A DNA stretch of 39,970 nucleotides from Actinomycetota bacterium (lineage in GTDB: Bacteria; Actinomycetota; Acidimicrobiia; Acidimicrobiales; Ilumatobacteraceae). The DNA is taken from NCBI GenBank assembly GCA_009924875.1, contig RFQQ01000002.1, forward strand, positions 1 through 39,970, written 5' to 3'. Shown one piece after another: positions 1 through 39,970 of this stretch. The first letter of the stretch is position 1; each line of letters starts with the position of its first letter. The position numbers were made by a program, and so were the translations under genes. The notes beneath the pieces were generated by a model. That model saw nothing but the letters and a program-made list of their open reading frames with translations, made no database searches and was not told where the DNA came from.

Positions 1-97
1 GCGCTGCGCACGGCCTGACCAAGTCCGCCCGGGTCTGACTCGGCCTGATTCCGGGCCTGACTCTCGGCGATCGCCAGTGAGCGGGGTCCCGTCCCCC

Positions 98-120
98 TGC
101 CCGATCTTCGGGCGTTTGTT
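98..120 (+). terminator. Candidate rho-independent terminator of a gene upstream of the window
   Basis: GCCCGA(99-104)-TCT-TCGGGC(108-113) followed by GTTTGTT. Confidence 0.5.
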
Positions 121-183
121 CCTCCCAACCCCTCGGTTTGCGCTTGGCGCTCAGGCCGATCCACGGCACTTCAGGGAACGTGG

Positions 184-228
184 TGGGGCTATTTGGTGAA
201 GAATGGTTGACATTGGTGAGGATTGGAG
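184..228 (+). promoter_or_regulatory. Probable MraZ operator: five TGGNN direct repeats at 10-bp period
   Basis: TGGGG(184) TGGTG(194) TGGTT(204) TGGTG(214) TGGAG(224), each separated by 5 nt, directly upstream of mraZ; E. coli MraZ binds TGGGN repeats with 5-nt spacers. Confidence 0.7.
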
Positions 229-236
229 GCCATACT
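207..236 (+). promoter_or_regulatory. Candidate mraZ promoter embedded in the repeats
   Basis: TTGACA (207-212), 18-nt spacer, CATACT (231-236). Confidence 0.4.
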
Positions 237-318
237 TCTGGAGCCGTCGGGTCCGCCTCCCGATGCGTGGCAGAGGCAGCCATCGAAAGCGGATGACAGG
301 AAGGCGAGGGCACGGAAG

Positions 319-744
319 GTGTTCGTCGGGGTCTACGACCGCAGCATCGACGACAACGGTCGCCTCTCGCTTCCGTCGTCGTTCCGCGGCGACCTCGGAG
401 ACCGGTGCTACGCCACCCTCGATCCACAGGGATGCGTCACCTTGAGGACCGCCGAGGTCTTCGAGGCCGAGGCCGCCGAGGTGATCGAGGCCGTGAAGCG
501 CGATGAGGCTGCTGCGGGCGTTCGTCGTTCGCTTGCCACCAACACGACCGCCGTCGCTGTCGACAAGCAGGGTCGGCTCACACTCGATGACAAGGCCCGA
601 GCGTTCGCGGGACTCACCGAGGCCGGCACCGCGATGATCGTCGGCAACCTCAACACGATCGAGCTCTGGCGCCCTTCCCGTTACGAGACCGTCGCCGCGG
701 AGGACGACTACGAGGTCGCCCCGCGCGTGTGGAGGGACGAGTGA
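319..744 (+). CDS. mraZ: Transcriptional regulator MraZ
   Basis: FVGVYDRSIDDNGRLSLPSSFR and a second DKQGRLTLDDKAR motif (two DxxGR repeats); first gene of the dcw cluster. GTG 319 preceded by GAGGG. Confidence 0.93.
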   Translation: MFVGVYDRSIDDNGRLSLPSSFRGDLGDRCYATLDPQGCVTLRTAEVFEAEAAEVIEAVKRDEAAAGVRRSLATNTTAVAVDKQGRLTLDDKARAFAGLTEAGTAMIVGNLNTIELWRPSRYETVAAEDDYEVAPRVWRDE

Positions 745-1694
745 GCAACGCCGAGCGCTTCGAGCATGACCCGGTCATGCGCGACGAGATCGTCGAAGTC
801 TTCGCCGACGTTCCCCCGGGGGTGGTTCTCGACGCGACCCTCGGTGGGGGAGGGCATGCCGAGGCCTTACTCGAGTCCCGCGCGGATCTCCAGGTGCTCG
901 GCCTCGACCGCGACCGTGTCGCCCTGGAGGCGGCCGGAGCTCGCCTCGAGCGTTTCGGGGATCGCTTCTCCTCCGCCCATGCCCGCTTCGACTCCCTCCG
1001 CGAGGTGATGGAGGAGCGAGATGTCGCCGAGCTGAGCGGGGCGCTCTTCGACCTCGGCGTCTCGAGCCACCAGCTCGACAGCGCCGACCGCGGTTTCTCC
1101 TACCGCAACGACGGTCCGGTCGACATGCGTATGGACGCCTCCGCGGAGTGGTCGGCGGACGACGTGGTCAACGGCTACGACGAGTCCCGCCTCGCCGACG
1201 TCATCGAGCGTCACGGCGATGAGCGATTCGCCCGCCGGATCGCCCGGGCGATCGTCGCGGCTCGTCCCATCGAGCGCACCACCGATCTCGCCGCAGTCGT
1301 CACCGCCGCCATCCCGGCCCCGGCGCGACGCACCGGCGGTCATCCGGCGAAACGGACCTTCCAGGCGATCCGCATCGAAGTGAACGGCGAGCTCGACATC
1401 CTTCCGGACGCCATCGATCGCGCAGTCGATGCCGTGGCACCGGGCGGTCGTGTCGCGGTGTTGACGTACCACTCGGGCGAGGACCGCATCGTCAAGGACC
1501 GGTTCCGGGCCGCGACTGAGCGCTGTGTCTGCCCTCCCGAACTCCCGTGCGTGTGTGGGGCCGTTCAGACCGTTCGGTTGGTGCGCGGACATCGCAAGCG
1601 GCCCACCGACGCCGAGATCACTGAGAATCGCCGCGCGTCATCGGCGAGGCTACGGGTCGTCGAGCGGATGGCGCCGGAGACCGGGGTCCGCTGA
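741..1694 (+). CDS. rsmH: 16S rRNA (cytosine1402-N4)-methyltransferase RsmH
   Basis: HDPVMRDEIVEVF, DATLGGGGHAEALL, FDLGVSSHQLDSADRGFSY; GTGA overlap with mraZ. Confidence 0.96.
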   Translation: MSNAERFEHDPVMRDEIVEVFADVPPGVVLDATLGGGGHAEALLESRADLQVLGLDRDRVALEAAGARLERFGDRFSSAHARFDSLREVMEERDVAELSGALFDLGVSSHQLDSADRGFSYRNDGPVDMRMDASAEWSADDVVNGYDESRLADVIERHGDERFARRIARAIVAARPIERTTDLAAVVTAAIPAPARRTGGHPAKRTFQAIRIEVNGELDILPDAIDRAVDAVAPGGRVAVLTYHSGEDRIVKDRFRAATERCVCPPELPCVCGAVQTVRLVRGHRKRPTDAEITENRRASSARLRVVERMAPETGVR

Positions 1695-2155
1695 TGGCAC
1701 TACCCCTCATCGATCTCGCGCGGGTCCGGCGGCCCCAGGGTCGGCCCTCACTCAACTTGGTGCAGGCCAGGGGGCGCGCCGCGCGGGTGATCATCATCGC
1801 CGTCGCCGCCGCCGCCCTCGGTATGGCGCTCATCGCGGTACTTCACACCCAGATCGCCGCCCGTCAGTACCAGATCGATCAACTCGACCGCCGGATCGCC
1901 TCGGCCAACGAGGACTTCGACGCGCTCCGGAGCATTCGCGCGGAACTCCGGTCGCCGACGCGCCTCGACACCGAGGGCCGACTCCTCGGCATGGAACCAG
2001 CCACCTCCAGCCGATTCCTGCCGATCGACCCGCAGGTCCTCGCCATCACCATCGCCCGGACCGGTATGTCCCCTGAGATCTCCCAAGCGCCGGACAACCT
2101 CGGACCGCTCGATCAGTTCCGACTGGTGAAGCGCGTGGGTGGGATGCAGCGATGA
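1694..2155 (+). CDS. ftsL: FtsL-like division protein
   Basis: Small single-TM protein with a heptad-like segment between rsmH and ftsI. Confidence 0.7.
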   Translation: MALPLIDLARVRRPQGRPSLNLVQARGRAARVIIIAVAAAALGMALIAVLHTQIAARQYQIDQLDRRIASANEDFDALRSIRAELRSPTRLDTEGRLLGMEPATSSRFLPIDPQVLAITIARTGMSPEISQAPDNLGPLDQFRLVKRVGGMQR

Positions 2156-2236
2156 GTCGTCGTACTCCGCCGCCGCCCGCGGTTCGCCGTCGCACTCCGA
2201 CGGTCGCCCCGAAGACCGGCCCGAAGCGCCGAGCGG

Positions 2237-4063
2237 GTGTCACCGTCCCGACGGCCCATCGGTCACGTCGACCGGTCGAGGCGGGCCCCCGGCTGCGGAC
2301 GGACCGTCCGAGCCGCTCGCCCTGCCGCGACACTGACCGGTGGCGATTCCCGGCGCCGAATGCGGTTCGTGACCTTCATCATCTGCGCGCTGTTGCTCAT
2401 CGTCGTGCTGAAGATTGCCGAACTCCAGACCGCTGGGGGAGCACCGCTCAGGGCCGCTGCGACCGACCAATGGACGCGCACGGCGACGATCAGCGCCGAT
2501 CGGGGCACCATCTTCGACCGCAACGGCGAGGAACTCGCCGTGTCCATCCCGGCGAGCACGATCAGCATCAACCCGAAGCTCATCGACGACCCCTCCTCCA
2601 CGCTCGCGGTATTGACCTCGGTGCTTGGGCTCGACGCCTCCGAGCAGGAGCGGCTGTGGGGCGAGATGATCTCGAAGGAGCGCGGGTTCGTCTACGTGCG
2701 CCGCCAGGTCGACGACGCACTCGGTGAGCAGCTCGCCGAACTCCGCCTCTCCGGCGTCAACGTCGACGCCGAGCCGCGCCGGGTGCTTCCCGGCGGCGAC
2801 ACCGGTCGGTCGGTCATTGGGCTCACGGACATCGATGGCATCGGCATCGCTGGCCTCGAGATGCAGTTCGACTCGATGCTCACCGGGGTCTCGGGTGAGC
2901 GCCAGCGCGAGGTGGCGCCAGGAGGTCGTTCGATCCCTGGAAGCGAGGTCGTCCTCTCGGCACCGGTTCCCGGCGACGACCTGATTCTCACCATCGATCG
3001 CTCCATCCAACATGCGTGCGAGTCCGCGCTCACCGCTCAGGTGAACCAGATCGGCGCGAAGGCCGGGCAGTGCATCGTGATGGACACCGACTCCGGTGAT
3101 CTGCTCGCGATGGCGACCGTCAAGCGAGAGGCCGAGTCTGGCGAGGTCCGCATCACCTCGGGCAACCTCGCAGCGGTCGACTCCTACGAGCCGGGGTCGG
3201 TCGCCAAGGTGATCACCGTCGCTGCCGGGCTGAACGAAGGGGCCGTCACCGAGGACACCACCTTCATCGTTCCGTGGCGTCGCGAGTACGGCGAGGACCT
3301 GCTGAAGGACTCCCATGAGCACCCCGACGAGGAGATGACGGTCCGGCGGATCCTCGTTGAGTCGTCGAATATCGGCACGATCGACATCCAACAGGCCACC
3401 GGTCGGCCGACCCACTGGGACTACATGCGGCTCTTCGGGCTCGGATCGGTGTCGGCCCTTGGATTCCCGGGCGAGTCCGCCGGAATCCTCCACCACTGGA
3501 CCGAGTTGCAGGGTTCCGAGCAGGTGACGGTGAGCTATGGCCAGGGTGTCGCCAGCACGGGCATCCAGCTGGTTTCGGCTGTCAACGTCATCGCCAACGA
3601 CGGTCTCTACGTCGCTCCCCGGCTCGTACGCGCCACGGTCGATCGTGGGGGAGCGATCGAGCCGACCCCGGCTTCGGCCACCCACGAAGTAGTCACCCCC
3701 GCTGTCGCGGAGACCGTGCAGTCGATGATGGTCGACGTCATCTGCGCGGGCACCGGTTCTCGGGCCCGGGTCGACTCGTTCAACGTCGCTGGCAAGACCG
3801 GCACTGGCCTCAAGGCCCAGCCGAACGGTGGCTACCTCGACGAGAACGGGCGTTACGCGTACTACTCGAGTTTCGTCGGCTTCTTCCCCGCAGAGGACCC
3901 GCAGATCACGGTGCTCATCAGCATCGACGAGCCGCCAGCCGGCACGATCAACCGCTTCGGAGGCACGGCGGCCGCGCCGGTGTTCTCGCGACTCGTGCCG
4001 ACGGTCGCCCACGAACTCGGACTGCAACCCCCCGACACACCGCCCACCTGCGAGCAGGCGTGA
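2237..4063 (+). CDS. ftsI: Peptidoglycan transpeptidase FtsI/PBP (N-terminus uncertain, see findings)
   Basis: TM FVTFIICALLLIVVLK; SxxK (SVAK), SSN, KTGT motifs. Confidence 0.93.
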   Translation: MSPSRRPIGHVDRSRRAPGCGRTVRAARPAATLTGGDSRRRMRFVTFIICALLLIVVLKIAELQTAGGAPLRAAATDQWTRTATISADRGTIFDRNGEELAVSIPASTISINPKLIDDPSSTLAVLTSVLGLDASEQERLWGEMISKERGFVYVRRQVDDALGEQLAELRLSGVNVDAEPRRVLPGGDTGRSVIGLTDIDGIGIAGLEMQFDSMLTGVSGERQREVAPGGRSIPGSEVVLSAPVPGDDLILTIDRSIQHACESALTAQVNQIGAKAGQCIVMDTDSGDLLAMATVKREAESGEVRITSGNLAAVDSYEPGSVAKVITVAAGLNEGAVTEDTTFIVPWRREYGEDLLKDSHEHPDEEMTVRRILVESSNIGTIDIQQATGRPTHWDYMRLFGLGSVSALGFPGESAGILHHWTELQGSEQVTVSYGQGVASTGIQLVSAVNVIANDGLYVAPRLVRATVDRGGAIEPTPASATHEVVTPAVAETVQSMMVDVICAGTGSRARVDSFNVAGKTGTGLKAQPNGGYLDENGRYAYYSSFVGFFPAEDPQITVLISIDEPPAGTINRFGGTAAAPVFSRLVPTVAHELGLQPPDTPPTCEQA

Positions 4064-5511
4064 TCGCCATGGCGACCGGTCTCGGTCTCGACGCGGTCGC
4101 CGGTCGCATCCCGGCCGGACTGCTCGTCTCGGTGGAGTCGGCGGGACTGGCGATCGACGCGGCCGCCGTGGTCGTCTCCGACGTCCATCACGACTCGCGA
4201 GAGGTGACGAAGGGCTCCTTGTTCGCCTGCCTCGTCGGCGCGCGTCACGACGGTCATGACCACGCCACCGATGCCGTCGAGCGGGGTGCGGTCGCCCTGC
4301 TCGTTGAGCGTCCCCTCGAGATCGCGGTGCCGCAGATCGTCGTCAAGGACACCCGAGCTGCCATGGCCCACGCCGCTATCTCCGTGCACGGGGAGCCAGC
4401 CACCCGCCTCCTCATGGTGGGGATCACCGGGACGAATGGCAAGACGACGGTCGCCCAACTGCTCGGCCAGGTGCTCTCGGCTACTGGTCATGACGTCGAG
4501 GTGATCGGAACGCTGAGTGGGCCGAGGACCACGCCGGAGTCGACCGACCTCCAACGGGGACTCGCACGGGCGGTCGCCGAAGGACGGACCGCGGTGGTCA
4601 TGGAGGTCTCCTCCCATGCGCTGGTTCTCGAACGCGTCTCCGGTGTGCGGTTCGATCTCGCGGTGTTCACCAATCTCGGCCGCGATCACCTAGATCTGCA
4701 TGGGACGACCGAGGAGTACTTCCGCGCGAAGGCGAGGCTCTTCGCGGCCGGGGCCTGCGAGCGCGCCTTGGTCAACGCTGACGATCTCCACGGTCGTCTG
4801 CTTCTCGACGGCGCGGCCGTGCCGACCCAAGCCTTCGGCCACGAGGAGGCGGCCGAGGTCGAGCTCGGTGTGACCTCCTTGTCGTTCACGTGGAGAGGCC
4901 TCGGGGTGGAACTTCCGATGGGAGGAGCGGTCAATCTGCTGAACGCCATCGCCGTACTGGACGCCGCGGTGCTGCTCGGTGTCTCCGAGGAACAGGCGGC
5001 CGCGGCTCTTGGTCGATGCTCGCCGGTGCCCGGACGGTTCGAGCCCGTTGTGTCCGCCGATCCCACCGCTCCGCTCGTCGTGGTCGATTACGCCCATACC
5101 CCGGACGCCCTTGAGCGACTGATCGAAGGGGCTCGTGAGGCTGCTCCCGAGGCGCGGTGCACCGTCGTCATCGGGTGCGGAGGGGAGCGGGACCGCGAGA
5201 AGCGACCCGAGATGGGACGCGCCGCTCTCGCCGCCGATCGCGTGGTCCTCACCTCGGATAACCCTCGGGGTGAACGACCTGAGGCGATCCTGTCGGACAT
5301 GCTCTCGGGTATGTCGGAGTCCGAGCGAGCCGACGTGCTGGTGGAGGTGGACCGCGAGGCGGCGATCCGGCGGGCGATTCTCGACGCTGGCCCCGGTGAG
5401 ATGGTGCTGATCGCCGGGAAAGGTCACGAGACCACCCAGGACAGCGCCGACGGCACTCGGCACTTCGACGATCGAGAGATCGCCCGCACCGCGCTCGAGG
5501 TGGATCGATGA
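4060..5511 (+). CDS. murE: UDP-MurNAc-tripeptide synthetase MurE
   Basis: GITGTNGKTT, MEVSSHAL, DYAHTPDAL, DNPRGE (DNPR motif suggests meso-DAP), AGKGHE. Confidence 0.95.
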   Translation: MIAMATGLGLDAVAGRIPAGLLVSVESAGLAIDAAAVVVSDVHHDSREVTKGSLFACLVGARHDGHDHATDAVERGAVALLVERPLEIAVPQIVVKDTRAAMAHAAISVHGEPATRLLMVGITGTNGKTTVAQLLGQVLSATGHDVEVIGTLSGPRTTPESTDLQRGLARAVAEGRTAVVMEVSSHALVLERVSGVRFDLAVFTNLGRDHLDLHGTTEEYFRAKARLFAAGACERALVNADDLHGRLLLDGAAVPTQAFGHEEAAEVELGVTSLSFTWRGLGVELPMGGAVNLLNAIAVLDAAVLLGVSEEQAAAALGRCSPVPGRFEPVVSADPTAPLVVVDYAHTPDALERLIEGAREAAPEARCTVVIGCGGERDREKRPEMGRAALAADRVVLTSDNPRGERPEAILSDMLSGMSESERADVLVEVDREAAIRRAILDAGPGEMVLIAGKGHETTQDSADGTRHFDDREIARTALEVDR

Positions 5512-6557
5512 TCGCGATCATGATCGCCGGGGCCGTCTCAGCCCTCGTGTCGCTCCTCGGCACGCGTTTCCTGATCGTGTTCTTCCGCGCCCGTGGTCAG
5601 GGGCAGCCGATCCTGGTCGAGGACGACAAGACCCTCGGACTCGAGCACCACATGCCCAAGCAGGGCACCCCGACCATGGGGGGTCTCGCCATCATCGGGG
5701 CCGCCCTCATCGGCTGGATCGTCGCTCACGTTCGCGATCTCCCATTCTCCGATCAGGCGATGATCGTGTGGGTCGGGGTCCTGGCCATGGCCGCCATGGG
5801 CTTCGCCGACGACTGGATCAAGGTCCGTAAACGCCACAACCGCGGCATCTTCTGGAAGCAGAAGAACTATCTCACGATGCTCATGAGCATCGGCATGGCC
5901 TGGTGGCTCGTCGCTTCGACGGGCATCTCCGAAACCGTCAGCCTCACCCGGGCCGGCGACCTCGGCTTCGAGGTGCCGCAATTCGTCTGGATCCTGTGGG
6001 CGGGAATGCTCATCTGGGCGACGACCAATGCGGTGAATGTCACCGACGGGCTGGACGGTCTCGCTGGTGGTTCGGCGCTGATGGGTTTCGGCGCCTTCAC
6101 CATCATTGGCTACTGGGCCTTTAGGAATCCCGACATCTACGAGGTGGTCAACCCGCTCGATATGGGCGTGCTCGCTGCCGCCTTCGGTGGCGCCTGTCTC
6201 GGCTTCCTCTGGTGGAACGCGGCTCCCGCGAGGATCTTCATGGGCGACGTCGGCGCACTCGGCATCGGCTCTGCCCTCGCCTTCTCGGCCCTCACCATGA
6301 ACACCCACCTGCTCCTCGTGCTCATCTGCGGTATCAACGTGGTGGAGGCGGGTTCGGTCGCCGTCCAGATGGCGGTCTTCAAGGCCTCCGGTCGCCGCCG
6401 ACGACTGTTCCGCATGTCGCCGATCCACCATCACTTCGAGCTCGGAGGTTGGCCCGAGACCACGGTGATCATTCGGTTCTGGCTGCTGGCCGCCGTATCG
6501 GTCGCCCTCGCGCTCGCGATCTTCATCGGCGACTTCACAAGGATCGCCGCCCGATGA
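5508..6557 (+). CDS. mraY: Phospho-MurNAc-pentapeptide transferase MraY
   Basis: GTPTMGGL, FADDWIK, NAVNVTDGLDGLAGG, FMGDVGALGIG, PIHHHFELGGWPE. Confidence 0.97.
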   Translation: MIAIMIAGAVSALVSLLGTRFLIVFFRARGQGQPILVEDDKTLGLEHHMPKQGTPTMGGLAIIGAALIGWIVAHVRDLPFSDQAMIVWVGVLAMAAMGFADDWIKVRKRHNRGIFWKQKNYLTMLMSIGMAWWLVASTGISETVSLTRAGDLGFEVPQFVWILWAGMLIWATTNAVNVTDGLDGLAGGSALMGFGAFTIIGYWAFRNPDIYEVVNPLDMGVLAAAFGGACLGFLWWNAAPARIFMGDVGALGIGSALAFSALTMNTHLLLVLICGINVVEAGSVAVQMAVFKASGRRRRLFRMSPIHHHFELGGWPETTVIIRFWLLAAVSVALALAIFIGDFTRIAAR

Positions 6558-7906
6558 CGATCACCTCGCTGGTCCACGGCCTCGGAGTCGCCGGCGTCGC
6601 GACCGCGCGCGCCATGCAGCGGCTCGGGCATCGCGTCGTGGTCACCGATGACACGATCGATGAGGCGAAGGTGGCGGAAGCGACGCGGCTCGGCCTCGAG
6701 ATCGATCAGCCGCCCGCCGACCTCGACCGTTTCGTCCGCGAGTTCGATCTGATCTCCCCGGCTCCGGGAGTCGCCGAGTCCCATCCCCTCATCCGGGCCG
6801 CTCGATCCGCTGACCGGCATATCGCGAGCGAGATCGAACTGGCGTGGATGTGGGAACGCGAACGAACTGGCGGGCCGCGACCGATGGTGGCCGTGACCGG
6901 CACCGATGGAAAGACGACCACCGTCTCGATGATCACCTCCATGCTCGAGGTGGCTGGGCGTCACCCGATCGCCTGCGGCAACACCGACACTCCGCTACTT
7001 GACGCACTCGAGCTTGATGTCGACGTCTACGTCGTCGAGTGCTCGAGCTTCCGCCTCGCCTTCACCGATGGATTCCGAGCTGAAGCGGCTATCTGGCTCA
7101 ACCTCGCACCGGACCATCTGAACTGGCATGACTCGATGGCCAGCTACGAGGCGGCGAAGGCGCGAATCTTCAAGCAGCAGAGCGCGGGCGATGTGTCGAT
7201 CGGCAACATCGACGATCCGGTCGTGCGCCGCCACCTCGCGGATTCGCCGGCACGGCAGGTGTCGGTCGGGGACGGCGGTGACTACCGCTGTGAGGCCGGA
7301 GCGCTCATCCATCCCGACGGTGTGATCATCGGGGCGGGGGAGATGCGGCGGAGTCTCCCGCATGACATTTCGAACGCCTTGGCCGCGGCGGCATCAGTGC
7401 TCGAGACGGGTCTCGCCTCGCCTGAGCAGGTGGCGCGGGCCCTCGCAGAATTTGAGGCGCCGGCCCATCGGATCTCGCTGGTCGGCCGGATCGATGGCAT
7501 CCCCTGCTTCGACGACTCGAAGGCCACGACTCCCCACGCCGCCCTCGCCGCTATCCGCTCCTTCCCGAGCGCGGTGTTGATCGCCGGGGGCCGAAACAAG
7601 GATCTCGACCTCACGGTCCTCGCTGAGGCCGGCGATCACGTTCGCGCGGTCATCGCCATCGGTGAGGCGGCTCCGGAGATCGAGGCGGTGTTCGCTCCTC
7701 GGGTCCCCGTGCGGCGCGCGGAGTCGATGGAGTCGGCGGTGCGTGCGGCGCTCGGCGAGGTGCTCGAGGGCGATGTCGTCCTCCTGTCACCTGCCTGCGC
7801 GAGTTTCGACTGGTATCCGGCCGGGGGCTACGCCGCCCGGGGAGAGCACTTCGCCCGAGTGGTCGATGACCTCTCCCGGGCGGGAGTCGCGGTGAAGGGA
7901 GCATGA
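6554..7906 (+). CDS. murD: UDP-MurNAc-L-alanine:D-glutamate ligase MurD
   Basis: GTDGKTT, LNLAPDHLNWH, DDSKATTPHA, AGGRNKDLD; ATGA overlap with mraY. Confidence 0.94.
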   Translation: MTITSLVHGLGVAGVATARAMQRLGHRVVVTDDTIDEAKVAEATRLGLEIDQPPADLDRFVREFDLISPAPGVAESHPLIRAARSADRHIASEIELAWMWERERTGGPRPMVAVTGTDGKTTTVSMITSMLEVAGRHPIACGNTDTPLLDALELDVDVYVVECSSFRLAFTDGFRAEAAIWLNLAPDHLNWHDSMASYEAAKARIFKQQSAGDVSIGNIDDPVVRRHLADSPARQVSVGDGGDYRCEAGALIHPDGVIIGAGEMRRSLPHDISNALAAAASVLETGLASPEQVARALAEFEAPAHRISLVGRIDGIPCFDDSKATTPHAALAAIRSFPSAVLIAGGRNKDLDLTVLAEAGDHVRAVIAIGEAAPEIEAVFAPRVPVRRAESMESAVRAALGEVLEGDVVLLSPACASFDWYPAGGYAARGEHFARVVDDLSRAGVAVKGA

Positions 7907-7907
7907 C

Positions 7908-9203
7908 ATGGGTCTCGCGCTGATCAAGGGGGACGATCTTGCCCGACGCCGACAAGCGGCGGTCGAGAAGGGCCGCCAGAGCGGTCGGGGGAGTCGACGT
8001 CACCAGAGCGGTACGGACCGTCAGGGTCTGGTGGGAGCGCTGCGACGCGAGCAACTCGACACTGCGCCGCTCAGCTACTACGCGATCATGGTGGTGGTCG
8101 CGGTCCTCGTCCTGCTCGGGCTGGTCATGCTGCTGTCGGCCTCGGCGGCGAAGAACGTCGGAGGTGATTCCTCGCCGTACTCGATGGTGCTTCGCCAGGT
8201 GATGTGGACGGCGCTCGGCATCCTCGGAATGGCCGTTGCCATGCGGGTGCCATACCGCTCGATCCGACCGTTGGCGGTCCCCGCGGCGATCATCGGCTTT
8301 GGGTTGATGGGTCTGCCGTTCGTCGATGGGGTGGGCAAGGAGGTCAACGACGCCCGGTCCTGGGTCAACCTCGGTCCGATCAGCTTCCAGCCATCGGAGA
8401 TTCTGAAGATTCTGGTCATTGTTCTGGTCGCCGACATGGTCGCCCGTCGCGAGCGGTCCGTCGGTGACTGGAGAGTGATGGCTGTGCCCGTCGCCGGTCT
8501 CGGCGGGCTCGCCTCAGCGGCGTGCATGGCCCAGGGTGACGTCGGATCGGCCGTGGTGCTCATGGCCGTCGTCATGACGATGCTCCTCTTCTCGGGAGCG
8601 CCCCTGCGTCACATCGGCGCGATCGCCGGAGCAAGCGGGTTCGTCCTCCTCCTCGTCATCGTGGCCACCCCGCGTCGTTTCAACCGGTTCATCGCCTTCC
8701 TCGACGTCGAGGGCAACAAGGACTACCTCGCCTACCAGTCCTGGCAAGGTCTGCTCTCGATCGCCAACGGGGGGCTCACCGGCTCAGGTATCGGGGGAAG
8801 TCGATCGAAGCTCGGCTACCTGCCCCTCGCTCATAGCGACTTCATCTTCGCGATCGTGGCCGACGAACTCGGAATCGTCGGATCGATCGCCGTGATCGGT
8901 GGGTTCGGCATGCTCGTGTGGTTCGGCATCCAAGCAGCGCTCGCCGCCCCGGACCGCTTCGGTCAGATGCTCGCGGCGGGCATCGCCTCCTGGTTCGGAC
9001 TCCAGACCCTCGTGAATGTTGGAGGGGTGGTCGCGATCATGCCGGTCACCGGCATCACCCTGCCGTTCTTCTCCTACGGAGGCTCGTCGATGTCGACCTC
9101 CCTCGTCGCCGCCGGCCTCCTGCTCAACGTGGCTCGCCGCGGGGTGTCGGACCGCTCCATGGCCCCAGCCACCGGACGCCGCCGGTCGACCAAGGCTCGC
9201 TGA
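7908..9203 (+). CDS. ftsW: SEDS glycosyltransferase FtsW
   Basis: Polytopic; LGLVMLLSASA, SWVNLGPISFQPSE, AHSDFIFAIVADELG, PFFSYGGSS. Confidence 0.95.
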   Translation: MGLALIKGDDLARRRQAAVEKGRQSGRGSRRHQSGTDRQGLVGALRREQLDTAPLSYYAIMVVVAVLVLLGLVMLLSASAAKNVGGDSSPYSMVLRQVMWTALGILGMAVAMRVPYRSIRPLAVPAAIIGFGLMGLPFVDGVGKEVNDARSWVNLGPISFQPSEILKILVIVLVADMVARRERSVGDWRVMAVPVAGLGGLASAACMAQGDVGSAVVLMAVVMTMLLFSGAPLRHIGAIAGASGFVLLLVIVATPRRFNRFIAFLDVEGNKDYLAYQSWQGLLSIANGGLTGSGIGGSRSKLGYLPLAHSDFIFAIVADELGIVGSIAVIGGFGMLVWFGIQAALAAPDRFGQMLAAGIASWFGLQTLVNVGGVVAIMPVTGITLPFFSYGGSSMSTSLVAAGLLLNVARRGVSDRSMAPATGRRRSTKAR

Positions 9204-9213
9204 GAGGCGCGCC

Positions 9214-10320
9214 ATGACCAGGAGCCGACTGCTGGTCGCAGGGGGTGGCACGGCGGGGCATGTTCTGCCCGCGATGTCGGTCCTCGAGGCCGCGGTGGCT
9301 CGAGGACACCGACCCGAGGACCTGCACTACGTCGGATCGACCCGCGGGGTGGAAACCGAGATGGTGCCGCCGCTCGGCGTGCCGTTCACCTTCCTCCGCG
9401 TCGTCGGCTTGCAGCGACGCATGACCGCCGTCAACCTCCTCTTCCCGCTGCTCATGGTGGTGGCCGTACTCTCCGCGCTGCGGCTCCTGCGTCGTCGGCG
9501 ACCCGGCGTGGTCGTGTCGGTCGGGGGCTACGCGAGTCTTCCGCCGGTCCTCGCTGCCCGTTTGCTGCGGATTCCCGTGGTCGTCGTCAGCTACGACCGG
9601 CGTCCCGGGCGGGCCAGTGCGGTCAGCGCACGGTTCGCGGCAGCGTCCGCAGTCGCGTTCCCCGACTCGAGCCTCCCGAAGGCGACATTCACTGGAGCAC
9701 CCCTGCGCCGGGCGATCCTTGAGGTGGACCGGATCAACGGTCGCGAGGCTGCCCGCCGCCGACTCGGGGTCGAGGAGGATCGCTTCCTCATCGTCGCGCT
9801 GGGTGGATCGCTCGGATCGGCGGCGCTGAATGCGGCGGTCGCGTCGCTCGTGGAGGGTCGGATCGACGATCGTGGGCTCGGTGTGGTGCACCTCGCCGGT
9901 CGCCGCTTCGTTGAGGGCCTTCCCGCCGCGCGTGACGGATCCACCGGAATCTGGTACTCGCCGTCCGGATTCAGCGATGACATGGCGACCCTCTACGCGG
10001 CGGCCGATCTGGTGATCGGTCGGGGAGGGGCGAGCACGGTCCACGAGGTCGCGGCGGTCGGAGTCGCTTCGATCCTCGTTCCCTGGGACGGCGCGGCTGA
10101 GGACCACCAGCGGGAGAACGTTCGATGGCTGGCCGATGTCGGAGCGGCGATCGCCCTCGCCGAGAGCGACCTTGGGTCACTCGGAGTGCTCGTCGATGAG
10201 TTGCGCGGGACTCAGGATCGCCTCGACGGTCTCGCCTCGCGCGCCCGGGAGATGGGTGAGGTCAGTCGCTCGGGACGCCTTGCGGAACTGATCGACGCGG
10301 TGGCTGACGGTGACACCTAA
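9214..10320 (+). CDS. murG: UDP-GlcNAc transferase MurG
   Basis: GGGTAGHVLPA, VVVSVGGYAS, TGAPLRR, RGGASTVHEVAAVG. Confidence 0.92.
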   Translation: MTRSRLLVAGGGTAGHVLPAMSVLEAAVARGHRPEDLHYVGSTRGVETEMVPPLGVPFTFLRVVGLQRRMTAVNLLFPLLMVVAVLSALRLLRRRRPGVVVSVGGYASLPPVLAARLLRIPVVVVSYDRRPGRASAVSARFAAASAVAFPDSSLPKATFTGAPLRRAILEVDRINGREAARRRLGVEEDRFLIVALGGSLGSAALNAAVASLVEGRIDDRGLGVVHLAGRRFVEGLPAARDGSTGIWYSPSGFSDDMATLYAAADLVIGRGGASTVHEVAAVGVASILVPWDGAAEDHQRENVRWLADVGAAIALAESDLGSLGVLVDELRGTQDRLDGLASRAREMGEVSRSGRLAELIDAVADGDT

Positions 10321-11749
10321 CGTGATCAGCGTGACCGGACAGCGCCTGCCGACCGTGGTCCCCGACCTCTCCGCACCGCGTCGGATCCACGTCGTCGGTG
10401 TCGGTGGACCCGGAATGAGCGCCGTCGCGATCACCCTCGCGGGAATGGGCCATCAGGTGTCGGGCAGCGACATCCGCGAACGTCAGGTGCTCGAGCGGCT
10501 GCGCGCCGCGGGAGTGACGGTGCACATCGGTCACGACCGACGGCATGTGCACGACTGCGAGGTGGTGACGGCCTCAACCGCGATACCCGCGGACCTGAAC
10601 GAACTCGATGAGGCCCGTCGACGGGGGATCACGGTGACCTCCCGGGCGGGCATCCTGGCCGCGATCTGCGCGAGGACTGGCGCTCTTGCCGTCGCTGGCA
10701 CACACGGCAAGACGACGACCTCCTCGATGCTCATGCTCATGCTGGCGGCCGGAGGTCGCCGGCCCGGCTTCATCATCGGTGGCGACGTCGCCGACGTCGG
10801 CACCGGCGCCGAGTGGACGGGATCGGAGTGGTTCGTCGTCGAAGCGGACGAGAGCGACGGCACGCACAGCCACTTGCCACTTGTCGGAACCGTGCTCACC
10901 AACATCGATCGCGATCATCTCGACCACTTCGGGTCGTTCGATTCACTGGTCGCAAGCTTCTCGGAGTACCTCGACCGCGTCGAGGGACCCCGGGTGGTGT
11001 GCATCGACGATCCGGTCGCCGAGCCCCTCGCCCGGCGGACTGATTGCGTTTCGTACGGTCTCGGCGTCGATGCCCGGTATCAGGTTGTCGATGTCGCTGC
11101 CACAGCCGGACGGCAGGACTTCGCGATTGAGCACCCGGGGGGCCGTACCGAGGTTCGGCTACCGCTTCGGGGAATCCATAACGCGGTGAACGCCACCGGC
11201 GCCTTCGCCCTCGCCGTGGAGACCGGGGTCGACCCGGATGCGGCGGCCAGCGCGTTGAGCAGCTTCGGTGGTGTGGCCCGTCGATTCGATATCCGGGCGG
11301 TCGATGGAGGGGCGACCTTTGTCGACGACTACGCCCACCTCCCCGCGGAGATCGCAGCGGTGCTGGCTGCGGCGCGCCACTCCGGCGACGGGTGGCGTCG
11401 GGTGATCGCCGTGTTCCAGCCCAACCGGTTCAACCGGATGGCCGAGATCTGGCAGGACTACGCACGCTGCTTCACCGATGCCGACCTCGTGGTCTTGACC
11501 GACATCTACTCCTCGGGCACCACGCCGATCCCCGGGGTGACCGGGAAGCTGGTGGTCAACGCCGTCACGGAGGCCGATCCGATGAGGCGGGTGGTGTGGA
11601 TGCGGCAGCGAGAGGACCTCGTTCGGTTTTTGGCCTCTGAGGTTGGCGACGGGGACGTCTGCATCTCGATGGGATGCGGTGACATCGCCTCGCTGCCCGA
11701 CGAGGTTGTCGAAGCCCGACTCAGAAGCGGGCGGGGCTCCGCGGCGTGA
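10310..11749 (+). CDS. murC: UDP-MurNAc:L-alanine ligase MurC
   Basis: HVVGVGGPGMSAVA, GTHGKTTTSSM, VDDYAHLPAEI, FQPNRFNR; possible alternative start GTG 10331. Confidence 0.95.
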   Translation: MTPNVISVTGQRLPTVVPDLSAPRRIHVVGVGGPGMSAVAITLAGMGHQVSGSDIRERQVLERLRAAGVTVHIGHDRRHVHDCEVVTASTAIPADLNELDEARRRGITVTSRAGILAAICARTGALAVAGTHGKTTTSSMLMLMLAAGGRRPGFIIGGDVADVGTGAEWTGSEWFVVEADESDGTHSHLPLVGTVLTNIDRDHLDHFGSFDSLVASFSEYLDRVEGPRVVCIDDPVAEPLARRTDCVSYGLGVDARYQVVDVAATAGRQDFAIEHPGGRTEVRLPLRGIHNAVNATGAFALAVETGVDPDAAASALSSFGGVARRFDIRAVDGGATFVDDYAHLPAEIAAVLAAARHSGDGWRRVIAVFQPNRFNRMAEIWQDYARCFTDADLVVLTDIYSSGTTPIPGVTGKLVVNAVTEADPMRRVVWMRQREDLVRFLASEVGDGDVCISMGCGDIASLPDEVVEARLRSGRGSAA

Positions 11750-12729
11750 TGGATGCGGGTGCGCTCGCTCGCTCGCTGTCCGTTGTCGACGGGGTCAACG
11801 TCGAACGCGACCGCCCCCTCGGCGAACTGACGACCTATCGAATCGGTGGCTCGGCGACACTGCTGGTCGCCGTTGAGAGTGTGACCGCGCTGGTTGAGGT
11901 CGGAGCGATCTTGGCTGCCGCCGAGGCGCCGATCGTGGTACTCGGCCGCGGCTCCAACGTTCTCGTCTCCGACGATGGTTTCCACGGGGTCGTGCTTCGA
12001 CTCGTCGGCGACTTCGAGACGATCACGATCCCTACCGTTGAGTCGGATGCGGCGGTGCGAGTCATCGCCGGATCAGCCGCGCCGCTCCCGGTGGTCGCGC
12101 GACGGACCGCGGCTGCCGGGCTGACTGGATTCGAGTGGGCAGTCGGCGTGCCGGGCACCATCGGCGGCGCAGTCAGGATGAACGCGGGTGGCCACGGTTC
12201 CGATATGGCTGCCTCAATCTCAGGTGCATCGGTGCTCAACCTTGGTGATGTGCCCCGCGCGCTCGGCGTCGCCGATCTCGACTTCGGGTTCCGCCGGTCA
12301 GGGATCGGTCCGGCCGAGGTGGTCGTCGACGCGACCCTCGTGCTGCGGCCATGCCCCGCCGATCGGGCGGAAGCCGAGATCGACGAGATCGTCCGATGGC
12401 GGCGCGAGCACCAGCCGGGCGGCCAGAACTGCGGGTCCGTCTTCGTCAACCCGGTGCCCGGCGAGGTGTCGGCCGGAGCGCTCATCGACTCGATCGGGCT
12501 CCGAGGCGTCCGGCAAGGGACCGCCGCGATCTCGGACAAACACGCGAACTTCATCCTGTCTGAGCCCGGGGGCGCCGCCTCGGACGTGGTGCGTCTCATG
12601 GCCCGAGTCCGGGCCGAGGTCATGGAACGTACGGGTCACGACCTGCGCTCCGAGGTTCGGCTCCTTGGTTTCGACGAGTCCATCGCCGAGGCCGCCGGTG
12701 CCCGGCCGGCGACATCTGAGGGTCACTAG
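11746..12729 (+). CDS. murB: UDP-N-acetylenolpyruvoylglucosamine reductase MurB
   Basis: TTYRIGGSA, LGRGSNVLVSDDGF, VGVPGTIGGAVRMNAG, GSVFVNP, SDKHANFI. Confidence 0.95.
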   Translation: MMDAGALARSLSVVDGVNVERDRPLGELTTYRIGGSATLLVAVESVTALVEVGAILAAAEAPIVVLGRGSNVLVSDDGFHGVVLRLVGDFETITIPTVESDAAVRVIAGSAAPLPVVARRTAAAGLTGFEWAVGVPGTIGGAVRMNAGGHGSDMAASISGASVLNLGDVPRALGVADLDFGFRRSGIGPAEVVVDATLVLRPCPADRAEAEIDEIVRWRREHQPGGQNCGSVFVNPVPGEVSAGALIDSIGLRGVRQGTAAISDKHANFILSEPGGAASDVVRLMARVRAEVMERTGHDLRSEVRLLGFDESIAEAAGARPATSEGH

Positions 12730-12738
12730 GTTTCGACC

Positions 12739-13668
12739 ATGGCCGACCGGGATCCCGACCAGCCCTCTGGGCTTCGACGGGTGCTGTCGATCGTCGACGA
12801 CGACGGGCCCGACTCGGTGTACCTCGACGGTGATCTCGATCCTAGAGGCGCCAAACATCGGGTGGTCATCGTCGACGACGCCGGCGACGGGCAGCCCCGA
12901 GTGACCCGATCTGCTGCCGAGAGCCGTCTCCGGGCCCGAAGGATCGCGGTGAACCGCCAGGCGGGCCGTCGGCGCCTCCGACGCCTGCTGGTGCTCGTCG
13001 CCCTCCTGCTCGTCGCGGTCGGCGTTCTCGCATCCCTCGGCTCCTCCTCGTTCGGAGTTCGCGAGTCCGACGTCCGTGTGTCGGGCAACGTGTACACCGA
13101 CCAGGTGGCGCTCCGAGCGGCCATTGACTCGGTGGTGGGCACCCCGGTCATCCTCGTTGACACCGAGGCCCTCGAACTCACCATTGAGGCCATCCCGTGG
13201 GTCGACGAGGCGACCGTTCGTACCGACCTGCCGTACGGGCTGGTGATCGACATCTCCGAACGGGAACCGGTGCTCTCCTATCCCGGGCCCGACAACCTGT
13301 TCCGAGTGCTGGACGGGGATGGCCGCGTCCTCGACGTGATCGATGGATGGCCCTTTGAATACCTCCTGCTTGTAGGTGTGGAGCCACCAGCGCTGTCGGC
13401 CGGCCAGTTCGCGCCTCCCGGCTACGTGGGCGCCGCGACCCTCGGCCGGACCCTGACCGGCTCGATTCTCGACCGCGTGGCACTCATCCAAGTTGACGAG
13501 GCCGGCAACGATCTTGTGGTCGTTCTCGACGACGACACGGAGATCAGGTTCGGCGCGGCTCGAGACCTCTTCGCCAAGCTCGTCCGGTTGGAGACGGTGT
13601 ACGCCTCAGGGGCTGCTTCGACGGCGTCGGTGATCGACGTGTCGACGGACGAGGTGACGATCCGCTGA
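12739..13668 (+). CDS. ftsQ: FtsQ/DivIB division protein
   Basis: Single TM then POTRA-like FGVRESDVRVSGN...PWVDEATVRTDLPYGLVIDISEREPV. Confidence 0.88.
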   Translation: MADRDPDQPSGLRRVLSIVDDDGPDSVYLDGDLDPRGAKHRVVIVDDAGDGQPRVTRSAAESRLRARRIAVNRQAGRRRLRRLLVLVALLLVAVGVLASLGSSSFGVRESDVRVSGNVYTDQVALRAAIDSVVGTPVILVDTEALELTIEAIPWVDEATVRTDLPYGLVIDISEREPVLSYPGPDNLFRVLDGDGRVLDVIDGWPFEYLLLVGVEPPALSAGQFAPPGYVGAATLGRTLTGSILDRVALIQVDEAGNDLVVVLDDDTEIRFGAARDLFAKLVRLETVYASGAASTASVIDVSTDEVTIR

Positions 13669-13716
13669 CCTGCGCTAGCATCCGTCCAGCCCCGGCTCGG
13701 TCCGCGTCAGCGGATC
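13659..13716. repeat. 11-bp perfect inverted repeat flanking the ftsQ stop, ftsQ-ftsZ intergenic
   Basis: GATCCGCTGAC (13659-13669) and GTCAGCGGATC (13706-13716). Confidence 0.7.
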
Positions 13717-13816
13717 CGGCAACTGGCTGGGACATTGAACCCATGATGCGACAGAGACGACTTCGCGACCACACCCCGCGGGCTTTCGGGCGGACAGCGA
13801 TGGAAGGGACCCCGAG

Positions 13817-14632
13817 ATGAACGGTGCGCCTCAGAACTACCTTGCAGTGATCAAGGTCATCGGAGTCGGTGGCGGCGGCGTCAACGCTGTGAACCGGATG
13901 ATCGACGCGGGACTGCGCGGGGTCGAGTTCATCGCGGTCAATACCGACGCCCAGGCCCTGCTGATGAGCGACGCCGACGTGAAACTCGACATCGGCCGCG
14001 AACTGACCCGGGGCCTCGGCGCCGGAAGTGATCCGGAAGTTGGTCGGAGCGCCGCCGAGGCGCACGCCGATGAGATCGCCGAGATGGTCAAGGGCGCCGA
14101 CATGGTCTTCATTACCGCTGGTGAGGGCGGTGGCACCGGCACCGGGGCCTCTCCTGTGATCGCGGAAATCGCGCGCGAGGCGGGGGCGCTCACCATCGGC
14201 GTGGTGACTCGCCCGTTCTCCTTCGAAGGCCGCCGCCGCTCGGTGACCGCCGATGCTGGTGTCCAGCGACTCAAGGAGAAGGTGGACACGCTGATCGTCA
14301 TCCCGAATGACCGACTCCTCTCGGTCGCGAACGAGAAGACCAGCGTCACGGCGGCGTTCAATATCGCCAACGAGGTGTTGCTGCAGGGCGTGTCGGGTAT
14401 CACGAACCTGCTCACCATTCCCGGCCTCATCAACACCGACTTCGCCGACGTGAAGATGGTGCTCGCCAACGCCGGATCGGCGCTGATGGGCATCGGCGAG
14501 GCCTCCGGCGAGGACCGCGCGGTGAGCGCCGCCAAGTCGGCGATCTCCTCGCCGCTGCTCGAGTCGGCGATCGACGGCGCCCGTGGCGTGCTCCTCAACA
14601 TCACCGGGCCGTCGAGCATGGGCCTGAGATGA
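13817..14632 (+). CDS. ftsZ: FtsZ N-terminal ORF (GTPase domain plus first part of C-terminal domain)
   Basis: [44 protein letters not shown]; ends ...[10 protein letters not shown] in mid-domain. Confidence 0.93.
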
Positions 14633-14877
14633 ACGCCGCCGCGGAGATCATCCACGGTGTCGCCCACCCGGACGCCAACATCATCTTCGGAACCGTGATC
14701 GATGACGAGATCGGCGATTCTCTCCGGATCACGGTGATCGCGGCGGGCTTCGACCGCGTCGAGTCGGGCGGGTCGACGCTCACCGAGCGCCCCTCATCGC
14801 GTCTCTCCGATCTCTTCGGGTCGGATAGCGACGACGAGGACGACGACGGGTTCGACGTCCCCGAGTTCCTTCGCTGA
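14629..14877 (+). CDS. ftsZ: FtsZ C-terminal ORF in a different frame
   Basis: [42 protein letters not shown] plus C-terminal peptide [10 protein letters not shown]; continues the preceding ORF, ATGA overlap. Confidence 0.9.
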
Positions 14878-14881
14878 CATC

Positions 14882-15553
14882 GTGCCCCCCGGTCCCGCGC
14901 CGGTGGACCCCGCCGCGGTAGCCGACCGCCTCGCCGAGGTCAGGGAGCGAATCACCTCGGCTGGTGGCAACCGAGTCGCGGTGGTCGCAGTCACCAAGTC
15001 GTTCCCGCCTGAGGCGGTAGCCGCCGCGGTGGCCGCCGGAGCCGACGCGATCGGCGAGAACTACGCCCAGGAGCTCGACGCGAAGGCCGCCGCGGTGGCC
15101 GAGGCCGCCGAGGCTGGCTGTCCGGTCCACTTCATCGGGCAACTCCAGTCCAACAAGGTCAAGACCGTCGCCCGGCACGTCGGCGTCATTCAGTCCGTCG
15201 ACCGGCCCTCCCTCATCGTCGAGATCGCACGTCGGGCCCCGGGACTCGAGGTCATGATCCAGGTGTCGCCGGCCGACGAACCCGGCAAGGGCGGATGCGA
15301 TCCGGCCGGGGTGCCGGCCCTGGTCGAGACCGCCCGAGAGGCGGGGCTCGGGGTGCTCGGTCTGATGTGCGTCGCGCCGACCGTCGGCGGTGTCTCGGCG
15401 GCCGCACCGCATTTCGCGATGACGCGATCGCTGGTTGATCACCTTGGTCTCGAGCACTGCTCGATGGGTATGTCCGCGGATCTAGAGATCGCCGTAGGGG
15501 AGGGATCCACCATGGTTCGCATCGGCTCGGCGCTCTTCGGCTCTCGCGGCTAA
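14882..15553 (+). CDS. YggS/PLPBP family PLP-binding protein
   Basis: VAVTKSFPPEAV, GENYAQELDAKA, HFIGQLQSNKVK, SMGMSADLEIAVGEGSTMVRIGSALFG. Confidence 0.93.
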   Translation: MPPGPAPVDPAAVADRLAEVRERITSAGGNRVAVVAVTKSFPPEAVAAAVAAGADAIGENYAQELDAKAAAVAEAAEAGCPVHFIGQLQSNKVKTVARHVGVIQSVDRPSLIVEIARRAPGLEVMIQVSPADEPGKGGCDPAGVPALVETAREAGLGVLGLMCVAPTVGGVSAAAPHFAMTRSLVDHLGLEHCSMGMSADLEIAVGEGSTMVRIGSALFGSRG

Positions 15554-15615
15554 TCGTGGGTGCCCCGTCGCATCGGTGCCGGTGAACTAGCGTTCGGCCC
15601 GAGGAGGAGCGCCAG

Positions 15616-16083
15616 ATGTCGATGTGGAAGAAGACGATGGACTATCTCGGGCTCGGACCCGATGAGGCCTACGACGACTACGAGGACGATGACGTCGACG
15701 AGCGCGCCGAGTTCGACAGCGTCGACGAGGAGGAGGTCGTCACTACGACCCGGCCGGTGTTCCCGTCGCGTGGCGACACCGGGCCGATCCGGCGTCCGAG
15801 CGGGGAGGACCCTTCGGTCAAGGTGCGCACCGTTCGACCCTCTCCTCGCAACGCCGATCCGGTGACCGTTCGACCGCGAGGATTCGAGCAGGCCCAAGAG
15901 GTCGCCGACGCGTTCAAAGTCGGTCAGCCGGTCATCATGAATCTCGAGGGGTCCGATCGTGAGATCGCCCGACGTCTGATCGACTTCGCGAGCGGGCTCT
16001 GCTACGCCCTTGACGGCACGATGGAGAAGATCGCCAACGGCGTCTACCTGCTCAAGCCGTCCAATCACCCGGGCGGCGCCTGA
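15616..16083 (+). CDS. sepF: Cell division protein SepF
   Basis: MSMWKKTMDYLGLGPDEAY, acidic linker, VRPRGFEQAQEVADAFKVGQPVIMNLEG...RLIDFASGLCYALDGTMEKI. Confidence 0.95.
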   Translation: MSMWKKTMDYLGLGPDEAYDDYEDDDVDERAEFDSVDEEEVVTTTRPVFPSRGDTGPIRRPSGEDPSVKVRTVRPSPRNADPVTVRPRGFEQAQEVADAFKVGQPVIMNLEGSDREIARRLIDFASGLCYALDGTMEKIANGVYLLKPSNHPGGA

Positions 16084-16096
16084 GCCGAACCCCTGA

Positions 16097-16148
16097 GTGG
16101 GTGTCGAACCCACCGGTAGCATTCGGCGGGCCGTAACGACGGCCGAAT
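16097..16148 (+). promoter_or_regulatory. Two consecutive hairpins in the sepF-ileS gap
   Basis: GTGGGT-GTCGA-ACCCAC (16097-16113); ATTCG(gcgg)GCCGT-AACG-ACGGC-CGAAT (16121-16148). Confidence 0.55.
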
Positions 16149-16159
16149 GAGCGATCAAC

Positions 16160-19100
16160 GTGAAGTACCCCGACGTCCCCCCGCAGCCTGACCTGCCTTC
16201 CCTCGAGGGAGAGGTGCTCGCCGAATGGGAGCGCGACGACACCTTCCGACGCTCGGTGAATGCTCGCGACGCTGGCGCCGATGGGGAGAACGAGTTCGTC
16301 TTCTACGACGGCCCCCCGTTCGCCAACGGCCTGCCCCATTACGGCCACCTGCTCACCGGCTACGTGAAGGACGCGATCCCTCGGTATCAAACGATGCGGG
16401 GGCGCCGGGTTGAGCGCCGATTTGGGTGGGACTGCCATGGTCTTCCTGCTGAAGTCCAAGCCGAGAAGGAACTTGGCATCTCGGGCCACCCCGAGATCTC
16501 GGCCTTCGGCATCGACCGCTTCAACGACGCCTGTCGAACGAGCGTGTTGCAGTACACCAACGAATGGCGGGCCTACGTCAACCGACAGGCGCGCTGGGTG
16601 GACTTCGACAACGACTATAAGACCCTCGACCTCGACTACATGGAAAGCGTCATGTGGGCGTTCCGCCAGCTCTGGGATAAGGGCCTCATCTACGAGGGAT
16701 TCCGAGTGCTCGCGTACTGCTGGCGCTGCGAGACACCGCTGAGCAATACCGAGACTCGCATGGACGACGTCTACCGCGACCGGCAGGACCCTGCCGTCAC
16801 CGTCTGGTTCCGCCTCGAGACCGGCGAGCGCATCCTCGCGTGGACCACGACACCGTGGACCCTGCCGTCGAATCTGGCCCTCGCCGTCGGCCCGGAGATC
16901 GAGTACTCGGTCGTCGAGCTTGAGGGCGAGCGGTACATCATCGCCTCGGCCCGGCTCGAGGCCTACGCCGCTCAACTCGAGGGGGGAGAGGTAGTCCAGA
17001 CCGTCCTCGGCTCCGAACTCGTCGGGCGCGCCTACACGCCGGTCTTCGACTTCCTCGCCGACACCGAGAACGCCTTCCGAGTGCTGCCCGGAGAGTTCGT
17101 CACCACGGAGGACGGCACGGGCGTGGTGCACATGGCCCCGGGATTCGGCGAGGAGGACCAGACCGTCTGCTCAGCCGCCGGTATCCCGACGATCTGCCCC
17201 ATGGATGAGCGGGGCCGGTACACCGCGGAGATCTCCCGTTGGGTTGGAACGCACGTCTTCGAGGCGAACCCGGAGGTGATCAGGGCGCTCAAGGAGATTG
17301 GGGCGCTCGTCCGACACGACAGTTACGACCACGCCTATCCGCATTGCTGGCGCTGCGCCGAGCCGCTCGTATACCGCGCGATCTCATCGTGGTTCGTCGA
17401 GGTGACCCGGATCCGCGATCGGATGGTGGAGCTGAACGGCAGCATCAACTGGGTGCCCTCCCATGTGAAGGAGGGCAGCTTCGGTAAGTGGCTGGCGAAC
17501 GCGCGTGACTGGTCGATCTCGAGGAACCGCTTCTGGGGATCCCCGATCCCGGTCTGGGTCAGTGACGATCCGGCCTATCCGCGCACCGATGTCTACGGCT
17601 CGATCGCCGAACTCGAAGCCGACTTCGGTGTGGAGGTGCGCGATCTCCACCGCCCGGTCATCGACCAGCTGGTTCGAGCGAATCCTGATGATCCGACCGG
17701 TCGCTCCATGATGCGGCGCGTCCCCGAGGTGCTCGACTGCTGGTTCGAGTCGGGATCGATGCCCTTCGCCCAGGTCCACTACCCCTTCGAGAACGCGGAG
17801 TGGTTCGAGCACCACTATCCCGGTGACTTCATCGTGGAGTACCTCGGCCAGACTCGCGGGTGGTTCTACACGATGCACGTCCTCGCGACCGCGCTGTTCG
17901 ATCGTCCGGCATTCGAGAACTGCGTGAGCCACGGAATCGTGCTCGGTGACGATGGCTCCAAGATGTCGAAGTCGCTGCGGAACTATCCGGATCCGAATCA
18001 GATGTTCGACGCACACGGCTCGGATGCGATGCGCTGGTACCTGCTGTCGTCCCCGATCCTGAGGGGTCTGGACTTCTCGGTATCGGAGACCGGAATCCGA
18101 GACACCGTGCGACGCGTGGTGCTGCCGTTCTGGAACGCCTATTACTTCCTCACGCTCTACGCCCGCGCGGCCGGGCTCGAGGGGGTTGAGCGAACCGATC
18201 AAACCGATGTCCTCGACCGGTACCTGCTCGGAGAACTGAACCGTCTCGTGGCCGAATCGACCACCGCGCTCGACGCCTATGACCTCTACGGTGCGTGCGA
18301 GACGGTGGAGCGATTCCTCGACACGCTCACCAACTGGTACATCCGTCGTAGCCGAGAGCGGTTCTGGGAGGGCAATCAGGACGCGATCGACACCCTGCAC
18401 ACGGCGATGGTGACGCTCTGTCGGGTCGCCGCGCCGCTGCTGCCACTTATCGCCGAGCACATCCACCAGGGGTTGACCGGCGCGGACAGCGTGCACCTTC
18501 TCGACTGGCCAAATGCCGAGGGGTTCCCGGTTGACGAGGAGCTGGCCCGGGGGATGGCGCTCGTCCGAGACGCCTGCTCGACACTGCTGTCTCTTCGCAA
18601 GGCCGAGGGGCTCCGCGTCCGCCTGCCACTCGCCTCGGCGACGGTCGCGACGCCGGACGCAGCAGCACTCGGCCCGCATCTGGCGATCATCCGTGATGAG
18701 CTCAATCTCAAAGACATCTTCCTCACGGACGATGTCGCCGCGCACGGTCGGAGGGAACTCGTTCTGAATCCGAAGGCGCTCGGCCCGCGACTCGGGGGCG
18801 CCACCCAAGAGGTCATCGGCGCTCACAAACGCGGGGACTGGTCGGAGACACCGACGGGCGTTCGAGTGGGTGGCCATGATCTCGAACCAGGGGAGTTCGA
18901 CTTCCGATTGGTGTCGGCCGCTGATGGTGCGGCGGCCACGCTTCCCCGTGACGGGGGCATCGTCGTGCTCGATACCAACGTCACCCCCGAGCTTGAGATC
19001 GAGGGAGTGGCGCGTGACCTCATCCGCAGAGTCCAGCAGGAGCGCCGCGAGGCGGGGCTGGATGTGAGTGACCGGATCCGCTTGACCGTCTCCGGACCCG

Positions 19101-19228
19101 AGGAGGTGCTCGTGGCACTCGAGGCCCATCGGGATCTGGTCGCCGGAGAGACCTTGGCCCTCCAGGTCGCCGCAGCAGGCACCGCTGATGACCTGGTCGT
19201 CGCCGTGGAGCGTGTCTCCGCGGGGTGA
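16160..19228 (+). CDS. ileS: Isoleucyl-tRNA synthetase
   Basis: [53 protein letters not shown]. Confidence 0.97.
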
Positions 19229-19289
19229 CCGCCGTGGCCGACTCGACGGCCGGCGATAGTGTTCCCCGACCAACGACGGGAGGTCCACC

Positions 19290-20177
19290 ATGGCCGCGAA
19301 GAAGTCAACCGCGAAGAAGCCGGCAGCCAAGAAGGCCGCGCCGAAGAAGGTCGTGAAGAAGGCCGCGCCGAAGAAGCCGGCAGCCAAGAAGGCCGCGCCG
19401 AAGAAGGTCGTGAAGAAGGCTGTCGCGAAGAAGGTTGCGAAGGCTGCGCCGAAGAAGGCTGTGACGAAGAAGGCTGCGCCGAAGAAGGCTGTGACGAAGA
19501 AGGCTGTGACGAAGAAGGCTGTCGCGAAGAAGGTCGCGAAGGCTGCGCCGAAGAAGGCTGTGACGAAGAAGGCTGTGACGAAGAAGCCGGCAGCCAAGAA
19601 GGCTGTCGCTAAGAAGGTCGCGAAGGCTGCGCCGAAGAAGCCGGCGGCAAAGAAGGCTGCTCCGCAGCAGGTTGCGACGAAGGCGGCACCCAAGAAGCTC
19701 GCGCCGAAGAAGGCCGCGCCGAAGAAATCAGCTCCTCCGAAGAAGGTCGGGCCCGAGTTCCCCAAAGTGCGCGGCGTGTCAAAGGACGGCATTGCCTACA
19801 CCAAGGAATTCGATGTCCGGTTCCTCAAGGCTCAACGAGCCCTGCTGCACGAGGAGCGCGAACGACTCGTCGGCCAAGCGGATCGCCTAGAGCATGATGC
19901 CCAAGAGCTCATCGACGAGGCAGAGATGGGTGATGTGCAATTCGACGACGAAGGCGGCGAGGGCGACACGATGGTTGTTGAACGCGAACGCGATCTCGCG
20001 TTGAGTGCTCAGGCACGGGAGGCAGTCGCTGAGATTGATGCCGCGCTCGAGCGGATCTCCTCCGGCCGCTACGGCTTCTCGCTCGTGTCGGCGCGACCAA
20101 TCCCGAGGGAGCGGCTCGAAGCCATCCCGTGGGCGACGGAACTGGTCGAGGAGAAGGTCGGCGGTATCGGAAGGTGA
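19290..20177 (+). CDS. DksA/TraR-like protein with N-terminal Lys/Ala-rich histone-H1-like tail
   Basis: About 150 aa of KKAAPKKAVTKK repeats, then a coiled-coil DksA-like domain (YTKEFDVRFLKAQRALLHEERERL...GRYGFSLVSARPIPRERLEAIPWA). Confidence 0.85.
   Translation: MAAKKSTAKKPAAKKAAPKKVVKKAAPKKPAAKKAAPKKVVKKAVAKKVAKAAPKKAVTKKAAPKKAVTKKAVTKKAVAKKVAKAAPKKAVTKKAVTKKPAAKKAVAKKVAKAAPKKPAAKKAAPQQVATKAAPKKLAPKKAAPKKSAPPKKVGPEFPKVRGVSKDGIAYTKEFDVRFLKAQRALLHEERERLVGQADRLEHDAQELIDEAEMGDVQFDDEGGEGDTMVVERERDLALSAQAREAVAEIDAALERISSGRYGFSLVSARPIPRERLEAIPWATELVEEKVGGIGR
19305..19743 (+). repeat. Lys/Ala-coding tandem repeats including a 57-bp tandem duplication
   Basis: 19314-19370 repeated at 19371-19427 (19-aa unit KKPAAKKAAPKKVVKKA(A/V)(P/A)); further AAGAAGGCTGTGACG copies downstream. 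Confidence 0.85.
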
Positions 20178-20668
20178 GTCGCGACGGGCGGGCCGGTCGT
20201 CGCCTCGCCCTGCCGATCGGCGCCGCGGTGGTCCTCGTCGACCAGGGCGCCAAGCAGTGGGCGCTCGGACGGTTGAGTCAGGGTCGGACCATCGATCTCG
20301 TCTGGACGTTGCGGTTCCGACTGACCTTCAACGAGGGGATGGCTTTCGGTGCCGGGCAAGGTCTCGGTGTCGTCATCGGACTCCTCGCCGCGGTGATCAT
20401 CGTGCTCCTCCTCCGTCAGACCTCGCGAGTCATGCCATCGACCCAAGCAGTGGCGCTCGGCCTCATCATGGGTGGCGCGGCTGGCAACCTCATCGACCGC
20501 CTCGCGCGCGATGGCGGACTGCTGAGGGGGGCGGTGGTGGATTTCATTGATCTCCAATGGTTCCCGGTCTTCAACATCGCTGATGCCGCGATCAACATCG
20601 GCGCAGTGCTGCTCGTTCTTACTCTCGCGCTCGAGGCGCGGACCGCTGAGCGCGAGAGCGCCCGATGA
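20174..20668 (+). CDS. lspA: Lipoprotein signal peptidase LspA
   Basis: VLVDQGAKQWALGRL, FNEGMAFG, GGAAGNLIDRLARDGGLLRGAVVDFIDLQWFPVFNIADAAINIG; GTGA coupled. Confidence 0.95.
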   Translation: MSRDGRAGRRLALPIGAAVVLVDQGAKQWALGRLSQGRTIDLVWTLRFRLTFNEGMAFGAGQGLGVVIGLLAAVIIVLLLRQTSRVMPSTQAVALGLIMGGAAGNLIDRLARDGGLLRGAVVDFIDLQWFPVFNIADAAINIGAVLLVLTLALEARTAERESAR

Positions 20669-21585
20669 TTGAGGAAACGGTTCCCGCCGCGCTCGCCGGT
20701 GAGCGCCTCGACCGGATCGTCGCGCTCGTTCTCGACGTGTCGAGATCGGTCGCCCAGGGCGTCGTGGACTCCGGCGGCGTCACTGTGGACGGCGCCGTCG
20801 AGACGGTCGGTCGACTGCGACTCGAGGAAGGGCAGCACGTGACCGTCGATGAGTCACACCTGCCCGGAGCAGAACTTCCGGCACCCGATCCTGAGATCGA
20901 GTTCGGAGTCGTGCACGTCGACGAATGGATCGTTGTCGTCGACAAGCCGGCGGGCCTCGTGGTCCATCCCGGCGCGGGTAATCCCGACGGAACGCTCGTC
21001 AACGGCCTCCTAGCTGCCTACCCCGACTTGGCCGAGGTCGGCGACCCGGTGAGGCCGGGCATCGTGCACCGTCTCGACGCGGGAAGCACGGGTCTGCTCG
21101 TGGTGGCTCGCACCGAGGAGGCCCGAGAGGCCCTCATTGATCAGTTCGTCGATCACTCCGCCGGACGCACCTACATGGCGCTGGTCTGGGGGCGCCCGGA
21201 GGCTCCCCACGGGGTCATCGACGCGCCGATCGGACGATCACAGCGCGATCCGATGCGCATGGCGGTGGTCGCCGACGGTCGCGGCGCGAGAACCGAGTAC
21301 GAGGTACTGCAGTCCTACGACGACCGGGGTGAGCCGACCCTTCTCGAGTGTCGGCTCGAGACGGGCAGGACCCATCAGATCCGGGTTCACCTGTCGTCGA
21401 TCGGGCATCCGCTGATCGGCGACCCCTGGTACGGGCAGCGACGTCCGACCCTCGGGCTCGAACGGCCCTTCCTCCACGCGAGCCGACTCGAGCTCACCCA
21501 TCCGGGCACGGGGGAGCGCGTCGTCTTCGAGAGCGAACTCCCGGCGGACCTACGCGGCATTCTCGACACGTTGACGCCGACCTGA
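20665..21585 (+). CDS. rluD: RluD-family 23S rRNA pseudouridine synthase
   Basis: S4-like N-terminus, HRLDAGSTGLLVVA, LETGRTHQIRVHLSSIGHPLIGDPWYG. Confidence 0.93.
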   Translation: MIEETVPAALAGERLDRIVALVLDVSRSVAQGVVDSGGVTVDGAVETVGRLRLEEGQHVTVDESHLPGAELPAPDPEIEFGVVHVDEWIVVVDKPAGLVVHPGAGNPDGTLVNGLLAAYPDLAEVGDPVRPGIVHRLDAGSTGLLVVARTEEAREALIDQFVDHSAGRTYMALVWGRPEAPHGVIDAPIGRSQRDPMRMAVVADGRGARTEYEVLQSYDDRGEPTLLECRLETGRTHQIRVHLSSIGHPLIGDPWYGQRRPTLGLERPFLHASRLELTHPGTGERVVFESELPADLRGILDTLTPT

Positions 21586-21603
21586 CCTGGAGCTGCGGTC
21601 AAC

Positions 21604-22050
21604 TCAGTCGTTGGCTGCCGGCCACGGGGCGGCGCCTCGGGCCATGTCAACGATCGAAGCGAGCGTGTATCCGTCGAGATGGGAGCGCATCGTCTCACCC
21701 GCGACCTGCCAGATCGCGAGCAGTACGCATTGGCCCTCGTGATCGCAGGCTCCGTCAGCGTGCGGTTCCCCGAAGTCGCCGAGCGTGATCGGACCGTCAA
21801 CCGCCGAGAGGATCTCGCTCAGTCCGATCGCCCCGGGATCGCGAGCCAGCACATACCCGCCGCCAACTCCGCGCTTCGACCGGACGATGCCGGCCCCCTT
21901 CAGCGCGAGGAGAATCTGCTCGAGATATGGCTGAGGGAGCGCTGTTCGCTCCGCGATGTCCCGCACTGAGGTCGGGCTGGAGGGGTCCTCGCGAAGGGCC
22001 AATGACAGCAGCGCGCGACAGGCGTAATCACCCCGCGTCGACACTCGCAC
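21604..22050 (-). CDS. Rrf2-family transcriptional regulator
   Basis: VRVSTRGDYACRALLSLAL...ERTALPQPYLEQILLALKGAGIVRSKRGVGGGYVLA; Cys pair ACDHEGQC. Confidence 0.9.
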   Translation of the reverse strand: MRVSTRGDYACRALLSLALREDPSSPTSVRDIAERTALPQPYLEQILLALKGAGIVRSKRGVGGGYVLARDPGAIGLSEILSAVDGPITLGDFGEPHADGACDHEGQCVLLAIWQVAGETMRSHLDGYTLASIVDMARGAAPWPAAND

Positions 22051-22125
22051 GAGGCCATCGTAGGAGGTTGGCGGCGGTACCGTTGACTCCCGGCGGTCCG
22101 CGACGTCCGCCACTCGTCATCAGCC

Positions 22126-23235
22126 ATGAACACCCCTGCGACTCCAGTCCTGCCTGACTACGGCGGCGCGTGTCTCGATGGCATCATGCCCGCGCTCACC
22201 GGATCGGTGGGACGCCCCGATTGGGCACCCGAGGTTCTCGATGGTGCTCGGGCGGTCGTCCTGCTCGTGCTCGACGGTCTCGGGTGGTGCCAACTCGAGG
22301 ACCGTCGCGCGTGGTTGCCGAATCTCGCTTCGCTCGAGGGACGAGCGATCACCTCGGTCGCTCCGAGCACCACCGCGACGGCGCTCACCTCGATCGCGAC
22401 GGGTCTCACCCCTGGTGAGCACGGCATCGTCGGCTACCGAATGATGGTCGGCGGTTCGATTTTGAACTCGCTTCGGTGGTACGGCCCAACAGGCGATCGC
22501 CGATTCGACGCCCCGCCGGCGGAAATCCAACCGCACCCGCCGTTCCTTGGTGCTCGGTTGCCGATCGTTACGCCGAGCGAACTCATCGGGTCGGCCTTCT
22601 CCGAGGCGCATCTCCGAGGCGGGGAGCCGGTTGGCTGGCGCGCGTCCTCGTCGATTCCGGTCCTGGTGCGTCAGTTGGTCGATGCTGGCCGGCCGTTGGT
22701 CTACGCCTATTACGCCGGGGTGGACAAGATCGCTCACGAACGCGGTCTTGGGGAGTTCTATGACGCGGAACTCCGCGACGCTGATCGACTCGTCGGAGAT
22801 CTCCTCGACATTCTCGACGCCGACACCGCCCTCGTCGTCACCGCCGACCATGGACAGGTTGAGGTCGGTGATCGCATCATCGAACCCTCGCGAGAACTAC
22901 TCGGATTCACGTCGGGCCAGTCGGGGGAGGGTCGGATGCGGTGGTTCCACGCTCGCCGGGGCGCCGACAGCGACTTGCTCGATGCGGTGACGGACGAACT
23001 GGGGAGCACCGGCTGGGTCCGCACAATTGACGAGGTCATCGCCGAGGGATGGTTCGGTAGGAGGGTTCCTCCGCCGGTGCGATCGCGCCTCGGCGATGTG
23101 GTGGTCGCCGCCCGCGCACCGGTGAGCTACCACGACCCGGACGACAGCGGACCGTTCGAGTTGATCTGCCGGCACGGTTCGCTTACCCCCGAGGAGATGC
23201 TCGTACCGTTGGTGGCGGCCCGAGGGCGCGCTTGA
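22126..23235 (+). CDS. Alkaline-phosphatase superfamily / type I phosphodiesterase-nucleotide pyrophosphatase-like
   Basis: VVLLVLDGLGW, APSTTATALTSIATGLTPGEHGIVGYRM, YYAGVDKIAHERG, VVTADHGQVEVGD. Confidence 0.85.
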   Translation: MNTPATPVLPDYGGACLDGIMPALTGSVGRPDWAPEVLDGARAVVLLVLDGLGWCQLEDRRAWLPNLASLEGRAITSVAPSTTATALTSIATGLTPGEHGIVGYRMMVGGSILNSLRWYGPTGDRRFDAPPAEIQPHPPFLGARLPIVTPSELIGSAFSEAHLRGGEPVGWRASSSIPVLVRQLVDAGRPLVYAYYAGVDKIAHERGLGEFYDAELRDADRLVGDLLDILDADTALVVTADHGQVEVGDRIIEPSRELLGFTSGQSGEGRMRWFHARRGADSDLLDAVTDELGSTGWVRTIDEVIAEGWFGRRVPPPVRSRLGDVVVAARAPVSYHDPDDSGPFELICRHGSLTPEEMLVPLVAARGRA

Positions 23236-23256
23236 GCGGCGAGAACGGAGGATCCG

Positions 23257-23709
23257 ATGGATGAGAACGGTGGAACCGAGTTGGTGTCCGGCGGAGGAGA
23301 GGACACCGAGGTGCCCGACACGGGTTCGGTGACCGAGCCGGCCAAGGTCATGAGGATCGGCTCGATGGTCAAGCAGCTCCTTGAGGAGGTGCGTCAAGCC
23401 CCGCTCGATGAGGCGAGCCGTGAGCGGTTGGCCGAGGTGTATGAGCGATCGATCGTGGAGTTATCCGAGGCGCTCTCCTCTGATCTCCAAGACGAATTAC
23501 GGATTTTGACTCTTCCCTTCGAGGAGGGGGAGGTGCCCTCCGAAGGTGAGCTCCGGGTCGCGCAGGCCCAATTGGTCGGCTGGCTCGAGGGGCTCTTCCA
23601 CGGGATTCAGGCGACGCTGTTCGCGCAGCAACTCGCCGCGCGACAGCAACTCGAGCAGATTCGGCAGTTGCCCCAGGCCCCATCAGATCGGCCCGGAACG
23701 TACCTCTGA
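23257..23709 (+). CDS. bpa: Bacterial proteasome activator Bpa/PafE-like (DUF2587)
   Basis: MVKQLLEEVRQAPLDEASRERLAEVYERSIVELSEALSSDLQDEL...; C-terminal GTYL resembling the GQYL docking motif. Confidence 0.85.
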   Translation: MDENGGTELVSGGGEDTEVPDTGSVTEPAKVMRIGSMVKQLLEEVRQAPLDEASRERLAEVYERSIVELSEALSSDLQDELRILTLPFEEGEVPSEGELRVAQAQLVGWLEGLFHGIQATLFAQQLAARQQLEQIRQLPQAPSDRPGTYL

Positions 23710-23752
23710 ACGCTCCGGCGGGCGCCGGAAACGGTGCTGGACACCTCTGATA

Positions 23753-23783
23753 GGTTCGACGAACCACATTCATGTGATTCGTC
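23753..23783. repeat. Overlapping palindromes upstream of dnaE
   Basis: GGTTC-GAC-GAACC (23753-23765) and GACGAACCACATTCATGTGATTCGTC (23758-23783; 12-bp arms, one mismatch). Confidence 0.75.
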
Positions 23784-23813
23784 CCGTCCGCCTCGATCAT
23801 CCGCAACCGATAC

Positions 23814-26800
23814 GTGCCTGACTCCTTCACTCATCTCCATGTCCACACCGAGTTCTCGATGCTCGATGGCGCGTCTCGGATCGATGATGTCGTCGCGAAG
23901 GCGCTGGAGGACGGCCAGCCCGCTCTCGGGATCACCGACCACGGCAACATGTACGGGACGCTCGAGTTCTACAAGGAGTGTCGGGCACGCGGGATCAAGC
24001 CGATCATCGGGACCGAGGCCTACATGGCCCATGAGAGTCGCCATGAGCGGCCGGCGCGCCGTGGTCGGATGGACGACTCCGGTGGCGACACCGACGGTGG
24101 TCACAAGCTCTACTACCACTTGACGCTGCTCGCCGAGAACGACATCGGCTACCGGAACCTCATCCAACTATCCAGTCTGGCGTTCCTCGAGGGCTACTAC
24201 TACAAGCCTCGCATCGACTGGGAACTCCTTGAGCGCTACTCCGGCGGCTTGATCGCCACGACCGGATGCCTCGGTGGTCAGGTGCTTCAGACCTTGCTGC
24301 GCGGCGACTATGACGGCGCGCTCGCCAAGGCGGCCCGCCTTCAGGACATCTTCGGCCGCGACAACCTGTTCGTGGAGCTCCAAGATCACGGCATCCCCGA
24401 TCAGAAGGCGACGAATCCACAGCTGATCGAGATCGCCAAAGCCATCGGCGCGCCACTGCTCGCCACCAACGATTCGCACTACACCCACGCCCACGACCAC
24501 GAGGCCCACGACGCCCTGCTCTGCGTTCAGACCAGCTCCCTCCTCACCGATCAGGACCGGTTCAAGTTTCAAGGGGAGGGCAGCCACTATCTGAAGACGG
24601 CGGCGGAGATGCGGTACCTGTTCCGCGAGGTGCCCGAGGCCTGCGATAACACCCTGTGGATCGCTGAGCGGGCCGAGCTCGACATCACCTTCGGTGACGC
24701 TCTGCTCCCCGATTTCCCGCTGCCCGAGGGGTTCTCAGACGATCGGGCCTACCTCGAGCACCTCACCTGGGACGGGGCGAAGCGCCGATGGGGGAGCGAG
24801 CTGCCAGACGCTGTCGTGGAGCGCCTCTCGTACGAGCTCGAGGTCATCGCCTCGATGGGCTTCTCGTCCTACTTCCTGATTGTCTGGGACCTCATCCGCC
24901 ACGCGCGCGACTCGGGCATCCGCGTCGGTCCAGGGCGAGGCTCAGCCGCGGGGTGTGCCGTCGCCTACTGCCTCTGGATTACCGATCTTGACCCGATCCG
25001 CTACGACCTGCTCTTCGAACGGTTCCTCAATCCCTCTCGTATCTCGATGCCGGACATCGACATGGACTTCGACTCGCGGTTTCGCGATGAGATGATCCGC
25101 TACGCGGCAGCCAAGTACGGACGAGATCATGTCGCGCAGATCATCACCTTCGGCACGATCAAGGCGCGCAATGCCGTGCGCGACGCGGCCCGCGTACTCG
25201 GACTTCCGTACTCCGCGGGAGATCGTGTCGCCAAGGCCATGCCGCCGCTCGTGATGGGTCGCGACACACCGTTGCGCTACTGCTTCGAGCAGGACGAGAA
25301 GTATCTCGACGGCTACAAGGCGGCCGGTGAGTTGCGCGACATGTACGAGGCCGATCCCGACGTTCGTCGCATCGTCGACGTTGCCAAGGGGCTAGAGGGG
25401 CTGAAGCGCTCCGACGGCATCCACGCGGCGGCCGTCGTCATCACCAAGGATCCCGTCACCGACTATCTGCCGGTGCAGCGCAAACCCGAGTCGAATCAGG
25501 ATCCGGCGGAGGCCCCGCTCGTCACCCAATACGAGATGCATGGGGTTGAGGAGCTCGGCCTGCTGAAGATGGACTTCCTCGGTCTGAGGAACCTCGACGT
25601 GATCACCGACACCCAAGCCATGGTGCGGGCCGGTGGGCACCCCGACTTCGATATCGACAAGGTCCCCCTCGACGACACCGCGACATTCGAGTTGCTCTCG
25701 CGCGGAGACACCATCGGGGTCTTCCAGCTCGAGTCGCCGCCGATGCGCCAACTGCTGAAGGCGCTCGCGCCCAACTCCTTCGAGGATGTCTCGGCTGTAC
25801 TCGCGCTCTACCGACCGGGACCGATGAGCGTCAACATGCACTACGACTACGCCGATCGAAAGAACGGTCGTAAACCGGTCGAGTACTTCCACCCCGATGC
25901 GGTCGAGGTCCTCGACGACACGTTCGGGCTCATGATCTATCAAGAGAGCGTCATGCGCGTGGCCCAGCGATTCGCGGGCTACGACCTGGCGCAGGCCGAC
26001 AACCTCCGCAAAGCCTGCGGCAAGAAGCAGCGCGACCTCATGGAGGCCGAACGTGCGATGTTCGAGGCGGGCTGTGTTCAGACGGGTTACGGAGAGAAAC
26101 TCGGCCGCGAGCTCTTCGACGTCATCGAGCGGTTCGCCGACTACGCCTTCAACAAGAGCCACACGTTCGGGTACGGCCTGGTCACCTACCAGACGGCCTA
26201 TCTCAAAGCCCATCACCCGGTTGCGTACATGGCGGCGCTGCTGACGAGCGTGAAGGACAAACTCGACAAGGCCGCGGTGTACCTCGCGGACTGCCGTTCA
26301 GCGGGCATCCCGGTGCTCACCCCCGACATCAACCGTGCTGGGGCCGACTTCACCGCCCTGCCGGTCGACCAGGTACCACCAGGAGTCGAACTGCCCCACG
26401 GATGCCCAGGGGTGATCGTGTTCGGCCTGTCGGCGGTTCGCAACGTCGGCCTCGGCCTCATGGAGCAGCTGCTTGAGGAGCGAGCTGAGAACGGTCCCTA
26501 TGAATCGTTCCACGACTTCGCCGAGCGGGCACCCGAGCCGGTGCTGCATCGCCGTACCGTCGAGTCGCTGATCCGCGCCGGCGCCTTCGACGGGCTCGGG
26601 CACCCGCGTCTTGGGCTGCTCGCCGTGTTCGAGCAGATCATCGACACGACGCTCACGAGACGCCGCGAGCGGTCGCAGGGCGTGATGAGCCTCTTCGGTG
26701 ACTGGGGAGGGGAGGACGCCGATCCGGTCTTCGAGGAGACGATCGAGATCCCCGACCGCGAGTTCGACAAGTCCGAACGCCTGCGCGTCGAGAAGGAGAT

Positions 26801-27386
26801 GCTCGGCCTCTACGTCTCCGACCACCCCCTGCGGGGGGCTGAGTCGGCGCTCCGACGGCGAGTCGAGCGCTCAGTCAGCGATCTCGAGACCATGGACGAT
26901 GGGTCGATCGTGGTGGTCGGCGGGGTCGTGACGACCCTCGGCCGTAAGTACACCCGGGCAGGTGACCAGATGGCCACCTTCGTCCTTGAGGATCTCGCGG
27001 CCTCGATCGAGGTGACCGTGTTCCCCAAAATGCTCGCCGCGCAGGGGCACAAGCTCCAAGACGACGTCATCGTCGCTGTGAAGGCGCGTCTCGATCGTCG
27101 CGACGAGTCTCGCTTCGGGCTGATCGCGATGGAGATCACCGTGCTCGATGGCTTGAGCGATGGACCGGCGGCTCTCCTCACCGTCCGGCTAAATGCCAAC
27201 CAACTCGACGCCGGAGGCATCGATCGACTTCGGGAGATCATCAGCGAACATCCCGGTCGGACCCCCGTGGAGATCGAGGTCCCGCCGGGTCAGGTGGTTC
27301 GACTCCCCGACGAGTACCGCGTGGATGTCGACCGTGTGATCGGCGAGATACGGGTCGCTTTCGGGCACGACGCCGTCAGGCTCTGA
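23814..27386 (+). CDS. dnaE: DNA polymerase III alpha subunit DnaE
   Basis: PHP domain FTHLHVHTEFSMLDGA; GPGRGSAAGCAVAYCL; PDIDMDFDSRFRDEMIRYAAAKYG. Confidence 0.97.
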   Translation: MPDSFTHLHVHTEFSMLDGASRIDDVVAKALEDGQPALGITDHGNMYGTLEFYKECRARGIKPIIGTEAYMAHESRHERPARRGRMDDSGGDTDGGHKLYYHLTLLAENDIGYRNLIQLSSLAFLEGYYYKPRIDWELLERYSGGLIATTGCLGGQVLQTLLRGDYDGALAKAARLQDIFGRDNLFVELQDHGIPDQKATNPQLIEIAKAIGAPLLATNDSHYTHAHDHEAHDALLCVQTSSLLTDQDRFKFQGEGSHYLKTAAEMRYLFREVPEACDNTLWIAERAELDITFGDALLPDFPLPEGFSDDRAYLEHLTWDGAKRRWGSELPDAVVERLSYELEVIASMGFSSYFLIVWDLIRHARDSGIRVGPGRGSAAGCAVAYCLWITDLDPIRYDLLFERFLNPSRISMPDIDMDFDSRFRDEMIRYAAAKYGRDHVAQIITFGTIKARNAVRDAARVLGLPYSAGDRVAKAMPPLVMGRDTPLRYCFEQDEKYLDGYKAAGELRDMYEADPDVRRIVDVAKGLEGLKRSDGIHAAAVVITKDPVTDYLPVQRKPESNQDPAEAPLVTQYEMHGVEELGLLKMDFLGLRNLDVITDTQAMVRAGGHPDFDIDKVPLDDTATFELLSRGDTIGVFQLESPPMRQLLKALAPNSFEDVSAVLALYRPGPMSVNMHYDYADRKNGRKPVEYFHPDAVEVLDDTFGLMIYQESVMRVAQRFAGYDLAQADNLRKACGKKQRDLMEAERAMFEAGCVQTGYGEKLGRELFDVIERFADYAFNKSHTFGYGLVTYQTAYLKAHHPVAYMAALLTSVKDKLDKAAVYLADCRSAGIPVLTPDINRAGADFTALPVDQVPPGVELPHGCPGVIVFGLSAVRNVGLGLMEQLLEERAENGPYESFHDFAERAPEPVLHRRTVESLIRAGAFDGLGHPRLGLLAVFEQIIDTTLTRRRERSQGVMSLFGDWGGEDADPVFEETIEIPDREFDKSERLRVEKEMLGLYVSDHPLRGAESALRRRVERSVSDLETMDDGSIVVVGGVVTTLGRKYTRAGDQMATFVLEDLAASIEVTVFPKMLAAQGHKLQDDVIVAVKARLDRRDESRFGLIAMEITVLDGLSDGPAALLTVRLNANQLDAGGIDRLREIISEHPGRTPVEIEVPPGQVVRLPDEYRVDVDRVIGEIRVAFGHDAVRL

Positions 27387-27456
27387 GCGCCGACTTGCCG
27401 CGCCGTCGCGTCGAGATGGCACAATAGAGGGGTACGCCTACCGTGGGAGAAGGGTT

Positions 27457-28113
27457 ATGTCGGTAGAAGTGGTGACGAACGACGCCAGTGCGGTCACCGA
27501 TTCGCAACTGGATGAGATGGCCTCCATGGGGGGCTCTTTCGACATAGGCGCGATCTCGAAGGCGCGCGAGGAATGGGTCTTGTCGACGACCGCTCGCATC
27601 GGCAGCACGCTCCACGGCTTCACGTTCTCGACACTTGAGCGCATCGGCGGAACACCCTGTGTGCTGATTGGCATGATGAGCACGAAGCGTCACGCCAAGC
27701 GCGACACAGTGCTCCGGGGTCTCATGAAAGAGGCCTTCCACCGAGCCCTCATGGCCTTCCCTGACGAGGACGTCGTGGTCGGCTCGCGCTTCGTCTCGGC
27801 TGACGCGATGGTGATCCTGAAGGATCTCGACGATGTCACCCCGCGGCCGGGTGCGCGCGCCGTCGGAGAGGAGCGCGCCTGGGGTCGGCGTCTGGCCAAG
27901 CGATTCGGAGTGGACGCAACGTACGAGGCCGAGGCCTTCACCGTCGTCTCCGATGGGCGCAGCGGATTCGTCGACCACGAGGCCCTCAAGCCCGAGAAGG
28001 TCGCCGCAGCGCAGCGCAAGCTCTTCTCCGCGGTCGATGACAAGCGGGGCGGGGTGTTGATCGCCTACGGCTGGACCATGGCCGAGGATCTGGTCAAGCT
28101 CGGCGCTCGCTGA
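27457..28113 (+). CDS. Protein of unknown function
   Basis: 218-aa ORF starting at ATG after GGGAGAAGGG; coding-like composition; no family recognised. Confidence 0.75.
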   Translation: MSVEVVTNDASAVTDSQLDEMASMGGSFDIGAISKAREEWVLSTTARIGSTLHGFTFSTLERIGGTPCVLIGMMSTKRHAKRDTVLRGLMKEAFHRALMAFPDEDVVVGSRFVSADAMVILKDLDDVTPRPGARAVGEERAWGRRLAKRFGVDATYEAEAFTVVSDGRSGFVDHEALKPEKVAAAQRKLFSAVDDKRGGVLIAYGWTMAEDLVKLGAR

Positions 28114-28114
28114 T

Positions 28115-28720
28115 ATGGGCGACCTCGGGGAGGTCGTCCGCAACCGGCGCATGAGCCGGGCCTTCACCGGCGCCGCCGTCGAGCCCGAGGTGGTTGATCG
28201 CCTGGTGGATCTCGCTGCCCGCGCCCCGAGCGCTGGCAACACCCGGGGATGGCATCTCGTCGTCCTGTCCAATGATGAGACAGCGCGCTACTGGGACGCC
28301 ACTCTCCCCGCCGAGCGTCGCGAGGGCTTCGCATGGCCCGGACTGCTCCTCGCCCCAGTCGTCATAGTGGTGGTCGCTGATCCCGGTGCGTACGTGTCCC
28401 GGTATGCCGAGGATGACAAGAGGCACACCGGTCTCGGTGAGGACCGCGAGGCATGGCCGGTCCCGTACTGGACGGTCGATGCGTCGATGGCGGCGATGGT
28501 GCTCCTTCTCGCCGCGGAGGACGAGGGGCTCGGCGCGCTGTTCTTCGGGCCCTTCGGAGCAACCGAGCAGGTCAGGGAATCCCTGGGGATCCCCGTCGAG
28601 ATGGAGATCGTGGCGACGATCGCTCTCGGCGAGGCGGACCCGAGTGCGCAGCATCGCGGTCGCAGCGCCGGCCGAGCTCGCCCCGGCCTCGACCAGGTGG
28701 TGCACCGCGGCGGTTGGTGA
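28115..28720 (+). CDS. Nitroreductase-family protein
   Basis: VVRNRRMSRAFTGAAVEPEVVDRLVDLAARAPSAGNTRGWHLVV. Confidence 0.9.
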   Translation: MGDLGEVVRNRRMSRAFTGAAVEPEVVDRLVDLAARAPSAGNTRGWHLVVLSNDETARYWDATLPAERREGFAWPGLLLAPVVIVVVADPGAYVSRYAEDDKRHTGLGEDREAWPVPYWTVDASMAAMVLLLAAEDEGLGALFFGPFGATEQVRESLGIPVEMEIVATIALGEADPSAQHRGRSAGRARPGLDQVVHRGGW

Positions 28721-30706
28721 TCAGTTCCGGCCGGTGAGCTGGGAGAGCAATGACTCCGGGGAGTCCGCTGGCAGATCGCAAACCCGGTCACGGCATACAT
28801 AGGCGAACCCCGAGACCCGCCCGGTCCACAGTGGTGAGTCGTACTCCTCTCCCCAGGCGAGCACCATGTCGGGGCGCCAGACCGCCTTCGCGACGCGAAC
28901 CAAATCCGCGTTGTCACCGGGGATCACTACTTCGGTGATGCCGCGATGTCGGACCTCAAGCGCGGCGAGCGCGTTCGATAGGCCCGTCGGTGCGCGTTCG
29001 ATGAGGGCCCCGAGCAAGATGAGGATTCGGTCGGCGTGGTTGGTGTAGCGCTGCTCTCCGGTGAGCGCGCCGAGGCGCATGAGAGCGAGGGCCGCCGTCG
29101 AGTTGGCCGATGGCACCGCCTGGTCGTAGACGTCCTTCTGTCGCACGACGAGTTGCTCCGCGTCATCGGCCGTGGTGAAGAGTCCGCCGTGCTCCGGGTC
29201 CCAAAAATGGTCGAGCATCGTGTCTGCGGTCTCGACGGCGAGTCGGGTCCAGCGTGCCTGCCCGGTCGCCTCGCCGAGCCGGGTGAAGGCGTCGACGAGT
29301 GCCGCGTAATCGGCGGCGAGGGCGTGGTGACGTGCACGCGGCTGGCCATCGGCCTGCCAAGAACGGAGCCAACGCCCATTCGCGGTGCGCAACTCATCCA
29401 CGAGGAAGCGTCCGATCCGTTCAGCCGCCTCCACCCAGTCCGGCCGGTCGAGCGCGGTCGCCGCGTCGAGAAGCGCGGAGATGAACAACGCGTTCCACTC
29501 GGTGAGCACCTTGTCGTCACGGCCCGGCCGGGGCCGTCGGGAGCGCGCTTCGAGCAACCGGCGACGTCCTTCCTCGATCTCTGGTGAACGGGCGAGGGAG
29601 CCTCGGGCGTGCAGGCGGTTCGGGATGCTCCGACCCTCGAAATTGCCGGCGTCGTCGATACCGAACCAAGCGAGAAGTGGCTCGGCATCGTCACCGAGCA
29701 CCTCTCGAACCTCCTCGGGAGTCCAGGTGTAGAACCAGCCCTCCACCGAGGAGCCGTCAGGGGCAAGCGAGTCGGCGTCCTCGGCTGAATGGATGCCTCC
29801 TGATGGATCAGCGAGCGTGCCGAGCACATACGCGACGGTTTCCTCGACCACGAGTCGCCAATCCTCTCGGCGAAACAACGACCATCCCTGCCGGTAGGCG
29901 CGGATGAGGAGGGCCTGGTCGTAGAGCATCTTCTCGAAGTGAGGAACGAGCCACTCTCGATCGACCGAGTACCTCGCGAACCCGCCGCCGAAATGGTCGT
30001 ACATGCCTCCCGAGGCCATGGCGTCGAGCGTCGTGGTCGCCACGGCGCCAGCACCCTCCCCGCCGTTGGTCATGTACGCCCTCATGACGAGTTCGAGGTG
30101 GAAGGTCGAGGGGAACTTCGGTGCCTGACCGAAGCCTCCCCACTCGGAATCGAAGGCACCGGCGAGTCGACCGAGCGCGTCGTTGACCACCTCGAGTCCG
30201 GGGAGCCCGTCACCCGGGGTCACCGAAGAGGTCGCGTCGACCGCGGCAACGAGCGCAGTGGCGTTCGCATCGAGTTCCTCCCGACGGTCCCGCCACACCT
30301 CACCGAGGGCATCGAGCAACTTGAGGAAAGCCGGCTTCGGGTAGTAGGTGCCACCCCAGAACGGACGGGCGTCATGGTCGAGCACGACCGTGAGCGGCCA
30401 GCCGCCGCGACCAGTGAGGGCGACGACCGCGTCCATGTAGATCGAATCGACGTCGGGCCGCTCCTCTCGGTCGACCTTGATGTTGACAAATCCCGAGTTC
30501 ATGGCGTTGGCCACCTCGTCGTCCTCGAAGCACTCATGCGCCATGACGTGGCACCAGTGGCACGCGGAGTAGCCGATGCTCAACAGGACGGGGACGTCGC
30601 GTCTCCGGGCCTCGTCAAAGGCTTCCGATGACCACGGGTGCCAGTCGACCGGATTCTCCCGGTGCTGGCGGAGGTAGGGGGAGGTCTCCCCGCCAAGACG
30701 GTTCAC
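28721..30706 (-). CDS. DUF255/YyaL-type thioredoxin-like plus (alpha/alpha)6-barrel protein
   Basis: NRLGGETSPYLRQHRENPVDWHPW, SIGYSACHWCHVMAHECFED, FVNIKVDREERPDVD; GTG 30706 preferred (or ATG 30718). Confidence 0.92.
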   Translation of the reverse strand: MNRLGGETSPYLRQHRENPVDWHPWSSEAFDEARRRDVPVLLSIGYSACHWCHVMAHECFEDDEVANAMNSGFVNIKVDREERPDVDSIYMDAVVALTGRGGWPLTVVLDHDARPFWGGTYYPKPAFLKLLDALGEVWRDRREELDANATALVAAVDATSSVTPGDGLPGLEVVNDALGRLAGAFDSEWGGFGQAPKFPSTFHLELVMRAYMTNGGEGAGAVATTTLDAMASGGMYDHFGGGFARYSVDREWLVPHFEKMLYDQALLIRAYRQGWSLFRREDWRLVVEETVAYVLGTLADPSGGIHSAEDADSLAPDGSSVEGWFYTWTPEEVREVLGDDAEPLLAWFGIDDAGNFEGRSIPNRLHARGSLARSPEIEEGRRRLLEARSRRPRPGRDDKVLTEWNALFISALLDAATALDRPDWVEAAERIGRFLVDELRTANGRWLRSWQADGQPRARHHALAADYAALVDAFTRLGEATGQARWTRLAVETADTMLDHFWDPEHGGLFTTADDAEQLVVRQKDVYDQAVPSANSTAALALMRLGALTGEQRYTNHADRILILLGALIERAPTGLSNALAALEVRHRGITEVVIPGDNADLVRVAKAVWRPDMVLAWGEEYDSPLWTGRVSGFAYVCRDRVCDLPADSPESLLSQLTGRN

Positions 30707-30776
30707 GCCCCCGACCATAGGGGCCGAGGTGGATCTCCGCGGGACGGACCTCGCTGGTCGCCGGTACCCTCGCCGC

Positions 30777-31103
30777 GTGACGTCGCCGGCCGACAAGCTC
30801 CCGATCAAAATGCTCAATGACCGCCTGCTCGTGCGGATCGGTCGTGACGATGGAGAGCGCCGGTCATCGGGTGGCATCCTCATTCCGGCCACCGCACAGA
30901 TGGCGAAGCGCCTCATCTGGGCTGAGGTCGTTGCCCTCGGGCAGAACGTCCGCGCGGCGGAGGTCGGCGACCTCGTGCTCTTCTCTCCCGACGATCGCTA
31001 CGAGGTCGAGGTCCAAGGCGAGGACCTCATCATGTTGCGCGAGCGCGACCTTCACGCCGTCGCCGCTGAGCGGATCGAGGCGTCGACCGGCCTCTACCTC
31101 TAG
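30777..31103 (+). CDS. GroES/Cpn10-family protein with C-terminal extension ending STGLYL
   Basis: LPIKMLNDRLLVRIG...SSGGILIPATAQ...GDLVLFSPDDRYEVEVQGEDLIMLRERDLHAVAAERIEASTGLYL*. Confidence 0.88.
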   Translation: MTSPADKLPIKMLNDRLLVRIGRDDGERRSSGGILIPATAQMAKRLIWAEVVALGQNVRAAEVGDLVLFSPDDRYEVEVQGEDLIMLRERDLHAVAAERIEASTGLYL

Positions 31104-31123
31104 GCGATCCCTAGGCTGGGAGC

Positions 31124-31489
31124 GTGGAGGCGCGAGAGACCTGGACCCCGGTAGAGGCGACCGCCGACCTGCTCGCCCAGATCCGGTTCGATGACCGCGG
31201 TCTCGTTCCAGCGATCGCCCAGGATGTGGAAAGCGGCGAGGTGCTGATGCTCGCCTGGATGAACGTCGAGTCGTTGACGATGACGCTGCGTGAGGGACGC
31301 ATGGTCTACTGGTCGAGGAGCCGCGCCGAGTTGTGGCGCAAGGGCGATACGAGCGGTGACCATCAAGAGCTCCGGTGGGCCCGCTACGACTGCGACGGCG
31401 ACACCCTCCTGTTCGGAGTCGTGCAGCACGGTAGAGGGGCCTGCCATACGGGTGAGCGGACCTGTTTCTTCCGTCCGCTGACGCCATGA
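31124..31489 (+). CDS. hisI: Phosphoribosyl-AMP cyclohydrolase HisI
   Basis: IRFDDRGLVPAIAQD, VLMLAWMN, YWSRSRAELWRKGDTSG, YDCDGDTLLF, GACHTGERTCFFR. Confidence 0.96.
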   Translation: MEARETWTPVEATADLLAQIRFDDRGLVPAIAQDVESGEVLMLAWMNVESLTMTLREGRMVYWSRSRAELWRKGDTSGDHQELRWARYDCDGDTLLFGVVQHGRGACHTGERTCFFRPLTP

Positions 31490-32988
31490 GGCTTCATCCG
31501 GATCCGGAGCGCTTCCTCGAACTCGCCGCGCGGCACACGGTGGTGCCCGTGTGGACCGAGGTGCTCGCGGATCTCGAGACACCCGTCTCGGCCTTCATGA
31601 AACTGGTCGGCGATGACCCGGGATTCGTGTTCGAGTCAGTTGAGCACGGTGAGCGCTGGAGCCGGTTCTCGTTCATCGGTCGTGACCCCGTGGCGACCCT
31701 CGTGCTGCGCGACGGTCAGGTGACGATCACCGGGGATCCTGGGGTTGAGCTTCCAACGGACCGCGGGATCCTCGCGGCACTCGAGAAACTGCTCGCCGCG
31801 CACTCCTCCCCGGAGATCGAGGGGCTCCCACCGCTCTTCGGTGGGTTGGCTGGCTTCCTCGGCTACGACGTGGTGCGCGAGATCGAGCATCTGCCCAACG
31901 CCCCCGCCGACGATCACGGCATGCCCGACGCGGTCATGAGCCTGATCGGATCGCTCGCGGTCTTCGATCACTGGCGTCAACGGATCCTGCTGATCGAGTC
32001 GGTCATGACCGGTGGGCTCGACCGCGAGGCGCTGGTCGCCGCCCGCGAGCGAGCCGGCCGAGCCGTTGCCGAAGCCGCGTCGCGACTCGCTGAGCCGCTC
32101 ACCCAGCCTCCCGCGGAACCACCCGATCCCTCCGATCCCAACCCTGAGGTGACCTCGCCGACGGGGGCGGGTGACTATCGGCGGGCGGTCGAGGTGGCCA
32201 AGGAGCACATCCTCGCGGGCGACATCTTCCAAGTGGTGCTCAGTCAACGGTTTGACTTGCAGCTCGGTGCGGAGCCCTTCGACGTCTACCGGGTGCTCCG
32301 TCAGGTCAATCCCAGCCCCTACATGTACTTCCTCCGCACGGAGGGGGTCACGCTCGTCGGCTCGTCGCCAGAGCCGATGGTGCAGCTGCGAGGTCGCACC
32401 GTCATTTCGCGGCCGATCGCCGGTACACGACGGCGCGGGGTTGACGATGAGCACGACCGACGGCTCGCAGCGGAGCTCATCGAGCATCCCAAGGAGCGGG
32501 CCGAGCACGTCATGCTCGTCGACCTCGCGCGCAACGATGTCGGGCGAGTCGCCGAGTTCGGCACGGTGCGTCCTGATGAGTTCATGACCCTCGAGCGCTA
32601 CTCCCACGTCATGCACCTCACCTCGCAGGTCTCCGGCACGCTCCGTGAGGGCCTCGGTCCGATCGATGTGTTGCGCGCGACCCTTCCGGCCGGCACGGTG
32701 AGTGGCGCGCCGAAGGTGCGGGCGATGGAGATCATCGATGCGCTCGAGCCGGTGAAACGTGGCCCATATGCCGGTGTCGTCGGCTACCTCGACTGGTCGG
32801 GAAACCTCGACACCGCGATCTGCATCAGGACGATGTTCGTCCGCGCCGATGGCACGACCGCTTCGCTGCAGGCGGGAGCGGGTGTTGTCGCGGACTCGAT
32901 TCCCGAGGATGAGGACCTCGAATGCCACAACAAAGCGGCCGCGTTGCTCGCCGCGATCCCGGCGGCTCGACGGATGGGGCGGCGATGA
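31486..32988 (+). CDS. trpE: Anthranilate synthase component I TrpE
   Basis: ILAGDIFQVVLSQRF, NPSPYMYFLRTEG, GTRRRGVDDEHD, LPAGTVSGAPKVRAMEIIDALEP, AGAGVVADSIPEDE. Confidence 0.96.
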   Translation: MRLHPDPERFLELAARHTVVPVWTEVLADLETPVSAFMKLVGDDPGFVFESVEHGERWSRFSFIGRDPVATLVLRDGQVTITGDPGVELPTDRGILAALEKLLAAHSSPEIEGLPPLFGGLAGFLGYDVVREIEHLPNAPADDHGMPDAVMSLIGSLAVFDHWRQRILLIESVMTGGLDREALVAARERAGRAVAEAASRLAEPLTQPPAEPPDPSDPNPEVTSPTGAGDYRRAVEVAKEHILAGDIFQVVLSQRFDLQLGAEPFDVYRVLRQVNPSPYMYFLRTEGVTLVGSSPEPMVQLRGRTVISRPIAGTRRRGVDDEHDRRLAAELIEHPKERAEHVMLVDLARNDVGRVAEFGTVRPDEFMTLERYSHVMHLTSQVSGTLREGLGPIDVLRATLPAGTVSGAPKVRAMEIIDALEPVKRGPYAGVVGYLDWSGNLDTAICIRTMFVRADGTTASLQAGAGVVADSIPEDEDLECHNKAAALLAAIPAARRMGRR

Positions 32989-33626
32989 GCGCGATCGGCC
33001 CGACCTACGTGGTTCCTGGTCCGCGAGACCTCATCGAGGTGGTTGGCCCTGACGCTGTTACTTACCTGCACAGCCAGCTGTCCCAAGACATCGGCTCGAT
33101 GGCGGTTGGCGACCGAGCCCTCAGCCTCGTGCTCGAACCGGACGGGCGGGTGTGCGCCCCGGTCGGGGTGTCGCGCGAGGGAGACGACCGCATCGTCCTC
33201 GATGTCGATCCGGGTTTCGGCGAGTCGGTCGCAGCCCGCCTGCTCCGATTCCGGTTGCGCACCGATGCCGAGATCACACTGATCGCTGCTGGGGGTCACC
33301 GCAATGGAGCGGAGGAGGAGTCACGGATCGTCGACGGTTGGCCGGCGCTCGGGAGCGAGATCATTCAGGGTGAGACGCTCGCCGCGGAGACCGGCCTCAC
33401 CGACGTCGCTGTCTCCTTCACCAAGGGGTGCTATCCGGGTCAGGAACTGGTGGAGCGGATGGATTCCCGCGGTTCGATTCCACCTCGTCGGATCGTCCGC
33501 GTCCGCGTCGAGTCGGGGACGCTCGTCGGGTCCTCCGTGATCCGCGATGGCGCCGAGGTCGGTGAGGTCACCAGCGTGGTTGGCGAGCACGCTCTCGCGC
33601 GTGTCGGGCGGACCTTCAGCGACTGA
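32985..33626 (+). CDS. YgfZ/GcvT folate-binding family protein
   Basis: VTYLHSQLSQDI and KGCYPGQELVERMDSRG signature. Confidence 0.92.
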   Translation: MSAIGPTYVVPGPRDLIEVVGPDAVTYLHSQLSQDIGSMAVGDRALSLVLEPDGRVCAPVGVSREGDDRIVLDVDPGFGESVAARLLRFRLRTDAEITLIAAGGHRNGAEEESRIVDGWPALGSEIIQGETLAAETGLTDVAVSFTKGCYPGQELVERMDSRGSIPPRRIVRVRVESGTLVGSSVIRDGAEVGEVTSVVGEHALARVGRTFSD

Positions 33627-34263
33627 GACGGAGCGCCGACACCTGCGACCACAGCAGGAGAGCCCCGACCACGACCAAAGAGCGCCACGCCGCGCTCTGA
33701 GCCGCCCACACGATGCCGGCCGAGGTGACGGTCGCGCTGAGACCGATCACCACCCGCGCCGCCGACGGGCCGAGTAGGGGAGTTACGGCGTGAGAGACCA
33801 GGTGGCCGCCGTCAAGCGGCCAGAGCGGGATCAGGTTCGCGGTGCCGATGACGACCCCTGCCCACCAGATCGCGGTCGCGATACCACTCGCTGAGATCGC
33901 GTCGATGTCGAGGGGATGGGCGGCCCACGGAAGTAGGCAAATCCAGCCTGCTGCGATGTGGGCGGCCGGGCCGGCCGCCGAGAGCGCCATCCGGCCACGG
34001 GTGGCGATGGCGCGACCGGGTTGGAACGAGGTGTAGCCGACCATGAAACCGAGGGAGATCGAGGCCTCCGCGCCAAGCCGTCGGGCGACAAGGGCGTGAC
34101 CGAGTTCGTGAATCACGGTGAACGCGGCGAGTGAGATGGCGAGCACGAGGCCCTCTGGGCCCGGATCAAGCCCGAAGACGATGAGGAGGAAAAACCAGAA
34201 CCCCGAGGTCGCGCGGACCGGGAAGCCGAGCAGCGCGGCCCGCCGTTCGCCACTCGGAGCCAT
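33616..34263 (-). CDS. Site-2 protease (M50) family membrane metalloprotease
   Basis: FTVIHELGHALVARRLG (HExxH) and NLIPLWPLDGGHLVSH; polytopic. Confidence 0.92.
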   Translation of the reverse strand: MAPSGERRAALLGFPVRATSGFWFFLLIVFGLDPGPEGLVLAISLAAFTVIHELGHALVARRLGAEASISLGFMVGYTSFQPGRAIATRGRMALSAAGPAAHIAAGWICLLPWAAHPLDIDAISASGIATAIWWAGVVIGTANLIPLWPLDGGHLVSHAVTPLLGPSAARVVIGLSATVTSAGIVWAAQSAAWRSLVVVGALLLWSQVSALRLSR

Positions 34264-34347
34264 GTCCGAACCGTACCCGCACCGCCGATTCCGATCATCG
34301 CTACGGCGGTGGTCTCCTCGAGGGACTCGCTCGTAGACTCGCCAGAC

Positions 34348-37002
34348 GTGCCCTACGTCTACGCATTTGATCACGCCCACCGCAAGCCACCCATGTCCTA
34401 CAAGGACCTCCTCGGTGGAAAGGGGGCGAACCTTGCCGAGATGACGACCGTGCTCGGTCTTCCGGTGCCCCCTGGGTTCACGGTGTCGACCGACGCCTGT
34501 CGCGCCTACATGCACGGCGGGTGGCCCGATGGCCTCGACGCGGAGGTGACCCGTCACGTCGCGAAACTCGAGAAGACGATGGGTCGTCGACTCGGCGACG
34601 CGAAGGATCCGCTGCTCGTCAGCGTGCGCTCGGGAGCGAAGTTCTCGATGCCGGGGATGATGGACACCGTCTTGAACCTCGGTCTCAACGACCGCAGCGT
34701 CGTCGGTCTCGCCTCGGTCACCGGCGACGAGCGATTCGCGTACGACTCCTACCGCCGTTTCATCGCGATGTACGGGCGCATCGTCCTCGGTGTCGACGGC
34801 GAGGTGTTCGAGCACCCCCTCGAGGCGGCCAAGGCCAAGGCGGGCACCGCGAACGACGCGGATCTCGACGCCGCTGCGCTGAAGGCGCTCGTCAAGACCT
34901 ACCTCGCTGCCGTCCGCCGCGCGACCGGCGCCCCGTTCCCGCAGGATCCGCGTGCCCAGCTCGATGGCGCGATCGAAGCGGTGTTCCGTTCGTGGAACGG
35001 CGCCCGAGCGATCGCCTACCGAGTTCGCGAGAAGATCAGTCACGAACTCGGCACCGCCGTCAACGTGCAGACGATGGTCTTCGGCAACCGTGACGACAAC
35101 TCGGGAACCGGCGTCGGGTTCACCCGCAACGCCGCGACCGGTGACAACCGCCCCTATGGCGACTTCCTCGTCAATGCCCAGGGTGAGGACGTCGTCGCGG
35201 GAATCCGCAACACCCTCGGCCTTGACGACATGAAGCGCCTCTTCCCGAAGATCCACGCTGACCTCCTCAAGATCTTCAAGCGACTCGAGGAGCACTACAC
35301 CGACATGTGCGATACCGAGTTCACCATTGAGCAGGGCCGTCTCTGGATGCTGCAGACCCGCGTCGGCAAGCGGACCGGGGCCGCGGCCTTGAAGATGGCG
35401 GTCGACATGACCAAGGGCACCGACGGCGTGAAGCGCAAGTCGTGGAAGATCTCGCGTGAGGAGGCCGTCATGCGGGTCACCGCCGAGCACCTCGAGTCGG
35501 TGCTCCACCCGCAGTTCTCCAAGAAGTCGACGGCGATCGCGAAGGGCCTCGGAGCTTCTCCCGGCGCCGCGGTCGGCCGCGTCTACCTGACCGCCGATGA
35601 TGCCGAAGCAGCGGCCAAGCGAGGCGAGAAGGTGATCCTCGTGCGGAGCGAGACGAGCCCCGAGGACGTCCACGGCATGATGGTCGCCCAAGGAATCCTC
35701 ACCTCCCGTGGCGGCCTCGTGAGCCACGCGGCGGTCGTCGCTCGAGGCTGGGGAACCCCAGCGGTCGTCGGCGCCGAGCAGGTTCGCATCGAGGGTCGGC
35801 AGTTCAGCGTCGGCAACACCGTGGTGAAGCAGGGCGACGTCATCTCGATCGACGGCCACACCGGGGAGATCATGCTCGGCGCGCTTGAGATGGCGAACGC
35901 GAAGCCGCCGAAGGAGTACGACGTCATCCTCTCGTGGGCCGACGTCATCCGGAAGGGTCATCTCGCCGTGCGCGCGAACGCCGATACCGGCGCCGATGCC
36001 GCGGTCGCGCGTGAGAAGGGAGCCGAGGGAATCGGTCTCTGCCGGACCGAGCACATGTTCCTCGCCCCCGACCGATTGCCGATCGTGCGCGCGATGATCC
36101 TCGCCGACACTCCTCGCAAGGAGGCCAAGGCGCTCGAGCAACTTCGCGTGGCGCAGCAGGCCGACTTCGAGGAGATCCTCGAGGCGATGGATGGCCTCCC
36201 GGTCACCGTCCGCCTGCTCGATCCTCCGTTGCACGAGTTCCTCCCCTCAGTGGAGGAGTTGAAGGTCAAGGCGGCCAAGCGGGGTCTCTCCGCCAAGGAG
36301 CAGAAGCTGCTCGCCGCTGCGGAGTCCTGGGCCGAGCACAACCCGATGATCGGTACCCGCGGTGTTCGCCTCGGAGTGATCAAGCCGGGTCTCTACGCCA
36401 TGCAGGTACGGGCGCTGCTTGACGCCGCCGCCAAGCTTCGTGAGGCGGGTGGGCGTCCGATCGTCGAGATCATGATTCCGCTCACCGTCACCCGCGAGGA
36501 GCTGGCGCTGGCCCGTTCCTGGGTGCAGGAGGAGGTCGACGCCGCGCTCAAGGGCATGCGCCGTAAGCCGCACATCTCGATCGGCACGATGGTCGAGACC
36601 CCGCGGGCCGCGGTGCGCGCCGACGAGATCGCCGAGGCCGCCGACTTCTTCTCCTTCGGCACGAACGACCTCACCCAGCTGACCTTCGGCTTCAGCCGCG
36701 ATGATGTCGAGAGCCGGATGATGCCGGCCTATCTCGAGCAGGGCCTGTTGAAGCGGAATCCGTTCGACACCATCGACCAGTCGGGTGTCGGCGACCTCGT
36801 TCGCCTCGGTGCCGAGCGTGGACGTTCCACCAAGCCCGATCTGAAGCTCGGCGTGTGCGGTGAGCACGGTGGCGACCCCGAGTCGATCGATCTTTTCTAC
36901 CGACTCGGTCTCGATTACGTGAGTTGCTCGCCGTTCCGCGTGCCGATCGCGCGCCTCTCCGCCGCGCAGGCGATCGTCGGCGCGAGCGACTCACAGAAGT
37001 GA
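34348..37002 (+). CDS. ppdK: Pyruvate, phosphate dikinase
   Basis: LLGGKGANLAEMT, VRSGAKFSMPGMMDTVLNLGLN, GGLVSHAAVVARGWGTPAVVG, EGIGLCRTEHMF, GTNDLTQLTFGFSRDD. Confidence 0.97.
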   Translation: MPYVYAFDHAHRKPPMSYKDLLGGKGANLAEMTTVLGLPVPPGFTVSTDACRAYMHGGWPDGLDAEVTRHVAKLEKTMGRRLGDAKDPLLVSVRSGAKFSMPGMMDTVLNLGLNDRSVVGLASVTGDERFAYDSYRRFIAMYGRIVLGVDGEVFEHPLEAAKAKAGTANDADLDAAALKALVKTYLAAVRRATGAPFPQDPRAQLDGAIEAVFRSWNGARAIAYRVREKISHELGTAVNVQTMVFGNRDDNSGTGVGFTRNAATGDNRPYGDFLVNAQGEDVVAGIRNTLGLDDMKRLFPKIHADLLKIFKRLEEHYTDMCDTEFTIEQGRLWMLQTRVGKRTGAAALKMAVDMTKGTDGVKRKSWKISREEAVMRVTAEHLESVLHPQFSKKSTAIAKGLGASPGAAVGRVYLTADDAEAAAKRGEKVILVRSETSPEDVHGMMVAQGILTSRGGLVSHAAVVARGWGTPAVVGAEQVRIEGRQFSVGNTVVKQGDVISIDGHTGEIMLGALEMANAKPPKEYDVILSWADVIRKGHLAVRANADTGADAAVAREKGAEGIGLCRTEHMFLAPDRLPIVRAMILADTPRKEAKALEQLRVAQQADFEEILEAMDGLPVTVRLLDPPLHEFLPSVEELKVKAAKRGLSAKEQKLLAAAESWAEHNPMIGTRGVRLGVIKPGLYAMQVRALLDAAAKLREAGGRPIVEIMIPLTVTREELALARSWVQEEVDAALKGMRRKPHISIGTMVETPRAAVRADEIAEAADFFSFGTNDLTQLTFGFSRDDVESRMMPAYLEQGLLKRNPFDTIDQSGVGDLVRLGAERGRSTKPDLKLGVCGEHGGDPESIDLFYRLGLDYVSCSPFRVPIARLSAAQAIVGASDSQK

Positions 37003-37007
37003 TCTGA

Positions 37008-37032
37008 GCCACGGCCCGCGAGGGGCCGTGGC
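37008..37032 (+). terminator. 10-bp perfect hairpin after ppdK, abutting the RBS of the next gene
   Basis: GCCACGGCCC-GCGAG-GGGCCGTGGC; no T-tract. Confidence 0.55.
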
Positions 37033-37043
37033 AGGATTGCCCC

Positions 37044-37766
37044 ATGGAGATAACGACACGTCACACTCCCGCTTATGGCGTCGCTCGCCTGCAGATGCAA
37101 GGAGGTGAGGCGGCCCGGGTCGAATCGGGAGCGATGATGGCCATGTCGGCCGGGGTCGAGTTGCGGTCTCGGGCTGAGGGTGGCGTGATGAAGTCGCTGA
37201 AGCGCGCGGCGCTCGGCGGCGAGAGTTTCTTCGTGTCGACCTACACCGCTCCGGCGCAGGGCGGCTTCGTCGACGTTGCCGCGCGGCTCCCTGGCGACAT
37301 CACCGTTCATCAGGTGTCGCCGGATTCTGCGCTGTTCATCTCGAAGGGCTCATGGTTGGCCAACGAGCAGACCGTGGAGATCGATACGAAGTGGGGTGGC
37401 TTCCGAAACCTCTTCGGGTCCGAGGGTGGATTCATCCTCCGTGCGGCGGGCTCTGGTCAGGTGGTCTTCAGTTGCTACGGGGCACTCGAGGTGTGGAATC
37501 TCGAGGCCGGACAGCACTTCACCGTCGACACTGGCCATATGGTCGCCTACACCGAGTCGATCACCATGCAGATCCGACAGGCCTCCGGTGGCCTAGTGCA
37601 GACGGTCAAGAGTGGTGAGGGCCTGGTGTTCGACTTCACTGGACCAGGGCGCGTCTGGACGCAGACCCGCAACCCGAATGAGTTACTCGGGTGGATCTCC
37701 GCCGCCGTCGGAGGTGGCTCCGGACCGTCGGGCGGCGCCCTCGGCGGTCTGCTCGGCCGCCAGTGA
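37044..37766 (+). CDS. AIM24-family (TIGR00266-like) protein
   Basis: RVESGAMMAMSAGVEL, GGESFFVSTYTAP, LFISKGSWLA, GLVFDFTGPGRVWTQTRNP. Confidence 0.88.
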   Translation: MEITTRHTPAYGVARLQMQGGEAARVESGAMMAMSAGVELRSRAEGGVMKSLKRAALGGESFFVSTYTAPAQGGFVDVAARLPGDITVHQVSPDSALFISKGSWLANEQTVEIDTKWGGFRNLFGSEGGFILRAAGSGQVVFSCYGALEVWNLEAGQHFTVDTGHMVAYTESITMQIRQASGGLVQTVKSGEGLVFDFTGPGRVWTQTRNPNELLGWISAAVGGGSGPSGGALGGLLGRQ

Positions 37767-38794
37767 CGACTCCCTCAACTCTGCTCTCGGCAGCGACCGG
37801 GGGGTTTGTCTCGGTCGATGTCCGGCCTTGGCACTGGCTCGTGCTCGTATCGGTCATCACCGCGATGCTCTTGATCGATCTGCTGGTCGTGCATCGGGAG
37901 GCGCACGAGGTCCACATCCGCGAAGCGGCGGTCGAGTCCGCTGTGTGGATTGGATGCGGTTTGGCGTTCGCGGCGGTCGTCGGCTGGTGGTTCGGTCTCG
38001 CGGCGACGGGCGAATACGTATCGGGCTATCTGATCGAGAAGAGCCTGAGTATCGACAACGTGTTCGTCTGGGCGCTGATCATGGGGCATTTCGGCGTCCC
38101 GCAACGCCATCAGCATCGGGTGTTGTTCTGGGGCATCTTCGGTGCGCTCGTCATGCGGGCGATCTTCATCTTCGCGGGTGTCGCGGTGATCGAGCGCTTC
38201 GACTGGGTGCTCTACCTCTTCGGCGCCTTCCTCCTGTTCACCGCGGGGCGCCTCGTCTTCTCCTCGAAGGACCACGTCGATCCCGCCGACAGCGCGTTTC
38301 TGCGGGCGGTAGGGCGGGTTGTTCCCTCAACCCCGGAGATGGACGGACAGCGACTCTTCACCCGCATCGATGGGCGACGACTGGCCACCCCACTCTTCTC
38401 GGTGCTCGTTCTGGTGGAGGCGACCGATGTCGTCTTCGCGGTTGACAGTGTGCCCGCCGTGCTCGCGGTGAGTCGTGAGCAGTTCATCGTCTTCGCCTCG
38501 AACGCCTTCGCGATTCTTGGCTTGCGGGCTCTCTACTTCCTGCTCGCCGACATGCATCACCGATTCCGGTTCCTTCAGCAGGGTCTCGCGACCATCCTCG
38601 GTTTCGTCGGCCTGAAGATGATCGTCCACTCGTGGTTCCACGTCCCGACCTGGCTCTCCCTCGCGGTGATCGCCATCGTGCTGACCTCGGCGATCGGCTT
38701 CTCACTCAAGGCCGAGTCCCTCGAGGAGCAGGCGGCCCTCGCTGGCCGTGGCGTGACCGGCGCGGGCTCAGAGCAGGTGGAGACCGAGAAGTAG
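37763..38794 (+). CDS. TerC-family integral membrane protein
   Basis: YLIEKSLSIDNVFVWALIM, FWGIFGALVMRAIFIFAG, VLVEATDVVFAVDSVPAVLAV, FASNAFAILGLRALYF. Confidence 0.94.
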   Translation: MTTPSTLLSAATGGFVSVDVRPWHWLVLVSVITAMLLIDLLVVHREAHEVHIREAAVESAVWIGCGLAFAAVVGWWFGLAATGEYVSGYLIEKSLSIDNVFVWALIMGHFGVPQRHQHRVLFWGIFGALVMRAIFIFAGVAVIERFDWVLYLFGAFLLFTAGRLVFSSKDHVDPADSAFLRAVGRVVPSTPEMDGQRLFTRIDGRRLATPLFSVLVLVEATDVVFAVDSVPAVLAVSREQFIVFASNAFAILGLRALYFLLADMHHRFRFLQQGLATILGFVGLKMIVHSWFHVPTWLSLAVIAIVLTSAIGFSLKAESLEEQAALAGRGVTGAGSEQVETEK

Positions 38795-38803
38795 ATTCGG
38801 TCC

Positions 38804-39970
38804 ATGGCGATCGCGGACGACGACATCGAACGCATCCGCTCGGCCGCCTCGATCGTCGACGTCGTCGGCGCGCATGTCCAACTCAAGCGAGCGGGTCGGA
38901 ACTGGGTTGGTCTCTGTCCGTTCCACGGTGAGAAGACCCCCTCGTTCAACGTTCGCGAGGAGACCGGTCGCTACAAGTGCTTCGGTTGCGACGCCGCCGG
39001 GGATGTCTTCAACTTCGTGCAGTCGATGGAGCACACCGACTTCGTCGGAGCGGTGGAGCACCTCGCCAACCGTCTTGGCATCCAGCTGAACTACACCTCG
39101 ACCGGACAGTCCAAGGAACGGGCGAGGCGCAAGCGGCTCGTGGCGACCATGGGTTCGGCTGTCGACTGGTACCACGACCGCCTGTTGAACTCGCCGGATG
39201 CGCGCGCGGCGCGCGACTACCTGCGTGGGAGGGGGCTCGCCGGAGAGACCGCTCGAACCTTCCGCCTTGGATGGGCCCCCGATGACTGGGACCTCCTGTC
39301 TGGGGCCCTCGATGCTCCTCGAGACGATCTGGTGGCGACAGGACTTGCCTTCATCAACCGGCGTCAGCGTCTTCAGGACGCGTTCCGAGCTCGGGTGATC
39401 TTCCCGATCTTCGATGAGAATGGTGAAGCGGTTGCTCTCGGGGGGCGCATCCTGCCCGGCTCCGACGATCCCGCGAAGTACAAGAACTCCTCGGAGACGC
39501 CGATCTACACGAAGTCACGGACCCTCTATGGGTTGAACTGGGCGAAGTCGGAGATCGTGCGGCAGAACCGGGCGATCGTGTGCGAGGGATACACCGACGT
39601 CATTGGCTTCCACTCGAGCGGGCTTCCGATCGCGGTCGCCACCTGCGGGACGGCCTTCACCGAGGAGCACGTGCGCCTGCTGAAGCGGTACACGTCGCGG
39701 GTGGTGTTGGCCTTCGACGCTGATGCAGCGGGTCAGGGCGCGGCCGAGCGTTTCTATGAGTGGGAGCAGAAGTACGACATCGAGGTCTCCGTGGCGCGCT
39801 TTCCGGGTGGCCGCGATCCGGGAGATCTGGCGCTCGATAACCCGGAGGCGCTCGCGGCGAGCATCGATTCCGCCACACCGTTTCTCGCGTTCCGACTCGA
39901 TCGAGTGTTGCAGGCCCAGCCGGCGGAGACGCCCGAGCAGCGGGTGCGCGCGGGCGAGCGCGCCATGGCC
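38804..39970 (+). CDS. dnaG: DNA primase DnaG (3' end beyond window)
   Basis: Hand translation of 389 open codons; zinc finger CPFHGEKTPSFNVREETGRYKCFGCDAAGDVFNFV, VCEGYTDVIGFHSSG, VLAFDADAAGQGA. Confidence 0.95.
   Translation, partial: MAIADDDIERIRSAASIVDVVGAHVQLKRAGRNWVGLCPFHGEKTPSFNVREETGRYKCFGCDAAGDVFNFVQSMEHTDFVGAVEHLANRLGIQLNYTSTGQSKERARRKRLVATMGSAVDWYHDRLLNSPDARAARDYLRGRGLAGETARTFRLGWAPDDWDLLSGALDAPRDDLVATGLAFINRRQRLQDAFRARVIFPIFDENGEAVALGGRILPGSDDPAKYKNSSETPIYTKSRTLYGLNWAKSEIVRQNRAIVCEGYTDVIGFHSSGLPIAVATCGTAFTEEHVRLLKRYTSRVVLAFDADAAGQGAAERFYEWEQKYDIEVSVARFPGGRDPGDLALDNPEALAASIDSATPFLAFRLDRVLQAQPAETPEQRVRAGERAMA

What the first reader, a model, noticed from the sequence alone, without database searches (positions are those of the whole stretch)
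30777..31103. GroES-like protein ending in an HbYX/GxYL tail: possible heptameric proteasome cap
The Cpn10 domain continues past its usual end into HAVAAERIEASTGLYL*. The last residues L-Y-L satisfy the hydrophobic-Tyr-X rule, and TGLYL closely resembles the GQYL tails of Mpa/ARC and PafE that open actinobacterial 20S gates. Canonical GroES lacks such a tail. GroES forms 7-fold rings and the 20S alpha ring is 7-fold, so a symmetry-matched cap is geometrically plausible. The same window encodes a Bpa ending GTYL. I recall orphan actinobacterial GroES-like proteins with similar tails, which would make this a conserved link between a chaperonin fold and the proteasome. This is the strongest candidate here for an undescribed function.
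Basis: partly seen in the sequence, partly recalled or inferred. Interest (0 to 1): 0.72.

Follow-up and report, generated by a model that had tools for sequence, protein, structure and literature searches.

The report
GroES-like ring with proteasome-docking tail
A widespread but unstudied relative of the chaperonin lid GroES ends in the same four-residue plug that known caps use to dock on the bacterial proteasome, and it was found only in bacteria that have a proteasome, so it is very probably a new proteasome-binding ring.

Summary
The ORF (30777-31103, +) is a Cpn10/GroES-fold protein ending STGLYL. It belongs to a distinct actinobacterial family, separate from canonical GroES. I read 187 members: 186 end G-x-Y-[L/I], with Gly and Tyr invariant in 182 unique sequences; the one exception reads on into downstream sequence in a draft assembly. 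Barrel and GroEL-type mobile loop (GILIPATA) are kept; the roof hairpin is cut to 9 residues in 187/187 (17-19 in canonical GroES). The family is nested in 20S-bearing genomes: 85/85 carriers have 20S and 0/171 genomes without 20S carry it; a second sample gives 69/69 and 0/58. In this genome and three complete relatives the DNA word for G-x-Y-L-stop occurs exactly three times, at the ends of ARC/Mpa, Bpa and this protein. Best explanation: a roofless, presumably heptameric GroES-like ring that docks its tails into the 20S alpha-ring pockets and controls the gate. Docking is strongly inferred; heptamer, gate opening and GroEL coupling are untested. I found no paper describing it. Bpa was found by a screen seeded on M. 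tuberculosis; the mycobacterium-like genomes sampled here lack this protein.

The parts
30777..31103 (+). GroES-like (Cpn10-fold) protein with proteasome-type tail, 108 aa, GTG start, TAG stop
   Evidence: 99% identical 108-aa homologue in a same-genus genome
30804..31061 (+). Cpn10 beta-barrel domain, residues 10-95
   Evidence: Pfam PF00166 55.9 bits; AlphaFold2 pLDDT mostly 70-92 in the barrel, Foldseek best PDB hits are Cpn10/GroES
30870..30896 (+). GroEL-type mobile loop core GGILIPATA (residues 32-40)
   Evidence: G-[I/L]-[L/V/I]-I-P-A-T-A nearly invariant in the family; region predicted disordered, pLDDT 40-52
30942..30968 (+). cropped roof: 9 residues (56-64) where canonical GroES has 17-19 (roof hairpin)
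   Evidence: 9 residues in 187/187 family members, 17-19 in 13 canonical GroES
31062..31088 (+). variable linker (residues 96-104) between barrel and tail
   Evidence: length and sequence vary across the family; pLDDT about 48 for residues 101-108
31089..31100 (+). C-terminal G-L-Y-L tail, proteasome alpha-pocket docking type
   Evidence: G and Y 100%, last residue L 99.5% in 182 unique sequences; one of only three GxYL-stop words in the own genome
23257..23709 (+). Bpa (bacterial proteasome activator), ends PGTYL; a known 20S ring activator with the same kind of tail
   Evidence: PF10759 E 7.9e-63; translation; start codon chosen by eye

Best explanation
The gene encodes a roofless GroES-like subunit that assembles into a ring, presumably a heptamer like other Cpn10 proteins, and docks coaxially on the homoheptameric alpha-ring of the actinobacterial 20S proteasome. 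Each subunit inserts its C-terminal G-x-Y-L into a pocket between alpha-subunits through a flexible linker, as ARC/Mpa and Bpa do, and so controls the 20S gate without ATP. Without roof hairpins the ring would leave an open axial channel, as T4 gp31 does, so it can be a pore-like entry cap. The retained GroEL-type mobile loop means it may also bind GroEL, either in competition with 20S or to hand over failed substrates. Shown: family identity, invariant tail, strict nesting in 20S-bearing genomes, roof deletion, retained loop. Inferred: docking into 20S pockets (about 85%), heptameric ring (about 80%), gate opening rather than blocking (about 55%), GroEL involvement (about 40%).
For: Tail: 186 of 187 members read end G-x-Y-[L/I] (unique sequences: 168 GLYL, 11 GQYL, one each GMYL, GPYL, GLYI); x is free and G, Y fixed, matching the finding that Gln of GQYL is dispensable in mycobacteria (PMC12288473). 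Distribution: 85/85 carriers have 20S, 0/171 genomes without 20S carry it (Fisher 6e-43); order-level sample 69/69 and 0/58 (3e-23). The known activator Bpa shows the same nesting, 115/115. Within four families mixed for 20S (f22, f37, f43, f75) no genome without 20S carries it. Genome-wide specificity: in G000, G078, G061 and G200 the only three G-x-Y-L-stop words lie at ARC, Bpa and this protein, judged by position. Own ARC ends STGQYL. Fold: GroES barrel. Precedent: co-chaperonins Cpn11/20/23 cap chloroplast ClpP (PDB 7ekq, best PDB sequence hit; PMC8889267) and repress it in vitro (PMC12282863).
Against: No physical evidence. Not linked to prcBA or groEL: neighbours are hisI-trpE-ygfZ, or bcp-DUF3618, depending on lineage, though Bpa is equally unlinked (PMC4254994). 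42 of 127 sampled 20S-bearing genomes lack it, including all mycobacterium-like ones sampled, so it is dispensable for 20S carriage. Shared phylogeny inflates the Fisher values. One draft member (G376/L174) has no tail in its reading frame.
Confidence: 0.72

Rival explanations
1. It is a chaperonin-proteasome coupler: mobile loops bind GroEL and C-terminal tails bind 20S, either at once as a bridge or alternately as a switch, so that unfoldable GroEL clients pass to the proteasome.
For: Mobile loop core G-[IL]-[LVI]-I-P-A-T-A is nearly invariant; roof is deleted, which would leave an opening (gp31 comparison in PMC6318259); both partners are seven-fold (general knowledge).
Against: No co-localisation with groEL. 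If loops and C-termini lie on the same face of the ring, simultaneous bridging would be impossible; I could not test geometry because no coordinates of the model are available.
Confidence: 0.25
2. It is an inhibitory lid: it occupies the alpha pockets and blocks ARC and Bpa, sparing substrates under some condition.
For: Chloroplast Cpn11/20/23 caps ClpP and represses it (PMC12282863; reference title in PMC8889267). Bpa can inhibit Mpa-dependent degradation by competition (PMC4254994).
Against: The tail is of the gate-opening kind, and the roof is deleted, which fits a channel better than a plug.
Confidence: 0.25
3. It is a 20S assembly factor that templates the alpha-ring, like HbYX-bearing assembly chaperones of archaea and eukaryotes.
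For: HbYX-dependent assembly factors exist (PMC4254994); a seven-fold ring would suit templating a seven-fold alpha-ring.
Against: Bacterial 20S assembles spontaneously when expressed in E. coli (PMC13022661); 42 of 127 genomes with 20S do without this protein.
Confidence: 0.12
4. It is an ordinary second GroEL co-chaperonin whose tail serves ring assembly and has nothing to do with the proteasome.
For: Mobile loop retained; GroES barrel retained; no proteasome linkage.
Against: Strict nesting in 20S genomes, tail identity with ARC and Bpa, and a variable linker before an invariant tail are all unexplained by this.
Confidence: 0.08

Closest known systems
Bpa/PafE (bacterial proteasome activator, PF10759)
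   Same: ATP-independent ring candidate, G-x-Y-L tail, strictly nested in 20S-bearing actinobacteria, gene unlinked to prcBA
   Different: Bpa is a dodecamer of another fold with no homology to GroES; this protein has the GroES barrel. Nine 20S-bearing carriers lack Bpa but have this protein.
ARC/Mpa (proteasomal AAA ATPase)
   Same: C-terminal tail STGQYL against STGLYL in the same genome
   Different: ARC is a hexameric ATPase; this protein has no ATPase domain
Canonical GroES/Cpn10 (e.g. M. tuberculosis Cpn10, 1p3h)
   Same: Beta-barrel and mobile loop; best Foldseek hit
   Different: Roof region cut from 17-19 to 9 residues, added linker and GxYL tail, separate score class (HMM 121 bits or more against 65 or less); below every NCBIfam GroES cut-off
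Chloroplast Cpn11/20/23 cap on ClpP (PDB 7ekq)
   Same: Co-chaperonin fold capping a self-compartmentalised protease; best PDB sequence hit is Cpn20 of 7ekq
   Different: ClpP rather than 20S, algal plastid; no GxYL tail is involved as far as I know
T4 gp31 co-chaperonin
   Same: Heptameric GroES-like ring without roof loops (PMC6318259)
   Different: Phage protein serving GroEL; no proteasome tail known; only 15% identity in the structural match

Membership tests
Canonical GroES / Cpn10 | Cpn10 beta-barrel domain | tested here: met
   PF00166 55.9 bits; Foldseek top hits are Cpn10/GroES
Canonical GroES / Cpn10 | Mobile loop with hydrophobic GroEL-binding tripeptide | tested here: met
   GGILIPATA, near-invariant in the family
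Canonical GroES / Cpn10 | Roof beta-hairpin closing the dome | tested here: not met
   9 residues in 187/187 against 17-19 in canonical
Canonical GroES / Cpn10 | NCBIfam groES model above cut-off | tested here: not met
   Best 41 bits against a cut-off of 96
Canonical GroES / Cpn10 | Heptameric ring, GroEL co-chaperonin activity | not testable with these tools
   No complex prediction or assay available
Tail-docking 20S proteasome caps/activators (ARC/Mpa, Bpa) | Conserved C-terminal G-x-Y-L | tested here: met
   186 of 187 members, counting one GLYI
Tail-docking 20S proteasome caps/activators (ARC/Mpa, Bpa) | Found only in genomes with prcBA | tested here: met
   85/85 and 69/69 carriers; 0/171 and 0/58 genomes without 20S
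Tail-docking 20S proteasome caps/activators (ARC/Mpa, Bpa) | Ring-shaped oligomer | not testable with these tools
   Inferred from the Cpn10 fold only
Tail-docking 20S proteasome caps/activators (ARC/Mpa, Bpa) | Tail-dependent 20S binding and change of activity | not testable with these tools
   Needs purified proteins
Bpa/PafE homologues (PF10759) | Sequence homology to Bpa | tested here: not met
   Only Pfam family matched is Cpn10

The most novel reading that the evidence does not exclude
A roofless GroES ring physically couples the GroEL chaperonin to the 20S proteasome: loops grip GroEL, tails grip 20S, and clients that fail to fold pass through, or switch from folding cage to protease; a direct chaperonin-to-proteasome hand-over widespread in Streptomyces-like and other actinobacteria.
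Probability: 0.2. Interest if true: 0.95.

Novelty: new variant of a known kind. Interest (0 to 1): 0.82.

Why it matters
Bacterial 20S proteasomes have few known partners: ARC/Mpa, Bpa/PafE and Cpa. Bpa was found by a search for C-terminal HbYX proteins that co-occur with prcBA, but that search started from M. tuberculosis genes (PMC4254994). The mycobacterium-like genomes sampled here lack this family, so it would not have been seen. A GroES-fold ring as a proteasome cap would be symmetry-matched to the 20S alpha-ring, give organisms such as Streptomyces a further way to feed or close the proteasome, and offer a direct link between folding and degradation. The prediction is cheap to test with two purified proteins.

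Tried and rejected
1) Chance tail: rejected, see the genome-wide word counts and conservation. 2) Tail present without proteasome: looked for in 298 + 149 genomes (a few shared), none found. 3) f20-type members first seemed to lack the tail because alignments stopped at residue 97-99; reading the sequences showed they end PGQYL. 4) Extra GxYL words: in G111 one belongs to a long open frame ending ITGYYL, apparently unrelated; in G031 one lies in a 64-codon open stretch and the other is in no G-x-Y-L-ending open frame of 25 codons or more. G016 (codon use with more A+T) had too many raw matches to be informative. 5) Operon logic: neighbours differ by lineage and point to no partner. 6) Phage origin: the only good hit among phages, MT835744, carries bcp-like and DUF3618-like genes beside it as in actinobacterial chromosomes, so it looks like a host fragment. 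8) Ring geometry could not be computed: only a monomer model, no coordinates. 9) Literature: nine text searches found no paper on a GroES-like 20S interactor; ProEnd's main text (PMC11475706) has no mention of GroES.

Full report
What is there. The ORF at 30777-31103 (+) encodes a 108-aa protein whose residues 10-95 match the Cpn10 (GroES) family (55.9 bits) and which continues to the end STGLYL. It scores far below every curated GroES model (best 41 bits against a cut-off of 96). An AlphaFold2 model from 61 homologues gives a mostly confident barrel, a disordered mobile loop and a low-confidence tail. Foldseek's best PDB matches are Cpn10/GroES structures.

A family of its own. A search of 298 Actinomycetota genomes is bimodal: 85 genomes have a match with E below 1e-20, and everything else lies above 6e-9 and behaves as canonical GroES. 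An HMM of the 85 separates 187 family members read here (121 bits or more) from 13 canonical GroES (65 bits or less). All 187 have 9 residues where canonical GroES has 17-19, the roof hairpin. The mobile loop core G-[IL]-[LVI]-I-P-A-T-A is near-invariant. T4 gp31 also lacks roof loops, which leaves a wider opening (PMC6318259).

The tail. All 85 end G[LQ]Y[LI]. All 82 loci found through the stretch RERDxHAV, which lies outside the tail, or through plasmid and phage records, end GLYL. Of 20 more, 19 end GxYL, including GMYL and GPYL. The exception, L174 from a 700-contig draft, reads on in frame into downstream sequence. In 182 unique sequences, G(-4) and Y(-2) are 100%, L(-1) 99.5%, x(-3) variable, and the residues before position -5 are variable in sequence and spacing. 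That is the pattern of a short docking motif on a flexible tether. A review of mycobacterial activators says that the Gln of GQYL is not essential (PMC12288473), which fits.

Link to the proteasome. In the phylum sample, 85 of 85 carriers have 20S subunits and none of 171 genomes without 20S carries the gene; 42 20S-bearing genomes lack it. Four genomes with a single weak PF00227 match were counted as without 20S. In a 149-genome order sample the numbers are 69 of 69, 0 of 58 and 22. The Fisher values (6e-43 and 3e-23) overstate the case because genomes are related. A control for that: in four families that contain both kinds (f22: 11/11 20S-bearing carry it, 0/3 without; f37: 4/4, 0/1; f43: 4/7, 0/3 listed; f75: 1/1, 0/3 listed) no genome without 20S carries it. 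The product of the exact probabilities, worked by hand, is about 2e-5; even this counts the three f22 genomes of one genus as independent. The known activator Bpa behaves the same (115/115). Nine carriers lack Bpa.

Specificity of the word. The DNA word for G-x-Y-L-stop occurs in the own assembly (0.99 Mb) only at Bpa (GTYL), this ORF (GLYL) and ARC (STGQYL) after removing Phe and Trp look-alikes from 6 raw matches. The same three-and-only-three result holds for complete or near-complete genomes G078, G061 and G200, where the ARC end is assigned by its position next to the 20S genes. In G111 there is one extra, a long frame ending ITGYYL. In G031 Bpa ends PGTYI, and the two extra words fall in a 64-codon stretch or outside any such frame.

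Context. The gene is not next to proteasome or chaperonin genes. In Acidimicrobiales-like loci it precedes hisI-trpE-ygfZ (hisI adjacent in 39 of 82; gene names by my reading). In Streptomyces-like and some other loci it follows genes that look like bcp and DUF3618 (named by eye). Bpa too lies far from the proteasome locus (PMC4254994). Named carriers include Nonomuraea gerenzanensis and Nocardia pseudobrasiliensis.

Mechanism. The simplest reading is a GroES-type ring docking its tails into the inter-alpha pockets of 20S and setting the gate. Docking is strongly inferred from the tail and its distribution; the ring is inferred from the fold; gate opening is a guess favoured by the tail type and open roof. 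An inhibitory lid is the main functional alternative, since chloroplast Cpn11/20/23 caps ClpP (PDB 7ekq, also the best PDB sequence hit; PMC8889267) and represses it (PMC12282863). The kept mobile loop leaves open GroEL binding, hence a coupler or switch.

Novelty. Docking-tail caps and a co-chaperonin protease cap are both known; a GroES-fold 20S interactor is not described in any paper found here. The Bpa screen (PMC4254994) started from M. tuberculosis genes; none of the mycobacterium-like genomes sampled has the family. The library lacks most subscription journals, so an unseen report is possible.

Noticed in passing
L173 (MT835744.1, labelled Bacteriophage sp.), 15026-16215: This 'phage' record carries a bcp-like gene, a DUF3618-like gene and the GroES-like gene as in actinobacterial chromosomes; it looks like a host chromosome fragment, not a phage.
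   Followed up: partly
L096, L139, L164 (titled Bifidobacterium breve MAGs), L132 (Acidobacteria), L167 (Thermoanaerobacterales): Record titles do not fit these typical actinobacterial family members; probably mislabelled MAGs.
   Followed up: no
G098, G182, G242, G076: Single weak PF00227 matches without a second subunit: proteasome-like proteins that are not an alpha/beta 20S pair; identity unknown.
   Followed up: no
G396, G121: Four PF00227 matches each, suggesting two 20S gene sets in one genome.
   Followed up: no
window 23257-23709 and 30777-31103; G067:C114; G120:C119: Bpa and the GroES-like gene lie about 7-8 kb apart in this genus and 30-45 kb apart in several genomes of the order: loose synteny of two proteasome-tail proteins.
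   Followed up: partly
window 33616-36234 (-): Long minus-strand ORF runs antisense to the gene at 34309-37002 (looks like pyruvate phosphate dikinase) and joins what looks like a membrane metalloprotease (HELGHAL motif); the real gene start is probably well inside.
   Followed up: no
L174 (G376:C698): Only family member read without a GxYL end: the frame runs on into downstream sequence; sequencing frameshift or true loss not resolved.
   Followed up: partly
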